Shown piece after piece: positions 1-64,000 of a DNA stretch of 64,000 bases. Both the position numbers and the translations under genes were made by a program. Each line of letters opens with the position of its first letter. Positions within the stretch are counted from its first letter, which is position 1. Source of the stretch: Alphaproteobacteria bacterium (GTDB lineage Bacteria; Pseudomonadota; Alphaproteobacteria; Reyranellales; Reyranellaceae); NCBI GenBank assembly GCA_016869975.1, contig VGCZ01000013.1, forward strand, positions 1 through 64,000, written 5' to 3'. The notes beneath the pieces are model-generated. The model was given only the letters and a program-made list of their open reading frames with translations. It was not told the DNA's origin and searched no databases.

Positions 1-212
1 CCGGTAGCGAGTACACGCTGGTCCTTGCCGGCGGCTTCAGCGATGGCCACGGGCGCTTCGACCGCGGTGACATCTGCGTCGCGGACCCGTCCGTCGAGCA
101 CAAGCCGGTGGCCGATCACGACCAGCCCTGTGTCTGCCTGGTGGTCGCCGAGGCGCCGGTGCGGCTCACCGGTTTTTTCGGTCGGCTTCTGAACCCTTTC
201 CTGAAGCGATAG
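1..212 (+). CDS. ChrR-type anti-sigma factor, C-terminal cupin part (5' end outside window)
   Basis: The open frame enters from the left edge in frame 3 and ends at the TAG at 210-212, giving about 69 residues. The segment EYTLVLAGGFSDGHGRFDRG followed by D-x-C-V-A-D and then H-K-P-V-A is typical of the C-terminal cupin of ChrR, the zinc anti-sigma factor that holds ECF sigma factors such as RpoE. The tail ending FGRLLNPFLKR fits the end of that family. The zinc-binding N-terminal domain and the partner sigma factor gene, usually directly upstream, lie outside the window, so function rests on the cupin part alone. Confidence 0.75.
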   Translation, partial: GSEYTLVLAGGFSDGHGRFDRGDICVADPSVEHKPVADHDQPCVCLVVAEAPVRLTGFFGRLLNPFLKR

Positions 213-277
213 CTGCGTTGACCCCGCGTGCGGGCGCGGGTGATGGTTCCCCGGCTTGAACTCCGGGGGGCGAGATA

Positions 278-1780
278 ATGGCGTACCGTGTTCTGATCGC
301 GCAGTTCATGCACGAGACCAACACGTTCTCGAAGCTGCCGACGACGTTGGACGACTACCGCCGGCGCTGGTTGGCACCCGGATCGGAACTGGCGAGCCGC
401 TTCAAAGGCACCAAGACCGAGATCGGCGGGCTGCTCGACGCGGCGACTCGCTATGGCTGGGACCTCGTGCCCTCGATCGCCGCCAACGCCACGCCCTCGG
501 GCAAGGTGACGGCTGAGGCCTGGGCTCATATCCGCGACGGCATCGTCGAGAGCGCGCGCAACGCCGGCAGGATCGACGGCATCTGCCTCGCCTGCCATGG
601 CGCGGCGGTCACCGAGACATCCGACGATCCTGAAGGCGAGCTGCTCGAGGCGCTGCGCGCCGTCGTCGGGCCCGACGTGCCGATCAGCATGACCTTGGAC
701 CTGCATGCCAATGTCACCGACCGCATGGCGTCGCTAGCCAGCGCGCTGATCAGCTACCGCACCTATCCGCATATCGATCAATACGAGCGCGCGCAGCAAG
801 GCGCGGCTTTGGTGCAGGCGGCGATGGAGGGCAAGAAGCGCCCGCGCTGCCTGGCGCTGCAGCCGGCGACGATCTCCGGCGCCGATGGCGGGCGTACAAC
901 GCAGCCCGGACCGATGCTCGATCTGCTGGCCCGGGCCGACGCCTTCGAGAAGGAACCGGGCATCAATGTGGTCAGCGTGCAGGCGGGCTTCGGTCCTTCG
1001 GACATTCCCAATGTCGGCCCATCGATCGCGGTGAGCTACGAACCCGGCCAGGAAGGCCGCGCCCGCGACATCGCCCGCCAGCTCTGCCAGGAGATCTGGG
1101 ACCGCAAAGCGGAGAAGACCGTGGGCATGGCCAGCGTCGAGGAAGCCATGGCGCGGCTGAAGTCACGCGGCGAAGCGGCGGGGCCGCTGGTGCTGGCCGA
1201 CGGCACCGACAATCCCGGTGGCGGCGCCTATGGCGACGCCACGCGCGTGCTGAAGGCGCTGATCGACGCCGATGCGCGGGACGCGGCGGTGGGCACGATT
1301 TTCGATCCCGCGGCCGTACGGGCGGCGATGAAGGCCGGTGTCGGCAACAGCGTCACCGTCGATCTCGGCGGTCACCACGATCCCGAATTCGGCGCGCCGA
1401 TCCGCGTGACGGCGACGGTGCGGCTGCTGTCGAACGGCGAGTTCGTCAATGACGGGCCGATGCAGCAGGGTGTGGCGACGTCCATGGGTCCGACCGCCGT
1501 GCTGCGCATCGGCGGCATCGATGTGATCGTCATCTCCAATCGCATCCAGACCATCGACCGCCAGGTCTTCCTCAGCCAGGGCATCGACCCGGCGCGTCGC
1601 CGCGTGCTGGTGGTCAAGAGCGTGCAGCACTTCCGCGCCGCCTTCGCACCCATCGCCGGTGAGATCATGGTCGTGGATTCGGGCGCGCTGTGCTCGCCCG
1701 ACGTGCGGCGTTTCAAGTACACCAAGCTGCGCCGGCCGGTCTGGCCGCTCGACGACGTCGCGTCGCCGTTTCCGAACTGA
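278..1780 (+). CDS. M81 family metallopeptidase, MlrC (microcystinase C)-like
   Basis: 500 residues, the full length usual for the MlrC/M81 family. The N-terminus has the family pattern A-Q-F-M-H-E-T-N-T-F-S, and D-L-H-A-N-V near residue 147 supplies a putative zinc histidine; the C-terminal MlrC domain begins around residue 300 (L-A-D-G-T-D-N-P-G-G-G). MlrC is known from linearised microcystin degradation, but most family members sit in bacteria that never meet microcystin and probably hydrolyse other small peptides or amides. The gene stands alone, about 65 bases after the ChrR tail, and is followed by a tRNA. No signal peptide is seen, so it should be cytoplasmic. The exact substrate cannot be read from sequence. 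Confidence 0.88.
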   Translation: MAYRVLIAQFMHETNTFSKLPTTLDDYRRRWLAPGSELASRFKGTKTEIGGLLDAATRYGWDLVPSIAANATPSGKVTAEAWAHIRDGIVESARNAGRIDGICLACHGAAVTETSDDPEGELLEALRAVVGPDVPISMTLDLHANVTDRMASLASALISYRTYPHIDQYERAQQGAALVQAAMEGKKRPRCLALQPATISGADGGRTTQPGPMLDLLARADAFEKEPGINVVSVQAGFGPSDIPNVGPSIAVSYEPGQEGRARDIARQLCQEIWDRKAEKTVGMASVEEAMARLKSRGEAAGPLVLADGTDNPGGGAYGDATRVLKALIDADARDAAVGTIFDPAAVRAAMKAGVGNSVTVDLGGHHDPEFGAPIRVTATVRLLSNGEFVNDGPMQQGVATSMGPTAVLRIGGIDVIVISNRIQTIDRQVFLSQGIDPARRRVLVVKSVQHFRAAFAPIAGEIMVVDSGALCSPDVRRFKYTKLRRPVWPLDDVASPFPN

Positions 1781-1801
1781 TGGCGTGGGGCGCTGGCGCG
1801 A

Positions 1802-1876
1802 TGGTGGGCGCGGTAGGGATTGAACCTACGACCCCACCCGTGTGAAGGGTGTGCTCTCCCGCTGAGCTACGCGCCC
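1802..1876 (-). tRNA. tRNA-Val (anticodon CAC)
   Basis: On the minus strand a 7-bp acceptor stem (GGGCGCG with CGCGCCC), a D arm, an anticodon arm with stem CACCC/GGGTG around the loop TTCACAC, and a T arm with the loop TTCAATC fold into a full cloverleaf. CCA is encoded at the 3' end (1802-1804). The anticodon CAC reads the valine codon GTG, which is very frequent in this genome. It lies between two unrelated protein genes on opposite strands. Confidence 0.95.
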
Positions 1877-1913
1877 GATCGAGGCGCGGTATAGGGTGCC
1901 GGACCGCCCCTGT

Positions 1914-2612
1914 CTAGGGTCTCGGCGGCCGCAGGCGGGCGAGCGCGGCGGGGATGTCGGCGAAGCGCTCGACCACGGCATCGGCGCCCAGCCGATGCGC
2001 TGGCGTCTCGGTGTAGCCCCAGGAAACCGCCACGGTCGGCAGGCCGGCGCGCTGGCCGGCGTGCACGTCGTGTATCGAATCGCCGACCATCGCCGCCTGG
2101 GCGCGATCGGCGCCCATGCGTGCCAGGAGGTTCAGGATGTGGCCGGGATCCGGCTTGCGTACGTCGAAGGTGTCGGCGCCGGCGACATCGCTGATGTGGT
2201 CCATCAGGCCGAGCCGCCGCAACACGTCGCGCGCCGACGCTTCGTACTTGTTGGTGCACACCGCCAGGCGGACGCCGGATGCCACCAACGCAGCGAGGGT
2301 CTCGGCGACCCCTTCGTAAACACGGGTATGGATGACGGGCCGCTCGGCGTAGTGGCGCACGAAGTCGTCCACCCGCGCCGACAGCGCGGCATCGTCGAGC
2401 ATCACGCCGCGCAGCGCGAAGGCCTTGCGGGTACGCACCCGGCCGCCCTCGCCCATCAGCGAGCGCATCGTCGCCTCGTCGAGCGGTGCCAGCCCGTGCT
2501 CGGCCAGGACCCGATTGACCGCCTCGCCGACATCGCGGGCGCTGTCGATCAGGGTGCCGTCGAGGTCGAAGACGATGGTGCGGAAGGGAAAGGTGGCGAG
2601 GTCCAGCGGCAT
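1914..2612 (-). CDS. HAD family hydrolase, phosphoglycolate phosphatase-like
   Basis: 232 residues from the ATG at 2612. Motif I is F-D-L-D-G-T-L-I-D-S with the nucleophile Asp16 and acid/base Asp18; motif II is V-C-T-N-K; the motif III lysine lies in R-K-P-D-P; motif IV is G-D-S-I-H-D. This is the Gph branch, which removes phosphate from 2-phosphoglycolate made during DNA repair or by RuBisCO. Small HAD enzymes are promiscuous, so the substrate is inferred. The frame stays open upstream of 2612, but that part overlaps glmU on the other strand and shows no conserved motif, so I place the start at 2612. It is divergent from glmU, with 100 bases between. Confidence 0.85.
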   Translation of the reverse strand: MPLDLATFPFRTIVFDLDGTLIDSARDVGEAVNRVLAEHGLAPLDEATMRSLMGEGGRVRTRKAFALRGVMLDDAALSARVDDFVRHYAERPVIHTRVYEGVAETLAALVASGVRLAVCTNKYEASARDVLRRLGLMDHISDVAGADTFDVRKPDPGHILNLLARMGADRAQAAMVGDSIHDVHAGQRAGLPTVAVSWGYTETPAHRLGADAVVERFADIPAALARLRPPRP

Positions 2613-2712
2613 GCGCCGCCTCTCTTGCGGCAGGGGATGATCGATGGCAAGGGGGGCTTCGCATGCTAATCTTGGCGCTGCTCGTTTCGGCGGGCCAAAC
2701 AACACAGGAACG

Positions 2713-4074
2713 ATGCCCCTGACCCTCTCTGTCGTCTTGCTGGCGGCGGGCGCCGGCAAGCGGATGAACTCGGACCTGCCCAAGGTGCTGCACCGCGTCG
2801 CGGGCGTGCCGATGGTGGCGCACGTCGTCGCTGCGGTGCGTGCGCTGAAACCCTCGGCGGTGGTGGTCGTGATCGGCGCCGGGCACGAGGCGGTCGGCCG
2901 CGCCGTGGCGCCCTGCGCGACGGTCACGCAGGACCCGCCCAAGGGCACTGGCCACGCGCTGATGACGGCGCTGCCGGCGCTGCCCGTTGGCGGCGAGGTG
3001 CTGGTGGTGCTGGGCGACGCGCCGCTGCTGAGCGCCGACACGACGCGCCGGCTGGTCGAGGCGCGCCGCGAAGCCGGGGCGGCCGTCGCCGTGCTGGGCT
3101 TCCGCGCCGCCGATCCGGCGCCTTATGGCCGGCTGGTCTGCGACGCGGCCGGCGAGCCGATGAAGATCGTCGAGGCGCGCGACTGCACGCCGGAGCAGTT
3201 CAAGATCGACCTGGTGAACTCCGGCGTCATGGCCTTCGACGGCGCGCTGTTGCCGGCGTTGCTCGACCGGCTGCGTCCAACCAACGCGCAGGGCGAGTAC
3301 TACATCACCGACCTGGTCGAGCACGCGCGCGCCGTTGGTCGGCGCTGCGTCGTGGTCGAAGGGCCCGAGGCCGAGTTCCTCGGCGTCAACTCGCGGGTCG
3401 AGCTGGCGGCTGTCGAGGCGGCGATGCAGGCCCGCCTGCGCCGACGCGCGATGGATGGCGGCGTCACCATGATCGATCCCTCGTCGGTGTGGCTGAGCGC
3501 CGACACGGTGCTGGGTCGCGACGTGCGCATCGAGCCGCACACCGTCTTCGGTCCCGGCGTGCGCGTCGGCAATCGCGTCGACATCAAGGCCTTCTGCCAT
3601 ATCGAGGGCGCAGAGATCGGCGACGACGCCGTCGTCGGTCCCTACGCGCGCGTGCGGCCGGGCAGCCGCATCGGCCGTGCGGCGCATATCGGCAATTTCG
3701 TCGAGGTCAAGAACGCCACCCTGGGCGAGGGCGTGAAGGCCAACCATCTCGCCTATGTCGGCGACGCCGATATCGGCGCGCGTAGCAACATCGGCGCCGG
3801 CGTGATCTGCGTGAATTACGACGGCTTCGGCAAGTGGCGCACGGTGGTCGGCGCCGACGCCTTTGTCGGCTCCAACGCCGCGCTGGTCGCGCCGGTGCGC
3901 GTCGGCGATCGGACCAACGTCACCGCCGGCAGCGTGATCACCTCGGATGTCGCCGACGACGCGGTGGCCTTCGGCCGCGCGCGGCAGGACGACAAGCCGG
4001 GCGCGGCGCCAGCCATGCGCGCCAAGCTCAAGGCACGCGCCGCCGATCCGGCGATGAAACACCGCAAGGCCTGA
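2713..4074 (+). CDS. glmU: bifunctional UDP-GlcNAc pyrophosphorylase / glucosamine-1-phosphate acetyltransferase
   Basis: 453 residues. The N-terminal uridylyltransferase has L-A-A-G-A-G-K-R-M at residues 10-18 followed by D-L-P-K-V-L-H; the C-terminal half is a left-handed beta-helix of hexapeptide repeats (about residues 260-430) ending near N-Y-D-G-F-G-K, the acetyl-CoA site region. GlmU makes UDP-N-acetylglucosamine, the precursor for peptidoglycan and lipopolysaccharide. The start is the ATG at 2713; the in-frame extension upstream is short and unconserved. glmS follows after 16 bases, so the two are probably co-transcribed and supply successive steps of one pathway. Confidence 0.96.
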   Translation: MPLTLSVVLLAAGAGKRMNSDLPKVLHRVAGVPMVAHVVAAVRALKPSAVVVVIGAGHEAVGRAVAPCATVTQDPPKGTGHALMTALPALPVGGEVLVVLGDAPLLSADTTRRLVEARREAGAAVAVLGFRAADPAPYGRLVCDAAGEPMKIVEARDCTPEQFKIDLVNSGVMAFDGALLPALLDRLRPTNAQGEYYITDLVEHARAVGRRCVVVEGPEAEFLGVNSRVELAAVEAAMQARLRRRAMDGGVTMIDPSSVWLSADTVLGRDVRIEPHTVFGPGVRVGNRVDIKAFCHIEGAEIGDDAVVGPYARVRPGSRIGRAAHIGNFVEVKNATLGEGVKANHLAYVGDADIGARSNIGAGVICVNYDGFGKWRTVVGADAFVGSNAALVAPVRVGDRTNVTAGSVITSDVADDAVAFGRARQDDKPGAAPAMRAKLKARAADPAMKHRKA

Positions 4075-4090
4075 GGAAGGACCCTCCACG

Positions 4091-5938
4091 ATGTGCGGTA
4101 TCATCGGCATCATCGGCAAGGCGCCGGTCACGCCCCTGCTGGTCGACGCGCTCAAGCGCCTGGAATATCGCGGCTACGACTCGGCCGGTGTCGCCACCCT
4201 GATCAACGGCCATATCGACCGTCGCCGCGCCGAGGGCAAGCTGGTCAATCTCGAGGCGCGGCTGAAGAGCGAGCCACTAGCCGGCACGATCGGCATCGGC
4301 CACACCCGCTGGGCGACACACGGCAAGCCCAGCGAACGCAACGCGCATCCCATCGCTACCGATCGCGTGGCCATCGTGCACAACGGCATCATCGAGAACT
4401 TCCAGGAGCTCAAGGACGAGCTGGTGGCCGAGGGGCGCCGTTTCGAGAGCGACACCGATACCGAGGCGGTTGCGCAGCTCCTGACCTCGTACCTGGAGCG
4501 CCAGATGTCGCCCGAGGCGGCGATGGGCAAGGCGATGGGACGCCTGCGCGGCGCCTTCGCGCTGGTGGCGATGTTCAGCGGCCGCCACGACATTCTGATG
4601 GGCGCGCGGCGCGGCAGCTCGCTGGCGGTTGGCCATGGCGACGGCGAGATGTATGTCGGCACCGACGCGCTGGCGCTGGCGCCCTTCACCAGCCGCGTCA
4701 CCTATCTCGAAGACGACGACTGGGTGGTGCTGAGTTCGTCCGGCTGCGCCGTTTATCAAGGCACGACCAAGGTCGAGCGCCCGGAGAAGAGGAGCGGGCT
4801 CTCGGGCGCGATGATCGGCAAGGGCAACCATCAGCACTTCATGCTGAAGGAGATGCACGAGCAGCCCGCGGTGATCGGCGACACCTTGCAGTCGTACCTC
4901 GATCCGGCGACGCGCGCGGTGCGCACGCCGTCCTTGCCGTTCGACTGGAACACGGTCAGCCGCATCACCATGACGGGCTGCGGCACGGCGTTTTACGCCT
5001 GCATGGTGGCCAAGTACTGGTTCGAGAAGCTGGCCCGCCTGCCGGTCGAGATCGAGGTCGCCTCGGAGTTCCGCTACCGCGAGCCGCCGCTGCCTGAGGG
5101 CGGCGTGTGCATCGCGGTGTCGCAGTCGGGTGAGACCATCGATACGCTCGAGGCGCTGCGCTATGCCAAGTCGCAGAAGCAAATCCTGCTGGCGGTGACG
5201 AACGTGCCGGAGAGCGCCATCGCGCGTTTCTCGCACGCCGTGCTGCCGACGCTCGCCGGACCGGAGATTTGTGTCGCCTCGACCAAGGCGTTCACCACCC
5301 AGCTGATCGTGTTGCTCAATGCAGCCATCGCCGCCGGCCGCGCGCGCGGAACCTTGAGCCGCGAGGACGAGGAGCGGCTGGCGCTGGCGATGATCGAGCT
5401 GCCGGCGCGCATCAACGAGACGCTCAACATGGAGGACGACTATCGCCGCATCGCCGAGAACACGCTCGCCCAGGCGCGCGACGTGCTCTATCTCGGTCGC
5501 GGCGCGTCCTTCCCGGTGGCGCTCGAAGGTGCGTTAAAGCTCAAGGAGCTTTCCTACATCCACGCCGAGGGCTACGCCGGCGGCGAGATGAAGCACGGCC
5601 CGATCGCGCTGATCGACGACGCCGTGCCCGTCGTGGTCGTGGCGCCCAGCGACTCGATCTTCGGCAAGATCGCCTCGAATTTCGAGCACAAGATCGCCTC
5701 GAATTTCGAGCAGGTGCGCGCCCGCGGCGGCAAGCTGGTGCTGCTGAGCGATGCCAGAGGCGTGGCGAAGCTGGGCGCCAAGGCCGAGACCTCGATCGCC
5801 GTGCCCGACATCGATCCCGTCGTGGCGCCGATCCTCTACACCGTCGCGGTACAGCTGCTGGCCTATTATACGGCGCTCGCGAAGGGCACCGATATCGACC
5901 AGCCGCGCAATCTCGCCAAGAGCGTCACGGTCGAATAG
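4091..5938 (+). CDS. glmS: glutamine--fructose-6-phosphate aminotransferase (isomerizing)
   Basis: 615 residues. The N-terminal glutaminase starts M-C-G-I-I-G with the nucleophilic Cys2 exposed after Met removal; two SIS domains follow (C-G-T-A-F-Y-A-C near residue 297 and the second from about 460); the end A-K-S-V-T-V-E is the family signature. It converts fructose-6-phosphate and glutamine to glucosamine-6-phosphate, the entry to amino-sugar synthesis. It follows glmU by 16 bases. Oddity: residues K-I-A-S-N-F-E-H/Q are present twice in a row (5666-5713), a 24-base tandem duplication in the second SIS domain that adds eight residues. No glmS-ribozyme-like structure is visible upstream. Confidence 0.96.
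   Translation: MCGIIGIIGKAPVTPLLVDALKRLEYRGYDSAGVATLINGHIDRRRAEGKLVNLEARLKSEPLAGTIGIGHTRWATHGKPSERNAHPIATDRVAIVHNGIIENFQELKDELVAEGRRFESDTDTEAVAQLLTSYLERQMSPEAAMGKAMGRLRGAFALVAMFSGRHDILMGARRGSSLAVGHGDGEMYVGTDALALAPFTSRVTYLEDDDWVVLSSSGCAVYQGTTKVERPEKRSGLSGAMIGKGNHQHFMLKEMHEQPAVIGDTLQSYLDPATRAVRTPSLPFDWNTVSRITMTGCGTAFYACMVAKYWFEKLARLPVEIEVASEFRYREPPLPEGGVCIAVSQSGETIDTLEALRYAKSQKQILLAVTNVPESAIARFSHAVLPTLAGPEICVASTKAFTTQLIVLLNAAIAAGRARGTLSREDEERLALAMIELPARINETLNMEDDYRRIAENTLAQARDVLYLGRGASFPVALEGALKLKELSYIHAEGYAGGEMKHGPIALIDDAVPVVVVAPSDSIFGKIASNFEHKIASNFEQVRARGGKLVLLSDARGVAKLGAKAETSIAVPDIDPVVAPILYTVAVQLLAYYTALAKGTDIDQPRNLAKSVTVE
5666..5713 (+). repeat. 24-bp in-frame tandem duplication inside glmS
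   Basis: Copy one is 5666-5689 and copy two 5690-5713. They differ only at the final base (CAC against CAG, His against Gln). The reading frame is kept and eight residues are added to the second SIS domain. The near identity points to a recent slippage duplication, or to an assembly error. Confidence 0.9.
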
Positions 5939-5952
5939 CGGCGGAGGTCGCC

Positions 5953-6747
5953 ATGGATCTCGAGGCGAAAAAGCGCCATCTGCTGGAGCACGGCTTCTGC
6001 GTCGTGCCCGGTGTGCTGACGCCGGCCGAGACGGACGAGGTCCGTGCCCGGCTGTGGCGCGCGGCCGAGGAGAGCGAGCGGCTGGGCGTGCCGACGCGCC
6101 AGATTGGCCTGGATCCCAACGAGCACAATGTGCGCGTCTTCTATCTGCTCGAGCGCGACGCGATCTTCCGCGAGCTGATCCAGCATCCCATCGCGATCGA
6201 GTTCGTAAGCGCGCTGCTGACGGACGATTTCCTGGTCTCCAACTTCACCGCCAACATCGCGCTGCCCGGCAGCAAGTCGATGGAGTTGCACTCCGATCAG
6301 GGCATCGTCGTGCCGGAGCCATGGCTGCAGCCCTGGAGCGTCAACGTCATCTGGTGCCTCAACGACGTCGACGAGGAGAACGGCGCCACGCGCTACATCC
6401 CGGGCAGCCATAGGTTCCAGACCGCCGCCGAGGTGCCCGAGGATGCGCCGCGGAAGACCGTGCCGTTCGAGGCGCCGGCCGGCTCGATCGTCGTCATGGA
6501 CGGCCGCGTCTGGCACACGTCGGGGGCCAACGTTTCCAGGTCACGCGAGCGCGCCCTGCTGTTCGGTTACTACTCGCGCTCCTTCGTGCGCCAGCAACAG
6601 AACTGGAACGCCAGCCTGTCGCCTGAAACGCTGGAAGCGCTTTCACCGCAACTGCGCGCAAGGCTCGGCCTCGAACCGCGTGCCAACGTGAAGCTCGGCG
6701 CGCGGCTGCGCGTTCGTCCGGATCACGGCCGGCGACCGGCGACATGA
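5953..6747 (+). CDS. phytanoyl-CoA dioxygenase (PhyH) family Fe(II)/2-oxoglutarate oxygenase
   Basis: 264 residues from the ATG at 5953, 14 bases after glmS with the purine-rich GCGGAGG just upstream. The iron triad is visible: H-S-D in S-M-E-L-H-S-D-Q-G (about residues 113-115) and the distal histidine in G-R-V-W-H-T-S-G, followed by an arginine for 2-oxoglutarate in the segment S-R-S-R-E-R-A. Domain length fits PhyH proteins, which hydroxylate diverse small molecules, acyl-CoAs or natural products. The substrate is unknown; probable co-transcription with glmUS is the only context and says little about function. Confidence 0.85.
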   Translation: MDLEAKKRHLLEHGFCVVPGVLTPAETDEVRARLWRAAEESERLGVPTRQIGLDPNEHNVRVFYLLERDAIFRELIQHPIAIEFVSALLTDDFLVSNFTANIALPGSKSMELHSDQGIVVPEPWLQPWSVNVIWCLNDVDEENGATRYIPGSHRFQTAAEVPEDAPRKTVPFEAPAGSIVVMDGRVWHTSGANVSRSRERALLFGYYSRSFVRQQQNWNASLSPETLEALSPQLRARLGLEPRANVKLGARLRVRPDHGRRPAT

Positions 6748-6767
6748 TAGCCGGTTGACCGCCGCTT

Positions 6768-7802
6768 TCAGCGCAGCGGCGTCCCGGGCTGCAGGCCGCC
6801 CGACGGTGGCGGAGGCGGCGGTGTCTTCGCCGGTCCAGGACCGGGGGGCTTGGCGACCGGCGGCTTGGCGACCGGCGGCTTGCCGGCCGGCGGCGCCGTC
6901 TTGGGTGTCGCCACCGGGGGCGTCGTCGGCGGCGATGAAGGGGCGAGCGGCGTCGCGCTGGCGATCTGCCACTCCGACGGGTTGATCTTGCCGTCGCCGT
7001 CCAGGTCCAGGCGCCGGAAAGTGGCCATCGCCCAGGCGCGAATCTCGACGGCGTCGATGACACCGTTCTTGTTGGCGTCGATCTCGTTGAAGCGCTGGGT
7101 CACCTGCTCGCGGCGCTGCTGGTAGGGCGGCTGGCCGGGAACATTGGTCGCCGGGCCGGCGAGCACCAGGAAGGTCTGAAGGGTGATCTTGCCGTCCTTG
7201 TCGGGATCGAGCCGCTCCATCAGCCGGGCGGTCTCGAAGCCGACGAACTCCTCGACATCGATCACGCCGTCGCCGTTGCAGTCCGGATTGACTCGGCAAT
7301 GCTCGGTGCGGGCCTTCTGCCGCTCTTCCTCGGCGATGCGCTCGACCAACAGCGCCTCCTCGCGCGTGACCCGGCCATCGCCGTCGAGGTCGGCTTCGCG
7401 GAAGCTCAGCGCCGCCGACGTCTGGAACTCCGCCCGGCTCACCCGGCCGTCATCGTTGGTGTCGATGGCGCTGAACTGTTGGTCGTAGAACGCGCGTCGG
7501 CGGCCCAACGTCGCCGGGTCAGGCGGCGGCGGGGCGAAGGGCGGCTCGGCCAGCTTGACGAACTCCGCCCGGGTCAACAGGCCGTCCTTGTCGGCATCGA
7601 GCTGGTCGAAAGCCGTCATCCGATGCGCGATGAACCGCTCGCGGCTGACGACGCCGGTGTTGCCGGTGTCGATCTCTTTGAACCAGGACGGCAGTTGCGT
7701 CGGCCCTTGTTGCGCCGCCGGTTGTTGACCGGACGCCGGCGATTGCAGCAGCGGCGCCGCAAGCGCGATCGTCGCGAGAAGTCGTGTCGTCCGGCCGCTC
7801 AG
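6768..7802 (-). CDS. exported EF-hand protein with proline-rich tail, copy 1
   Basis: About 344 residues. I count eight EF-hand-like calcium loops in order, beginning D-T-G-N-T-G, D-A-D-K-D-G, D-T-N-D-D-G, D-L-D-G-D-G, D-C-N-G-D-G, D-P-D-K-D-G, D-A-N-K-N-G and D-L-D-G-D-G, then a Pro/Ala/Lys-rich tail with repeated P-P-V-A-K. There is no ATG or GTG before the first loop. The best start is CTG at 7800-7802, five bases after a strong AGGGAGG; it gives a good secretion signal (RTTRLLATIALAAPLLQSPA). It lies 17 bases downstream of the paralogue at 7820-8932 and matches it loop for loop, so the pair arose by duplication. Likely periplasmic calcium binding; the first loop is degenerate. No known function. 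Confidence 0.75.
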   Translation of the reverse strand: MSGRTTRLLATIALAAPLLQSPASGQQPAAQQGPTQLPSWFKEIDTGNTGVVSRERFIAHRMTAFDQLDADKDGLLTRAEFVKLAEPPFAPPPPDPATLGRRRAFYDQQFSAIDTNDDGRVSRAEFQTSAALSFREADLDGDGRVTREEALLVERIAEEERQKARTEHCRVNPDCNGDGVIDVEEFVGFETARLMERLDPDKDGKITLQTFLVLAGPATNVPGQPPYQQRREQVTQRFNEIDANKNGVIDAVEIRAWAMATFRRLDLDGDGKINPSEWQIASATPLAPSSPPTTPPVATPKTAPPAGKPPVAKPPVAKPPGPGPAKTPPPPPPSGGLQPGTPLR

Positions 7803-7819
7803 AGGGGCCTCCCTGTTGG

Positions 7820-8932
7820 CTAGCGGCCCAACGGCACGCCCGGCTGCAATCCGCCAGGGCCGGGCGCCGGGGCCGGCGCGGGGCGCGGACCCGGCGCGGG
7901 CGCCGGGCGTGGCTGGGCGCCGGGTGCGACTGCGGGTGCCGGAGCCGGCTTGGGCGCCGCCTGCGCCGGCGGTTGCTGCGGCTGGGGCGTGTTGGCCGTC
8001 TGCCATTCCTGCGGCGTGATCTTGCCGTTGCCGTCGAGATCGATCTTCTTGAACAGCGCCGTCGCCATGGCGCGGATGTCGGCCTGGTCGAGCTGGCCGT
8101 CCTTGTTGGCGTCGAGCTCCTGGAAGCGCTTGGTGAGCGCGTCGCGGCGCTGCTGGTAGGGCGGCTGGCCCGGCGGGTTCTGGTTGGGCTGGCCGGCGAG
8201 CACCAGCCACTCCTGCAGGCTGATCTTGCCGTCCTTGTTGGTGTCGAGCTCGAGCATGCGGCCGGTCTCGAAAGCGACGAACTCCTCGAGATCGATCGCG
8301 CCGTCGTTGTTACGGTCCGGGTTATTGCGGTTGCGCTTTTCGATCTCGGCGTCGATCTGCGCCTGGCGGTCGCGCGCCTGGCGGATCACCAGCAGCACTT
8401 CCTCGCGCGTCGCGCGGCCGTCCATGTCGATGTCGAACTCGCGGAAACCCAGCGCGATATAGGCCTGCACCTCGCCGCGCGTCACCTTGCTGTCGGCGTC
8501 GGTGTCGATCGTCTCGAACTGCTTCTCGTAGAACGCCCTGCGATCGGCCAGCGGCGGCAGGTTGGGGCCGTCGGGCGTGAAGGGGGGCTCCGCCAGCTTG
8601 AGAAACTCCTCCTTGCTGAGCGTGCCGTCCTTGTTGGTGTCGAGCTGGTCGAAGAGCTTCATGCGATAGGCGATGAACTGCTCGCGCGTGACGACGCCGG
8701 TCTTGGCGGTGTCGATCTCGACGAACCAGTCGGGCAGCTGAGGCGGTTGCGGAGCGGCCACAGGAGCTGGAGCCGGAGCCGGCGCCGGAGCCGGAGCAGC
8801 GGCGGGTGGTGTGGCCGCGGGCGGCGCGGGGGCGATGCGCGGCGGGCCGGGCGGGGTCTGCTGGGCAAACGCCGACAGCTGCGGCACCAGGGTCAGCGCC
8901 GCGGTCAGGCTGATCACCGCGAATTTCGTCAT
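7820..8932 (-). CDS. exported EF-hand protein with proline/alanine-rich linkers, copy 2
   Basis: 370 residues from ATG 8932 (M-T-K-F-A-V-I-S-L-T-A), with a Sec-type signal ending S-A-F-A-Q; GGAG precedes the start. A Pro/Ala-rich linker (about residues 22-60) leads to eight EF-hand-like loops: D-T-A-K-T-G, D-T-N-K-D-G, D-T-D-A-D-S, D-I-D-M-D-G, D-R-N-N-D-G, D-T-N-K-D-G, D-A-N-K-D-G and D-L-D-G-N-G. The tail is again Pro/Ala-rich, ending G-G-L-Q-P-G-V-P-L-G-R, almost the same as the end of its neighbour. Probably a secreted or periplasmic calcium-binding protein, first gene of a two-gene operon. The first loop lacks the third acidic residue and may not bind. Confidence 0.82.
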   Translation of the reverse strand: MTKFAVISLTAALTLVPQLSAFAQQTPPGPPRIAPAPPAATPPAAAPAPAPAPAPAPVAAPQPPQLPDWFVEIDTAKTGVVTREQFIAYRMKLFDQLDTNKDGTLSKEEFLKLAEPPFTPDGPNLPPLADRRAFYEKQFETIDTDADSKVTRGEVQAYIALGFREFDIDMDGRATREEVLLVIRQARDRQAQIDAEIEKRNRNNPDRNNDGAIDLEEFVAFETGRMLELDTNKDGKISLQEWLVLAGQPNQNPPGQPPYQQRRDALTKRFQELDANKDGQLDQADIRAMATALFKKIDLDGNGKITPQEWQTANTPQPQQPPAQAAPKPAPAPAVAPGAQPRPAPAPGPRPAPAPAPGPGGLQPGVPLGR

Positions 8933-9318
8933 CCCGTCACTCCGCACTGCGTTGGGCGCAGCGGCCCCGTACCGCATGCGACCCCGCGCGGCGGCGAGAT
9001 ATCGGTCCCCCTACCGGCGCCTGTCAACCCTGAGGGGGGATTGAGTCGCCATTGAGGCGTGTCCGCTCAGCGGAATCGCCTTGCGAGGACCGCGCTGCGT
9101 CGGGGTGCCGCTATTGAAAGGCAAAGTCGAATCGTACAAGGTGCGCCGCCACGACGGACGGTTTACGTCCGCATCGGCAGGGAGCGGCAAGGTCTCCACC
9201 ATCCGCGACGCGATGGAACGGTCGCGCGCTCGGCGAACCGGGACGGCGACGTCGCCGGCTCAGGAGCTGTGACGGTGGGTGATGGAGGAGAGCCGCGCAG
9301 GGAGACGACCGGACGCCC
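8933..9318. other. 386-base intergenic region between divergent EF-hand and liv operons
   Basis: The region separates two divergent transcription units and must hold both promoters. I see no convincing coding sequence, RNA fold or clear operator. A TTGAAA at about 9114-9119 could be a -35 element for the liv operon, but no good -10 follows at the right distance. Confidence 0.4.
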
Positions 9319-10128
9319 ATGACGGCCATTGCAGAGACTAGCCGCGCCCCGCGACCATCGTCCGGCGAACCTTTGTTGAGCGTTCAAGGCGTCTCCGTCC
9401 GCTTCGGCGGTATCGTGGCGCTGGACGGCGTGACCTTCGACGTTTTCCCCGGCCAGATCGCCGGCCTGATCGGCCCCAACGGCGCGGGCAAGACCACGCT
9501 GTTCAACTGCCTCAGCCGGCTCTACCAGCCGAGCAGCGGCGACATCCTGTTCGAGGGTCGCTCGATCCTCAACTCCAAGCGCCACGATATCCCGGTGATC
9601 GGGCTGGGCCGCACGTTCCAGAACGTGGCGCTGTTCGACAAGATGAGCGTGATCGACAACGTCAAGGTCGGTTGCCACAGCCAGACCGGCGCCAGCTTCT
9701 TCGCCAACGCGCTGCGCCTGCCCTCGGTGCGCGCCGAGGAGCGCCGCATCACCGAACGGGCGCGCGAGCTGATCGAGTTCATGGACCTCGCGCCCTTCAC
9801 CCAGTTGCCGGCCGGTCCCTTGCCGTTCCCGATCCGCAAGCGCGTCGAGCTGGCGCGAGCACTGGCCGCCAGCCCCAAGCTGCTGCTGCTCGACGAGCCG
9901 GCCGCCGGCCTGAACCACGACGAGATCGAGATTCTGAAGGAGCAGATCCGCCGCGTGCGCGATCTGCAGCACGTCACCGTGTTGCTGGTCGAGCACCACA
10001 TGAGCCTGGTGATGTCGGTGTCGGACAAGGTCGTCGCCATCGATTTCGGCAAGAAGATCGCCGACGGCACGCCGGCGGAAGTGCAGCGCGATCCCGAGGT
10101 GATCCGCGCCTACCTGGGGACCTCCTGA
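9319..10128 (+). CDS. livG: branched-chain amino-acid-type ABC transporter ATPase, LivG
   Basis: 269 residues. Walker A is G-P-N-G-A-G-K-T (52-59), the Walker B region L-L-L-L-D-E-P (187-193) and the H-loop E-H-H near 226; the C-terminal LivG extension (D-G-T-P-A-E-V-Q-R-D-P-E-V-I-R-A-Y-L-G) is present. Oddity: the ABC signature reads L-P-F-P-I-R-K-R-V-E-L-A-R (168-180), where relatives have L-S/A-Y/F-G-x-Q, so the helix-capping Gly is Pro and the Ser is Pro. LivF, which follows after one base, has a normal LSGGE. The dimer may thus have one weak ATP site. First gene of a six-gene transporter operon with permeases livH and livM and two binding proteins. Confidence 0.93.
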   Translation: MTAIAETSRAPRPSSGEPLLSVQGVSVRFGGIVALDGVTFDVFPGQIAGLIGPNGAGKTTLFNCLSRLYQPSSGDILFEGRSILNSKRHDIPVIGLGRTFQNVALFDKMSVIDNVKVGCHSQTGASFFANALRLPSVRAEERRITERARELIEFMDLAPFTQLPAGPLPFPIRKRVELARALAASPKLLLLDEPAAGLNHDEIEILKEQIRRVRDLQHVTVLLVEHHMSLVMSVSDKVVAIDFGKKIADGTPAEVQRDPEVIRAYLGTS

Positions 10129-10129
10129 G

Positions 10130-10843
<714 letters not shown>

Positions 10844-10853
10844 GGGCCGCGCC

Positions 10854-11759
10854 ATGGAACAGCTCATGCAGCAGGTCGTCTCGGGCCTCGCCAACGGCGC
10901 GATCTACGCCTGCGTCGCGCTGGCGCTGGTGATGATCTTCGTCTCGACCGACCACATCAACTTCGCCCAGGGCGAGATGGCGATGTTCTCGACCTATATC
11001 GCCTGGCAGCTCATGCAGTGGGGCGCCGGCTTCTGGCCGGCGTTCTTCATCGCCATCGCCGTCTCCTTCGTCGGCGGCCTGACCATCGAGCGCGTGATCT
11101 TGCGGCCGCTGCACACGGCGCCGGTGCTGTCCATCGTCGTGGTCTTCATCGGCCTGCTGGCGATCTGCAACTCGATCGCCGGCTCGGTGTGGAGCTACCT
11201 GATCAAGGAGTTCCCGTCGCCCTTCCCGAAGGACACGTTTGGGCTGGCGGGCCTGATCGGCCCGCATCAGTTCGGCGTCGTGCTGGTGACGATCGTCGTG
11301 CTGTCGCTGCTCTTCGTCTTCTTCCGCTTCACACCGCTCGGGCTCGCCATGCGCGCCGCGGCGCAGAACCCGGTCTCCGCCCGTCTGGCTGGCGTGCGCG
11401 TCGACTGGATGCTGGCGCTGGGCTGGGGCCTCGCCGCCGCGGTCGGCGCGGTCGCCGGCACCATGGTGGCGCATATCGTCTACCTCGATCCCAACATGAT
11501 GGGCGGCATCCTGCTCTACGCCTTCGCCGGCGCGCTGCTCGGCGGCATCTCCAATCCCGGCGGCGCGGTGCTCGGCGGCTTCATGGTCGGCGTGCTGGAG
11601 AACCTCGTCGCCTTCATCGGCAACGCCATCGAGAAGTCCTTCGGCGTCTATATCATCGGCAACGGCGAGAAGCTGACGGTGGCGCTGATCATCGTCATCA
11701 CCGTGCTGACGGTTAAGCCGAGCGGCCTGTTCGGCCGCGTCGTCGTGAAGAGGGTCTAG
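10854..11759 (+). CDS. livH: branched-chain amino-acid-type ABC transporter permease, LivH
   Basis: 301 residues, highly hydrophobic, with about eight membrane segments. The N-terminus G-L-A-N-G-A-I-Y-A and the segment D-H-I-N-F-A-Q-G-E are LivH family markers, and the EAA-type loop lies around A-A-A-Q-N-P-V-S-A-R-L-A-G-V. It begins ten bases after livF and ends two bases before livM. Confidence 0.94.
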   Translation: MEQLMQQVVSGLANGAIYACVALALVMIFVSTDHINFAQGEMAMFSTYIAWQLMQWGAGFWPAFFIAIAVSFVGGLTIERVILRPLHTAPVLSIVVVFIGLLAICNSIAGSVWSYLIKEFPSPFPKDTFGLAGLIGPHQFGVVLVTIVVLSLLFVFFRFTPLGLAMRAAAQNPVSARLAGVRVDWMLALGWGLAAAVGAVAGTMVAHIVYLDPNMMGGILLYAFAGALLGGISNPGGAVLGGFMVGVLENLVAFIGNAIEKSFGVYIIGNGEKLTVALIIVITVLTVKPSGLFGRVVVKRV

Positions 11760-11761
11760 CC

Positions 11762-12841
11762 ATGGCCACGACCGAGACCGCCGCCGCCGCGGACGCTGTC
11801 GCGCGGCAAGCCGCGACCGCCGAGCCGCCGGCCCGCGCCGCCGCCGTCAAGCCCTGGGTCTGGGCCGTGGTCGCCGTGGCCTTCGTCCTGCCGCTGCTGA
11901 AGTTCGTGATCCCGGGCGTGATCTCCGATTACCGGCTGTTCGTCATCAGCACGATGATGATCGCGGCCATCGCGGTGCTCGGCCTGAACCTGCTGACAGG
12001 CTTCAACGGCCAGATCTCGCTCGGTCACGGCGCGTTCTACGCCGTCGGCGCCTATACCGCCGCCGTGATGCTCGACAAGATTTCGTGGATGCCGGACTAC
12101 TACTTCCTGACCATCCCGGCGGCCGCGGTGATGTGCTTCGTGGTCGGCTATCTGTTCGGCCTGCCGGCGCTGCGGCTCGAGGGCCACTATCTCGCGCTGG
12201 CGACCTTCGCGCTGGCGCTCGCCGTGCCGCAGCTGCTGAAGTACAAGTGGCTCGAGGGCCTGACCGGCGGCGTGCAGGGCGTCGTTCTGCTCAAGCCATC
12301 GCCGCCTTTCGGTCTGCCGCTGAGCGAGGACCAGTGGCTCTACTACTACATCCTCGTCATCATGGTGGCGCTGTACTTCATCGCCTTCAACATCCTGCGC
12401 GGTCGCAACGGCCGCGCCATGATGGCGATCCGCGACCACCAGATGGCCGCCGACACCATGGGCATCGACACGGCCCAGTACAAGACGGTGACCTTCGGCA
12501 TCAGCGCCGCCTATACCGGCATCGCCGGCGCGCTCTCGGCCTCGGCCATCGCCTACGTGGCGCCCGACAGCTTCGGCTTCTTCCTGTCGATCTCGCTCCT
12601 GATCGGCCTGGTGGTCGGCGGCGTGGCGTCGTTGGCGGGTTCGATCATCGGCGGCGTCTTCACGGTGCTGGTGCAGAACTCGGCGCAGGCCCTGTCGAAG
12701 TTCGTCAAGAACGACCTCGGCCTGCCGTTCGACCTTTCGGCCTACGCCGTCTACGGCATTCTGCTGCTGATCCTGATGTACGTCATGCCGCTGGGCATCG
12801 CCGGCGGCATCGTCATGGCCTGGCGCCGCCTGCGCGGCTGA
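11762..12841 (+). CDS. livM: branched-chain amino-acid-type ABC transporter permease, LivM
   Basis: 359 residues. After an Ala-rich cytoplasmic N-terminus (about 35 residues) come some nine membrane segments. G-L-N-L-L-T-G-F-N-G-Q-I-S-L-G-H-G-A-F is the LivM hallmark, and the loop M-M-A-I-R-D-H-Q-M-A-A-D-T-M-G-I is the ATPase contact. Two bases separate it from livH. Substrate could be branched-chain amino acids, but transporters of this class also carry amides, urea or aromatic acids. Confidence 0.94.
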   Translation: MATTETAAAADAVARQAATAEPPARAAAVKPWVWAVVAVAFVLPLLKFVIPGVISDYRLFVISTMMIAAIAVLGLNLLTGFNGQISLGHGAFYAVGAYTAAVMLDKISWMPDYYFLTIPAAAVMCFVVGYLFGLPALRLEGHYLALATFALALAVPQLLKYKWLEGLTGGVQGVVLLKPSPPFGLPLSEDQWLYYYILVIMVALYFIAFNILRGRNGRAMMAIRDHQMAADTMGIDTAQYKTVTFGISAAYTGIAGALSASAIAYVAPDSFGFFLSISLLIGLVVGGVASLAGSIIGGVFTVLVQNSAQALSKFVKNDLGLPFDLSAYAVYGILLLILMYVMPLGIAGGIVMAWRRLRG

Positions 12842-12896
12842 CCAGGCACGCTTCGTTAAGTGTTCGCGACAACGCTCTATAGAGGAGGGCTTCTCA

Positions 12897-14114
12897 ATGG
12901 CGACGAGTAGGCGTGGTTTCGTCGGCGGCATGTCGGCCGCCGTGGTATTCAGCGGTGGCGCCGCGTTTGCGCAGAAGAAGTATGACGACGGTGCGACTGA
13001 CACCGAGATCAAGATCGGCCATACCAATCCCTATTCGGGCCCGGCCTCGGCCTATGGCGTGATCGGCAAGGGCATCGAAGCCTACTGGAAGATGGTCAAC
13101 GACAAGGGCGGCATCAACGGCCGCAAGGTCAAGTTCGTCAGCCTCGACGACGGCTACAGCCCGCCCAAGACCGTCGAGATGGTGCGCCAGCTGGTCGAGC
13201 AGGAGAAGGTGCTGTGCGTGTTCAACACGCTGGGCACGCCGACCAACACCGCGATCCATCGCTACATGAACCAGCGGAAGGTGCCGCACCTCTTTGTCGC
13301 TACCGGCGCGTCGAAGTGGGGCAAGCCGAAGGAGTTCCCGTGGACGATGGGCTTCCAGCCCGACTACCACACCGAGGCGGCGATCTACGCCAAGCACATC
13401 CTGGCCAACGTCAAGGATCCAAAGATCGCCGTGCTGATGCAGAACGACGACTACGGCAAGGATTACTGGGAAGGCTTCAAGGACGGCCTCGGCAAGGATA
13501 TCAACAAGGTCGTCCGGCACGTGACCTACGAGGTGACGGATCCCACCGTCGACTCGCAGGTCATCCAGCTCAAGGATTCCGGCGCCAACGTCTTCTTCAA
13601 CATCGCCATTCCGAAGTTTGCTGCCCAGGCGATCCGCAAGGCGGCCGATCTCAACTGGAAGCCGGTCCACTATCTCAACAACGTTTCCTCGTCGGTCGCC
13701 TCGACCCTGAAGCCGGCGGGTTACGACAACAGCCAGGGCATCATCACCGGCCTGTGGCTGATGGACCCCACCGACAAGCAGTGGAACGACCATCCTGAAA
13801 TGAAGACCTGGCGCGAGTGGATGGCCAAGTATATGCCCGGCGCCAACACCGAGGACGGCAACTACATCTACGCTTACGCCGTCTCGACCCTGATGCTCGA
13901 GACGCTGAAGAAGGCGGGCGACACGCTCACCCGCGAGAACCTGATGAAGCAGGCCGCCAGCCACCAGAAGCTGCGCGTGCCGCTGGTCCTGCCAGGCATC
14001 ACCGTCAGCACCAGCCCGACCGACTTCTACCCGGTCCAGGCGATCCGGCTGGCCCGCTTCAAGGGCGAGACCTGGGAGCTGTTCGGCGACGTGCTGTCGG
14101 CGGAGAGCACCTGA
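12897..14114 (+). CDS. ABC transporter substrate-binding protein, LivK/Peripla_BP_6 type, copy 1
   Basis: 405 residues. The N-terminus M-A-T-S-R-R-G-F-V-G-G is a twin-arginine-like export signal ending near A-F-A-Q. The mature protein has the two-lobed type I binding fold (T-E-I-K-I-G-H-T-N-P-Y-S-G-P-A-S-A-Y-G). A strong GAGGAGGG lies before the ATG, consistent with high expression. It follows livM by 55 bases and is followed by a perfect terminator at 14149-14178. The next gene is a very similar second copy, so the transporter probably has two alternative receptors. Confidence 0.93.
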   Translation: MATSRRGFVGGMSAAVVFSGGAAFAQKKYDDGATDTEIKIGHTNPYSGPASAYGVIGKGIEAYWKMVNDKGGINGRKVKFVSLDDGYSPPKTVEMVRQLVEQEKVLCVFNTLGTPTNTAIHRYMNQRKVPHLFVATGASKWGKPKEFPWTMGFQPDYHTEAAIYAKHILANVKDPKIAVLMQNDDYGKDYWEGFKDGLGKDINKVVRHVTYEVTDPTVDSQVIQLKDSGANVFFNIAIPKFAAQAIRKAADLNWKPVHYLNNVSSSVASTLKPAGYDNSQGIITGLWLMDPTDKQWNDHPEMKTWREWMAKYMPGANTEDGNYIYAYAVSTLMLETLKKAGDTLTRENLMKQAASHQKLRVPLVLPGITVSTSPTDFYPVQAIRLARFKGETWELFGDVLSAEST

Positions 14115-14148
14115 GCCCGGGCCGGGACGCTTAAATTCCACGAATCGA

Positions 14149-14178
14149 CGCCGCCGGGCTCCGCCCGGCGGCGTTTTT
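14149..14178 (+). terminator. Rho-independent terminator after binding protein copy 1
   Basis: An 11-bp perfect GC stem (14149-14159 with 14163-14173), a 3-base loop TCC and a run of five T (14174-14178). It may stop part of the liv transcript before the second receptor gene, or end the operon. Confidence 0.92.
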
Positions 14179-14267
14179 CACGAGTCCGGGATTCGACTCT
14201 GGCGGCCAATTGCCGCATCCTTCCCCATGACCGAGCGTCAAGTATCGGCATTAAGGGAGGATTTATC

Positions 14268-15497
14268 GTGAGGACTACCAGACGTCTGCTCATGGGCGGC
14301 GCGGCCGCGATGCCCGCGTTGTACGTGTTGGCCCCTGCTTTCGCGCAGAAGCCCGGGGCGAAATACGACGACGGCGCGACCGACACCGAGATCAAGATCG
14401 GCAATACCAACCCCTATTCGGGCCCGGCCTCGGCCTACGGCGTGATCGGCAAGGCGATCGAGTCGTACTGGAAGATGGTCAACGACCAGGGCGGCATCAA
14501 CGGCCGCAAGGTCAAGTTCGTCAGCCTCGACGACGGCTACAGCCCGCCCAAGACCGTCGAGATGGTCCGCCAGCTGGTCGAGCAGGAGAAGGTGCTGGCG
14601 CTGTTCAACACGCTGGGCACGCCGACCAACACGGCGATCCACCGCTACATGAACCAGAGGAAGGTGCCGCACCTGTTCCTGGCGACCGGCGCCTCGAAGT
14701 GGGGCAAGCCGAAGGAGTTTCCGTGGACCATGGGCTTCCAGCCCGACTACCACACCGAGGCCGTGATCTACGCCAAGCACATCCTGGCCAACGTCAAGGA
14801 TCCGAAGATCGCCGTGCTGATGCAGAACGACGACTACGGCAAGGATTATTGGGAAGGCTTCAAGGACGGCCTCGGCAAGGACATCAACAAGGTCGTCCGG
14901 CACGTGACCTACGAGGTGACGGATCCCACCGTCGACTCGCAGACCATCCAGATGAAGGACTCCGGCGCCAACGTCTTCTTCAACATCTCGATCCCGAAAT
15001 TCGCCGCGCAGTCGATGCGCAAGGCGGCGGAGATCGGCTGGAAGCCGGTGCAGTACCTCAACAACGTCTCGGCCCAGGTGTCGACGACGATGAAGCCGGC
15101 CGGCTTCGAGAACGTGCAGAACGTGATCACCGCGGCCTGGCTGATGGATCCCACCGACAAGCAGTGGGACGACCACGCCGAGATGAAGACCTGGCGCGAG
15201 TGGATGGCGAAGTACAATCCCGCCGGCAACGTGCAGGACGTCAACTACTGCTACGCCTACGCCGTCTCGTTCCTGATGCACGAGACCCTGAAGAAGTGCG
15301 GCGACGTGCTGACGCGCGAGAACCTGATGAAGCAGGCCGCCAACCACCAGAAGCTGCGCGTGCCGTTGGCGCTGCCCGGTATCACGGTCAGCACCAGCCC
15401 GACCGACTTCTACCCGGTGCAGGCGGTGCGCCTGCAGCGCTTCAAGGGCGAGACCTGGGAACTGTTCGGCGAGATCCTCGCGGCCGAGAGCACCTGA
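14268..15497 (+). CDS. ABC transporter substrate-binding protein, LivK/Peripla_BP_6 type, copy 2
   Basis: 409 residues from a GTG start at 14268, seven bases after AAGGGAGG. The signal R-T-T-R-R-L-L-M-G-G is again twin-arginine-like, with cleavage near A-F-A-Q. The mature part is nearly the same as copy 1, including long stretches of near-identical DNA (for example 13479-13560 against 14850-14941), so this is a recent duplication or the two genes undergo conversion. Differences cluster in short segments (for example around the residues T-I-Q-M-K-D-S-G) and could change ligand specificity. Confidence 0.93.
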   Translation: MRTTRRLLMGGAAAMPALYVLAPAFAQKPGAKYDDGATDTEIKIGNTNPYSGPASAYGVIGKAIESYWKMVNDQGGINGRKVKFVSLDDGYSPPKTVEMVRQLVEQEKVLALFNTLGTPTNTAIHRYMNQRKVPHLFLATGASKWGKPKEFPWTMGFQPDYHTEAVIYAKHILANVKDPKIAVLMQNDDYGKDYWEGFKDGLGKDINKVVRHVTYEVTDPTVDSQTIQMKDSGANVFFNISIPKFAAQSMRKAAEIGWKPVQYLNNVSAQVSTTMKPAGFENVQNVITAAWLMDPTDKQWDDHAEMKTWREWMAKYNPAGNVQDVNYCYAYAVSFLMHETLKKCGDVLTRENLMKQAANHQKLRVPLALPGITVSTSPTDFYPVQAVRLQRFKGETWELFGEILAAEST

Positions 15498-15522
15498 GCT
15501 TCAACCGGCTATCGCCGGGCGA

Positions 15523-15562
15523 GAGGGGCCGCCGGACCTGGTCCGGCGGCCTCTTCCTTTTG
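15523..15562 (+). terminator. Rho-independent terminator at the end of the liv operon
   Basis: Stem GGCCGCCGGAC (15527-15537) pairs perfectly with GTCCGGCGGCC (15541-15551) around a CTG loop, extended by further weak pairs; the following bases are T-rich (CTCTTCCTTTTG). Confidence 0.85.
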
Positions 15563-15703
15563 TTCGGCTGCGAGCCTGCTCGCTGGAGGCGCCGACGCCG
15601 CTGCCCGGAAGCATGATCAACCCCTGGCAACTCTCCGCCGACGTTCTCGCCGACGGGAGCGCCTGAATCTTCGCTCTCCCCGCGGGCGGGCAGAGGGAGC
15701 CGA

Positions 15704-16126
15704 TCAGCGCGCCGGCGCCTGCGTGCGTGCCTTGCGCTGGCTGAACTCGGCGAAGCTCAGCTTGCCGTCCTTGTCCGTGTCGCGCCGCATGAGCGACTGG
15801 TCGGCGCGGGCGATGAAGTCGGCGCGGCTGATGGTGCGCTGCTGGGTGTTGCCGGCGCGCTGGCCGCGGCGGCCGGCACGCATCTCCTCCGGCGTCAGCT
15901 GGCCGTCCTTGTTGGTGTCGAGGCGGTCGAACAGGGCGGCGCGCGCAGTCTGCATCTCGCCGCGGTCGATGAAGCCGTCCTTTTTGGTGTCGATGCGCTC
16001 GAACGCCGCCTGGGCGCGGCCCTGGCCACCGCCGGTGTTGGTCGGCCCGGACGCGGGCTGGGCGAGGGCGGGCAGGGCGACGAGGCCGGCGACCAGGGCG
16101 GTGGCGGCGATGCGGATCATGGACAT
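15704..16126 (-). CDS. small exported EF-hand protein
   Basis: 140 residues with a Sec signal (M-I-R-I-A-A-T-A-L-V-A-G ... A-L-A-Q). Three clear calcium loops start D-T-K-K-D-G, D-T-N-K-D-G and D-T-D-K-D-G, with a degenerate fourth between the second and third (R-T-I-S-R-A-D-F). This is the third EF-hand gene within 10 kb but it lacks the long proline-rich tails of the pair at 6768-8932. Two ATG codons (16126 and 16120) are possible. It is divergent from the glutathione reductase gene, with about 190 bases between. Confidence 0.82.
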   Translation of the reverse strand: MSMIRIAATALVAGLVALPALAQPASGPTNTGGGQGRAQAAFERIDTKKDGFIDRGEMQTARAALFDRLDTNKDGQLTPEEMRAGRRGQRAGNTQQRTISRADFIARADQSLMRRDTDKDGKLSFAEFSQRKARTQAPAR

Positions 16127-16314
16127 CTCGATAAGGCTCCGAATGTGTGGATGGTGGCGATCACCACCCCTCCTTCGACCTCTACGGACCGTGAGAGCAA
16201 TTCATCCCCGCGATCTTCAAACCGGGTCGGCGAAACCGATATAGTCGGACCCGTGAGGTGGGATAGGGACGGTTTCGCGGCGGTAACATGGCGAAACGCT
16301 CCGGAGGACGTCGC

Positions 16315-17697
16315 ATGAGCGCTTACGACTACGACCTTTTCGTCATCGGCGCCGGCTCCGGCGGGGTGCGCGCCAGCCGCGTCGCCGCCGCGCATGGCGC
16401 GCGCGTGGGCATCTGCGAGGACGACCTGGTGGGCGGCACCTGTGTCATCCGGGGATGTGTCCCGAAGAAGCTGCTGGTCTACGGCAGCCATGTACACGAG
16501 GAGGTCAAGGACGCTGCCGCGTATGGCTGGACGATCCCCGAGCCGACCTTCAACTGGGCCACCCTGCGCGACAACGTGCAGAAGGAGGTCATGCGGCTCA
16601 ACGGCATCTACAAGACCCTGCTGAAGAACGCCGGCGTCGAGCTGGTGGTCGGCCGAGGCCGGCTGATGGACGCGCACACCGTCGCCGTCGGCGAGAAGAT
16701 GATCACGACGGACAAGATCCTGCTGGCGACCGGCGCGCGGCCTTGGCGGCCCTCGATCCCCGGCGCCGAGCTGGCGATCGTCTCCGACGACGCCTTCCAT
16801 CTGCCCAACCTCTCCAAGCGCATCCTGATCGTCGGCGGCGGCTATATCGCGGTGGAGTTCGCCGGCATCTTCAATGGACTGGGTTCCGAAGTGAGTCTGG
16901 CGCTGCGCCGCGACCTGGTATTGCGCGGCTTTGACGAGGAATGCCGCAAGGCGGTGCAGACCGGCATGACCGACAATGGCGTGCGCTTCCGCCCCGAAAC
17001 CGAACTGGCGAAGATCGAGCGGTGCGGCGATGAGCTGATCGCGACCACGACCAAAGGCGAGGCGATCGAGACCGACTGCGTGATGTACGCCACCGGCCGC
17101 GTGCCCAACACGGCGGGGCTCGGCCTCGAGAAGGTCGGCGTCACCTTGAACAAGGCCGGCGCCGTCGCGGTCGACGAGTGGTCGGCCTCGACCGTGGCCA
17201 ACATCTACGCCGTCGGCGACCTCACCGACCGCATCAACCTGACGCCGGTCGCGCTGATGGAAGGCCACTGCTTCGCCGACACGGTGTTCGGCAACAAGCC
17301 GCGCAAGGCCGACCATCAGGACGTGCCGTCGGCCGTGTTCAGCCAGCCGCAGATGGCCACCGTGGGCCTGACCGAGGAGCAGGCGCGGCGCGTTTATCCC
17401 AGGCTCGACGTCTACGCCTCGACCTTCACGCCGATGAAGCACACCCTGACCGGCCGCAAGCAGAAGACCTTCATGAAGCTGCTGGTCGACGCCGAGAGCG
17501 ACCGGGTGGTCGGCGCCCATATGGTGGGCGACGACGCGGCCGAGCTGATCCAGGGCGTGGGCATCGCCGTGAAGGCGCACGCCACCAAGGCGATGTTCGA
17601 CGCGACCGTGGGTATCCACCCCACGGCCGGCGAGGAATTCGTCACCATGCGCACAAAGCGGCCTGATCCGAAGCCGGTGGCCAAGGCGGCGGAGTAG
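16315..17697 (+). CDS. gor: glutathione-disulfide reductase
   Basis: 460 residues from ATG 16315, eight bases after GGAGG; an in-frame ATG at 16288 lacks such a site. The FAD motif is G-A-G-S-G-G (12-17), the redox pair is G-T-C-V-I-R-G-C-V-P-K-K (Cys43, Cys48), the NADPH fold begins G-G-G-Y-I-A-V-E-F-A-G, and the C-terminal H-P-T with E-E-F-V-T-M-R supplies the catalytic His-Glu of the partner subunit. The arginine-containing stretch L-A-L-R-R-D-L-V-L-R-G-F-D fits NADPH preference. It keeps glutathione reduced in the cytoplasm and sits near the two methionine sulfoxide reductase genes. Confidence 0.94.
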   Translation: MSAYDYDLFVIGAGSGGVRASRVAAAHGARVGICEDDLVGGTCVIRGCVPKKLLVYGSHVHEEVKDAAAYGWTIPEPTFNWATLRDNVQKEVMRLNGIYKTLLKNAGVELVVGRGRLMDAHTVAVGEKMITTDKILLATGARPWRPSIPGAELAIVSDDAFHLPNLSKRILIVGGGYIAVEFAGIFNGLGSEVSLALRRDLVLRGFDEECRKAVQTGMTDNGVRFRPETELAKIERCGDELIATTTKGEAIETDCVMYATGRVPNTAGLGLEKVGVTLNKAGAVAVDEWSASTVANIYAVGDLTDRINLTPVALMEGHCFADTVFGNKPRKADHQDVPSAVFSQPQMATVGLTEEQARRVYPRLDVYASTFTPMKHTLTGRKQKTFMKLLVDAESDRVVGAHMVGDDAAELIQGVGIAVKAHATKAMFDATVGIHPTAGEEFVTMRTKRPDPKPVAKAAE

Positions 17698-17748
17698 GCT
17701 AAGTATCTGAAATATCAATATCTTCCTCCGAAGGGAAGGCGCCCGAAG

Positions 17749-17808
17749 GGCGGATGGGGGATGTCGAAGACGCACGCAGGAGTCCGTCTTCGACATCCCC
17801 TATCCGCC
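17749..17808. repeat. long intergenic inverted repeat upstream of the DAHP synthase gene
   Basis: A 24-base arm (17749-17772) pairs with 17785-17808 with a single G-T wobble around a 12-base loop. Flanking sequence holds further short GC palindromes (17722-17738 and 17823-17842). There is no T-run. It looks like a dispersed palindromic element, related in style to those at 20604, 22390 and 62130, but could also act as a leader hairpin for the downstream gene. Confidence 0.7.
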
Positions 17809-17933
17809 GCGCTACGCGCGCCACGTTCCCCGTCCGGGGGAAGGTAAAAGCGGGCCCCCAACGCTGGCGGCGTCTGTGGAAAAATCGTAGAACCTTGCGC
17901 CCGCCGAACCCCGGCGGGGCGATGGAGGATGTC

Positions 17934-19376
17934 ATGAACGCGATCCAGGCTGCGGCGCAGCGCAAACCGACCGACCTCAGGGCGGCGGGCGCGGCGGCGT
18001 TTCCCTGGTCCCCCGAATCGTGGCGTTCGTTTCCCGCCCAGCAGATGCCGACCTACGACGACAAGGCGACGCTCGAAGGCGCCGAGGCGCGGCTGCGCCG
18101 CTACCCGCCGCTGGTCTTCGCCGGCGAGGCGCGCAAGCTGACCGCGGCGCTGGCCGATGTCGCGGCCGGCAAGGCCTTCCTGCTGCAAGGTGGCGATTGC
18201 GCCGAGAGCTTCCAGGATTTCACCGCCAACACCATCCGCGACATGTTTCGCGTGCTGCTACAGATGGCGGTCGTGCTGACCTACGGCGCCGGCGTGCCCG
18301 TGGTGAAGGTCGGCCGCATGGCCGGCCAGTTCGCCAAGCCGCGCTCCTCGGACATCGAAGAGATCGACGGTGTGAAGCTGCCGAGCTATCGCGGCGACAA
18401 CGTCAACGGCTTCGAGTTCACGCCGGGCGCGCGCAAGCCCGATCCCGAGCGTATGGTGCAGGCCTATAACCAGTCGGCCGCGACCCTCAACCTGCTGCGC
18501 GCCTTCGCCCAGGGCGGTTACGCCGACCTGCACGAGGTCCATCGCTGGAATCTCGACTTCGTGTCCAATTCGCCGGCCTCGGCGCAATACGAGGATCTCG
18601 CCAAGCGTCTCGACGAGACATTGACCTTCATGGCCGCTTGCGGACTCACCTCGGCGACCACGCCGCAGATCGCCGAGACCGACTTCTTCACCAGCCACGA
18701 AGCGCTGCTGCTGCAGTACGAGCAGGCGCTGACCCGCGTCGATTCGACCTCGGGCGACTGGTACGACTGCTCGGCCCACATGCTGTGGATCGGCGATCGC
18801 ACGCGCCAGCCCGACGGCGCGCATGTCGAGTTCCTGCGCGGCGTGAAGAATCCGCTGGGCTTCAAGGCCGGTCCGACGACCAAGCCCGACGACTTCCTGC
18901 GCCTGTTGGACTCGCTGAACCCGCGCAACACCGCCGGCCGCATCACCGTCATCGCCCGCATGGGCGCCGGCAAGGTGGGCGACCATCTCCCGGCGCTGAT
19001 CCGCGCCGCCAAGCGCGAGGGCCGCACGGTCGTCTGGTCGTGCGATCCCATGCACGGCAACACGGTGAAGGCGGCCAACGGGCTCAAGACCCGGCACGTC
19101 AGCGCCGTGCTGCAGGAGGTGCGGGAGTTCTTCGCCATCCACCGCGCCGAGGGCACGCACCCCGGCGGCGTGCATTTCGAGATGACCGGCCAGGAAGTCA
19201 CGGAGTGCGTTGGTGGCGCCGTCGACATCACTGTCGAGGGCCTGACCGCGCGCTACGAGACGCAGTGCGATCCCAGGCTCAACGCCAGCCAGGCGCTCGA
19301 GCTCGCCTTCCTGCTCGCCGAGCAGCTCAAATCCGAGCGGCTGTCGCGCGAGCGGTCCGTCGTATCCGGCAAGTAG
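17934..19376 (+). CDS. 3-deoxy-7-phosphoheptulonate synthase, class II (DAHP synthase)
   Basis: 480 residues. The start ATG 17934 follows GGAGG by five bases; the ATG at 17922 is possible but overlaps that site. Class II hallmarks are clear: W-S-P-E-S-W-R near the start, [11 protein letters not shown] with the metal cysteine, [20 protein letters not shown] and [12 protein letters not shown]. It joins phosphoenolpyruvate and erythrose-4-phosphate in the first step of aromatic amino-acid synthesis. No other shikimate gene is nearby. Feedback control cannot be judged from sequence. Confidence 0.94.
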
Positions 19377-19431
19377 AACGTTCGTCCGGTTCCGCCGTCG
19401 CAAGGTGGCGGAAGAGGCGAAGGGGGAAGCC

Positions 19432-20574
19432 ATGCATCCGGTCGACAGCGATATCACCCGGTTCACCGACCATTACTTCAACCGCACCAAGGCGGTGGTC
19501 GGCAAGTTCGGCGACAGCCGGGTGACCTACGCGATCTTCATGCGCCGCCCGGTGATCTGCGCGCCCAGGCTGGCGCTCGACTGGCTGCGCGAGCTGATGG
19601 CGACGCGCGGCACGCAGATCGAGATCGATCTGCGCTATCCCGAGGGCAAGTGGGTCGGCGCCGGCGAGCCGATGATGTACATCACCGGCTCTTTCTTCCA
19701 TCTCGTCGACCTCGAGACGATCTTCCTGCAGAAGCTCGGGCCCGCCTGCGTCGCCGCCTACAACGCCTACACCATGTGCGCGGAGATGCCGAAGACGGCC
19801 TTCCTCGCCATGGACGCGCGCCACTGCGCCGGCACCGAGATGGCCGAGATGATGGCCTACGCCGCCTCGGTCGGCTCCAAGCGTGCGCAGCGCAAGGACG
19901 GCGCCGTCGGCTTCATCGGCAACGCCACGCACGCCACGGCGCATTTCTTTGGCCGCGAGCAGGGTCTCGGCACCATGCCGCACGCCCTGATCGGCTACGC
20001 CGGCTCGACCCTGCGCGCGGCGCAGATGTTCGCCGAGACCTTCCCCGGTGAGCCGATGACCGTGCTGGTCGACTACTTCGCGCGCGAGGTCACTGACTCG
20101 CTGGCGGTGTGCCGCGGCTTCCCCGAGCTTGCCGCCGCCGGAAACCTGTCGTTGCGCCTCGATACGACGGGCGGGCGCTATGTCGAGGGCCTCGATCCGG
20201 CCCGCTCTTACGCCGTGATGGAGAAGCACGCCCGCGAGTCGACGCGCGGCTATCGCTCCGAGGAGGAGCTGCGCCACCTGATCGGCACCGGCGTGTCGGC
20301 GGCGGCGATCTTCCATCTGCGCGAGAATCTGGACGCCGCCGGCTTCCCCAAGGTGAAGATCGTGGCCTCCTCGGGCTTCGGCCCGGCCAAGTGCCGCGTC
20401 ATGGCCGAGGCCAAGGCGCCGATCGACGTCGTCGGCTCGGGCTCCTTCCTGCCCGCCAACTGGACCGAGACCTACGCCACCGCCGATATCGTCGAGTACG
20501 ACGGCACGCCGCGCGTGAAAGTCGGCCGCGAGTTCCTCCATCGCCGCCGCGGCGGCAATGGAGAGCCGAAGTAG
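19432..20574 (+). CDS. nicotinate phosphoribosyltransferase-like protein
   Basis: 380 residues from ATG 19432, preceded by AGGGGGAAG. The fold and motifs are those of the nicotinate/quinolinate phosphoribosyltransferase group: an N-terminal D-H-Y-F-N-R-T-K, the segment G-F-I-G-N-A-T-H-A-T in place of the usual G-T-S-N catalytic loop, a phosphate-binding region around I-V-A-S-S-G-F-G, and a closing V-G-S-G-S-F-L. The enzyme would salvage nicotinate to nicotinate mononucleotide. The next gene on the same strand is nadE, the last step of NAD synthesis, which supports a role in NAD supply. A conventional PncB has the histidine that is autophosphorylated; I could not assign it surely here. Confidence 0.82.
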   Translation: MHPVDSDITRFTDHYFNRTKAVVGKFGDSRVTYAIFMRRPVICAPRLALDWLRELMATRGTQIEIDLRYPEGKWVGAGEPMMYITGSFFHLVDLETIFLQKLGPACVAAYNAYTMCAEMPKTAFLAMDARHCAGTEMAEMMAYAASVGSKRAQRKDGAVGFIGNATHATAHFFGREQGLGTMPHALIGYAGSTLRAAQMFAETFPGEPMTVLVDYFAREVTDSLAVCRGFPELAAAGNLSLRLDTTGGRYVEGLDPARSYAVMEKHARESTRGYRSEEELRHLIGTGVSAAAIFHLRENLDAAGFPKVKIVASSGFGPAKCRVMAEAKAPIDVVGSGSFLPANWTETYATADIVEYDGTPRVKVGREFLHRRRGGNGEPK

Positions 20575-20603
20575 GCCAGATATGACGGACCGGGCCAACC
20601 TCT

Positions 20604-20628
20604 CTTCTCCCTGCGAAGGCGGGAGAAG
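20604..20628. repeat. short intergenic palindrome
   Basis: CTTCTCCC (20604-20611) is complementary to GGGAGAAG (20621-20628) around a nine-base loop, just after the phosphoribosyltransferase gene. No T-run follows. It resembles the GC palindromes at 17722 and 22390. Confidence 0.5.
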
Positions 20629-20723
20629 GAATGCCTTGGCGATCCATATGCGAGTGTGTCTGTTCGCGCGACCTCGCTGACAGGGCGATTCGGTCCGGCC
20701 GGATATTGATCTAGAGTATCGAC

Positions 20724-22382
20724 ATGACCGAACAGCTTTCCATCGCCATTGCCCAGCTCAACCCGATCGTCGGCGACGTCGCCGGCAATGTTGCCAAGGT
20801 GCGCGCCGCGCGCGCCGAGGCGGCGAAGCAGGGCGCCGACCTCGTGATCTTCGCCGAGCTGGTGCTGTCGGGGTATCCGCCCGAAGATCTCGTGCTCAAA
20901 CCGGCTTTCCAGCGCCGCCTGCACCAGGCCGTCGAGGAGCTGCGCGCCGACACCGCCGATGGTGGCCCGGCGCTGCTGGTGACCACGCCCTGGCGTGAAG
21001 GCGACAAGCTGTTCAACGCCATCATCGCGCTCGACCGTGGCGAGATCATCGGCAAGCGCTTCAAGGTCGACCTGCCGAATTACGGCGTGTTCGACGAGAA
21101 ACGTGTCTTCGCGCCCGGCCCGATGCCCGGGCCGATCGTCTTCCGGGGCGTGCGCATCGGCGTGCCGATCTGCGAGGACGTCTGGACGCCCGACGTCGTC
21201 GAATGCATCGCCGAGACCGGCGGCGAGATCATCCTCGTGCCCAACGGCTCGCCATTCGACGTCGACAAGCCAGAGACACGTCTGCAGCTGGGTGTGGCGC
21301 GCGCTGTCGAGAGCGGCCTGCCGTTCTGCTACGTCAACCAGGTCGGCGGCCAGGACGAGCTGATCTTCGATGGCGGCTCTTTCGTCATCGGCGCCGACCG
21401 CAAGATGCGGGTCACCTTGCCGAGCTTCCGCGAGGCCGTGGTCACCACGAAGTGGACACGCGGCGCCGATGGCGGCTGGGATTGCGCCCCCGGCCCCATC
21501 GCGCCGACTCAGACTCGCCTGGAGTCGATCTACGACGCCATGTTGCTGGGCCTGCGCGACTACGTGAACAAGAACAAGTTCCCGGGCGTGGTGATCGGCC
21601 TGTCGGGCGGCATCGACTCGGCGATCACTGCCGCCGTCGCCACCGACGCGCTGGGCGCTGATCGCGTGCGCACGGTGATGATGCCGTCGCCCTATACCAG
21701 CAGAGACAGCCTGGAGGACGCCCAGCAGTGCGCCACCATGCTGGGCATCCGCTACGACATCGTCTCGATCGAGCCGGCGATGAAGGCCTTCGGCGAGATG
21801 CTGGCGCCGATCTTCGCCGGCCGAAACGCCGATGTCGCCGAGGAGAACATCCAGGCACGCGCGCGTGGGCTCACCTTGATGGCGATCTCCAACAAGTTCG
21901 GCGGCATGGTGGTGACCACCGGCAACAAGTCGGAGATGGCGGTCGGCTATTCGACGCTCTACGGCGACATGTGCGGCGGCTACAACGCGCTCAAGGACGT
22001 CTACAAGACGACCGTCTTCCAGCTCTGCCACTGGCGCAACCAGCACCGCCCGCAGGGCGCGCTGGGGCCCGAGGGGCGCGTGATCCCCGAGCGCATCATC
22101 ACCAAGCCGCCCTCGGCCGAGCTCAAGCCCGACCAGAAGGATCAGGACACGCTGCCGCCCTACGATCAGCTCGACCGCATCCTCGAGGGCCTGATCGAGC
22201 GCGACCTCGCCACCGAGGATCTGGTCGCCGAGGGCCACGACGCGGTCACCGTCACCCGCGTCTGGCGCATGTTGGAGAACGCCGAATACAAGCGCCGCCA
22301 GGCGCCGCCCGGCGTGAAGATCACCAGCCGCTCGATCTCGAAGGACCGCCGCTATCCGATCACCAACGCGTTTCGCGGTTAG
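20724..22382 (+). CDS. nadE: glutamine-dependent NAD+ synthase
   Basis: 552 residues. The N-terminal nitrilase-type glutaminase (about 1-260) shows its triad in F-A-E-L-V-L-S-G-Y, G-K-R-F-K-V-D-L-P-N-Y-G-V-F-D-E and I-C-E-D-V-W; the C-terminal synthetase has the PPi loop G-L-S-G-G-I-D-S and a later G-N-K-S-E-M-A-V-G-Y. Glutamine ammonia is passed to the second domain, where deamido-NAD is adenylated and amidated. It stands 149 bases after the phosphoribosyltransferase-like gene, forming a small NAD cluster. Confidence 0.95.
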   Translation: MTEQLSIAIAQLNPIVGDVAGNVAKVRAARAEAAKQGADLVIFAELVLSGYPPEDLVLKPAFQRRLHQAVEELRADTADGGPALLVTTPWREGDKLFNAIIALDRGEIIGKRFKVDLPNYGVFDEKRVFAPGPMPGPIVFRGVRIGVPICEDVWTPDVVECIAETGGEIILVPNGSPFDVDKPETRLQLGVARAVESGLPFCYVNQVGGQDELIFDGGSFVIGADRKMRVTLPSFREAVVTTKWTRGADGGWDCAPGPIAPTQTRLESIYDAMLLGLRDYVNKNKFPGVVIGLSGGIDSAITAAVATDALGADRVRTVMMPSPYTSRDSLEDAQQCATMLGIRYDIVSIEPAMKAFGEMLAPIFAGRNADVAEENIQARARGLTLMAISNKFGGMVVTTGNKSEMAVGYSTLYGDMCGGYNALKDVYKTTVFQLCHWRNQHRPQGALGPEGRVIPERIITKPPSAELKPDQKDQDTLPPYDQLDRILEGLIERDLATEDLVAEGHDAVTVTRVWRMLENAEYKRRQAPPGVKITSRSISKDRRYPITNAFRG

Positions 22383-22389
22383 GTTTGGT

Positions 22390-22414
22390 TACCTTCCCCC
22401 GAAGGGGGAAGGTA
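22390..22414. repeat. 11-bp perfect inverted repeat after nadE
   Basis: TACCTTCCCCC (22390-22400), loop GAA, then GGGGGAAGGTA (22404-22414). The hairpin begins eight bases after the nadE stop. It lacks a T-run, so it is either a factor-independent-terminator variant or a copy of a dispersed palindromic element. Confidence 0.7.
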
Positions 22415-22523
22415 AGACCAAGTCAGACAATCCACATGCGATAGCCCTGCCCTTCGGGGAAGCGAATGGCGGCCGACAACATCGTGAAGGGCGGTGAACC
22501 GCCGCTTTCGCTATGCTGCGCGC

Positions 22524-23021
22524 ATGACTGGAACAAGCAGACGACACTGGGTCCTGGGCGCCGGCGCGCTCGCCATCGCCGGTCTGGCGGCGACGCGCAC
22601 GGCATCGGCGAAGGCGCCGGGTCCCTTCGAGGTGACGCGCTCCGACGAGGAGTGGCGCCAGCGCTTGACGCCGGAGCAGTACCGCGTGCTGCGCAAGGGC
22701 GGCACGGAGCGCGCCTACACCTCGCCGCTGGACCGTGAGAACCGTGCCGGCGTCCTCCATTGCGCGGGCTGCGAGAAGCCGCTGTTCTCCTCGGCGCACA
22801 AATATGACAGCCGCACCGGCTGGCCGAGCTTCTGGCAGCCGATCGACGGCGCCGCGATCGGCACCAGCCCCGAATGGACCATATTCGGACGCCAGACCGA
22901 GGTGCATTGCGCGCGCTGCGGCGGCCACCAGGGCCATGTCTTCGAGGATGGCCCGAAGCCGACCGGTCTGCGCTATTGTATCAACGGGGTGGCGCTGCTG
23001 TTCCGCCCGTCCGCCGCCTGA
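22524..23021 (+). CDS. msrB: peptide-methionine (R)-S-oxide reductase, exported
   Basis: 165 residues from ATG 22524. The N-terminus T-S-R-R-H-W-V-L-G with a following hydrophobic stretch and A-S-A is a good twin-arginine signal. The MsrB domain has both zinc pairs (C-A-G-C and C-A-R-C) and the catalytic Cys in R-Y-C-I-N. It reduces methionine-R-sulfoxide in proteins, here in the periplasm. The gene for the S-specific enzyme, also exported, follows after 11 bases, so the two form an envelope repair operon. Confidence 0.93.
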   Translation: MTGTSRRHWVLGAGALAIAGLAATRTASAKAPGPFEVTRSDEEWRQRLTPEQYRVLRKGGTERAYTSPLDRENRAGVLHCAGCEKPLFSSAHKYDSRTGWPSFWQPIDGAAIGTSPEWTIFGRQTEVHCARCGGHQGHVFEDGPKPTGLRYCINGVALLFRPSAA

Positions 23022-23032
23022 GGATCGCGCCG

Positions 23033-23650
23033 ATGCGTCGTTGGTTGCTCGCCCTTGCCGTGGCTCTATGGAGCCTGCCCGCGCTGGCACAGGGGCCGAC
23101 GCCCGCGCCCAAGCCCGGCCTCGCCGTGGCGGTCTTCGCCGGCGGCTGCTTCTGGTGCATGGAGCCGCCCTTCGACAAGCTCGACGGCGTGGTGGCGACC
23201 ATCTCGGGCTACACCGGTGGCACCAAGGCCAACCCGCGCTACGAGGAGGTGACCTCGGGCCGCACCGGCCACTACGAGGCGGTGCGTATCGACTACGATC
23301 CGGCGAAGGTGAGCTACGAGACGCTGTTGCAGGTGTTCTGGCGCAATATCGATCCGCTCGATGCGAAAGGCCAGTTCTGCGACAAGGGGCCGATGTACCG
23401 CTCGGCGATCTTCCCGGTCGATGACGCCCAACGCGCCGCGGCCGAGGCGTCGAAGGCGGCGCTGGAGGCGTCCGGCAAGCTGCCCGGTCGTATCGTCACC
23501 GAGATCCTGCCGACGGCGCCGTTCTACGACGCCGAGGACTACCACCAGGATTACTACAAGAAGAACAGCGGCAAGTACGCTTACTACCGCTGGAGCTGCG
23601 GCCGCGACCGCCGCCTCGAGCAGATCTGGGGACCGCAGCCGAAGAGCTGA
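23033..23650 (+). CDS. msrA: peptide-methionine (S)-S-oxide reductase, exported
   Basis: 205 residues from ATG 23033 with a Sec signal (R-R-W-L-L-A-L-A-V-A-L-W-S-L-P-A-L-A-Q). The active-site motif G-G-C-F-W-C-M-E appears near residue 38 of the precursor, and G-T-K-A-N-P-R-Y-E-E-V with G-H-Y-E-A-V completes the family pattern. It acts on methionine-S-sulfoxide and pairs with the msrB just upstream. The resolving cysteine is probably the one in R-W-S-C-G-R near the end. Confidence 0.94.
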   Translation: MRRWLLALAVALWSLPALAQGPTPAPKPGLAVAVFAGGCFWCMEPPFDKLDGVVATISGYTGGTKANPRYEEVTSGRTGHYEAVRIDYDPAKVSYETLLQVFWRNIDPLDAKGQFCDKGPMYRSAIFPVDDAQRAAAEASKAALEASGKLPGRIVTEILPTAPFYDAEDYHQDYYKKNSGKYAYYRWSCGRDRRLEQIWGPQPKS

Positions 23651-23667
23651 CGGCCCCCGCCGCGGAC

Positions 23668-24645
23668 CTACTCGATCTTGATGCCGCCGGCCTTCACGAC
23701 GGGCGCCCACTTGGCGATCTCGTCGGTGATGAACTTCGCCGTGCGTTCCGGCGTTGTCTCCGGCGTCGGCACCGCGGCGATGTCCTCGAGGAACTTGATC
23801 ATCTCCTTGTCCTGCATGAGCTTGCGCGACGCCTGGTCGATCGTCTCGACGACGTCCTTGGGCACGCCCGCCGGCGCCAGGATCAGGTTGAACGTATAGG
23901 CCTCGAAGCCCGGCAAGCCGGCCTCGATCACGGTCGGAATCTCAGGCGCGATCGCCGCGCGCTTGGCGTGGGCGAAGGCGAGGATGCGCACCTTGCCGGC
24001 CTTGTGATGCTGCAACATCGTGCTGAAGGTCTCGAACATCCAGTGCACCGTGCCGGGCAGCAGGTCCTGGATCGCCGGCCCGGAGCCGCGATAGGGCACA
24101 TGTACCACCTCGAGGTTGCCGGCCTCGCGCTTGAAGTACTCGGTGGCGATATGAAGGATGCTGGCGGGGCCCGACGAGGCGTAGGAGTACTTGCCGGGAT
24201 TCTTCTTCATCAGATCGATCAGGCCCTTCACCGAGTCCGGCATCGAGGGATGCGTCACCAGGATCAGCGGGTTGACGCAGATCGAGGAGATCGGCGTGAA
24301 GTCCTTGAGCGGATCGTATTGCGGCTTGACCACGGCCGTCGGCAGGATCGCGTGCGTCGAGGATGTCGCAAAAAGCAGGGTATGGCCGTCCGGCTTGGCG
24401 CTCTTGACATCGATCGAGCCGATCGCGCCGGCGGCGCCGGCCTTGTTCTCGACGACCATGGTCTGGCCGAGAATCTCGGTCATCTTCTGCGCTACCTTGC
24501 GCCCGATGATGTCGGTCGGGCCGCCGGCGGCGAAGGGGATGACCAGCTTGATCGGCGCAGACGATGGATACTTGGCCTGGGCGCGCGCGATGGCGGGCGC
24601 GGCGACGGCGCCGAGGCTTGCGGCGATCAGTGTGCGACGCTTCAT
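23668..24645 (-). CDS. Bug/TctC family periplasmic binding protein
   Basis: 325 residues from ATG 24645, preceded on that strand by GGGAGAA. Signal K-R-R-T-L-I-A-A-S-L-G-A with cleavage near A-R-A-Q, then the family opening K-L-V-I-P-F-A-A-G-G-P-T-D and, further on, the pattern H-V-P-Y-R-G-S-G-P-A. Such proteins bind carboxylates for TctAB-type transporters or act as sensors. No tctA or tctB is nearby. It is one of three lone copies in the window (others at 43301 and 48652). Confidence 0.92.
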   Translation of the reverse strand: MKRRTLIAASLGAVAAPAIARAQAKYPSSAPIKLVIPFAAGGPTDIIGRKVAQKMTEILGQTMVVENKAGAAGAIGSIDVKSAKPDGHTLLFATSSTHAILPTAVVKPQYDPLKDFTPISSICVNPLILVTHPSMPDSVKGLIDLMKKNPGKYSYASSGPASILHIATEYFKREAGNLEVVHVPYRGSGPAIQDLLPGTVHWMFETFSTMLQHHKAGKVRILAFAHAKRAAIAPEIPTVIEAGLPGFEAYTFNLILAPAGVPKDVVETIDQASRKLMQDKEMIKFLEDIAAVPTPETTPERTAKFITDEIAKWAPVVKAGGIKIE

Positions 24646-24680
24646 GACGGTGATTCTCCCAACCGAATTCCTGGCGTTCT

Positions 24681-25403
24681 CTACACGGGTCCCAGCGTTT
24701 CGTCGAACAGATCGAGCATGGCCCGCCACGAGCGGCGATCCGTCGGCTCGTGATAGGCGAACCCAGGCATGTTCAGCCCGTCGGCGGCGGGATTGGTGAA
24801 GCTGTGGCCGGCGCCTGAATACAGGATCAGACGCCAGTCGACCTTGGCGGCCGCCATCTCCGTCTCGAAATCGGCGCGCTGCTGCGGTGGAATGATCGGA
24901 TCCTCGGCGCCGATATTGACCAGGATCTTGCAGCGGATATTGGCCGCGTCCTGCGGCCGCGCGGTGGCGAGGCCGGAGTGGAAGCCCACGGCACATCTAA
25001 GGTCTTCGCCGGCGCGCGCCAGCTCCAGCGCCGTGGTGCCGCCAAAGCAGTAGCCGATCGCCGCCAGCCGGGCGACATCGACCTCGCGCCGCGCCGCCAG
25101 GAGCCTGAGCGCGATGCCGGCGCGCACGCGGATGCCGGTCGGGTCGGCGCGCCAGGGCGCCAGGCGGGGCATGATGTCGGCGCGGTTGGCCAGCGGTTTG
25201 CCGTCGCCGTGGTAATCCATGGCGAAGGCGACGTAGCCCAGCCGCGCCAGGCGCCGGGCGATGATCTTGGTGTGGTCGCTGAGCCCCGGCCCCTCGTGGC
25301 AGACCAGCACGCCGGGCCGCCGACCCGGCCTTGTCTCGTCGACGGCGAGCTGGCCGACCAGGCGCGTGGGGCCGTCGAAATACTCGATGTCTTCGATGTG
25401 CAT
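24681..25403 (-). CDS. dienelactone hydrolase family protein
   Basis: 240 residues from ATG 25403. The alpha/beta hydrolase triad is visible: nucleophile Cys in G-Y-C-F-G-G, Asp in G-A-E-D-P-I-I-P-P and His in G-A-G-H-S-F-T-N-P. The Cys nucleophile is the mark of dienelactone hydrolases, which open the lactone ring in chlorocatechol breakdown; many members act on other esters. It ends 35 bases upstream of the TctC gene start on the same strand, so the two may be co-transcribed (the binding protein's solute could feed it, an inference). Confidence 0.87.
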
Positions 25404-25504
25404 GTTGTCATCCCCGCTTGGCGGTCCGGAGCTTAGACGGTGGCGTCGCGCCGCTCCAGCGGACCTTGACCGACCGCCAGCAAGCCCCCACAACCACGCC
25501 CGCC

Positions 25505-26848
25505 ATGGCCAGCGCCCCCGTCGTCCGCTTCGCACCCAGCCCCACGGGCCGACTGCATGTCGGTAACGTGCGCGCTGCGCTGCTGAACTGGCTGTTCGCG
25601 CGTCGGCATGGCGGCGCCTTCGTGCTACGGCTCGACGACACCGATCGCGAGCGCTCGACCGAAGCCTTCGCCCAGGGCATCCAGGACGACCTGCGCTGGC
25701 TGGGTCTCGAATGGGATCGGCTGGAACGCCAGTCGGCGCGCTTCGCCCGCTACGACCGTGCCCGCGATTCGCTGATCGCCGCCGGCCGGCTCTATGCCTG
25801 CTACGAGACCCCGCAGGAGCTGGAGTTCAAGCGCAAGCGGCAGATGGCCCAGGGCAGGCCACCGGTCTACGACCGCGCGGCGCTGAAGCTGAGCGAGGCC
25901 GATCGCGCACGGCTACAGGCCGAGGGCCGCACGCCACACTGGCGCTTCAAGCTCGAGCCGGGTGACGTGCGCTGGGCCGATCTGGTGCGCGGCGCGCAGC
26001 ACATCGACGAGTCGAGCCAGAGCGATCCGGTGCTGATCCGCGCCGACGGCACCTATCTCTACACGCTGCCTTCGGTGGTCGACGACATCGACTTCGCCAT
26101 CACCCATGTGATCCGCGGCGAGGATCACGTCACCAACACCGGCACGCAGATCCAGCTCTTCACCGCGCTGGGCGCCACACCGCCGGGCTTCGGCCACTTC
26201 CCGCTGCTGACCGACGCGCAGGGCGCCGGCCTGTCGAAGCGCGCCGGCTCGCTGTCGCTCCTGGAGCTGCGCGAGCAAGGCATCGAGCCGCTGGCGATCG
26301 CCGGGCTGCTGGCGCGGCTGGGCACCAGCGACGCCATCGAGCCGGTGGGTGCGCTGGCACCGCTGATCGAGAGCATCGATTTCGGCCATGTCGGCCGCGC
26401 CGCCGCACGCTTCTCGCTCGACGAGCTGCGCGCGCTTTCGGCGCGCACCGTGCACGCTCTATCCTATGCGGCGGCGCACGAGCGGCTCGCGGCGCTGGGC
26501 GCCGATCTCGGCGAGGCGTTCTGGATGACCGTGCGCGGCAACCTTGCGACGGTCGCCGACGCCGCGACCTGGGCGGCCATCGTGCGCGGCCCCATCGCGC
26601 CCACAGTCGAGGACGTGTCCCTGCTACGCGCCGCCACTGATGCGCTGCCAACCGAGCCGTGGGACAGCGGGACCTGGAAGGCCTGGACCACGGCCATCGG
26701 CGTGGCCACCGGCAAGAAGGGTCGCGCTCTGTTCCATCCGCTGCGTCTGGCGCTGACGGGACGCGAGCAGGGGCCGGAAATGGCAGGGATGATTCCCTTG
26801 ATCGGCCGTGCTAAGGTGCTCGCCAGGCTTCGAGGAGACGTCGCGTGA
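25505..26848 (+). CDS. gltX: glutamate--tRNA ligase
   Basis: 447 residues from ATG 25505. The class I HIGH box appears as [11 protein letters not shown] and the KMSKS box as [18 protein letters not shown] is the glutamate-tRNA ligase pattern. The length is that of the full enzyme, longer than the truncated GluQ type, because the anticodon-binding region (about 330-447) is present. No zinc cysteines are visible. cysS follows 109 bases later on the same strand. Confidence 0.9.
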
Positions 26849-26957
26849 CTTTCTTCGGACGGCGATGTAGGGAGGGCGGCCCCGCCTGAGGGGTTCGACC
26901 AACGCGGGCGGCGACGCCGCCGCGCGTGGCCTGCCGTCTTCCATCCGGAGTTCTCCC

Positions 26958-28289
26958 GTGTCCTTGCAGATCCACAACACGCTCACGCGCGAGAAAGAAC
27001 AATTCGCGCCGCTCGATCCGTCGCATGTGCGCATGTATGTCTGCGGCCCGACCGTCTACGACTACGTGCATATCGGCAACGCGCGACCGGTCGTCGTCTT
27101 CGACGTGCTCTACCGCCTGCTGAAGCGGCGCTATCCGCGCGTCACCTACGTGCGCAACATCACCGACATCGACGACCGTATCATGGTGCGCGCCGCCGAC
27201 AATCGCGAGACTATCGAGGCGCTCACCACGCGCACCGCTGACGCCTATCGGAGCGACATGAAGCGGCTGGGCGCGCTGTCGCCCGACTTCGAGCCGCGCG
27301 CCACCGAGTTCGTGACGCAGATGGTCGGCATCATCGAGCGCCTGGTCGCCAAGGGTCACGCCTACGCCGCCGCCGACCACGTGCTGTTCAGCGTGCCCTC
27401 GATGGACGACTACGGCCGCCTGTCGCGACGCTCGCGCGACGAGCTAGTCGCCGGCGCGCGCGTCGAGGTCGCGCCCTACAAGAAGGATCCGGCCGACTTC
27501 GTGCTGTGGAAGCCGTCGTCGCCGGACCAGCCGGGCTGGTCGAGCCCCTGGGGTCGCGGCCGGCCGGGTTGGCACATCGAGTGCTCGGCGATGAGCGCGC
27601 AGCATCTTGGCGAGACCTTCGACATCCACGCCGGCGGCCTCGACCTGATCTTCCCGCATCACGAGAACGAGATCGCCCAGAGCCTCTGCGCCTTCGGTCA
27701 CGGCCTGATGGCGAAGTACTGGATGCACAACGGCTTCCTCAATATCTCGGGCGAGAAGATGAGCAAGTCGCTGGGCAATTTCTTCACCGTGCACGAGCTG
27801 CTCGAGCAGTATCCCGGCGAGGCGATCCGCCTGCTGCTGCTGTCGGCGCATTACCGCCAGCCGCTCGACTTCACGCATGAGGGCCTGGTGCAGGCCAAGG
27901 CGACGCTCGATCGCTGGTACGGCCAATTGCGCGGCAAGACATTGCCCGAGTTGAACGCGGTACCCGCGTCCGTCGAGGACGCGCTGTCGGACGACCTCAA
28001 CACGCCGCTGGCGATCAGCGCGATCCACCAGCTCGACGATCCCGCGCAGTTGCGCGCCGGCGCCTTGGCGCTGGGCCTGCTGCAACAGGATCCCGAGGCC
28101 TGGTTCCGCTGGACGCCTGAGGGCGCGAGCGGGCCGACCGAGGCCGAGATCGACGCCGCGATCGCCGCGCGACAGGCGGCGCGCAAGGCGAAGAACTTCG
28201 CCGAGGCCGACCGCATCCGCGACGATCTCGCGTCGAAGGGCGTCGTGCTCGAGGACGGCCCGAAAGGCACGGTCTGGAAGCGGGGCTGA
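26958..28289 (+). CDS. cysS: cysteine--tRNA ligase
   Basis: 443 residues. The zinc and HIGH region reads [15 protein letters not shown]; further zinc ligands are in H-I-E-C-S-A-M-S and H-H-E-N-E; the KMSKS loop is [10 protein letters not shown]. It is slightly short at the C-terminus. The stop overlaps the next start by one base (TGATG), so translation of the following gene is coupled. Confidence 0.95.
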
Positions 28290-28906
28290 TGACGCTGCGC
28301 GTCTATCACATTGCCGAGGCCGAGAACTGGCCGTCGATCCAGCGCGACGGCCTGCTTTCTGCGCGGGCCCTGTTCGAGCGTGCCGGCGCGCGGGCAGCGG
28401 ATCGTGCGGCGGTCGAGAAGCACCGCCCGGCGCGCGCCGTGCTGAGCGACGGCACGGTGATCCGCGACCAATCGCCGATGCCGCCGGCGGCGCTGAAGCC
28501 ATGCCTGCGCGGGCTGACGCCGGCTCAATGGTATCAGCTGCTCAACGGCAAGGTCTTCTTCTGGTTCGACGAGGATCGCGTCGAGCGCCATCTGCACGCC
28601 TGCCGGCGCACGGCGCAGATCGCGCTGACCATCGACGCCGAAGCGCTGTTGGCGCGCCACGCCGCGCGCGCTTCGGTGGCGCCGTTCAACACCGGCAACG
28701 CGCGCCGCAAGCCGGCGGTTCGCGGCCGCGCCACCTTCGTGCCGTGGGCAACATGGCGGGCCTCGGGCTGGCGCTCGGAGAGCGATGGGCTGGGCACGGC
28801 CTTGCGGTCAAAAAGCCACAAGCCCGCCGAGCTGACCATCGATCGCGCCGTACCCGACATCCTCGACTTCGTCGTTGCGCGGCGGACAGTGAAGGCGTCC
28901 AGCTAA
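28289..28906 (+). CDS. uncharacterised DUF7002-like protein
   Basis: 205 residues, start overlapping the cysS stop. I see the N-terminal pattern Y-H-I-A-E-A-E-N-W-P-S-I-Q-R-D-G-L-L and a central F-F-W-F-D-E-D-R-V-E-R-H, which match what I recall of the DUF7002 family. The Y-H-I...N...S-I...G-L opening also looks like that of DarT-type ADP-ribosyltransferases, which suggests (not proves) an NAD-using fold. No toxin-antitoxin partner such as DarG is present. Coupling to cysS may only reflect compact gene packing. Confidence 0.6.
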   Translation: MTLRVYHIAEAENWPSIQRDGLLSARALFERAGARAADRAAVEKHRPARAVLSDGTVIRDQSPMPPAALKPCLRGLTPAQWYQLLNGKVFFWFDEDRVERHLHACRRTAQIALTIDAEALLARHAARASVAPFNTGNARRKPAVRGRATFVPWATWRASGWRSESDGLGTALRSKSHKPAELTIDRAVPDILDFVVARRTVKASS

Positions 28907-29607
28907 GGCGCGTCATAGCGGTCCTTCAGCCGCACCCAGGCCATCGGGAAGTCGAAGCCGCCCTCGTCGCGTCCCTTGGGCACGAGGTCGAGCAGCTGGT
29001 AGGTGCCGTTGAGCGCGTCGAGGCCGCGCGAGTAGGTCGAATAGGTGTGGAAGATCGCGCCGCTCTCGTCGCGCATGAAGACGCACAGTCCTGGCGCCTC
29101 GCCGCCGCCGAAGGTCTGGGTGCCGAAGTTGTAGTTCGGCTTGGCGGGCTTGCCGTCGGAGGGCGGGAAGGACACGCCGAAGTCGAAGTTGAAGTCGTTG
29201 TCGAGGGACGACACCCAGGGGAAACGCCAGCCGAAGCGTTCCTTGACCTGCGCGATCTTGGAGATCGGCGCGCGCGACACGGCGGCGAGTTCGACATCGC
29301 GATGCGCCAGGTGCACGCGCGTGGCGTCGTGATGCTCGGCCCAGAACGAGCAGCTCTTGCACGGTTCGTTCCAGTCCGGCCCGAGCATAAAGTGGTAGAC
29401 GATGAGCTGGCCGCGGCCGGCGAACAGCGCGGCGAGACTCACGGGGCCCGACGGTCCGGTGAACACGTAATCCTTGTCGATGCGCACGCGTGGCAGCGCG
29501 CGGCGTAGTGCGGCGACCTCGTCACGCAGGCGGGTGAGCTCCTTTTCCCGGCGCAGAAGGGTGCGGCGCGCGTCGAGCCAATCCTCGCGTTTGACGATCG
29601 CTGTCAT
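28903..29607 (-). CDS. DUF899 family protein (thioredoxin-like)
   Basis: 234 residues. After a coiled N-terminal helix (E-K-E-L-T-R-L-R-D-E-V-A-A-L-R-R) the DUF899 core appears with Y-H-F-M-L-G-P-D-W and C-K-S-C-S-F-W, a CxxC in the thioredoxin-like position, then F-N-F-D-F-G-V-S-F and V-F-H/T-Y-S-T-Y-S-R-G-L-D. The family is uncharacterised but is often encoded near ArsR regulators and AHSA1 proteins, as here (AHSA1 gene divergent at 29695). Its stop overlaps the stop of the preceding gene on the other strand by four bases. Confidence 0.9.
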   Translation of the reverse strand: MTAIVKREDWLDARRTLLRREKELTRLRDEVAALRRALPRVRIDKDYVFTGPSGPVSLAALFAGRGQLIVYHFMLGPDWNEPCKSCSFWAEHHDATRVHLAHRDVELAAVSRAPISKIAQVKERFGWRFPWVSSLDNDFNFDFGVSFPPSDGKPAKPNYNFGTQTFGGGEAPGLCVFMRDESGAIFHTYSTYSRGLDALNGTYQLLDLVPKGRDEGGFDFPMAWVRLKDRYDAP

Positions 29608-29655
29608 GATGGTCTCCCTATCGAGCCGCTTGACTCGGATGGTCGGCGGGCATTA

Positions 29656-29673
29656 ATTAACTCATAGGTTAAT
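29656..29673. promoter_or_regulatory. AT-rich inverted repeat between divergent DUF899 and AHSA1 genes
   Basis: ATTAAC (29656-29661) and GTTAAT (29668-29673) are perfectly complementary around six bases, in an AT-rich island within GC-rich surroundings, 22 bases before the AHSA1 start and 49 before the DUF899 start. The position is that of an operator shared by two divergent genes. ArsR-type regulators often control such pairs, but none is encoded in the window near here. Confidence 0.6.
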
Positions 29674-29694
29674 AACAGTCAAGGCGGGCGGACC

Positions 29695-30174
29695 ATGGAT
29701 GGCGTCACCGGCATCGACACGCGCCAGCTGCGCATCGTCAGGCGTTTCAAGGCGCCGCGCGAGATGGTGTTCAAGGCATGGACCGACAGCGCGATGTTCG
29801 CGCTCTGGTTCGGCCCGGATCGCTTCCGCGCGACACGCTGCGCGCTGGATGTGCGCGAGGGCGGCGCCTGGTCGGCGACACTCGAAGGACCGGAGCGCAG
29901 CCATTCTGTCAGCGGCAAATTCCTCAAGGTGAAGGCGCCGTCCAGCCTGGAGTTCACCTGGGCGTGGCACGAGACCGGCGATCCGTCGACGCCGCGGGAG
30001 CACGAGACCGTCGTCAGCGTCGAGCTAATCGATCGCGGCGAGGAGACCGACATGGTCTTCACCCAGGGCCTGTTCCGCAACGAGGGCGGCACGAGGGGCC
30101 ACGCCGAGGGTTGGACCAGCGGCTTCGACTGTCTCGATCGCCTGCTGGCCGGTGCCGAGCCGAAAACCGCTTGA
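29695..30174 (+). CDS. SRPBCC (AHSA1/START-like) domain protein
   Basis: 159 residues, one AHSA1-type lipid-binding-fold domain: I-V-R-R-F-K-A-P-R-E-M-V-F-K-A-W-T near the start, W-F-G-P-D in the first third and G-G-A-W in the centre, with the closing helix G-W-T-S-G-F-D-C-L-D. Such proteins bind hydrophobic ligands and are often next to ArsR, VOC and DUF899 genes. The decayed VOC gene starts 15 bases downstream, so the operon once had both. Confidence 0.87.
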   Translation: MDGVTGIDTRQLRIVRRFKAPREMVFKAWTDSAMFALWFGPDRFRATRCALDVREGGAWSATLEGPERSHSVSGKFLKVKAPSSLEFTWAWHETGDPSTPREHETVVSVELIDRGEETDMVFTQGLFRNEGGTRGHAEGWTSGFDCLDRLLAGAEPKTA

Positions 30175-30189
30175 ACGAGGAGGGCGACC

Positions 30190-30553
30190 ATGGCCGACAG
30201 GCCTCCGCCCCACTTCATGCCGCATCTCGACGTCGACGGCGCCGCCGCGGCGCCCGATTTCTACAAGAAGGCCTTCGACGCCGTGGCGATGATCCGCATG
30301 CCGGCCGAGGACGGCATGCGGCTGATGCGCGCCTCGATCAGGATCGGCGACGGAGTTGTCATGCTGCATGACAGTTTCCCGGAATGCGCCGAGATGGCGA
30401 CATCAGCAATCCCAGGGCGCTGGGCAAGAGCACGGTGACCATCCATCTCCACGCGCCCGATGTCGACAAGACCTACAAGCGGGCGATCGCCACGCCAGGC
30501 TGCGCGACCCCTTCGGCCATGTCTGGTCGCTGGGCACGCCGATCAACAAGTAG
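30190..30553 (+). pseudogene. decayed VOC/PhnB-like gene, two frameshifts and an internal deletion
   Basis: The first frame gives P-H-L-D-V-D-G-A-A-A-A-P-D-F-Y-K-K-A-F as in PhnB-type VOC proteins. It stays in frame to about 30400, then moves to the second frame (S-N-P-R-A-L-G-K-S-T-V-T-I-H-L to A-P-D-V-D-K-T-Y) and near 30497 to the third (R-L-R-D-P-F-G-H-V-W-S-L-G-T-P-I-N-K, stop 30551). The segment that should contain G-A-T-x-x-x-P-L-x-D-M-F-W-G-D-R-Y is missing. A working protein is not possible without two frame changes. It is directly downstream of the AHSA1 gene. Confidence 0.88.
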
Positions 30554-30611
30554 GCCGGTCTAGAGAGTTGTGACATACTCAACCGCCGTGCCCACGGCGG
30601 AGGGATGTCTC

Positions 30612-31844
30612 ATGGCCAAGACAGCCATTTCCGACGTCCTGGAACGGGACGAGACGCCGGAGCCGCCAGCGATCGGGCCGGGCGACATCCTGCGCCAGAT
30701 CAAGGTCGATCTGCTCGACAAGGAAGTGCAGAGCGCGGCGACCTATTCCTATCTCTGGCTCGCCGACCAGATGGGCCATATCGGCATCGGCCTGCTGATC
30801 ACCGCGGCGGCGGCGGCGTTGGTGTCGATCTTCGGCTCGCTGGCGATCTGGTGGCATTGGGTGGTCGCCGCCGCGGCGCTGGCCGCCATCCCGGTCGGCA
30901 AGGAGGTCTGGGACTTCCGCAAGTTCAACGCCAGTGCCAACCGCTATTTCGCCGTCGACCGCTTGCTGCTGATCGGCAACGCGGCCACCGCGACGCTCTA
31001 CATGCTGGCCGGAATCCTGGCTGGTGTGGTGATGGCGATGCCGTTGCCGTTCGTCGCTGCAAAGACCTGGACATGCGTCGTGCTCGGCGTCGACATGACG
31101 ATCACCCTGGTGCTGCTGACGCGGATCGCGATCGTCGTCGGTGTCACCATCCTCGCGATGAGCGGCGTGCTGTGGTGGGTGCGCCAGAAGATCGTGTGGC
31201 AGAAGGCGGCGCTGCCCTACCTCTCGCGGCTGTCGCGCGTCGAGGTGGAGTTCACGCCCGACGCGCCCGACCAGCCCGGCCCGATGATCGAGGCCTACGC
31301 CGCCGGCGCCCTCGACGTGGACGGCAAGGCGACCGAGCGCCCGCTGCTGCTGCTCGGGCCGCTGGGCGTTGGCAAAACCGGTCTCGCCGCTGCGATCGGC
31401 ACCGAGGCCGCCTTCGCCGGCGCCAAGGTGCGCTACGTGTCGTTCAGCAAGCTCGCCCAGTCGGCGTTGGCGCAGCGCCGGGCGCATGATCGCGCGCAGG
31501 CGATCGACGCCGCTGACGCCGGCCCGCCGAATATCCTCTATTGGCAATGGCGCCGCGCCCAGCTGGTGATCGTCGACGACATCCGCCCGGGCCTGGGCGA
31601 GCGCGACTATGTCACCCTCCAGGAGTTCCGCGAGCGTTTCGCCGAGGACCGCAAGCTGGGCGCCGCCGGCCTGCGCACGCTGCTGCGGCGCCGCTCGGTA
31701 TGGGCGATCGGCGTCACCGAGGCTGAGGAGTCGGACTGGATCGCCGCCTTCGAGGAGCTGTTCGGGGTGCCGCCGCTGGTGGCACGCCTGCGCCCGACGC
31801 CGCGCCACGGCTCCGGTCTGGAGGCCATAGCGCTTCGGACCTGA
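30612..31844 (+). CDS. membrane-anchored P-loop ATPase of unknown function
   Basis: 410 residues from ATG 30612 (GGAGGG seven bases upstream; a GTG at 30570 is less likely). A 50-residue cytoplasmic N-terminus leads to about five hydrophobic segments (56-78, 82-96, 117-142, 152-168, 170-190), then a soluble P-loop domain: Walker A G-P-L-G-V-G-K-T (249-256) and Walker B L-V-I-V-D-D (318-323). The layout recalls AAA+/STAND-type or DnaA/DnaC-like loaders (Walker A G-P-x-G-x-G-K-T), but I find no sensor motif I can name. It stands alone with its own terminator (31858-31890). Function not known. Confidence 0.7.
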   Translation: MAKTAISDVLERDETPEPPAIGPGDILRQIKVDLLDKEVQSAATYSYLWLADQMGHIGIGLLITAAAAALVSIFGSLAIWWHWVVAAAALAAIPVGKEVWDFRKFNASANRYFAVDRLLLIGNAATATLYMLAGILAGVVMAMPLPFVAAKTWTCVVLGVDMTITLVLLTRIAIVVGVTILAMSGVLWWVRQKIVWQKAALPYLSRLSRVEVEFTPDAPDQPGPMIEAYAAGALDVDGKATERPLLLLGPLGVGKTGLAAAIGTEAAFAGAKVRYVSFSKLAQSALAQRRAHDRAQAIDAADAGPPNILYWQWRRAQLVIVDDIRPGLGERDYVTLQEFRERFAEDRKLGAAGLRTLLRRRSVWAIGVTEAEESDWIAAFEELFGVPPLVARLRPTPRHGSGLEAIALRT

Positions 31845-31857
31845 GACGGCCGAACTT

Positions 31858-31894
31858 GGTCGGAAACCCCATAGAGTCGGGTTTCCGACCTTTC
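31858..31894 (+). terminator. terminator after the membrane ATPase gene
   Basis: GGTCGGAAACCC (31858-31869) pairs perfectly over 12 bases with GGGTTTCCGACC (31879-31890) around a nine-base loop; TTTCC follows. It lies 14 bases after the stop codon. The short T-run makes it a weak intrinsic terminator. Confidence 0.7.
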
Positions 31895-32204
31895 CGGCTG
31901 ACCGTATCCGGGACTTTCGGCTCACTGCGCCGACCTCTTCGACGAACTGGATTTCGTCCGCGTGCTCGACGGGCTGGCCGCGTAATGCTTCGTGCGCCGA
32001 TACGTGGTCGACGGCGTCGCGTACGGGGTGATCTTGAGCTTTGCTCGGCACCAGCGCGTCAACAAGAGGGAACAGCTGTCGAGGCTTCCGACACCCGTGG
32101 ACGACGCGTGCTCCACGCGTGAGGGAAATGTCCAAGGGGAAAGGGAAAGGAAGGGAACGGATATCTCGACTTCGTCGGACGGCGGCGCGCCGTCCGCTTG
32201 TTTG
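31895..32204. other. 310-base region without a supported gene
   Basis: Between the ATPase terminator and the convergent enolase-superfamily gene. One frame ends D-L-F-D-E-L-D-F-V-R-V-L-D-G-L-A-A-stop (31931-31984), which looks protein-like but has a stop 12 codons upstream; it may be the remains of a gene. No RNA fold or repeat is evident. Confidence 0.4.
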
Positions 32205-33323
32205 TCAGGCCTTGACCTCGAAACCACCGACGCGGCAATCCCGGAGAATCTCCGGCTTGAAGCGCAGGCCGTGGCCCGGCGCTTCCGGTGGTTTCAGGAA
32301 ACCGTCGATCGGGATCGCCGGCTCGATCCACAAATCGTCGTTCCAGTCCATGTACTCGAGGTAGTTGGCGTTGGGGATCGAGGCCATCAGGTGCACCGTC
32401 AGCTCGTGGAAGAGGTGCGGAGCGATAGCAATGCCCCAGGTCTCGGCGACGGCGGCGATCTTGCGCAATTCGGTCAGCCCGCCGCGCATCGGGTCGGGCT
32501 GCAGGATCGGCGTGCTGGGCGGGCTGACGAAGAACGGCCGCAGGTCGTAGCGCGTGAAATGGCTCTCGCCGCCGACCACGCGGGTCTTCAGCGCCGCCGC
32601 GACGCGCTTGTAGCCCTCGAAATCCTCGCAGACCACGGGCTCCTCGAGCCAGTAGGGATCGGCCTCGTCGATGTGGTGGCCGGCCTGGATCGCAGTGTCG
32701 GCGCTCCAGCCCATGTTGACGTCGATCATGATCTCGATGTCGGGCCCCAACGCGTCGCGCATGGCGTGGACATTCCGCACGTCCTCGCGCCACGGGCGGA
32801 TGTGCGCGACCTGCATCTTGATCGCCTTGAGCCCCATGCTGGTGAAATGCCGGGCGCGCGCGATCATCCCGTCGCGGCCCAGCCCGCGCCAGCAGCCCGA
32901 GCCATAGGCCTCGACCTTCGATCGCGAATTGCCCCACAGCCGATGCAACGGCAGGCCTGCCCGTTTGCCGACGATATCCCACAGCGCGATGTCGACGGCC
33001 GACTGGCAGAAGGTGGCGATGCCGCCGCGGCCCAGCCAATAGGTGCTCTTCCACAACGTGGTCCAGATGCCCTCGACCTCGGTGGCGTCGCGGCCCAGCA
33101 CCTTGGGCGCGATCATCTCCTTGAGGCAGGCGTCGAGCGTGAACAGCCCGCCCGACAGCGGCTGCAGGTAGCCCATGCCGGTGACGCCACCCGCCGTCTC
33201 GATCTCGAGCACCAGCAGCTCGCGATGGGTCGGCGGCATGATGCCGTTGGGCGGCGGATCGCCGATGAAGGGCACCCGCAGCAGCGTGGTGCGCAGCGCG
33301 GTGATCGTGGTCGGTGAGGCCAT
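32205..33323 (-). CDS. mandelate racemase/muconate lactonizing enzyme family protein (enolase superfamily)
   Basis: 372 residues. The capping domain (1-130) is followed by a barrel with a catalytic lysine in K-A-I-K-M-Q (Lys169, possibly Lys166), metal ligands Asp201 (I-D-V-N), Glu227/228 (L-E-E-P) and Glu253 (G-E-S-H), and His303 in P-H-L-F-H-E. This is the mandelate racemase-type subgroup that dehydrates sugar acids or racemises alpha-hydroxy acids. Its start overlaps the stop of the upstream peptidase gene by one base. The exact substrate is unknown; the order K-x-Q instead of the usual K-x-K is worth checking. Confidence 0.85.
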   Translation of the reverse strand: MASPTTITALRTTLLRVPFIGDPPPNGIMPPTHRELLVLEIETAGGVTGMGYLQPLSGGLFTLDACLKEMIAPKVLGRDATEVEGIWTTLWKSTYWLGRGGIATFCQSAVDIALWDIVGKRAGLPLHRLWGNSRSKVEAYGSGCWRGLGRDGMIARARHFTSMGLKAIKMQVAHIRPWREDVRNVHAMRDALGPDIEIMIDVNMGWSADTAIQAGHHIDEADPYWLEEPVVCEDFEGYKRVAAALKTRVVGGESHFTRYDLRPFFVSPPSTPILQPDPMRGGLTELRKIAAVAETWGIAIAPHLFHELTVHLMASIPNANYLEYMDWNDDLWIEPAIPIDGFLKPPEAPGHGLRFKPEILRDCRVGGFEVKA

Positions 33324-34093
33324 CAGAGCTGCTTGACGTAGTTGATGCTGATGCCGATCGCCTGGTCGAGCGAGCGGCGTTCCCTGAAGCCCGCCTCGAA
33401 GCCCTGCACGATGGCCGCCGCGCGCTCGTCGGGCCGGCCGTGATGCTTGGGCGAGTTCACCATGTTGTCGCCGAAATTGTACTGGGTGAGCGCGAAGACG
33501 GCGGCGGGGAATTGCGGGCGGCTGAGCTTGCGTACCCCGGCGAAGTAGCCGGCGAAGAAATCGGCCTGCAGCTCGACGCGCTTCACGGTGGGCTGGCCGG
33601 CGCCGACGATCTGCGTCAGGCCGCGCTTGTATTGCAGGATATGGCCGAACTCGTGGGCGCAGACGGCGGCGACGCTGACGTCGGGATGCTCCTTCTGGCG
33701 CATCAGGCGGCGCAGCAGGCCCTTGCCGAAGAGCACCGTGCCGTCGCCGCGATTGAGCCGCACGCGGTTGGTGGCGTAGGCGTTCTCGCCCTCCGAATCG
33801 TCGAAGTAGCAGAAGCCGGGCAGCACGTGCAGCAGCTCGGACATCGCCGAAAGCGTATGGGCGAGCGCGTAGTCAAACTGCGAATCGCCCGACTTCGGGA
33901 ACAGCTCCTCATTGCCGGTCAGCGACAGCCAGGGTGGAGCGCTGCGGTTGAGCAGGATGTTGGCCGCCGGATCGGGCAGCATGCAGCCGGTCAACTCATG
34001 GCCGCCGATGTTATGGGCATGCGCACAGGTCGTGCCGGTGCCCCACAGGATGGTCAACGCTCCACCAAAGATCGTCTCGCGACGCGTCCACAT
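33323..34093 (-). CDS. secreted HExxH zinc metallopeptidase-like protein
   Basis: 256 residues from ATG 34093. The N-terminus M-W-T-R-R-E-T-I-F-G-G resembles a twin-arginine signal, cleaved near A-H-A-H. The zinc site is H-E-F-G-H (147-151) with a likely third ligand in E-L-Q-A-D-F-F-A-G (174-182), as in YpfJ/neutral zinc peptidase-like families. The stop overlaps the start of the enolase-superfamily gene (TGATG), so the two are co-translated although their roles have no obvious link. A similar peptidase-dehydratase pairing is not known to me. Confidence 0.8.
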   Translation of the reverse strand: MWTRRETIFGGALTILWGTGTTCAHAHNIGGHELTGCMLPDPAANILLNRSAPPWLSLTGNEELFPKSGDSQFDYALAHTLSAMSELLHVLPGFCYFDDSEGENAYATNRVRLNRGDGTVLFGKGLLRRLMRQKEHPDVSVAAVCAHEFGHILQYKRGLTQIVGAGQPTVKRVELQADFFAGYFAGVRKLSRPQFPAAVFALTQYNFGDNMVNSPKHHGRPDERAAAIVQGFEAGFRERRSLDQAIGISINYVKQL

Positions 34094-34107
34094 GGTTCGC
34101 TCCCAGA

Positions 34108-34572
34108 TTAGCACAGATTGGGGAATCGTCGGCAGGCTTCCGACGATGGAGGGTTCACGTCGGGCCTGGGATTCGGGTCGTTCGCGGGCGACGGCCGCGG
34201 CTGCGCCTGGGGTGGCTGCGCTTGGGGTGGCGTCGGCGGCGGTGCCCAGGGCGGTGCCGGCGATGCCGGGCCGCCAGTACCCGGCCCGGCCGGCTCGGGC
34301 TCGGTCACAATCCTGCCGGGCTGCTGCTGGGGCGGTCGCGGTTGCGATGGCGGCGGCGGCGCATTGACGGTGGGCGAGGGCGGCGGCTGGCGCGACGGAG
34401 GCGGCGCGCCACGAGGATCGGCCGGCTCGGGCTCGGTAACCACCCGGCCGCGCTGGGCCAGCAGCTCGGCGGTCGCCGGAGCGGTGAAAGACGGCAGCAC
34501 CAGGATGGACAGTGCCACGGCGACAGGCCAGGCACGTCGACGAACTCTCCCAGGCACCAGCATCCGCCCCAA
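34108..34572 (-). CDS. small exported proline-rich protein
   Basis: 154 residues (an ATG at 34563 would make 151). A hydrophobic signal (P-V-A-V-A-L-S-I-L-V-L-P-S-F ... A-T-A-E) precedes a low-complexity chain with two copies of G-R-(V/I)-(V/I)-T-E-P-E-P-A-(D/G)-P and many P-P-P-x. The end S-S-E-A-C-R-R-F-P-N-L-C has two cysteines that could form a disulfide. It sits 14 bases upstream of the peptidase gene on the same strand and may be transcribed with it. No homologue can be named. Confidence 0.6.
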   Translation of the reverse strand: MGRMLVPGRVRRRAWPVAVALSILVLPSFTAPATAELLAQRGRVVTEPEPADPRGAPPPSRQPPPSPTVNAPPPPSQPRPPQQQPGRIVTEPEPAGPGTGGPASPAPPWAPPPTPPQAQPPQAQPRPSPANDPNPRPDVNPPSSEACRRFPNLC

Positions 34573-34716
34573 ACTCCCCTGATGCGAACCTGATCACATT
34601 ACACCAGCCGCGCGTCGGAGCCGAGGCTGGAAAATGGCGGAGATACGGCACGGCCGGCTGGCACAAGCGCCGAATGGTTCGCAGAATGCCTGCCGATCAC
34701 CGGGAGCACCCACGCC

Positions 34717-35202
34717 ATGGCCGAAAGCACACCAACTGGACCGATCGCCGTCGACGCCGCCTCGGTTGCGCCCCGCACCAAGCCGTCCAACTACCCCGAG
34801 CCGTTCTTCAGCCGCATGGCCAAGCGCGAGAAGCGCCAGCTTGGCGATGTCTTCGGGCTGAAGAATTTCGGCGTCAACCTCACGCGCCTGGCGCCGGGCG
34901 GCGAATCGGCGCTGCTGCATACCCACAGCATGCAGGACGAGTTCATCTACATCCTGCAGGGCGAGCCGACGCTGGTGACCGAAGCGAGCGAGACTGCTCT
35001 GAAGCCCGGCATGTGTGCCGGCTTCCCAGCCAAGGGCATGGCGCACCAGTTGGTCAACCGCACCGGACGGGACGTGGTCTATCTCGAGATCGGCGATCGC
35101 ACGCCGGGCGACGAGGGCGGCTATCCCAACGACGACATCCAGGCGGTGATGGGCGCCGACGGCAAATGGCTGTTCACCCACAAGGACGGGCGGCCGTATT
35201 GA
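34717..35202 (+). CDS. cupin domain protein
   Basis: 161 residues. A single cupin: motif 1 G-G-E-S-A-L-L-H-T-H-S-M-Q-D-E-F-I-Y-I-L-Q-G with the metal ligands His, His and Glu, and motif 2 F-P-A-K-G-M-A-H-Q-L-V-N with the third His. Such proteins bind metals and act as isomerases, dioxygenases or sugar-binding proteins. The stop overlaps the start of the next gene (TGATG), so the pair forms one unit, possibly acting in one metabolic path. Confidence 0.83.
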   Translation: MAESTPTGPIAVDAASVAPRTKPSNYPEPFFSRMAKREKRQLGDVFGLKNFGVNLTRLAPGGESALLHTHSMQDEFIYILQGEPTLVTEASETALKPGMCAGFPAKGMAHQLVNRTGRDVVYLEIGDRTPGDEGGYPNDDIQAVMGADGKWLFTHKDGRPY

Positions 35203-36167
35203 TGCCCTGGACCATCGCCATCACCGGGCCCGACCTCGCTCAGCCTGGCCTCGACGTGCTGAGCGCGGCCGGCTGTCGCGTGCTGTTCATCCAGGACAAC
35301 AGCACTGACGCCGAGCTGCTGGCGCTGGTGCGCAAGGAGAGGATCGACGGCATCCTGGCACGGCACGGCGTGTCGGGGAACGTCATCCGCGCCACCGACA
35401 CGATCCGCTGCATCTCGCGCCACGGCGCCGGCTACAACAGCGTCGATGTTCCCGCGGCGACGGCGAAGAAGATTCCGGTGCTGGTCGCCGCCGGTGTCAA
35501 TGCGCAGTCGGTGGCCGAGCTGACCATCGGGCTGATGATCGCCGTGGCGCGCTCGATCCCGATGCACGACGGCAATCTGCGTCGCGCCCGCTGGATCAGA
35601 GGACCTTCAGGCACGCAGCTCGCTGGCCGTACCATGGACATCGTCGGGCTGGGCGCCGTCGGCAAGCGCGTGGCGCGCGCCGCTGCGGGGTTGGGCCTGA
35701 ATGTGATGGCCTACGATCCCTATATCAACGCGGTGATCGATGGCGTCGAGCGTGTGGGTTCGCTCGACGATCTACTGTCGCGCGCCGAGGTGCTGACGTT
35801 GCATTGCCCGCTGACCGACGAGACCGAGGGCATGATCGGCGCGGCCGAGCTCGCGGCGTTGCCCAAGGGCGCCATTGTGCTGAACGCGGCGCGTGGTCCG
35901 GTGATCGATGAGGACGCGCTGGTCGCGACCCTGCGCTCGGGCCATCTGCTGGGCGCCGGGCTCGATACGTTTCGTGACGAACCGCCCTCGGCCGACTGCC
36001 CGCTGCTGTCGCTGCCCAATGTCGTGCTGACGCCGCATATCGGCGCACACACCGGCCACGCCACCGACGCGGTGTCGGCGACGGCGGCCGAGAACCTGCT
36101 GCGGATACTCGACGGCAAGCCGGTCGATCCGGCGCTGTGCGTGAACCGCGTGGTCCTTCCGGCTTGA
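35202..36167 (+). CDS. D-isomer-specific 2-hydroxyacid dehydrogenase
   Basis: 321 residues from ATG 35202, overlapping the cupin stop. The NAD-binding fold has V-G-L-G-A-V-G-K-R-V-A and the motif M-A-Y-D-P; the catalytic Arg lies in L-N-A-A-R-G-P-V-I-D, the Glu in F-R-D-E-P and the His in T-P-H-I-G-A-H. It reduces or oxidises a 2-hydroxyacid, as phosphoglycerate dehydrogenase does in its N-terminal part; there is no ACT domain, which argues against serA. With the cupin it may degrade or make a small hydroxyacid. Confidence 0.9.
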   Translation: MPWTIAITGPDLAQPGLDVLSAAGCRVLFIQDNSTDAELLALVRKERIDGILARHGVSGNVIRATDTIRCISRHGAGYNSVDVPAATAKKIPVLVAAGVNAQSVAELTIGLMIAVARSIPMHDGNLRRARWIRGPSGTQLAGRTMDIVGLGAVGKRVARAAAGLGLNVMAYDPYINAVIDGVERVGSLDDLLSRAEVLTLHCPLTDETEGMIGAAELAALPKGAIVLNAARGPVIDEDALVATLRSGHLLGAGLDTFRDEPPSADCPLLSLPNVVLTPHIGAHTGHATDAVSATAAENLLRILDGKPVDPALCVNRVVLPA

Positions 36168-36176
36168 TTTCCATGT

Positions 36177-36188
36177 AAGTCATGACTT
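36177..36188. promoter_or_regulatory. 12-bp perfect palindrome upstream of the SRPBCC gene
   Basis: AAGTCATGACTT reads the same on both strands. It lies ten bases after the dehydrogenase stop and 136 bases before the frameshifted SRPBCC gene, in a region otherwise without symmetrical sequence. It may be an operator; no regulator is encoded nearby. Confidence 0.35.
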
Positions 36189-36323
36189 GCTGTTCGTGAT
36201 GTCTATCGAAACAGCTCTGGCCGCGCTGGCCACGTCGATGTGCCTGAAGGTGTTCGGGCGACTGCATCGGGGACCACGTGCGGTGAACGCCATAGCTGCA
36301 ACCACTAGACCCCGGAGCACGCC

Positions 36324-36817
36324 ATGAACGACACCCCGATGATCGAGCCGGTACGCATAAGCGTGCGGGTGAAGGCGCCTGTCGCGCATGCTTTCGAGCT
36401 CTTCACCAGCGGGATCGAGCGCTGGTGGCCGCGCCATTTCACCATCGGCATGAAGCCGATCCTGGAGGTGATCATGGAGCCGCGCCTGGGCGGGCGCTGG
36501 CGGGAGCTCGCCAAAGACGGCAGCGAGATGGTGGTCGGCACGATCATCGTCTGGGAGCCGCCGCATCGCTTCGCGATGCTGTGGCAGATCGACGCCCAAT
36601 GGCAGGCCGACGTGACGATGAAGTCGGAAGTCGACGTGCGTTTCGCCGCCGAGGATGCCGGCACCACCCTAGTCGAGCTGATGCATCACCGCTTTGAAAC
36701 CATGGGCGCCGAGGGTGGCGGTCGATGCGCGCGGATGTCAACGGTGGCTGGCCAGGCATCATCGAGTGCTTCGTGCGCGAGGCCGACCGCGACGTCACGG
36801 GAGGGGGAACGTCGTGA
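36324..36817 (+). pseudogene. SRPBCC (AHSA1-like) gene with a C-terminal frameshift
   Basis: Residues 1-132 read a typical SRPBCC domain (V-R-V-K-A-P-V-A-H-A-F-E-L-F-T, R-W-W-P, L-G-G-R-W-R-E). Near 36720 the conserved C-terminal helix moves to another frame: there M-R-A-D-V-N-G-G-W-P-G-I-I-E-C-F-V-R-E-A-D-R continues to a stop at 36815-36817. In the original frame the sequence becomes unlike the family and runs into the convergent hydrolase gene. One base seems lost in the run GAGGGTGGCGGTCG. Either the gene is broken or this is a sequencing error. Confidence 0.8.
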
Positions 36818-36856
36818 GCAGGCCGCAAATCCTCCGATAACGGTACGCGCTGCCGC

Positions 36857-37795
36857 TCAGTGCGGGCGATGGCCGAGGGCGGTGCGTAGCCAGGCCAGCA
36901 CGTCGGCGCTGACCTCGTCACGGTTGGTCTCGTTGAGCAGCTCGTGGCGGGCGCCGTCGTAGAAGCGATGCGTGACGTTGCGTAGCCCGGCATCGCGGTA
37001 GGCGATCAGCAGGGATGGCAGGCCCTTGGCGCCGTCGCTCACCGGGTCGGCGGTGCCGGCGATGACGTGGATCGGCAGGTCCTTCGGGATGCCGGCGATC
37101 AGCGTCGGGTCGATCTGCCGCTCGACCCCGCCGATCAGATCGATCCAGAGCTGGCCGGTGGGCACGAAGCCGCACAGCTTGTCGGCGACATAGGCGTCGA
37201 CCTCGGCCGTGTCGCGCGACAGCCAGTCGGCGTCGGTGCGGTTGGGCCGGAAACGCTTGTTGAAGTCGGCGAAGGACAGCTTCAGCAGCAGCGCGCTGCG
37301 CCCGCGCGGCCCCAGCCGCCAGCGCTCGAAGCGGGCGATGGCCTTGCCGACGGTCGCGATCGGCGGCGGCTTGCCGTTGGAGCCACAGAGGATGGCGCCG
37401 ACATAGTCCGCGCCGCGCTCGGCGATGGTCCATTGAGTCAGGAACGAGCCCATGGAGTGGCCGAAGATGATCACCGGCAGGCCGGGGTGATCGGCGGCGA
37501 TGCGTCGGCGCAGCAGCACCATGTCGGTCAGCACGCGCCGCCAGCCGTCGCGTTCGGCGAAGAAGCCGAGATCCTCGGGGGTAGGTGCCGTCAGCCCATG
37601 GCCGCGATGGTCGTCGGCGTGCACGGCGTAACCGTCATCGGTCAGCGCCTGGGCGAAACGGGCATAGCGGCCGGCGTGTTCGCCCAGCCCGTGGGCGAGC
37701 TGGATCACGGCCCTGGGATCGCCGTCGGGCAGCCAGCGATGGACGTGCAGGGCGTAGCCGTCGTCGGCCGGCAGGGTGTAAGGGGCGGTGCGCAT
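36857..37795 (-). CDS. alpha/beta hydrolase, monoacylglycerol lipase-like
   Basis: 312 residues from ATG 37795. Oxyanion region A-H-G-L-G-E-H-A-G-R-Y, nucleophile in G-H-S-M-G-S-F, acid in A-G-T-A-D-P-V-S-D-G-A and histidine in G-A-R-H-E-L-L-N-E; this combination is the Hydrolase_4/lysophospholipase-type pattern found in monoglyceride lipases. It should act on a glycerolipid or other ester in the cytoplasm. It is divergent from the citramalate synthase gene with 100 bases between. Confidence 0.88.
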   Translation of the reverse strand: MRTAPYTLPADDGYALHVHRWLPDGDPRAVIQLAHGLGEHAGRYARFAQALTDDGYAVHADDHRGHGLTAPTPEDLGFFAERDGWRRVLTDMVLLRRRIAADHPGLPVIIFGHSMGSFLTQWTIAERGADYVGAILCGSNGKPPPIATVGKAIARFERWRLGPRGRSALLLKLSFADFNKRFRPNRTDADWLSRDTAEVDAYVADKLCGFVPTGQLWIDLIGGVERQIDPTLIAGIPKDLPIHVIAGTADPVSDGAKGLPSLLIAYRDAGLRNVTHRFYDGARHELLNETNRDEVSADVLAWLRTALGHRPH

Positions 37796-37898
37796 CGCCG
37801 CAGGGTGGCACGGAATTGGCCGGAGCGCGCCACCGGAGTGGCGCGCCCCCCGGCCGTCATGCGATACCGCGCCCAGGCTGAGAAAAGGATCAAGGCAC

Positions 37899-39506
37899 GT
37901 GGCCGACGACAATCGGGTCTACCTGTTCGACACCACATTGCGCGACGGCGCGCAGACGCAGGGCGTCGACTTTTCGGTGGCCGACAAGGTCGCCATCGCC
38001 CGGGCGCTCGACGACATCGGCATTGACTACATCGAGGGCGGCTGGCCGGGCGCCAATCCGACCGACGATCGCTTCTTCGCCGCGCCGCCCGCCTTCAAGC
38101 GCTCCAAGTTCGTCGCCTTCGGCATGACACGGCGCGCCGGGCGCAGCGCCTCGAACGATCCTGGGCTGAACGCCCTTGTCGGCACCAAGGCGCGCACCGT
38201 GTGCATGGTCGGCAAGACCTGGGACTTCCACGTCGACGTGGCGCTCGAGCTGGGGCGTACCGAATACGTGGAGATGATCGCCGACTCGGTGGCCTACGCC
38301 AAAACGCGCGCCGAGGAGGTGATGTTCGACGCCGAGCATTTCTTCGATGGCTTCAAGGCCAATCGCGACTACGCGCTGACCTGCGTGCGCGAGGCTTATG
38401 CCGCCGGCGCGCGCTGGGTCGTGCTGTGCGACACCAATGGCGGCACCTTGCCGCACGAGGTCGAGCGCATCGTCGGCGAGGTCAGCCGCGAGATCCCCGG
38501 CACGGCGCTCGGCATCCACACCCACAACGACACCGAGAACGCCGTGGCCAACACCTTGGCCGCGGTGAAGGCCGGCGCGCGTCAGGTTCAGGGCACGATC
38601 AACGGCCTGGGCGAGCGCTGCGGTAACGCCAACATGATCGCGCTCATTCCGAATCTCGCGCTGAAGATGGGCTTCAACGTCGGCATGAGCGCCGAGAAGA
38701 TCGCCACGCTCACCCATCTGTCGCGCTTGCTCGACGAGCGGCTCAACATCGTGCCCAACCGCAGCGCCGCCTATGTCGGCACCCGCGCCTTCGCGCACAA
38801 AGGCGGCCTGCACGTCTCGGCGGTCGAGAAGGACCCACGCACCTACGAGCACATCGATCCTGAATTGGTCGGCAACCAGCGCATTATCGTCGTCTCCGAC
38901 CAGGCCGGTCGCTCCAACGTCGTGGCGCGTTTCCGCCAGATCGGGCTGGAGATCGATCCCAAGAGCCCCGACGTGTCGAGGCTGCTGGAGATCGTGAAGG
39001 AGCGCGAGGCCAACGGCTACGCCTATGACGGCGCCGATGCGTCGTTCGAGCTGCTGGCGCGGCGCGAGCTGCACACCGTGCCCGACTATTTCGCGCTCCA
39101 GAGCTTCCGCGTGCTGGCGGAGCGCCGTTGGAACGCCAAAGGGGATCTGATCACGCTCTCGGAAGCGACGGTGAAGCTCGACGTCGCGGGGCGACGCGTC
39201 ATGGAGGTCGGCGAGGGCAACGGCCCGGTCAACGCGCTCGACCAGGCGCTGCGCAAGGCGCTGCTGCCACATTACGAAGCGCTTGCCGACATGACCTTGG
39301 TCGACTTCAAGGTGCGCATCCTCGATTCGGCCGGCGGCACGGCCGCCGTCACCCGCGTGATGATCGAAAGCGAGGACGGCGCGGGCCGGCGCTGGAGCAC
39401 TCTGGGCGTGTCGCCCAACATCATCGACGCCGCCTACAACGCGCTGTACGACGCCATCACCTACAAGCTGTTCCGCGACGGGGCGAAGGTGGCGGGTGTG
39501 GCTTGA
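37899..39506 (+). CDS. cimA: citramalate synthase
   Basis: 535 residues from a GTG at 37899, nine bases after AAAAGGA. The N-terminal HMGL-type barrel has F-D-T-T-L-R-D-G-A-Q-T, the H-T-H-N-D-T metal pair and G-L-G-E-R-C-G-N; the C-terminal LeuA dimer/regulatory domain begins near 420. L-R-D-G-A-Q-T-Q-G-V-D and H-F-F-D-G-F-K-A-N-R-D-Y-A match citramalate synthase rather than isopropylmalate synthase. It joins pyruvate and acetyl-CoA to (R)-citramalate, a threonine-independent route to isoleucine. Confidence 0.9.
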   Translation: MADDNRVYLFDTTLRDGAQTQGVDFSVADKVAIARALDDIGIDYIEGGWPGANPTDDRFFAAPPAFKRSKFVAFGMTRRAGRSASNDPGLNALVGTKARTVCMVGKTWDFHVDVALELGRTEYVEMIADSVAYAKTRAEEVMFDAEHFFDGFKANRDYALTCVREAYAAGARWVVLCDTNGGTLPHEVERIVGEVSREIPGTALGIHTHNDTENAVANTLAAVKAGARQVQGTINGLGERCGNANMIALIPNLALKMGFNVGMSAEKIATLTHLSRLLDERLNIVPNRSAAYVGTRAFAHKGGLHVSAVEKDPRTYEHIDPELVGNQRIIVVSDQAGRSNVVARFRQIGLEIDPKSPDVSRLLEIVKEREANGYAYDGADASFELLARRELHTVPDYFALQSFRVLAERRWNAKGDLITLSEATVKLDVAGRRVMEVGEGNGPVNALDQALRKALLPHYEALADMTLVDFKVRILDSAGGTAAVTRVMIESEDGAGRRWSTLGVSPNIIDAAYNALYDAITYKLFRDGAKVAGVA

Positions 39507-39772
39507 GCAAATCCTCGTCGCCCCCGCCTGCGCAAGGCGATCGCATATCGATTTGGCACTATCTTCGGGCCGCGCCGGTCCAGCGGCGCTCTTGATGCGT
39601 CGCTGGAGCGACGCGGTCCAATCGGCTTGAACGCCACCGACGGGTCGGGGCCGGCCATCGGGGGAAGGTCAAAAAGGCGCGGCAGCCATGCCCGTCAGCC
39701 GGCTGACGCGGCCGGGCGGGGGCGATGGCGGCGTGCTATAAGGCGGGCATGCGCATGGTCTCGGGAGGGGCC

Positions 39773-40936
39773 ATGTCCGATGTCGAGGGTCCCGTTGGTA
39801 GCATCATGAGCGAGCAGCAGTCTGCCCCGGCGCCTCAGCCGCGCCGGCGTAGCCGGCGGTCGCTGGCGCGCGCGGTGATGTGGCTGCTACCCGTCGCGGC
39901 CATCGCCATCGGCATCTGGAGCTACCTGGCCTCCGGCCGCTACGCCAGCACCGATAACGCCTATGTGAAGGGCGACCGGGTGCTGATCGCGCCGGAGATC
40001 GCCGGCGTGGTGGTCGAGGTGCTGGTGCAGGAGAACCAGCCGGTCGCCAAGGGCCAGCTGCTGTTCCGCCTCGACGACGCGCCCTACCGGCTGGCGCTGG
40101 CCAGGACCGAGGCCGAGCTGGAGAGCGCGATCGCCGAGATCCAGGGCCTGCGCGCCAGCTGGCGGCAGAAGCGCGAGGAGGTGAAGCTCTCGCGCAGCCA
40201 GGAGACCTACGCCCAGGGCGAGTTCGAGCGGCAGAGCGATTTGGCGCAGCGCAAGATCGGCCTTGGCACCAAGATGGACGAGGCGCGGCGCGATCTCGAC
40301 GTCGCGCGTCAGCGCACCGCCATGCTCAACGAGGAATTGCTGCGCATCGAGGCGGCACTGGCCGGCGATCCCAAGATCAAGGCCGAGGATCATCCCAAAG
40401 TGCGCCAGATTCGCGCGGCGCGCGACGAGGCGATTCTCAACCTCAAGCGCACACGCATCGAGGCGCCGATCGCCGGCATCGCCGCGCGCAGGCCCGTCGT
40501 CGGCGCCTATGCTTCGGCCGGCACGGCGATGATGACGGTGGTCGCCGATACCGGCCTGTGGATCGAGGCCAACTTCAAGGAAACCGACCTGGCGCGGGTG
40601 CGGCCCGGCCAGCGCGTGAGCTTCCACGTCGACACCTATCCCGATCGCACCTGGCATGGCGTGGTCACCAGCATCAGCCAGGCGACCGGCGCGGAGTTCG
40701 CCGTGCTGCCGCCGCAGAACGCCTCGGGCAACTGGATCAAGGTGGTGCAGCGCATCCCGGTGCGCATCGAGGTGCGCACCACCGACCGCGACCCGCCTCT
40801 GCGCATGGGCATGAGCGCGTCGGTCGATATCGACACCGGCCACAAGCGCTCGTTCGGCGATCTGGTGGCCAGCGTCGAGCGCCTCTTCGGGTTGGGCGGC
40901 GCCAACGCCCAGACGGGCGACGCGCGCGGCAAATGA
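39773..40936 (+). CDS. HlyD/EmrA-type membrane fusion protein
   Basis: 387 residues from ATG 39773 (GGGAGGGG just upstream; ATG codons at 39725, 39749 and 39806 are alternatives). A single membrane segment (about 36-54) follows a basic N-terminus; then the EmrA-type biotinyl-lipoyl half-domain with S-T-D-N-A-Y-V-K-G-D, a long coiled-coil hairpin (about 115-250) and the second lipoyl half with R-T-R-I-E-A-P-I-A-G. The stop overlaps the next start by four bases (ATGA), so the MFS pump is its partner in a three-part efflux system. No outer membrane channel gene is nearby. Confidence 0.92.
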   Translation: MSDVEGPVGSIMSEQQSAPAPQPRRRSRRSLARAVMWLLPVAAIAIGIWSYLASGRYASTDNAYVKGDRVLIAPEIAGVVVEVLVQENQPVAKGQLLFRLDDAPYRLALARTEAELESAIAEIQGLRASWRQKREEVKLSRSQETYAQGEFERQSDLAQRKIGLGTKMDEARRDLDVARQRTAMLNEELLRIEAALAGDPKIKAEDHPKVRQIRAARDEAILNLKRTRIEAPIAGIAARRPVVGAYASAGTAMMTVVADTGLWIEANFKETDLARVRPGQRVSFHVDTYPDRTWHGVVTSISQATGAEFAVLPPQNASGNWIKVVQRIPVRIEVRTTDRDPPLRMGMSASVDIDTGHKRSFGDLVASVERLFGLGGANAQTGDARGK

Positions 40937-42435
40937 CCGCCGCCGCGGTCGAGGTTAAGCATCGCGGCTTGCTCGCGCTGGTGATGATGGCCGCGACCAT
41001 CATGCACGTGCTCGACGCCACCATCGCCAACGTGGCGCTGCCGCACATGCAGGGCACGCTGTCGGCGACCCACGACCAGATCTCCTGGGTGCTGACCTCC
41101 TATATCGTCGCCTCGGCGATCGTCACGCCGTTGACCGGCTTCCTGGCCGGCCGCTTCGGGCGGCGTCCGGTCTTCTTCTGGTCGGTGGTCGGCTTCACGA
41201 TCGCCTCGATGCTGTGCGGCGCGGCGATGACGCTCGACCAGATCGTGATCTTCCGCGCCCTGCAGGGCGCCTTCGGCGCGGCGCTGGCGCCGCTCTCGCA
41301 ATCGACCCTGCTCGATGTCTATCCGCCGAGCAACCACGCTTCGGTGATGGGCTTCTGGGGTGTGGGCGTGATGGTTGGGCCGATCATGGGCCCGACCCTG
41401 GGCGGCTGGCTGACCGAGGAATTCACCTGGCGCTGGGTGTTCTACATCAACGTGCCGGTCGGCATCCTCACCGGGCTGGGCCTCTTGCTGCTGATGCCGA
41501 AGGAGGAGCCACGCCGGCGGCCCTTCGACTTCACCGGCTTCGCGCTGCTCGGCCTCGCGATCGCCTGCATCCAGCTCGTGCTCGACCGCGGCGAGCTGCT
41601 CGACTGGTTCGCCTCGACCGAGATCATCATCGAGACAGTGGTGGCCGGCGTCTGCTTCACGATGTTCGTCATCCACCTGAAGACCACCGACCATCCGTTC
41701 TTCGACCTGCGACTGTTCGAGGATCCGAATTTCTCGGTAAGCCTTCTGTTTACGGCCACTTGCGGCATGGGTCTGATCGCTTCCTCGGCGCTGATGCCGC
41801 CGTTCCTCGCCTATCTCGGCGGCTATCCGGCGCTCACGATCGGGCTGGTGATGGCACCGCGCGGTATCGGCATGATGTTCGCGATGCTGATGGTCGGCCG
41901 GCTGGCGCGACGCTACGACCCGCGCATCCTGATGGGGTCCGGTCTGATCATCACCGCTGGTTCGATGTGGGTGATGACCGGTTTCACCACCGACATCGAC
42001 ACCTGGGCGGTGATCTGGACCGGCGTCGGCCAGGGTTTCGGCCTGGGCTTCGTCTTCGTGCCGATCAGCGTCTTGATGTTCGCCACCATGTCGCCGGCGC
42101 TGCGCACCGAGGCGGCGGCGATCAACGCGCTGATGCGCAACCTCGGCGGCAGCCTCAGCATCGCCATCCTGGTTGCGCTGGTGTCGCAGAACATCCAGCT
42201 CAACCGCTCCGAGCTCGCCGGTCACATCAGCCCGCTCAATCCCAACCTCACCTTGCCGGCGCCGGGCGTATCGATCCCGCTCGCCATCTGGGACGCCGAG
42301 CTGACCCGGCAGGCCACCCTGATCGCCTATCTCAACGATTTCCGCGCCATGACATGGTTCATGCTCGCCACGCTGCCGCTGCTGTTCCTGTTGCGCCGTC
42401 CGCCGCCAGCGCAGGCGCCTGGTAAGCCCGCCTGA
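40933..42435 (+). CDS. EmrB/QacA-type (DHA2) MFS drug efflux permease
   Basis: 500 residues with 14 predicted membrane segments. Markers are L-D-A-T-I-A-N-V-A-L-P-H-M in segment 1, G-R-F-G-R-R in the loop after segment 2 and G-P-I-M-G-P-T-L-G-G in segment 5 (motif C of the antiporters). It pumps hydrophobic compounds with protons and is coupled to the fusion protein (4-base overlap upstream) and to trmJ (one-base overlap downstream). The pump-specific substrate is unknown. Confidence 0.93.
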   Translation: MTAAAVEVKHRGLLALVMMAATIMHVLDATIANVALPHMQGTLSATHDQISWVLTSYIVASAIVTPLTGFLAGRFGRRPVFFWSVVGFTIASMLCGAAMTLDQIVIFRALQGAFGAALAPLSQSTLLDVYPPSNHASVMGFWGVGVMVGPIMGPTLGGWLTEEFTWRWVFYINVPVGILTGLGLLLLMPKEEPRRRPFDFTGFALLGLAIACIQLVLDRGELLDWFASTEIIIETVVAGVCFTMFVIHLKTTDHPFFDLRLFEDPNFSVSLLFTATCGMGLIASSALMPPFLAYLGGYPALTIGLVMAPRGIGMMFAMLMVGRLARRYDPRILMGSGLIITAGSMWVMTGFTTDIDTWAVIWTGVGQGFGLGFVFVPISVLMFATMSPALRTEAAAINALMRNLGGSLSIAILVALVSQNIQLNRSELAGHISPLNPNLTLPAPGVSIPLAIWDAELTRQATLIAYLNDFRAMTWFMLATLPLLFLLRRPPPAQAPGKPA

Positions 42436-43208
42436 TGGGCCGGCCGTCGAAGGCGTCGCGGCCGGCCTCGGCCGCGCCTGTGGTGATCCTGGTGCGCCCG
42501 CAGCTCGGCGAGAACATCGGCATGGCGGCGCGCGCCATGCTCAATTGCGGCCTGGGCGAGCTGCGTCTCGTGGCGCCACGCGACGAGTGGCCCAATGTCC
42601 GGGCCGAGCGCGCCGCGTCGGGCGCCGACGACGTGCTGACAAACGCACGGGTGTTCGACACCGTCGCCGGAGCGGTCGCCGACCTGCAGCGCGTCTACGC
42701 CACCTCGGCGCGCGCCCGCGAGCTGACTCAGCGCGTCGCGCCGCCGCGGGAGGCCGCCACCGACATGGCGCGCGCTGTCGCGGCGAAGCGACGTGTCGGC
42801 GTGCTGTTCGGGCCGGAGCGCGCCGGGTTGGAAAACGACGATCTGGCGCACGCCGATGTCGTCATCACCATCCCGCTCAACCCGGCCTTCTCCTCGCTCA
42901 ATCTGGCGCAGGCGGTGCTGCTGGTCGCCTATGAGTGGTCGCAGGCGATCGGCGAGACAGGCGCCACAACGCTGGTGACCAACGACGCCACGATCGCCAG
43001 CCGCGAAGAGCTGGAGGATTTCGTGCGCCGGCTCGAGGCCGAGCTCGACGAGGCCGGCTTCTTCAAGGTGGCCGAGAAGCGGCCGCGCATGATGCAGAAC
43101 ATCCGCGCGCTGTTCTCCCGCGCCGAGGCCACCGACCAGGAGATCCGCACCCTGCACGGCATCGTCAGCGAGCTCGTCGGCAAGCGTCGTCGCAAGATAC
43201 CGCGATAG
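42435..43208 (+). CDS. trmJ: tRNA (cytidine/uridine-2'-O)-methyltransferase TrmJ
   Basis: 257 residues. SPOUT-type features: P-V-V-I-L-V-R-P-Q-L-G-E-N-I-G-M-A-A-R-A-M at the start (motif 1, with the Asn and Arg), L-F-G-P-E-R-A-G-L-E-N-D-D in motif 2 and I-P-L-N-P-A-F-S-S-L-N-L-A-Q-A-V in motif 3 of the knot. TrmJ 2'-O-methylates position 32 of some tRNAs. The start overlaps the efflux permease stop by one base, a packing link rather than a functional one. Confidence 0.9.
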   Translation: MGRPSKASRPASAAPVVILVRPQLGENIGMAARAMLNCGLGELRLVAPRDEWPNVRAERAASGADDVLTNARVFDTVAGAVADLQRVYATSARARELTQRVAPPREAATDMARAVAAKRRVGVLFGPERAGLENDDLAHADVVITIPLNPAFSSLNLAQAVLLVAYEWSQAIGETGATTLVTNDATIASREELEDFVRRLEAELDEAGFFKVAEKRPRMMQNIRALFSRAEATDQEIRTLHGIVSELVGKRRRKIPR

Positions 43209-43300
43209 ACCCGCGCCGCTTGGCACCGCGCGATCGCGCCGATACAGTCGCTGCCAATCACGGCGCGATACCAACAGGCGCCGACGTTGGGAGGGATGCC

Positions 43301-44269
43301 ATGCGCAGGCGCGGCCTGATCGCTTCGACTGTTTCGTTGATTGTCGCGCCGGCGATCGTGCGCGCGCAGGCGGCTTGGCCCAACCGGCAGGTACGCTTCA
43401 TTGTGCCGTTTCCGCCCGGCGGCGGCACCGACACGATCGGCCGCATCATCGCCGATCAGCTCGGCAAGACCTTCGGCCAGACCTTCGTTGTCGACAACAG
43501 GGGTGGCGCCGGCGGCACCGTCGGCACCGTCGAGCTCGCGCGCGCGGCGCCTGACGGCTACACCGTGGGCATGATCACCGTGGGTTCGCACGGCATCCAT
43601 CCGACGCTCTACGCCAAGCTGGCCTACGATCCCTACAAGGACTTCACGCCAATCTCGATGTTCGCCTCGCTGCCCAACCTGCTGGCGCTGCATCCGTCGG
43701 TGCCAGCCAAGACCGTGGCCGAGCTGATCGATCTCCTGAAGAAGAACCCCGGCAAGTACACCTTCTGCTCATCCGGCGCCGGCACTTCGCTGCATCTGAG
43801 CGGCGAGCTGTTCAAGCAGATGGCCGGCGTCGACATGCTGCACGTGCCCTACAAGGGCGGCGGGCCGGCGTTGATCGATCTGGTCGCCGGCCAGGTGCAC
43901 ATGATCTTCGGCAACGCGCCCAGCACCTGGCCGCTGGTCAAGGACGGCAAGCTGCGCGGCATCGCGGTGACCTCGCCGGAGCGCTCGAGGATCATGCCCG
44001 AGTTTCCGGCCATCGCCGAGACCGTGCCCGGTTTCGCCGCCACCTCGTGGTATGGCCTCGCCGGTCCGGCCGGCTTGCCGCAGCCGATCGTCGAACGCTT
44101 CGAGGCGGCGCTGCGCGAGATCCTCGCCAAGCCCGAGGTGACCAAGCGCTACGCCGAGCTCGGTACCGACATCCCGCCGCTCGGCAAGGCCTATCTCGAC
44201 AAGTTCTATCCGGAGGAGATCGCCCGCTGGGCGCCGGTCGTGCGTGCGTCGGGGGCGCGGGTCGAGTAA
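43301..44269 (+). CDS. Bug/TctC family periplasmic binding protein
   Basis: 322 residues from ATG 43301; GGAGGGATGCC precedes the start. Signal R-R-R-G-L-I-A-S-T-V-S-L with cleavage near V-R-A-Q; then V-R-F-I-V-P-F-P-P-G-G-G-T-D, the carboxylate-binding pattern, and H-V-P-Y-K-G-G-G-P-A. No tctA/tctB gene is close. The fumarylacetoacetase-family gene begins 58 bases downstream, so the protein could bind the substrate of that path. Confidence 0.92.
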   Translation: MRRRGLIASTVSLIVAPAIVRAQAAWPNRQVRFIVPFPPGGGTDTIGRIIADQLGKTFGQTFVVDNRGGAGGTVGTVELARAAPDGYTVGMITVGSHGIHPTLYAKLAYDPYKDFTPISMFASLPNLLALHPSVPAKTVAELIDLLKKNPGKYTFCSSGAGTSLHLSGELFKQMAGVDMLHVPYKGGGPALIDLVAGQVHMIFGNAPSTWPLVKDGKLRGIAVTSPERSRIMPEFPAIAETVPGFAATSWYGLAGPAGLPQPIVERFEAALREILAKPEVTKRYAELGTDIPPLGKAYLDKFYPEEIARWAPVVRASGARVE

Positions 44270-44327
44270 TGCGTCTGGGTTCCGCAGGGAACACCCCGAC
44301 CGGCCGGTTTCGCGCTATAAAGAGCGT

Positions 44328-45173
44328 ATGAAACTGCTGAGCTTCAGAGCCGAAGGTCGCGCCCTGTACGGCGCGGTGGTCGGCGAGGGCGTGGTCGATC
44401 TGGCGGATCGCGTGGGCGATCGGTACCCGACCCTGCGCACGGCGCTGGCCGGTGGCGCGTTGGCGGAGCTCGATCGCATCGCCCGCGGCGCGCCGCCCGA
44501 CTACGCGCTGCGCGACATCGCCTATGACCCCGTGGTCCCGGCGCCGGACAAGATCCTGTGCGTCGGCCTGAACTACCGCACCCACGCCGCCGAGATGGCG
44601 CGCGAACTGCCAGCCAATCCCAGCGTTTTCGCTCGCCTGCACAATACTTTGGCGGCGCATGGCGACACGCTGCCCAGGCCGCGCGTCTCGACCCATTTCG
44701 ACTTTGAGGGCGAGCTGGCGGTGATCATCGGCAGAGGCGGTCGCCATATCCGTGCCGAGGACGCGCTGAAGCATGTCGCCGGCTACACATGTTTCCTCGA
44801 TGGTTCGGTGCGCGACTTCCAGAAGCACTCGGTGACGGCGGGTAAAAACTTCCCGCGCACCGGCCCGCTGGGGCCGTGGATGGCGACGGCGGACGAGATT
44901 CCCGATCCGACGACGCTCACGCTGGTGACGCGCCTCAACGGTACCGAAGTGCAGCGCGACACTGTTGACCATCTGATCTATCCGATCCCGACCCTGATTC
45001 AGTACCTCTCGACAATCACCCCGCTGGAACCCGGCGATATCATCGCCACGGGCACGCCGCACGGCGTCGGCGCCGGGCGCACGCCGCCGTTATGGATGAA
45101 GGCGGGCGATGTGATCGAGGTCGACATTTCGAATATCGGCGTGCTGCGCAACGCCGTGGTCGACGAGACGTAA
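44328..45173 (+). CDS. fumarylacetoacetate hydrolase family protein
   Basis: 281 residues. The C-terminal FAH domain holds the metal ligands in F-D-F-E-G-E-L-A and the Asp in F-L-D-G-S-V-R-D, plus G-K-N-F-P-R-T-G-P-L-G-P-W and T-G-T-P-H-G-V-G. These enzymes cleave C-C bonds, decarboxylate oxaloacetate or isomerise hydroxymuconates. The pseudo-caspase gene starts 15 bases downstream, so the transcript may run on into that cluster. I would not link the functions on that alone. Confidence 0.9.
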   Translation: MKLLSFRAEGRALYGAVVGEGVVDLADRVGDRYPTLRTALAGGALAELDRIARGAPPDYALRDIAYDPVVPAPDKILCVGLNYRTHAAEMARELPANPSVFARLHNTLAAHGDTLPRPRVSTHFDFEGELAVIIGRGGRHIRAEDALKHVAGYTCFLDGSVRDFQKHSVTAGKNFPRTGPLGPWMATADEIPDPTTLTLVTRLNGTEVQRDTVDHLIYPIPTLIQYLSTITPLEPGDIIATGTPHGVGAGRTPPLWMKAGDVIEVDISNIGVLRNAVVDET

Positions 45174-45188
45174 GGGGAGGCTCACGCC

Positions 45189-46289
45189 ATGTCGCTGGTA
45201 GTCCGTAACTTCGTCGCAGGCGCGGTACTTGCTCTGGCGTCGCTGGGCGTGGTCCAGCCGGTCGCCGCCCAGAGCGTACAGCGGGTCGCCCTGGTGCTTG
45301 GCAACGGCACTTATCTTGTGCAGCCGCCGGTGCCAGCTTGTCCGCTGGCGGCCCGCGCCGTCGCCGATCGTCTGCGCGCCGCGGGTTACGATGTCGTGGA
45401 TCGCAACGATGTGAGCGGCGGTGGTTTCGACGCCGCCCTCGCCGATTTCAGCGGCCGGTTGGCCAAGGCGCCAGGCGCCGGCGCCTTTATCTACATCTGC
45501 GGGCGCGGCGCCAGCCTCAACGACCGCGCGTTCCTGCTGCCGGTGTCAGCGACCTTGGAGCGCCCCACTGACCTGTTCACCCAGGGGGTGCTGGTCAAGG
45601 CGATCTACGACGCCCTGTCCCGCAATAGCGCTGGTCCTTCGGTCGTGGCGCTCGACGTCATGCCGCCATCGGGCGCTAAGCCGACTGGCTTTGACACCGT
45701 GGCACAGGCGGCAAGTTCGGACGGGATGGCCGCGATCACCGTGTTCGAAGCCTCGCCTGGTCCCGCGGGCACACCGATGTCGGGGGCGCTGATTGCGACT
45801 TTGGGCAGCGCGCCGACGATCGAGAACGGCGCCTTCCTGACCGCACTCCAGCAGCGCCTGGGCTCGACCTCGGCCAGCACGATCGCGGTGGTGCGCCAGC
45901 CCAAGACCACCGGCCTGGTCGTCGGCCGCCCGGCTGTGGCGCCGCCGCCGCCCGTCGCCCCACCCGTGGCGACGCCGCCAACCCCGCCGGTAGCGCAGCC
46001 GCCAGCCCCGCCCGTCTCCGCGCCGCCCGTCGCTACGCCACCCGTCGCCACGCCGGTAGCGCCGCCGCCGCCGGAGGCGACGATGCCTGAAGAAGACCTG
46101 ATGACGCTTGAGCATCGCCGGCGCATGCAGGAGGCGCTCAAGCTGCTGGGGTACTATACTGGGCCGCTAGATGGCGTATTCGGTCCTGAAACGCGGGCTG
46201 CGATCCGCCGCTTCCAAATGCAGACCATGGCGGAGCCGACGGGGCGGCTGACGCCGCAACAGGCCAGTCGCCTGGCAACCGTTCGCTAG
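45189..46289 (+). CDS. exported caspase-fold protein without catalytic residues, with C-terminal peptidoglycan-binding domain
   Basis: 366 residues with a Sec signal (cleavage near A-A-Q, residue 28). The first part (31-245) follows the peptidase C14 (caspase) family closely: V-A-L-V-L-G-N-G-x-Y, V-A-D-R-L-R-A-A-G-Y-D-V, and A-F-L-L-P-V-S-A. But where active members have G-H-G, this has C-G-R-G (Arg106), and where they have L-D-A-C-R it has L-D-V-M-P (Met158). Both catalytic residues are gone. A Pro/Ala/Val linker (249-300) leads to a PG_binding_1 domain (308-362: L-L-G-Y-Y-T-G-P-L-D-G-V-F-G-P-E-T). The sensor and kinase genes follow at short spacing (18 and 5 bases), so the three probably act together at the cell wall. 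Confidence 0.8.
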   Translation: MSLVVRNFVAGAVLALASLGVVQPVAAQSVQRVALVLGNGTYLVQPPVPACPLAARAVADRLRAAGYDVVDRNDVSGGGFDAALADFSGRLAKAPGAGAFIYICGRGASLNDRAFLLPVSATLERPTDLFTQGVLVKAIYDALSRNSAGPSVVALDVMPPSGAKPTGFDTVAQAASSDGMAAITVFEASPGPAGTPMSGALIATLGSAPTIENGAFLTALQQRLGSTSASTIAVVRQPKTTGLVVGRPAVAPPPPVAPPVATPPTPPVAQPPAPPVSAPPVATPPVATPVAPPPPEATMPEEDLMTLEHRRRMQEALKLLGYYTGPLDGVFGPETRAAIRRFQMQTMAEPTGRLTPQQASRLATVR

Positions 46290-46307
46290 TTGGGGGATTA
46301 CGTCGTC

Positions 46308-47180
46308 ATGGGACTGAAAGCCAAATTCAACGTCGTGATGGCCGTGGCCTTCCTGATCGGCCTCGGACTGGCAGCGTTCCTGGCCAACCAGGCGTTGCGT
46401 GAGAGCGGTCGCCAGCAGGTATTGCGTGACGCCAGCATGATCATGGCCCAGGCGCAAGCCGTGCGCGGCTACACCGTGACCGAGGTCGAGCCGCTGCTGC
46501 GCGAGCAGATGAAGGCGCGATTCCTGCCGCACTCCGTGCCGAGCTGGGCGGCGCAGACCGTGTGGCGCTTGATGCTGAAGGAGTTCCCGGACTATGCCTA
46601 CAAAGAAGCGGCGCTCAATCCGACCAATCCGGCGGACCGCGCCACCGATTGGGAGGCGGACATCATCGAGAAGTTCCGCGCCGATCCCAAGCTGACCCAG
46701 TGGGTCCTCGAGCGCGACACGCCCACCGGCCCCGTGCTGGTGCTGGCCAAGCCGTTGCGCGTCACCAATCCGGCCTGCCTGATCTGCCACACCACGGCAA
46801 AGGAGGCGCCGCAGACCATGGTCGACCTCTACGGCCCCAACAACGGCTTTGGCTGGAAGCTCAACGAGACGATCGGTGCGCAGGTCGCCTCGGTGCCGAT
46901 GGCCGTCGTCGACAAGCAGGCGGATCGAATGCTGATGCTCTACGTCGGCGCGTTGGCCGTGGTGTTCGCCGTGGTGATCGTGCTGCTCAACGTGATGTTG
47001 CACTACATCGTCGTGAAGCCTGTGCGCCAGATGTCGGCTGCCGCCAATGACGTCAGTCTCGGCAACATGGATGCGCCCGAGGTCGAGGTGAAAGGCCGCG
47101 ACGAGATCGCTTCGCTCGCGGAATCTTTCAATCGCATGCGGCGCAGCCTCGCCAACGCGATGAAAATGCTGGGTAGCTAG
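46308..47180 (+). CDS. DUF3365 (Tll0287-like) heme-type sensor with HAMP domain
   Basis: 290 residues from ATG 46308. One membrane segment at 8-28, a periplasmic domain of the DUF3365 type with C-L-I-C-H (157-161, a c-type heme motif), a second membrane segment (209-235) and a HAMP linker (236-285) at the end. No kinase, cyclase or methyl-accepting part follows. The architecture is that of a sensor whose output must be another protein, and the Ser/Thr kinase gene five bases downstream is the obvious candidate. The heme site suggests that redox state, oxygen or NO is sensed. Confidence 0.85.
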   Translation: MGLKAKFNVVMAVAFLIGLGLAAFLANQALRESGRQQVLRDASMIMAQAQAVRGYTVTEVEPLLREQMKARFLPHSVPSWAAQTVWRLMLKEFPDYAYKEAALNPTNPADRATDWEADIIEKFRADPKLTQWVLERDTPTGPVLVLAKPLRVTNPACLICHTTAKEAPQTMVDLYGPNNGFGWKLNETIGAQVASVPMAVVDKQADRMLMLYVGALAVVFAVVIVLLNVMLHYIVVKPVRQMSAAANDVSLGNMDAPEVEVKGRDEIASLAESFNRMRRSLANAMKMLGS

Positions 47181-47185
47181 CCACA

Positions 47186-48535
47186 ATGCCACCGCCTTCG
47201 GCGCCGCAGAAGATCGGCCGCTATATCGTAGAGTCGACCATCGGCAAGGGGGCCATGGGCGTGATCTATCGCGCCCATGATCCCATGATCGACCGGCCGG
47301 TCGCGCTGAAGCTGGTGAATATCGACCTGCTCGAGGGTAATGGCCGGGCCGACTTCGTCGAACGCTTCCAGCGCGAGGCGCAGGCTGCCGCGCGCTGCGC
47401 CCACAGCAATATCGTCGCGATTTACGACTACGCGCTCCATGGCGAAGATCCCTACATCGCCATGGAGTTCGTCGCCGGCCGCAGCCTCGCGCAGGTGATC
47501 GATGGCGGCGGCCGCCTGCCGATCGACGTCTCGGCGGCGATCGCGCGCCAGATGCTCGACGCGCTGGCCTGCGCCCATGCCCAGGGCATCGTGCATCGCG
47601 ACATCAAGCCAGCCAACGTCCTGCTGACATCCGATGGCCGCGTGAAGGTCACCGATTTCGGCATCTCCCGGATCGGCGGCTCCTCGCTGACCCAGACCGG
47701 CGCGATGATCGGTACGCCCAACTACATGTCGCCGGAGCAGGGCCGCGGCGAGGAGGTCGACGCACGCAGCGATCTGTTCTCGACCGCGGCGGTTTTCTAC
47801 GAGCTGCTGACCGGCGCGCGCCCGTTCCCCGGCCGCAACTTCCACGAGGTCACCTATCAGCTGCTCTATGGCGAGCCCATGCCGCTGTCGAAGCATCTGC
47901 CGGAGGCGCCGGCGGCGTTGGTCGCGTTTGTTGCCAAGGCGCTGGCGCGCGATCCGGCGCAGCGCTTCGCGACGGCGGATGCGATGAACACCGCGCTGGC
48001 CAACGCCTTGCGCGGCACCGTCCTGGCGGACTCGCCGGGCAATGCCGCCACGGTGATCGGACCGTCGCCGACGGCGGTGATCGGCCCGCACCTGCAGGAG
48101 ATCGAGCGCAGGCTGGCGGCCTATGTCGGGCCGATCGCCGGCTACCTTGTGCGCAGCGCGAGCGGGCGCAGCACCTCGATCGAGGAGCTCTGCAAGAGCC
48201 TCAGCACCAGCATCGACAAGGTCGAGCAGCGCGAGGCGTTTCTGCGCGACGCGCTCAAGGTCTCGCGCGTCGGTGCGGGCACCGGCACGTCGGGCCTCGT
48301 CGCCTCGACCTTGATCGCGCCGCAACCCAACGCGGCGACCGCTTCCATACCGCAGGCCGATATCGATCAGGCCCAGGCCGAACTCGCCCGCCATATCGGG
48401 CCGATCGCCCCGCTCTTGGTGCGCCGCGAGCGGGCGGCGGCGCAGAGCGCCGAGGATCTCTGGCAGCGCCTGGCCAAGCACATCGACAAGCCGGCCGACC
48501 GCGAGGTCTTCCTGCGCAACCGCGCCCCGCGCTGA
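47186..48535 (+). CDS. Ser/Thr protein kinase with two C-terminal helical repeats
   Basis: 449 residues. The kinase domain (11-275) is complete: G-K-G-A-M-G-V (20-26), Lys42 in V-A-L-K-L-V, H-R-D-I-K-P-A-N (Asp139) and D-F-G (157-159), with A-P-E-like S-P-E-Q. The C-terminus holds two related repeats of about 58 residues (302-361 and 392-449) sharing G-P-I-A-x-x-L-V-R and a C-terminal I-D-K-x-x-x-R-E-x-F-L-R. There is no membrane segment, so it is cytoplasmic. The start is five bases after the sensor gene. The repeats may be the docking surface for the HAMP end. Hanks-type kinases with such tails occur in several proteobacteria, but the role is unknown. Confidence 0.9.
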   Translation: MPPPSAPQKIGRYIVESTIGKGAMGVIYRAHDPMIDRPVALKLVNIDLLEGNGRADFVERFQREAQAAARCAHSNIVAIYDYALHGEDPYIAMEFVAGRSLAQVIDGGGRLPIDVSAAIARQMLDALACAHAQGIVHRDIKPANVLLTSDGRVKVTDFGISRIGGSSLTQTGAMIGTPNYMSPEQGRGEEVDARSDLFSTAAVFYELLTGARPFPGRNFHEVTYQLLYGEPMPLSKHLPEAPAALVAFVAKALARDPAQRFATADAMNTALANALRGTVLADSPGNAATVIGPSPTAVIGPHLQEIERRLAAYVGPIAGYLVRSASGRSTSIEELCKSLSTSIDKVEQREAFLRDALKVSRVGAGTGTSGLVASTLIAPQPNAATASIPQADIDQAQAELARHIGPIAPLLVRRERAAAQSAEDLWQRLAKHIDKPADREVFLRNRAPR

Positions 48536-48651
48536 TAGGCGGAACTTATCCGTCCGGGCATGTTGCGTCCGCCTGCCGCCTGACCCTAGCATCGTGGCAG
48601 TCAGGACAATGAAAACCGTGCGGGCAAGCCGCGCACAGGGAGGGTGTGACG

Positions 48652-49659
48652 ATGACAGAACTCGGTTCGCGCAAGGCGACGCCGGTGCGCAGGCGTGTGG
48701 TGCTAGGCAGTGCGCTTCTCGCGCCGATGATCGCCTCGGGCGTGGCGCGGGCGCAGGATGCCTGGCCCAACCGCGCGGTGCGCTACATCAATCCCTTCCC
48801 GGCCGGCGGCGCCACCGACACGCTCTCGCGCATCTATTGCGCCAAGATGAGCGAGCTGACCAAGCAGCCCTGGGTGGTCGAGAACCGCAGCGGCGGCGGC
48901 GGCGACGTCGGCGTCGACGTGGTCGCGAAGTCCGATCCCGACGGCTATACGGTGGGTCTCGGCGGCATCGCCAGCCATGGTATCTCGGCGACGCTCAAGA
49001 AGGGCAAGCTGCCGTTCGATCCGCGCAAGGATTTCACCTTCATCAGTGGGTTGTGGTTCCTGCCCAACATGCTGATCACCAACCTCGACCTGCCGGCCAA
49101 GAACCTGCCCGAGCTGATCGAGCTCTTGCGCAAGAATCCCGGCAAGTATTCCTACGGCTCGGCCGGCGCCGGCACGACATTGCATCTCAGCGGCGAACTC
49201 TTGAAGCTGATGGCCAAGGTCGACGTGTTGCACGTGCCCTATCGCGGCGCCGCGCCGGCGATCATCGATCTCATGTCAGGCCAGATCCAGCTGATGTTCG
49301 ACAACATCCCCGGCGCGCTGGCCCAGGTGCGGCCGGGCAAGGTGCGGCCGATCGCCGTCACCACGCTCAAGCGGAGCCCCTCGGCGCCCGACGTGCCGAC
49401 GATCAACGAGGTGCTGCCCGGCTTCGACATCACGTCGTGGACCTGCGTCTGCGGCCCGGCGCGCATCCCGCAGCCAATCGTCGATCGCATCAACGCGCTG
49501 TCCAAGCAAGCGCTGGAATCGGCCGATGTCGCCGGCAAGTACCAGGATCAGGGCGCCACGGCGTGGTGGACCAGCCAGGCGGATATCGTCGCCTATCGCG
49601 ACAAGGAGGAGACGCGGCTCGGCAATATCATCACCCAGGCCAAGATCACGCTCGACTGA
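48652..49659 (+). CDS. Bug/TctC family periplasmic binding protein
   Basis: 335 residues from ATG 48652 (a GTG six bases upstream is possible). A longer N-terminus (R-K-A-T-P-V-R-R-R-V-V-L-G-S) leads to a twin-arginine-like signal cleaved near A-R-A-Q. The mature protein starts A-V-R-Y-I-N-P-F-P-A-G-G-A-T-D and has H-V-P-Y-R-G-A-A-P-A. No transporter partner is nearby. It is the third copy of the family in the window. Confidence 0.92.
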   Translation: MTELGSRKATPVRRRVVLGSALLAPMIASGVARAQDAWPNRAVRYINPFPAGGATDTLSRIYCAKMSELTKQPWVVENRSGGGGDVGVDVVAKSDPDGYTVGLGGIASHGISATLKKGKLPFDPRKDFTFISGLWFLPNMLITNLDLPAKNLPELIELLRKNPGKYSYGSAGAGTTLHLSGELLKLMAKVDVLHVPYRGAAPAIIDLMSGQIQLMFDNIPGALAQVRPGKVRPIAVTTLKRSPSAPDVPTINEVLPGFDITSWTCVCGPARIPQPIVDRINALSKQALESADVAGKYQDQGATAWWTSQADIVAYRDKEETRLGNIITQAKITLD

Positions 49660-49841
49660 CGGCACGTCAGGGCGTTGATTTTCTTGAGTCTTTCGCCGTT
49701 TGACTCGGGCCGCGCGATGCGTATAGTCCGCGCCTTCTTCCGGAGAACGTGGATCGGCGCCCCAGGGCGCCGATCCCGCCCGGGTGCGCCGCACCCGATC
49801 CAGGCCTATCCGGACAAACGTGTGACGAAGGAAATCCGTTC

Positions 49842-50456
49842 GTGAGCAAGCGCGAATCGTCGAAGTACAAGATCGACCGACGCCTCGGCGTCAACCTCTG
49901 GGGCCGTCCGAAGAGCCCGATCAACAAGCGCGAGAGCCGCCCCGGCCAGCACGGCGCAAAGCGCACCAAGCCGACGGATTTCGGCAACCAGTTGATGGCC
50001 AAGCAGCGCATCAAGGGCTACTACGGCAATGTCAGCGAGCGCCAGATGCGTCGCTACTACGCCGAGGCGATGCGCCGCCGCGGCGACACCGGCGAGAACC
50101 TGATCGCGCTGCTCGAGCGCCGTCTCGACGCCGTCGTCTACCGCATGAAGTTCGCCGCCACCGTGTTCGCCTCGCGCCAGCTGGTGAGCCACGGTCATGT
50201 CCGCGTCAACGGCCGCCGGGTCAACATCGCCTCCTACCAGGTGCGCGACAACGATGTGATCTCGCTCGGCAACAAGGCCAAGGACCTCGCCGTCGTCATG
50301 GAGGCGAGCCAGCTCGCCGAGCGCGACGTGCCGGAATACATGCAGGTCGACCACAAGGAGATGAAGGGGACCTATCTGCGCGCGCCCAAGCTCTCCGACG
50401 TGCCGTACCCGGTTCAGATGGAACCGTCGATGGTGGTCGAGTTCTACAGCCGCTGA
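49842..50456 (+). CDS. rpsD: 30S ribosomal protein S4
   Basis: 204 residues from a GTG at 49842, with AAGGAAAT eight bases upstream. The N-terminus [15 protein letters not shown] and the RNA-binding S4 domain (R-L-D-A-V-V-Y-R to V-N-I-A-S-Y-Q-V) are typical; the protein ends V-V-E-F-Y-S-R. S4 nucleates assembly of the small subunit and often represses its own operon. It lies outside a ribosomal gene cluster and has its own strong terminator, as is usual for alphaproteobacteria. Confidence 0.97.
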
Positions 50457-50484
50457 TCGTCTCGTCCTCTGTCGGACGCGCGAA

Positions 50485-50510
50485 CCCCGGGCAGAACGCC
50501 CGGGGTTTTT
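50485..50510 (+). terminator. Rho-independent terminator after rpsD
   Basis: CCCCGGGC (50485-50492) pairs with GCCCGGGG (50498-50505) around the loop AGAAC, followed by five T (50506-50510). It starts 29 bases after the rpsD stop. Confidence 0.92.
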
Positions 50511-50523
50511 CGTAGGCGGAGTC

Positions 50524-52038
50524 TCAGCGCGGCGCGCGACCCCTCGCGACGATCACGCGGCCCTCGAGCTGCGCCGATACCGTGCCCAACTTGCGGATAT
50601 GATCGACGACGTGCTTGGAGACCAGCAGCGCGTCGTTGGGGCCGACGAGCATGCGCGCACCGACGAGCGCGACATAGCCGTCGCCGCCGCGCGCCAGGAA
50701 GTCGTTGGTCACCACCTTGTAGAGCCTGTCCGGCTCGACCGGCTTGCCGCCGACCAGGAGCGCGACAACGCGATCGCCATCGGGCCGCGTCAGGTCGGCG
50801 CGGATGGTCATGCCCGAGACCTGCGGGAAGCGCCCGACCTCGTTCTCGGCGCCGGCGAGGCCGGCCTCGATCGCCGCGCGCAGCGTCTTGCCGCTGACCT
50901 CCAGTACGAGGGCGCGGTTGAGGAAGGGTAGCTCGGCGAGGATCAGCCGCTCGGTGATGTCGCTGCCGGCTGGATAGACGTGGTTGCCGCGGAAACCGCC
51001 GCCGTTGAGCAATGCCACGTCGGCGCCGGTGGCGGCGCGCAGCGCGTCGGTGAACAGATTGCCGATCGCCGCCTCACCGCCGCGCACCGCGGCGTTGCGG
51101 CTGTCGAGTTCAGACGTGGTGCGGCCGATGACGATATCGAGCGACTTCGACAGTCGCGATTCATAGACCGCGACCCGCGCGGCGACCTCGGGATCAGGCG
51201 CCACGTCGGCGGTGTCGATGATGCGGAAGCGCGGCCACCACGTGACCTTGCGCTTGCCGGCCACCGTCTCGACCTTGACCGACAGGTCGATGGTGGCGAC
51301 GACGAGCCCGTCCATCGCCGCCTCGACGATGGCGACGCGGCCGTTGTAGCGCAGGTAGAGATCGTGGTCGTCGCCCGAGAGGATGACGTCGGCGACGCCC
51401 GAGTCGACCAGCGCGTCGTCTATATCGCGATTGGAATGCGAGACCAGGACGATGATGTCGGCGCCCTCGCGACGGAGCTTGGCGGCTTGCGCGGTGGCGG
51501 TGTCGAGCATCGAGGCGATCTTCAGCCGGCCGGGCATCGACTTCTTGTGGCTATCCTCTGCCGTCAGCCCGATGACGCCGATCTTGACCTCGCCGTAGCT
51601 GTGGATCCGCGAATCGACGACGCCGGGGATAACGGAACCGTCGGCCTCGCGTAGATTGGCGGCGTAGACCGGGAAGCGCGCCTCGCGCAGGCGCTCGAGG
51701 AAGACGTCGGGGCCGAAATCGAACTCGTGGTTGCCCGGCACGAAGACGTCGATTGGCATCATGTTGAGCAGATCGACCATGTGGGCGCCCTTGTCGAAGC
51801 CCGACATCAGCGACGGCGAGAAGGTGTCGCCGGCATGCGCCACGAGAACGTGCGGGCCGCGCGCCTTCTCGGCCTTCACCACCGCGGCGACGCGCGGCAT
51901 GCCGCCACGACCCTCGCTCTCGTTCATGTTGTAGATGTCGCAGATCAGCACCAGCGAGATGCGCGTCTCGCCGGCCCGTGCGAGCGACGCCACCGCCGCG
52001 AGCAGCGCCGCCGCGAGGAGCCTGACGATTAGGCGCAT
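50524..52038 (-). CDS. exported 5'-nucleotidase/UDP-sugar hydrolase family protein
   Basis: 504 residues with a Sec signal (M-R-L-I-V-R-L-L-A-A-A-L-L-A ... A-R-A-G). The metallophosphatase part shows D-I-Y (34-36), G-D-T (70-72), G-N-H-E (102-105), S-H-S-N and G-D-D-H-D; the C-terminal 5'-nucleotidase domain (about 300-480) has N-L-F-T-D-A-L-R and L-L-N-G-G-G-F-R. In UshA-type enzymes the first motif is D-x-H; here the histidine is Tyr36, so one metal ligand is altered. It is the last gene of a four-gene minus-strand operon, one base after the methyltransferase-like gene. Confidence 0.85.
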   Translation of the reverse strand: MRLIVRLLAAALLAAVASLARAGETRISLVLICDIYNMNESEGRGGMPRVAAVVKAEKARGPHVLVAHAGDTFSPSLMSGFDKGAHMVDLLNMMPIDVFVPGNHEFDFGPDVFLERLREARFPVYAANLREADGSVIPGVVDSRIHSYGEVKIGVIGLTAEDSHKKSMPGRLKIASMLDTATAQAAKLRREGADIIVLVSHSNRDIDDALVDSGVADVILSGDDHDLYLRYNGRVAIVEAAMDGLVVATIDLSVKVETVAGKRKVTWWPRFRIIDTADVAPDPEVAARVAVYESRLSKSLDIVIGRTTSELDSRNAAVRGGEAAIGNLFTDALRAATGADVALLNGGGFRGNHVYPAGSDITERLILAELPFLNRALVLEVSGKTLRAAIEAGLAGAENEVGRFPQVSGMTIRADLTRPDGDRVVALLVGGKPVEPDRLYKVVTNDFLARGGDGYVALVGARMLVGPNDALLVSKHVVDHIRKLGTVSAQLEGRVIVARGRAPR

Positions 52039-52039
52039 G

Positions 52040-52939
52040 CTACTTCTTCGGCGCGTCGGCGGGCTTGGCCGCCGCTGGTTCGGCCGGCGGTGGCGGCTCC
52101 TTCTGCATCGCGCCGGTCATCGGGATGAAGTAGACGCCAAGGTCCTTCTTGGAATGCACCTTGCCGTCGGCGTCCTTGCTGAAGACGTAGAGGAACTGCT
52201 CGCGCTTGAAGGGCTGGCCGATCGGGATCACCAGGCGGCCGCCCGGTTTGAGCTGCTTCAAGAGCGGCGGCGGCACGTACTGCGCCACGCAGGTGACCAT
52301 GATCAGGTCGAAGCCGTCCTTCTCCTCGGGCCAGCCGAAAAATCCGTCGCCGATGCGCGTCTCGAGGTTGTTGTTGAAGCCCAAGGGCTCGAAGATGCGC
52401 GCTACCGCCTTGCCCAGCGGCTCGATGATCTCGATCGAATAGGCCTTCTTGACGATGCGCGAGAGGATCGAGATCTGGTAGCCGGAACCAGTGCCGATCT
52501 CCAACGCCACGCTGTTGGCGGTCGGCCTGCAAAGCTGGGTCATATAGGCCTGGCCGCGGTAGTCCGACAGCGCCGAGCCCAACCCGATGGGCCAAGGCTT
52601 CGACTCCCCCTCATAGGCGACGGTGGCGAAGTCCGCCTGCGTGGCATAGTTGTAGTGATAGTACTCGCGCGGCACTTCGCGGAAGGCGCGGACGACCTCC
52701 GGATCGGCCGCGCCGAAGTGGTGATGTAACACGCTCGCGATGGTGTTCAGCGCGGCCGGCCGGCGCCTCTGCATCGCCGCCCATTCTTCGGCCGAGATCT
52801 TGACGTTGCGACCGCCTGCCTTCATCGCCGCGACGAAGGCGGCGTAGGTCCAGGGCGCGGGCTGGGCGTGGACGATCGCCGGCGCCGCCAGCGTCGCACC
52901 GGCGGCCGTCATCAACGCGCGCCGTCGGGTCAGAATCAT
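52040..52939 (-). CDS. exported protein-L-isoaspartate O-methyltransferase-like protein, copy 1
   Basis: 299 residues from ATG 52939. The signal reads L-T-R-R-R-A-L-M-T-A-A-G ... V-H-A-Q, twin-arginine-like. An N-terminal part of about 75 residues precedes the PIMT-type Rossmann domain with V-P-R-E-Y-Y, A-L-E-I-G-T-G-S-G-Y-Q and L-K-P-G-G-R-L-V-I-P. The C-terminus is Pro/Ala/Lys-rich. PIMT normally works in the cytoplasm with S-adenosylmethionine, so an exported version is unusual. The paralogue at 53043 lies 103 bases upstream on the same strand. Confidence 0.82.
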   Translation of the reverse strand: MILTRRRALMTAAGATLAAPAIVHAQPAPWTYAAFVAAMKAGGRNVKISAEEWAAMQRRRPAALNTIASVLHHHFGAADPEVVRAFREVPREYYHYNYATQADFATVAYEGESKPWPIGLGSALSDYRGQAYMTQLCRPTANSVALEIGTGSGYQISILSRIVKKAYSIEIIEPLGKAVARIFEPLGFNNNLETRIGDGFFGWPEEKDGFDLIMVTCVAQYVPPPLLKQLKPGGRLVIPIGQPFKREQFLYVFSKDADGKVHSKKDLGVYFIPMTGAMQKEPPPPAEPAAAKPADAPKK

Positions 52940-53042
52940 AGGTCCGGTCTCCCTTCCGGAGGATCGAAATGCGGCCACCAACCTAAGGCTTCGCGGTCAT
53001 GATTCCTAGCGGATCTACCGCACCCGGTACGACAGCGCGGCC

Positions 53043-53894
53043 CTATCGGCCCTGCGAGATGCGGCCGGTCATCGGGATGAAATACACGCCGACGTCGCGC
53101 CGGCTGTGGATCTTGCCGTCTTTGTCCTTGGTGTAGACGTAGAGCACTTGCTCGCGGCGGAATGGCTGGCCCACGGGGATGATCAGCCGGCCGGTGCCGG
53201 GCTTGAGCTGGGCGAGCAGCGGCGGCGGCACGTGCTGGGCGACGCAGGTCACCATGATGATGTCGAAGCCTTCCTTCTCCTCCGGCCAGCCGAAATAGCC
53301 GTCGCCCACCTTGGTGATGACGTTGTCGAAGCCCAGCGGCTTGAAGATCTTGGCCACGGCGCGGCCCAAAGGCTCGATGATCTCGATCGAGTAGGCCTTG
53401 GCGCAGACGCGGGAGAGAATCGAGATCTGGTAGCCCGAGCCGGTGCCGATCTCGAGCGCGTTCTCGCCCGGTTGCGGCCTGGACAGCTGGGTCATGTACA
53501 TCTGGCCGAGATAGTCCGACAGCGCCGAGCCGTAGCCGATCGCCCAGGGATGGGCGTTGCCCTCGTAGGCCGAGGCGCCGAAATCGAAGGCGCCAGCGTA
53601 GTTGTAGTGGAAGTACTCGCGCGGCACCTCGGCGTAGGCGCGCAAACTGTGTGGGTCTGCCTCGCGGAACTTGCCGCGCAGGTAATTCTCGACGATGCGC
53701 AGCGCCTGATCGCGCCGGCGCATGACGCCGTCGAAGGTCGCCTTGTTCATGCCGATGCGGCGCTCGCTGGCGCGCATCGCCGCGACGTACTGGTCGTAGT
53801 CCCAGCCGCCGCCATAGGGCTGCGCCAGCGCCGGCGCGGCAAGGGCGGCGGCGGCGCCCTGGGCGATCAGCGTGCGGCGGGTCAGCGAGACCAT
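53043..53894 (-). CDS. exported protein-L-isoaspartate O-methyltransferase-like protein, copy 2
   Basis: 283 residues. The signal L-T-R-R-T-L-I-A-Q-G-A-A-A-A ... A-L-A-Q is a good twin-arginine candidate. The body has V-P-R-E-Y-F-H-Y-N-Y, A-L-E-I-G-T-G-S-G-Y-Q-I-S-I-L-S-R and L-I-I-P-V-G-Q-P-F. It is clearly paralogous to the gene at 52040 and shares the same pattern F-I-P-M-T-G near the end. It begins 15 bases after the membrane spermidine-synthase-like gene, so the two are translated together. Confidence 0.82.
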   Translation of the reverse strand: MVSLTRRTLIAQGAAAALAAPALAQPYGGGWDYDQYVAAMRASERRIGMNKATFDGVMRRRDQALRIVENYLRGKFREADPHSLRAYAEVPREYFHYNYAGAFDFGASAYEGNAHPWAIGYGSALSDYLGQMYMTQLSRPQPGENALEIGTGSGYQISILSRVCAKAYSIEIIEPLGRAVAKIFKPLGFDNVITKVGDGYFGWPEEKEGFDIIMVTCVAQHVPPPLLAQLKPGTGRLIIPVGQPFRREQVLYVYTKDKDGKIHSRRDVGVYFIPMTGRISQGR

Positions 53895-53909
53895 GGACAG
53901 GGCTCCGGG

Positions 53910-56360
53910 TTACTTGGCCGCCACGCGGTCGGCCGGCAGGGTGAAGACGACGATCGCATAGAGGGCGGCGCCCAGCAGCAGCAACGACTTCAGCCCGACC
54001 GAGACCGCCAGGAGATTGGCCAGCGGCGTCGAGATAATCGAGCAGGCGCCGTTGACCGCCCAGGCCCAGGGCAGGAAGGCCAGCCGGACGCCCTGGAACT
54101 GGCTCAAGCCCAGCGCCATCGGCATGCCCAGCGCCACCGACACCGGCAGGGCGACGGCGACCAGGATGGCGATCTTGACGGCGAAGGGTTCGGTGGCGGT
54201 GGCGATCAGCAGCGGGTCGAGCCAGATGAAGGCGACCCCGCACCAGACCAGGACGGTCAGCACGGCAACGCCCAGCCAGGTCCGTGGCCGGTCGCGCACG
54301 CGCTCCGCCAGCAGGCTGCCCGCGCCCGAGCAGACCAGCATCATGGCTAGCACCAGGCCGAAGGCGAAGACGCGGTCGTGCAGGTACTGCGAGGCCTTCT
54401 CGATCAGGTAGATCTCGAGCGTCAGGAAACCCAGGCCCAGCCCGGCGAAGTACACCGCCGACTTGGCGAAGCGGCCGATCGGCAGCGCGGTGCCGCGCCG
54501 CGTCATAAGCGGCATCAGCAGCACCAAGGTGGCGATCACCAGCGCCTGCGCCAGCACCGCGAGATTGATCAGGTAGACCAGCTCCTCGCGCGGCACGAGC
54601 TCGATGCGGTCGAGAATGGTCTCGACCCGGGTGAGCGGCAGCACGGCGTGGAAATAGGGTCGGTCGATGCTGGGCGGCTCGAGCTTGAAGAAGGCGTGAT
54701 AGGGCGAAGCCTGGCCGGCGACCCCCGCGTTGGCCTCCTCGCTCAGCGGATCGGAACCGGGAGGTTGCGCCTGGGTGACGTCGAAAGACACGACGGGCAG
54801 CTCGTTGAAGACCGTGCGCTTCACACCCTGGCGCGCCGGCGGGAAGACGACATCGAAGGAGCGCTCGTCGCAGAATTTCTCGAGCTCGGCGATCGCCTCG
54901 GGGGTCCAGGGCGTGGCGCTGAGCAGGATGCGCACATTCCACGCCGAACGGTAGATGACGATGTGCTTGTCCGGCTCGGCGATACCGGCGCGGCGCAGCC
55001 CCTCGCGGGCCGTGCCGAACATCTTCACGGCGTAGACCGTGAACTCGCGGATCGACACCGGGATCGACAAGGTGCCGCCGGGCTTGAGCATGCCGACATA
55101 GTCGCCGAGCACCTCGACCGACAACGCGGCGCGGTTGGTGTCGGATTGCCCGAGGAACTCGCGCGTGATGTCGATCACGTCGAACGGACCATCGCGTGCG
55201 ACCACCCGTGTCGCCAGCGGGCTGGTGTCGCGGATCGTCACGCGCTGGTCGGCCGGAAAGGCCGGCGCCGGCCCAATGCCGCGCAGAAGTGCACGGCGCA
55301 GCGCGTCGTCCGGCTCCAGCGTGACGACGCGCGTGGCGCCGGCGCGCAGCGCCTCGTGGATGCGAAAGCCGCCGGCGGCGCCCAGCAGCAGCGTCCGCTC
55401 GGGCGGGCGCAGGCGATAGGGCAGGGCATCCAGCGCGGCGGCGAAGTAGCGTGTGTCGACATCGGTCGTGCGCGGCAGCGCGGCGAGGCGGTTGCCGTCG
55501 GCGTACAGGCCATAGGCGCGCGGCATGGTCGCGCCGGCCATGACGTCGGGATTGTTGGAGATGTCGGTGTCGAGCCGCTCGGTGAAATTGTCGAGCAGTT
55601 GGTAGAGGCCCTTGGGCGAGGTCACCGTGGCCAGGACGCGCGCGTCCTGGGTGTTCATGGGCGCGAAGACTTCCTTGTACTCGTTGATGCGCGCCTGGCC
55701 GAGGAAGAGAGCGGCGACCACTGAGACGACCAGCGTGGCCAGCGCGGCGATGCGCACGCGCGATCGCGGCCAGACCGACGACATCTCCAGGCAAGCGGCG
55801 AGCGCCAGCACCGGCAACAAGCAGGGCACCAGCCAGAACGGGTGCACCACGAACATCAGCGCCAGCAGCAGCGCCGCGCCCAGCCCGGCGCCGGCGAGAT
55901 CGAAGGCGTAGACCCGGCCGATGCGATGGCTGTAGTGCACGAAATAGGCCGAGAGGTAGAGCCCGACCATGAAGAAGAACGGGAAGATCGCGGCGTAGTA
56001 CTGCGCGATGTTGAGCAGTTGGTCGTACCAGAGCTGCTTGTTCTGCAGCTCCAGCGGGTTGAACGGCACGACGGTGACCCAGACCCAGCCCAGCGAGGCG
56101 GCCAGCAACATCAGGATCGGCAGCGACGGCAGCAGGACGGGCAGCGATCGGATCAGCAGGCGCGAGAACAGCGAGGCCACCACGCCGCTGGCCGCCAGCC
56201 CGGCCATGGTCATGGAGATCACCCAATAGCCGTACTCCGACCAGCTGGCGATGGCGAAGAAGCGCGTCAGCGCGATCTCGTAGGCGATCGAGGCGAGGCA
56301 CACGAGAAAGAGAGGGACAAGACGCGCGGCCGGAACGTCCTTGATCGCGTCTGTCGCCAC
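53910..56360 (-). CDS. polytopic membrane protein with spermidine-synthase-like domain
   Basis: 816 residues. About seven membrane segments (15-215) precede a soluble part (about 235-590) with a Rossmann-type pattern T-L-L-L-G-A-A-G-G-F-R-I-H-E-A-L-R, followed by V-V-T-L-E-P-D-D; six or seven more segments end the chain. This is the layout of membrane proteins annotated as spermidine synthase-like or fused MFS/SpeE. The canonical polyamine-site residues (D-x-x-Y-D) are not clear to me, so polyamine synthesis is unproven. First gene of the operon with two exported methyltransferase-like proteins and a nucleotidase-type protein. Confidence 0.78.
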   Translation of the reverse strand: MATDAIKDVPAARLVPLFLVCLASIAYEIALTRFFAIASWSEYGYWVISMTMAGLAASGVVASLFSRLLIRSLPVLLPSLPILMLLAASLGWVWVTVVPFNPLELQNKQLWYDQLLNIAQYYAAIFPFFFMVGLYLSAYFVHYSHRIGRVYAFDLAGAGLGAALLLALMFVVHPFWLVPCLLPVLALAACLEMSSVWPRSRVRIAALATLVVSVVAALFLGQARINEYKEVFAPMNTQDARVLATVTSPKGLYQLLDNFTERLDTDISNNPDVMAGATMPRAYGLYADGNRLAALPRTTDVDTRYFAAALDALPYRLRPPERTLLLGAAGGFRIHEALRAGATRVVTLEPDDALRRALLRGIGPAPAFPADQRVTIRDTSPLATRVVARDGPFDVIDITREFLGQSDTNRAALSVEVLGDYVGMLKPGGTLSIPVSIREFTVYAVKMFGTAREGLRRAGIAEPDKHIVIYRSAWNVRILLSATPWTPEAIAELEKFCDERSFDVVFPPARQGVKRTVFNELPVVSFDVTQAQPPGSDPLSEEANAGVAGQASPYHAFFKLEPPSIDRPYFHAVLPLTRVETILDRIELVPREELVYLINLAVLAQALVIATLVLLMPLMTRRGTALPIGRFAKSAVYFAGLGLGFLTLEIYLIEKASQYLHDRVFAFGLVLAMMLVCSGAGSLLAERVRDRPRTWLGVAVLTVLVWCGVAFIWLDPLLIATATEPFAVKIAILVAVALPVSVALGMPMALGLSQFQGVRLAFLPWAWAVNGACSIISTPLANLLAVSVGLKSLLLLGAALYAIVVFTLPADRVAAK

Positions 56361-56608
56361 GCCCGGCTACTCCCCACTGCCCCTCGCGGACGCCACGCGT
56401 CCGGCCGCGCGACTGTAACGGCTGGCGGACGAAGCGCAATCGCGCTGTAGCCGCTATTCGCGAACAACGTGGTACGGCATGATCCGGGGCGGCATAGAGT
56501 TTTAGAGTTTGCTCTTGAGTTCGTCGGAGTGCGTGAGCATTCGCGACATTGACTGCGTGCGGGGGCGCCCGAGTGCGGGTCGTCGCACGCCGATTCGGGG
56601 AGGGCTCG

Positions 56609-58177
56609 ATGAAGAACATAGTGCGTTCGGCGATCGCCGGCGCGGCGCTGGCCTTGGCGTCCGTGGTCGGCGCGCAGGCCCAGACCCTGCGCGTGGTGAT
56701 GCATTCCGACGTCAAGGTGCTCGATCCGGTGTGGAGCGGCGCCTATATCACGCGCAACCACGCCTACCTGATCTACGACACGCTGTTCGCCCTCGACGAG
56801 AAGTTCCAGCCCAGGCCGCAGATGGTCGAGAGCTGGAAGGCGAGCGACGACAAGCGCACCTGGACCTTCACCCTGCGCGAAGGGCTGGAGTGGCATGACG
56901 GCAAGCCGGTGACGGCGGAGGACTGCGTCGCCTCGCTCAAGCGCTGGGGGGCGCGCGATCCGATGGGCCAGAAGCTGGTCCTGTTCATGCAGGAGATGCG
57001 GGTCCTCGACGCCCGTACCTTCGAGATCGTGATGAAGCAGCCCTACGGCCTGGTCATCGAGTCGCTGTCGAAGCCCAGCGTCGTGGTGCCCTTCATGATG
57101 CCCAAGCGGGTGGCCGAGACTGATCCGTTCAAGCAGATCTCCGAGCACATCGGCTCCGGCCCCTTCGTCTTCAAGCAGGACGAATGGAAGCCGGGCGAGA
57201 AGGTGGTCTACGTCAAGAACGCCAAGTACAAGCCGCGCGCCGAGCCGTCGTCGGGTCTGGCCGGCGGCAAGCATGTCCAGGTCGACCGCGTCGAGTGGGT
57301 CTGGATCCCCGACCCGCAGACCCAGGTCAACGCCCTGCTCAACGGCGAGATCGACGTGCTGGAGCAGGTGCCCTACGACCTGATTCCGCTGGTCGAGAAG
57401 GACAAGAAGATCAAGCTGGTGAAGGCCGAGATCGGCAACCAGTACGTCTTCCGGCCCAACTGGCTGCACGCGCCGTTCAACAACGAGAAGATCCGCCAGG
57501 CGGCGCAGATGGCGCTGAATCAGGAGGACTTCCTCAAGGCCGTGGTCGGCGACCCGCGCTTCTATCGCCCCTGCAAGTCGCTCTATCCCTGCGGCTCGCC
57601 GCTGGAGTCGACAGCCGGCATGGAGGGCAAGATCGAGGGCAACGCCGCGAAGGCGCGCGAGATGCTGAAGGAGGCCGGCTACGACGGCCGGCCGATCACG
57701 CTGCTGCACGCCACCGACACCGCCGCGCTCGCCAATCTCGCGCCGGTGGCCAAGGCGCTCTTCGAGCGCGCCGGCTTCAAGGTCGACATGCAGTCGATGG
57801 ACTGGCAGTCGCTGGTCAACCGCCTGCTGACCAAGAAGGGCCCGCCCTCGGAGGGCGGCTGGGATGTGTTCCTGACCTACTGGTCGATGGCCGATCTGTT
57901 CGATCCGCTGATGACGCCGTTCCTCCAAGCCAATTGCGAGAAGAGCCGCGCCGGCTGGCCGTGCGACGAGCAGATGGAGCGCCTGCGCGAGAAATACGCG
58001 CTGGCCACCGACGCCGCAGAGCGCAAGGCCGTCGCGCTGGAGGTGCAGCATCACTACATGAAGATCGTCACCCACGTGCATCTCGGCGAGGCCTTCAGCG
58101 TCGCCGGCCTCGGCGCGAGGGTCGAAGGATGGATCAACGCCCCGGTGACGGTGTTCTGGGGCGTGACGAAGAAGTAG
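56609..58177 (+). CDS. peptide/dipeptide-type ABC substrate-binding protein (SBP_bac_5), copy 1
   Basis: 522 residues from ATG 56609 with a Sec signal (I-V-R-S-A-I-A-G-A-A-L-A ... A-Q-A-Q). The family patterns are present: L-D-P-V-W-S-G near the start, W-T-F-T-L-R-E-G-L-E-W-H-D-G-K-P-V-T-A-E-D, the SBP_bac_5 signature. No permease or ATPase genes accompany it. A very similar copy follows at 58352. Such orphan pairs may serve as chemosensors or share a transporter elsewhere. Confidence 0.92.
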   Translation: MKNIVRSAIAGAALALASVVGAQAQTLRVVMHSDVKVLDPVWSGAYITRNHAYLIYDTLFALDEKFQPRPQMVESWKASDDKRTWTFTLREGLEWHDGKPVTAEDCVASLKRWGARDPMGQKLVLFMQEMRVLDARTFEIVMKQPYGLVIESLSKPSVVVPFMMPKRVAETDPFKQISEHIGSGPFVFKQDEWKPGEKVVYVKNAKYKPRAEPSSGLAGGKHVQVDRVEWVWIPDPQTQVNALLNGEIDVLEQVPYDLIPLVEKDKKIKLVKAEIGNQYVFRPNWLHAPFNNEKIRQAAQMALNQEDFLKAVVGDPRFYRPCKSLYPCGSPLESTAGMEGKIEGNAAKAREMLKEAGYDGRPITLLHATDTAALANLAPVAKALFERAGFKVDMQSMDWQSLVNRLLTKKGPPSEGGWDVFLTYWSMADLFDPLMTPFLQANCEKSRAGWPCDEQMERLREKYALATDAAERKAVALEVQHHYMKIVTHVHLGEAFSVAGLGARVEGWINAPVTVFWGVTKK

Positions 58178-58351
58178 CGTCGACAGGTTGTCCGTTCCCT
58201 GGCCTTCGCGGGGAGAAGGGAAGAGAGCCATCGTTGATCGCCGCACCGCCAGCTCTGGCGGCGACGGTCGGTCGGGCATAGGGTTGGCGTCACAGAACGT
58301 CGCGGGCGTGTCCCATTTCGGCGGCCGCTCATTGGCGTTGGGGAGGGTTCG

Positions 58352-59932
58352 ATGAAGAACTTTGTCCGGTCCGTCCTGATCGCGGCGGCGTTGAGCCTGG
58401 GTGTCGCGCTGGCGCCGCCAGCGGCGGCGCAGACCACGCTCAAGGTGGTCATGCATTCGGATCTGAAGACCTTCGATCCGATCTGGAGCGGCGCCTATAT
58501 CGTGCGCAATCACGGCTACATGGTCTGGGACACGCTGTTCGCGATGGACGAGAAGTTCCAGATCAAGCCGCAAATGGTCGAGAAGTACGAGACCAGCGCC
58601 GACGGCCTGACCTGGACCTTCACGCTCCGCGACGGGCTGGAGTGGCACGACGGCAAGCCGGTGACGGCGGAGGACTGCGTCGCCTCGATCAAGCGTTGGG
58701 CGGTGCGCGACTCGATGGGCCAGAAGCTCGCCCAGTCGGTCGGCGAGTACAAGATCATCGACGCCAAGACCTTCCAGATCGTGCTCAAGGACAAGTTCGG
58801 GCTGATGCTGGAGTCGTTGGGCAAGCCCAGTGTCGTCGTGCCGTTCATGATGCCCAAGCGGCTGGCCGACACCGATCCGTTCAAGGCGATCGATGAGGTC
58901 GTCGGCTCCGGCCCGTTCATCTTCAAGAAGGACGAGTGGAAGCCGGGCGAGAAGGTCGTCTACGTCAAGAACCCGAAATACAAGCCGCGCGTCGAGCCGG
59001 CCTCGGGCATGGCCGGCGGCAAGGTGGTCAAGCTCGACCGTGTCGAGTGGCTGTGGATCCCCGATGCGCAGACCCAGGTCAACGCGCTGATCAACGGCGA
59101 GATCGACATGCTCGAGACCGTGCCCAACGACCTGATGTCGCTGCTCGAGAAGGACAAAGGCGTCACGCTGATCAAGGGCTCGGTCGGCTTCCAGTACGTC
59201 TTTCGCATGAACTGGCTCAACCCGCCGTTCAACAACCCGAAGATCCGCCAGGCCGCGATGATGGCGCTGAACCAGGAGGACTTCCTCAAGGGCATCATCG
59301 GCGACGCCCGCTTCTATCGCACCTGCAAGGCGCTGTTTCCGTGCGGCTCGCCGCTGGCGACCGACGCCGGCATGGCGGGGCTGATCGAGGGCAACGCGGC
59401 CAAGGCACGCGACATGCTCAAGGAGGCCGGCTACGACGGTACCGTGATCGCCATCCCGCATCCCACCGACCTCACCGTGATCGCCAACATGGGGCCGATC
59501 GCCAAGGCGCTGCTCGAGAAAGCCGGCTTCAAGGTCGAGCTGCTGCCCAGCGACTGGACCACGGTGGTCAATCGCCTGACCACCAAGAAAGGGCCACCGT
59601 CGGAAGGCGGCTGGAGCGCCTTCTCGACGGCGTGGAGTCATATCGACATCCTGGACCCCGTCATGGCGCCCTATCTTGTCGCGACCTGCGACAAGGCGCG
59701 GCCCGGCTGGCCGTGCGACGAGAAAATGGAGAAGCTGCGCGACGCCTATGCCCGCGAGTCCGACCCGGCGCGGAAGAAGGCGATCGCCGAGGAGGTCCAG
59801 CTCTACAACCGCGAGATCGTCACCCACGTGCAGCTCGGCGAGTGGTTCGCGGTCACCGCCATGCGCAAGAACGTCACCATCGACGGCGAGCCGCCGCCGG
59901 TTCCGGTGTTCTGGGGTGTATCGAAGAAGTAG
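58352..59932 (+). CDS. peptide/dipeptide-type ABC substrate-binding protein (SBP_bac_5), copy 2
   Basis: 526 residues with a Sec signal (F-V-R-S-V-L-I-A-A-A-L-S-L ... A-A-A-Q). Sequence runs parallel to copy 1 throughout, including W-T-F-T-L-R-D-G-L-E-W-H-D-G-K-P-V-T-A-E-D, so it is a tandem paralogue. 174 bases separate the two, with their own promoter region likely. No transporter partner is seen. It ends just before the palindromic promoter at 59938. Confidence 0.92.
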   Translation: MKNFVRSVLIAAALSLGVALAPPAAAQTTLKVVMHSDLKTFDPIWSGAYIVRNHGYMVWDTLFAMDEKFQIKPQMVEKYETSADGLTWTFTLRDGLEWHDGKPVTAEDCVASIKRWAVRDSMGQKLAQSVGEYKIIDAKTFQIVLKDKFGLMLESLGKPSVVVPFMMPKRLADTDPFKAIDEVVGSGPFIFKKDEWKPGEKVVYVKNPKYKPRVEPASGMAGGKVVKLDRVEWLWIPDAQTQVNALINGEIDMLETVPNDLMSLLEKDKGVTLIKGSVGFQYVFRMNWLNPPFNNPKIRQAAMMALNQEDFLKGIIGDARFYRTCKALFPCGSPLATDAGMAGLIEGNAAKARDMLKEAGYDGTVIAIPHPTDLTVIANMGPIAKALLEKAGFKVELLPSDWTTVVNRLTTKKGPPSEGGWSAFSTAWSHIDILDPVMAPYLVATCDKARPGWPCDEKMEKLRDAYARESDPARKKAIAEEVQLYNREIVTHVQLGEWFAVTAMRKNVTIDGEPPPVPVFWGVSKK

Positions 59933-59937
59933 TCAGA

Positions 59938-59970
59938 TTGACGTTTACGTTAACGTAAAACGAGTCTAGG
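59938..59970 (+). promoter_or_regulatory. palindromic operator inside a promoter with a long spacer (MerR-style)
   Basis: A perfect 16-base palindrome TTTACGTTAACGTAAA occupies 59944-59959. A -35-like TTGACG ends at 59943 and a weak -10 candidate (TCTAGG, 59965-59970, three of six consensus bases) follows after 21 bases. Palindromes set between -35 and -10 with an over-long spacer are the mark of MerR-family control. The sequence resembles, from memory, sites reported for the MerR regulator LiuR. It precedes the diiron protein gene by 50 bases. No MerR gene is in the window. Confidence 0.65.
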
Positions 59971-60020
59971 CTTCTCCCGAGTAGCCGCCGGGAGAGCGGC
60001 CTGTGCGCATGGAGGAAACG

Positions 60021-61148
60021 ATGAGCGACTCGTTCCGTGACGATCAGCACATCACCCGTGATCCGGCCTATCGCGTGGTCGCCCCCGACGATTTCCCGGC
60101 GATGATCGAGGTCGATCGCTACGACACGCGCTCGGACGCCTTCGACGGCATCATCGGCGCGACGCACGACCATTTCTGGGATCCGTTCAACCCCGTCTAT
60201 CTCGACTACACGACGCCCTTCGACGTGACGAAGGAATACATCATGCCGCCCGAGCGTGTGCCGGAGCTGCAGAGCGCGGTGGGCGATCGGCTCGACGAAG
60301 GCCAGAAGATCCGCCTCGCCAATAACATCACGCGCTTCCGCATGTCGGGCATCCTGCACGGCGAGCAGGGCGCGCTCTCGCTGTCCGCGTCGCTGTGCGA
60401 CATCCTGCTCGATCCCGGTGCGCAGGAATACGCCGCCAACCAGGCGCGCGAGGAAGCGCGCCACGTCGCCGGCTTCGGCCGCTACATCAAAGTGCGCTGG
60501 GGCTCGCCCTATCCCTGCAGCCCGGAGCTCGGCAAGTTCCTCAACGAGATCGTGCTCAGCCCGATCGTCTACAAGAAGCTCGTCGGCATGCAGATCATGC
60601 TCGAAGGCCTCGCCATGGGCGCCTTCGCCGACACCTACGCCTATACGCGCGATCCGCTGCTGAAGCGGCTGGTGCAGCTGGTGATGACCGACGAGGCCTT
60701 CCACCACAAGTTTGGCAAGATCTGGGCCGACCGCACCCTGCCCAACCTCACGCAGGAGGAGCACGACAAGGTCGAGGACTGGGCCGCGCACGTCTTCGAG
60801 TCGCTGCTCTTCAACCTCACCAGCATCAGCCAGCGCCCGTATATCTACGAGGAATTCGGGCTCGATCCGAAATGGGTGCGCGAGGCGATCCGCGAGCGCT
60901 TCGGCAGCAACAGCCGCAAGAACTCCATGAAGGAGAGCACCAACATCTTCCGCGTGCTGGTGAAGACGCTCCTGAAGGCCGGCATCATCACCGACCGTAC
61001 GCGCCACGTGTATAGCCCCTGGCTCGACATCGACGAACTGCACGGCGAAGGCGACTCGATGGTCGGCGACGCCGTCGCCGCCGAGGGCATCGAGTTCCTG
61101 CGCGAGATCAACCGCAAGCGCCGGGGCGGCCAGCGACTGGTGGGCTGA
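60021..61148 (+). CDS. ferritin-like diiron protein, putative oxygenase
   Basis: 375 residues from ATG 60021 with GGAGG five bases upstream. Four helices carry the usual diiron pattern: Glu in H-G-E-Q-G-A, Glu and His in E-E-A-R-H-V-A-G-F, Glu in M-L-E-G-L-A-M, and Glu with His in D-E-A-F-H-H-K-F-G. The 100-residue C-terminal extension is outside the four-helix bundle. I cannot name the substrate; relatives include N-oxygenases and desaturase-like enzymes. The MerR-style promoter upstream suggests inducible expression. A phosphonopyruvate hydrolase-like gene follows. Confidence 0.75.
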   Translation: MSDSFRDDQHITRDPAYRVVAPDDFPAMIEVDRYDTRSDAFDGIIGATHDHFWDPFNPVYLDYTTPFDVTKEYIMPPERVPELQSAVGDRLDEGQKIRLANNITRFRMSGILHGEQGALSLSASLCDILLDPGAQEYAANQAREEARHVAGFGRYIKVRWGSPYPCSPELGKFLNEIVLSPIVYKKLVGMQIMLEGLAMGAFADTYAYTRDPLLKRLVQLVMTDEAFHHKFGKIWADRTLPNLTQEEHDKVEDWAAHVFESLLFNLTSISQRPYIYEEFGLDPKWVREAIRERFGSNSRKNSMKESTNIFRVLVKTLLKAGIITDRTRHVYSPWLDIDELHGEGDSMVGDAVAAEGIEFLREINRKRRGGQRLVG

Positions 61149-61246
61149 ACGCTTTCCGACATTCCGGGCGAAGCGAGGAATCTCCTTGAAGCGGAGCCCT
61201 CGCTGGCGGGAGAGTCGTCGCCGACGCTCGGCATGACGGTGATCGC

Positions 61247-62119
61247 ATGACCGCATCACAGATCTTGAAGGATACCATCGCGCGCGAGGGCCTCGCGCAC
61301 GCGATGGCGGCGCATAATCCGCTGTCGGCGCGGTTGGCGGAGCGCGCGGGTTTCCACGCGATCTGGGCCAGTGGCTTCGAGCTGTCGGCCGCCTATGGCG
61401 TACCCGACGCCAGCCTGCTGTCGATGACACAGCATCTCGACATGACCCGCGCGATCTGCGAGCAGGTCGCCATTCCCGTCATCGCCGACATCGACACCGG
61501 CTACGGCAATGCCATCAATGTCGGTCATGTCGTCGCGGCTTACGATCGCGCTGGCGTCGGCGCCGTGGTGATCGAGGACAAGACATTCCCCAAGGACACC
61601 AGCCTGCTGGCTGGCGGCCGGCAGGAGCTGGTCCGTATCGAGGAATTCCAGGGCAAGATCGAAGCCGCCTGCGCCGCGCGCTCCAAGGACGGGCCGCTGG
61701 TGATCGCACGCACCGAGGCGCTGATCGCCGGCGCCGGGCTGGACGAGGCACACCGGCGCGGCCGCGCCTATGTCGAAGCCGGCGCCGACCTGATCCTGGT
61801 GCACTCCAAGCAGAAGACGCCGCACGAGGTGCTGGCCTTTTGTGCGCATTGGGATCTGAAGACGCCGATCGCGCTGGTGCCGACGGCCTATCCCGACCTC
61901 ACCGAATCCAAGATGCGCGCCACCGGCAAGATCGGCCTGGTGATCTACGGCAACCATGCGATCCGCGCCGCCGTCAGCGAGATGAAGCGCGTCTTCGCGC
62001 GTATCCGCGAGGAGGGCGGCATCAAGTCGGTCGACAAGGAGATCGTCTCGGTCGACGAGATCTTCGAACTGCAGGACGTGCCCGGCATGAAGGCGCGCGA
62101 GAAGCGCTTCCTGCGGTAG
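61247..62119 (+). CDS. phosphonopyruvate hydrolase-like enzyme (isocitrate lyase/PEP mutase superfamily)
   Basis: 290 residues. The barrel has D-I-D-T-G-Y-G-N and the gating loop E-D-K-T-F-P-K-D-T-S (110-119). PEP mutases carry E-D-K-x-x-x-K-x-N-S; here the Asn position is Thr118, the residue that marks phosphonopyruvate hydrolase in the published comparison of the two enzymes (from memory). I therefore favour phosphonopyruvate to pyruvate and phosphate over PEP mutase. The gene is 98 bases after the diiron protein and 90 before the deacylase, all on one strand. No phosphonate transporter is in view. Confidence 0.75.
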   Translation: MTASQILKDTIAREGLAHAMAAHNPLSARLAERAGFHAIWASGFELSAAYGVPDASLLSMTQHLDMTRAICEQVAIPVIADIDTGYGNAINVGHVVAAYDRAGVGAVVIEDKTFPKDTSLLAGGRQELVRIEEFQGKIEAACAARSKDGPLVIARTEALIAGAGLDEAHRRGRAYVEAGADLILVHSKQKTPHEVLAFCAHWDLKTPIALVPTAYPDLTESKMRATGKIGLVIYGNHAIRAAVSEMKRVFARIREEGGIKSVDKEIVSVDEIFELQDVPGMKAREKRFLR

Positions 62120-62129
62120 CACGCTGTCA

Positions 62130-62184
62130 TCCCGAGCGTAGCGAGGGATCTAGGATCAGCCTGGATCCCTCGCTACGCTCGGGA
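62130..62184. repeat. 21-bp perfect inverted repeat after the phosphonopyruvate hydrolase-like gene
   Basis: TCCCGAGCGTAGCGAGGGATC (62130-62150) is the exact complement of 62164-62184, around a 13-base loop. It begins ten bases after the stop codon. The type C-C-C-G-A-G-C-G-T-A-G-C-G-A-G-G-G is widely seen between genes in alphaproteobacteria and probably marks a transcript end or a mobile palindromic element. A degenerate half copy is at 61158-61182. Confidence 0.85.
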
Positions 62185-62209
62185 CGATAGATCCGTTCGC
62201 AGGAGCACC

Positions 62210-63229
62210 ATGACCGACCGCAAGCCCAGCCGGCTGAGCGCCGATATCGATCTCGAAGCCGACGGCAAACGCACGGGCTTCGTGCGTATCCCGCACTCGG
62301 TGCATCGGTCCGCCTATGGCTGGCTGCCGCTGCCGATCGCCTGCGTCAACAACGGCGAGGGCCCACGCGTGCTGCTGATGGCCGGCAACCATGGCGATGA
62401 GTGGGAGGGCCAGCTCGCGCTGGGCAAGCTGATCCGCACGCTGGAGCCGAAGAACGTGCGCGGCAAGCTCACGATCCTGCCGTCGTCGAACTTCCCGGCG
62501 GCGATGGCCGGTATGCGCACCTCGCCGATCGACGAGGGCAACCTCAACCGCTCGTTCCCGGGAAACCCCGACGGCACGATCACGCAGCAGATCGCCTACT
62601 TCATCGAGTATTCGCTGATGCCGAAGTGCCAGTTCCACTTCGACCTGCATTCCGGCGGCAGCTCGCTGATCTACATTCCCAGCAGCCTGTGCCGTCTCGA
62701 TCCCGATCCGACGCGGCGCAAGGCGCAGATCGCGCGCATGCGCGCCTTCGGCGCGCCGATCGGGTACGTCAGCACCTCGCCGCAGGGCGACGAGCGCACC
62801 GCGACCTCAGCGGCGATGCGCCAGGGCGTCGAGCACATGGGCACCGAACTCGCCGGCGCCGGCGCGGTGACACCCGCGGCGTTGAAGATCGCCGAGGAAG
62901 GCCTGCTGCGCGTACTGGCGCATATCGGCGTGCTGCACGGCCTCGACATTCCACCGCCACCGAAGACGCCGACGCGGCTGATGCGCGTCGAGGGGCCGGA
63001 CTACTACGTCTACGCGCCCGATGGCGGCGTGTTCGAGCCGTTGGTCGAGCTCGGCGACGATGTCGTCGCGGGCCAGCCGGCGGCGCACGTACATCAGCAC
63101 GACACGCCGTGGCGCGAGCCTGTCGTGGCGCGCTTCGCGCGCGCCGGCACGGTGATCTGCAAGCGCCAGCCCGGTCGCACCGAACGCGGCGATTGCCTGT
63201 TCCATCTCGCGACGGACTACGTCGAGTAG
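62210..63229 (+). CDS. succinylglutamate desuccinylase/aspartoacylase family deacylase
   Basis: 339 residues. The zinc site is G-N-H-G-D-E (His and Glu) and F-D-L-H-S-G-G (third ligand). The pattern D-E-G-N-L-N-R-S-F-P-G follows, as in DoeB/AstE-like deacylases. The C-terminal beta-rich lid (about 250-339) is also present. It likely removes an acyl group from an amino acid, for example in ectoine or ornithine breakdown. It stands between the phosphonopyruvate hydrolase-like gene and a convergent HxlR regulator. Confidence 0.88.
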   Translation: MTDRKPSRLSADIDLEADGKRTGFVRIPHSVHRSAYGWLPLPIACVNNGEGPRVLLMAGNHGDEWEGQLALGKLIRTLEPKNVRGKLTILPSSNFPAAMAGMRTSPIDEGNLNRSFPGNPDGTITQQIAYFIEYSLMPKCQFHFDLHSGGSSLIYIPSSLCRLDPDPTRRKAQIARMRAFGAPIGYVSTSPQGDERTATSAAMRQGVEHMGTELAGAGAVTPAALKIAEEGLLRVLAHIGVLHGLDIPPPPKTPTRLMRVEGPDYYVYAPDGGVFEPLVELGDDVVAGQPAAHVHQHDTPWREPVVARFARAGTVICKRQPGRTERGDCLFHLATDYVE

Positions 63230-63233
63230 AACG

Positions 63234-63608
63234 CTACTCCGCCGCCTGCCGCGGGGAGTCCGCGGCCGCGTCCTCGGCCTGCCATTTCGAGCCCAGCGTC
63301 GCCAGCGTGCCCAGCACGCCGCGCAGCTCGTGGCCGCGCGCGGCGAGCGCGTAGGTCACCTTGGGCGGGATCGTCGCCTCGTAGTGGCGTGTGACCAGGC
63401 CGGCCTGCTCCAGCGAGCGCAGCCGCTCGGTCAGCATCTTGGCCGACACGCCGCTCACGCGCCGCTTCAGCTCGCCAAAGCGCTGCGGGCCGTGCTCGCC
63501 CAGCGTGTAGAGAATGTAGGTCGTCCACGGCCCCATCAGCAGCCGCAGGATGAAGTCCATGGGACAGGAGGCGGGGTTCTCCCCGCCGCTACTCTTCCCC
63601 TTCAGCAT
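63234..63608 (-). CDS. HxlR family winged-helix regulator
   Basis: 124 residues. The HxlR pattern is clear: C-P-M-D (15-18) followed by L-L-M-G-P-W-T-T-Y-I-L-Y-T-L, the recognition part G-P-Q-R-F-G-E-L-K-R-R-V-S-G-V-S-A-K-M-L-T-E-R-L-R and the wing G-L-V-T-R-H-Y-E-A-T-I-P-P-K-V-T-Y-A-L-A. The single N-terminal Cys may sense electrophiles or thiol oxidation, as in YodB and HypR. The stop lies four bases from the deacylase stop on the other strand. Confidence 0.93.
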   Translation of the reverse strand: MLKGKSSGGENPASCPMDFILRLLMGPWTTYILYTLGEHGPQRFGELKRRVSGVSAKMLTERLRSLEQAGLVTRHYEATIPPKVTYALAARGHELRGVLGTLATLGSKWQAEDAAADSPRQAAE

Positions 63609-63661
63609 GGTCGGAATCCTCGGCTTGATCGCGTGATGGCGAACATTTGGGGATTGTCGGT

Positions 63662-63679
63662 AGTTACGTCAAGGTACTT
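63662..63679. promoter_or_regulatory. possible HxlR operator upstream of its own gene
   Basis: AGTTAC (63662-63667) and GTACTT (63674-63679) are near-complementary (five of six if one mismatch is allowed) around six bases, 54 bases upstream of the HxlR start. The elements GTTAC and GTACTTAC also read as a direct repeat. Position suggests autoregulation. Weak. Confidence 0.35.
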
Positions 63680-64000
63680 ACTCTAGAAAGGTTTCTTCTG
63701 CGCCCGTCTCCCAGTCGAGCGGCGAAAGGCTCACCTGAGCTGATCCGGCGTAGGCCGCCTAAGGCTCGGCCGCTGAACGGCGTCCGAGCGCTTTGTTGCG
63801 AGTGCGTCCTAGTTCTCTTTCGCAGGCCCGTGCGCATGCGGTCACAAATGTCGCGCCATCGCTTAGCGGTGCGTTGATTCGGGGGAGAAGCTGGCGGATA
63901 CTTCCGTCAGACGAAAGAGTGCGAATCGAACGCACGGGTCGGGGAGCGAAGCGCAACCAGCCATCGCGGGCACGCCGCGAGGCCGCTCTCTGATGACGCG
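63680..64000. other. end of window, no supported gene
   Basis: About 320 bases to the right edge. Several short frames are open on both strands but none has a recognisable motif, start site or codon pattern. A 17-base hairpin at 63919-63935 (GTGCG, loop, CGCAC) is present. Confidence 0.4.

Follow-up and report, generated by a model that had tools for sequence, protein, structure and literature searches.

Can a membrane sensor without an output domain and a soluble Ser/Thr kinase without a sensor, encoded by adjacent genes, be the two parts of one receptor? This question is raised by three genes of an alphaproteobacterium of the family Reyranellaceae (GenBank assembly GCA_016869975.1, contig VGCZ01000013.1), located in a stretch of 64,000 nucleotides that was analysed as a whole and is referred to here as the window. 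A sequence-only reading had described them as a possible cell-envelope signalling operon, and the gene borders that it gave were recovered as stated, including gaps of 18 bases between the first two genes (CASP and SENS) and of 5 bases between the second and the third (SENS and STK), with the following features.

45189..46289, + strand: CASP, exported pseudo-caspase of 366 aa with a Pro-rich linker and a C-terminal peptidoglycan-binding domain (Pfam, alignment, profile search)
45282..45584, + strand: caspase p20-like domain of CASP, dyad His and Cys lost (Pfam, alignment of 29 relatives)
46116..46271, + strand: PG_binding_1 domain of CASP (Pfam E 1.5e-15; 29/29 relatives)
46308..47180, + strand: SENS, sCache_heme (DUF3365/Tll0287) membrane sensor of 290 aa ending in HAMP, no output domain (Pfam)
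46404..46898, + strand: DUF3365/Tll0287-like domain of SENS, predicted periplasmic (E about 1e-35)
46776..46790, + strand: CLICH, the CxxCH c-type heme motif of SENS, with the sole two Cys of the protein (sequence; 80/80 relatives)
47004..47150, + strand: HAMP domain of SENS (Pfam 51.3 bits)
47186..48535, + strand: STK, soluble Ser/Thr kinase of 449 aa with twin C-terminal repeats (Pfam, alignment)
47222..47992, + strand: protein kinase domain of STK (Pfam; alignment)
48101..48247, + strand: C-terminal repeat 1 of STK (GPIA repeat, 49 aa, residues 306-354; repeat profile)
48371..48517, + strand: C-terminal repeat 2 of STK (GPIA repeat; repeat profile, as for repeat 1)

The FAH-CASP-SENS-STK stretch is flanked by two genes for TctC/Bug-type solute-binding proteins (window 43307-44269 and 48646-49659). 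Elsewhere in the window, tandem paralogous PCMT-like genes (52040-52981 and 53043-53894) both show an apparent signal peptide, and the 816-aa frame beside them (53910-56360) has no Pfam match.

Domain architecture of CASP, SENS and STK

The domain composition proposed from the letters alone, namely a dead caspase-fold protein with a peptidoglycan-binding tail, a DUF3365-HAMP sensor without output and a cytoplasmic Ser/Thr kinase with twin C-terminal repeats, agrees with our analysis. In CASP, Pfam detected Peptidase_C14 (29.5 bits, cut-off 21.4) and PG_binding_1 (57.6 bits), and the solved protein nearest to its profile is the MALT1 paracaspase (E 7e-14). The His-Cys dyad of active caspases and orthocaspases is absent from the window CASP: in an alignment of 29 relatives, the position of the dyad Cys is never Cys, and that of the dyad His is Y, R or L in 27 and H in two, being R in the window. 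All 29 relatives match PF00656, so that CASP falls among the pseudo-orthocaspases. C51 and C104 are each Cys in 27 of the 29 relatives, and the sequence makes a disulfide between them possible.

SENS probably starts at the ATG of position 46308, because homology begins at MGLK, and a TTG at 46290 is an alternative opening codon of the frame. With 122.9 bits against PF11845 (Tll0287-like/DUF3365; cut-off 24.1), SENS belongs to the sCache_heme proteins. Its HAMP profile matches the solved HAMP of AF1503, and nothing that Pfam recognises as an output domain follows it. The CxxCH motif is kept in SENS and in all of its best 80 relatives (out of at least 583), and neither SENS nor any of these 80 has an additional periplasmic Cys, which leaves them without the axial Cys. 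The presence of HAMP and the absence of the axial Cys place SENS among the signalling-type sCache_heme proteins. The designation of the sensor as heme-type is thus backed by the conservation of its motif and also by published spectroscopy of a protein of the same architecture (PMC12889525).

STK matches Pkinase with 167.4 bits, and its catalytic residues K42, D139 (HRD) and D157 (DFG), those of an active Ser/Thr kinase, are invariant in the alignment of 32 relatives. According to the Pfam layout and the sequence, the chain has neither a transmembrane nor a periplasmic domain, and consists of the kinase followed by soluble repeats. The repeats (residues 306-354 and 396-444) score 67 and 70 bits; 72 of 79 kinases carry both, most of the remainder being cut by contig ends. 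No relatives of them were found by sequence in Pfam or the PDB, nor any known fold by Foldseek (best E 1.5; AF1502 with E 2.0 and prob 0.89, not significant); a structure prediction of middling confidence (pLDDT 72.5, pTM 0.36) gave two helical units and a disordered linker. By sequence, the GPIA repeats apparently form a new repeat family. A PG_binding_1 domain is also found at the C-terminus of further Ser/Thr kinases, encoded on contig C6 of the window genome (L193) and in genome G005 (L175:9077-11155), the latter adjoining TssH.

Linkage of the sensor and kinase genes across genomes

When GTDB contigs were scanned with the SENS alignment, at least 583 relatives were recovered. The best 80 of these were analysed, a set that therefore leans to close relatives. 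In 78 of these 80 loci, STK adjoins SENS on the same strand, lying downstream of it in 77 and upstream in one, with a median gap of 20 bases, and the loci span Alpha-, Beta- and Gammaproteobacteria. The same 80 loci showed no other neighbour recurring across lineages and no conserved fourth gene. Within the family of the window, full-length SENS was found in ten genomes (the window and nine others), all of which have the CASP-SENS-STK block, truncated in one where the contig stops, while the genes flanking the block vary outside the genus. Two sensors of the scan probably derive from mis-binned or mislabelled MAG contigs: L101, assigned to Chloroflexota, is identical to the proteobacterial L095, and L091, from a MAG labelled Bordetella parapertussis, is identical to L092.

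Two unbiased sets, both of which hold few positives, were also analysed. Among 289 evenly drawn Alphaproteobacteria, the four genomes with SENS (E under 1e-30) are also the only four with the repeat (E under 1e-4), and the two are adjacent each time (Fisher 3.5e-9); among 398 Pseudomonadota the repeat was found in five genomes, in all five beside SENS. These 398 genomes contain 21 sensor matches. The five that lie beside the repeat kinase are short frames, whereas 15 of the other 16 are frames of 437-983 aa, not all of them annotated, which leave room for a fused output; the lone short exception (L148/L152, 305 aa) has downstream a PilZ-like protein, named by eye. The repeat goes therefore with the output-less sensors, and for these members a pairing of the sensor with a histidine kinase or a cyclase was rejected.

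A chance neighbourhood is ruled out by the occurrence of the block in nine more genomes of the family with varying flanks, by the 78/80 linkage and by the identical phyletic pattern. Another reading takes SENS for a heme protein of redox or electron-transfer function whose operon happens to include STK, a soluble kinase working independently of it, as stand-alone DUF3365 members have redox-like properties (PMC12889525); this is highly improbable, however, given the HAMP domain, the adjacency over three classes with varying flanks and the identical phyletic pattern. The co-occurrence expected by the sequence-only reading is thus borne out for sensor and kinase, and its proposal that the two complete each other is almost certainly right, in view of the linkage, the shared phyletic pattern in the 289 genomes and the retention of the repeats when the kinase domain is exchanged (see below). 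Since an output-less sensor gene adjoins a sensor-less kinase gene across proteobacteria, the pair is probably one split receptor kinase.

Exchange of the upstream partner and of the kinase domain

The three-gene make-up originally proposed is a conserved unit, but its core consists of two genes. Upstream of SENS, in 81 rows including the window, the pseudo-caspase was found in 36, an IalB-fold protein in 20, a FecR-like protein in seven, and none of these in about 17, so that at least three unrelated types of exported partner share the same position. Because the pseudo-caspase is present in 36/81 rows and unrelated exported proteins are found elsewhere, the three-gene operon is one form of the core of SENS and STK. 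On the SENS tree the partner types are grouped by lineage, with eight changes in all. The IalB-fold partner, in which a lipobox and a long linker often precede the domain, has no Pfam family above cut-off; its fold resembles that of Bartonella IalB (3DTD; Z 12.8, rmsd 2.8, 131 aligned; Foldseek 4.8e-4). An FWPxWP motif occurs in IalB-like exported partners (L087, L077, L109 and others).

It could be argued from these partners that the operon serves cell-wall surveillance, the wall-binding pseudo-caspase being the real receptor and SENS mainly relaying to the kinase, with the heme used for folding or redox tuning. In most loci the partner gene is co-directional with SENS and close upstream of it, PG_binding_1 is present in 29/29 CASP proteins and a lipobox in 12/20 of the IalB-fold partners, and a precedent for envelope-side dependence exists in the Acidovorax citrulli T6SS kinase PpkA, which depends on the outer-membrane protein TssW (TssW-PpkA-Fha; PMC12607579). 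Yet CxxCH is kept in all loci, including the approximately 17 of 81 without a recognised partner, and the partner types are unrelated to each other, which makes this explanation improbable.

The kinase domain can be exchanged as well. In five betaproteobacterial loci (L091/L092, L102, L103, L121) it is swapped for that of another subfamily, of the GFGITYLA/KEYLP type, which is 42-50% identical to kinases encoded elsewhere in the window genome and in G005 and about 30% identical to the usual partner kinase, and both repeats are kept; in L121 a cyclase-like domain (Guanylate_cyc) is inserted in addition, with both repeats still there. The repeats are thus what remains constant beside the sensor through these exchanges, and of all parts they are the likeliest to serve as the coupling module.

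Association with type VI secretion

Type VI secretion (T6SS) is a bacterial "harpoon", and T6SS clusters enclose or border the SENS-STK pair in Skermanella, three Caballeronia, Paraburkholderia, G549, G639 and G005, and at L049/L057/L064/L073/L074. The gene order is TssM-TagF-SENS-STK-TssH in Skermanella and STK-FHA-PP2C in G639; two of the Caballeronia pairs stand with PP2C-TagF-TssM and one with TagF-TssM; and in G005, which has TssKLM and PP2C and no PpkA homologue, FHA is encoded 2.9 kb downstream of the pair. Neighbours encoding FHA, PP2C or TagF occur in most T6SS-linked loci (Skermanella, Caballeronia, Paraburkholderia, G549, G639, G005), and the kinase gene is positioned in a T6SS cluster in L153, L161-L163, L166 and L167, some with PP2C or FHA. 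Of the 80 loci close to the type of the window, five have T6SS genes nearby, where a rough estimate of cluster size would predict about 0.9%. TssC is encoded in 27 of 33 sensor-bearing genome entries (31 distinct genomes), and in the family of the window in eight of ten genomes with SENS versus six of 27 without (Fisher 0.002, uncorrected for kinship).

The pair could be therefore a split, heme-gated version of PpkA that acts on T6SS firing by way of Fha and the phosphatase PppA (PP2C), in the window organism as elsewhere. This is rather unlikely, since within genus g3 the association with TssC is not significant (p 0.14), TssC is absent from G019, G020, G044, G547, G704 and G708 in spite of the presence of the pair, and the window STK is not beside PppA or Fha in a T6SS cluster: the T6SS genes of that genome are on contigs C3 and C41, with a PP2C-linked kinase of their own that has a transmembrane segment (C41), whereas the window pair is on C13. 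For the last two reasons, T6SS was not accepted as a general target of the pair. The T6SS of the window genome is split between C3:10680-30200 (L170, L171) and C41 (L191); it has a tandem pair of genes for TssC, together with FHA, PP2C and a PpkA-like kinase 688 aa long. A possible, if doubtful, proposal is that SENS-STK replaces PpkA in several lineages, where a periplasmic NO (heme) sensor with exchangeable envelope accessories would control T6SS post-translationally, NO or redox state arming or disarming the weapon.

The likely signal and a proposed mechanism

DUF3365 has been described in a 2026 preprint (Deshpande et al., PMC12889525) as a Cache domain with a covalent c-type heme. One of its members, Pseudomonas azotoformans WP_033902098 (sCache_heme cluster 2), has two TM helices and HAMP, no output and no axial Cys, and this output-less DUF3365-HAMP protein binds NO, with a koff of 6.25e-4 per second (PMC12889525). 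As a protein of like architecture binds NO, and the sole Cys residues of SENS are those of CxxCH, NO is by analogy the most likely ligand of SENS, the redox state of the heme being an alternative signal. No output partner is named for HAMP-only DUF3365 proteins in PMC12889525, in whose text the words 'serine' and 'operon' are absent, and an STK-type kinase is the best candidate for this output.

The two-gene core is real and widespread, with an exchangeable third gene, and most likely constitutes a split, heme-gated receptor Ser/Thr kinase. A fuller mechanism, which we favour as reasonably probable, would be the following. SENS would carry its covalent heme in the periplasmic Cache domain, and the binding of a ligand, most likely NO, or otherwise a change in heme redox state, would be relayed across the membrane to HAMP. 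The soluble STK would dock by its two GPIA repeats where the SENS dimer ends in HAMP, and the signal would there switch its kinase activity towards its presumed targets. The upstream exported protein (the pseudo-caspase with its wall-binding domain, elsewhere the IalB-fold or FecR-like protein) may be an accessory that tunes SENS, or positions it, from the side of the envelope. The sequence-only reading had suggested that the pseudo-caspase may bind both the wall and the sensor.

A search of the open-access literature rendered no title or abstract on PpkA and heme, orthocaspases and peptidoglycan, or HAMP and threonine kinase that describes the pair, whose known domains are apparently combined in a way not described before, together with a new repeat family. 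A concrete output is offered here for the HAMP-only heme-Cache sensors, a group without a named output in the paper that describes them (PMC12889525). If the mechanism holds, two genes would together make up one receptor Ser/Thr kinase, probably coupled by the new repeats, and in some lineages the pair would connect type VI secretion with heme/NO sensing in the periplasm.

Comparison with known systems

Described architecture, rather than sequence, likens SENS to P. azotoformans WP_033902098, both being DUF3365 proteins with CxxCH and HAMP and without axial Cys or fused output; SENS differs from that protein, as published, in having a linked Ser/Thr kinase gene. CASP shares with the pseudo-orthocaspases a p20 fold without the dyad, but it is exported, has a C-terminal peptidoglycan-binding domain and belongs to a signalling operon. 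The kinase domain of STK is related to that of the PASTA kinases (PknB/Stk1; NF033483 317 bits, below the cut-off of 450), although STK has no PASTA repeats according to Pfam and no transmembrane segment in the kinase chain. Finally, the threonine phosphorylation pathway of T6SS (PpkA-PppA-Fha; TssW-PpkA-Fha, PMC12607579) involves a Ser/Thr kinase with envelope-side input, as is proposed for SENS-STK, and in several lineages the pair shares its cluster with FHA, PP2C and TagF. PpkA, however, holds its own TM segment and periplasmic domain in one chain, whereas SENS and STK are encoded by separate genes, the sensor is of the heme type, and the window copy lies outside the T6SS cluster.
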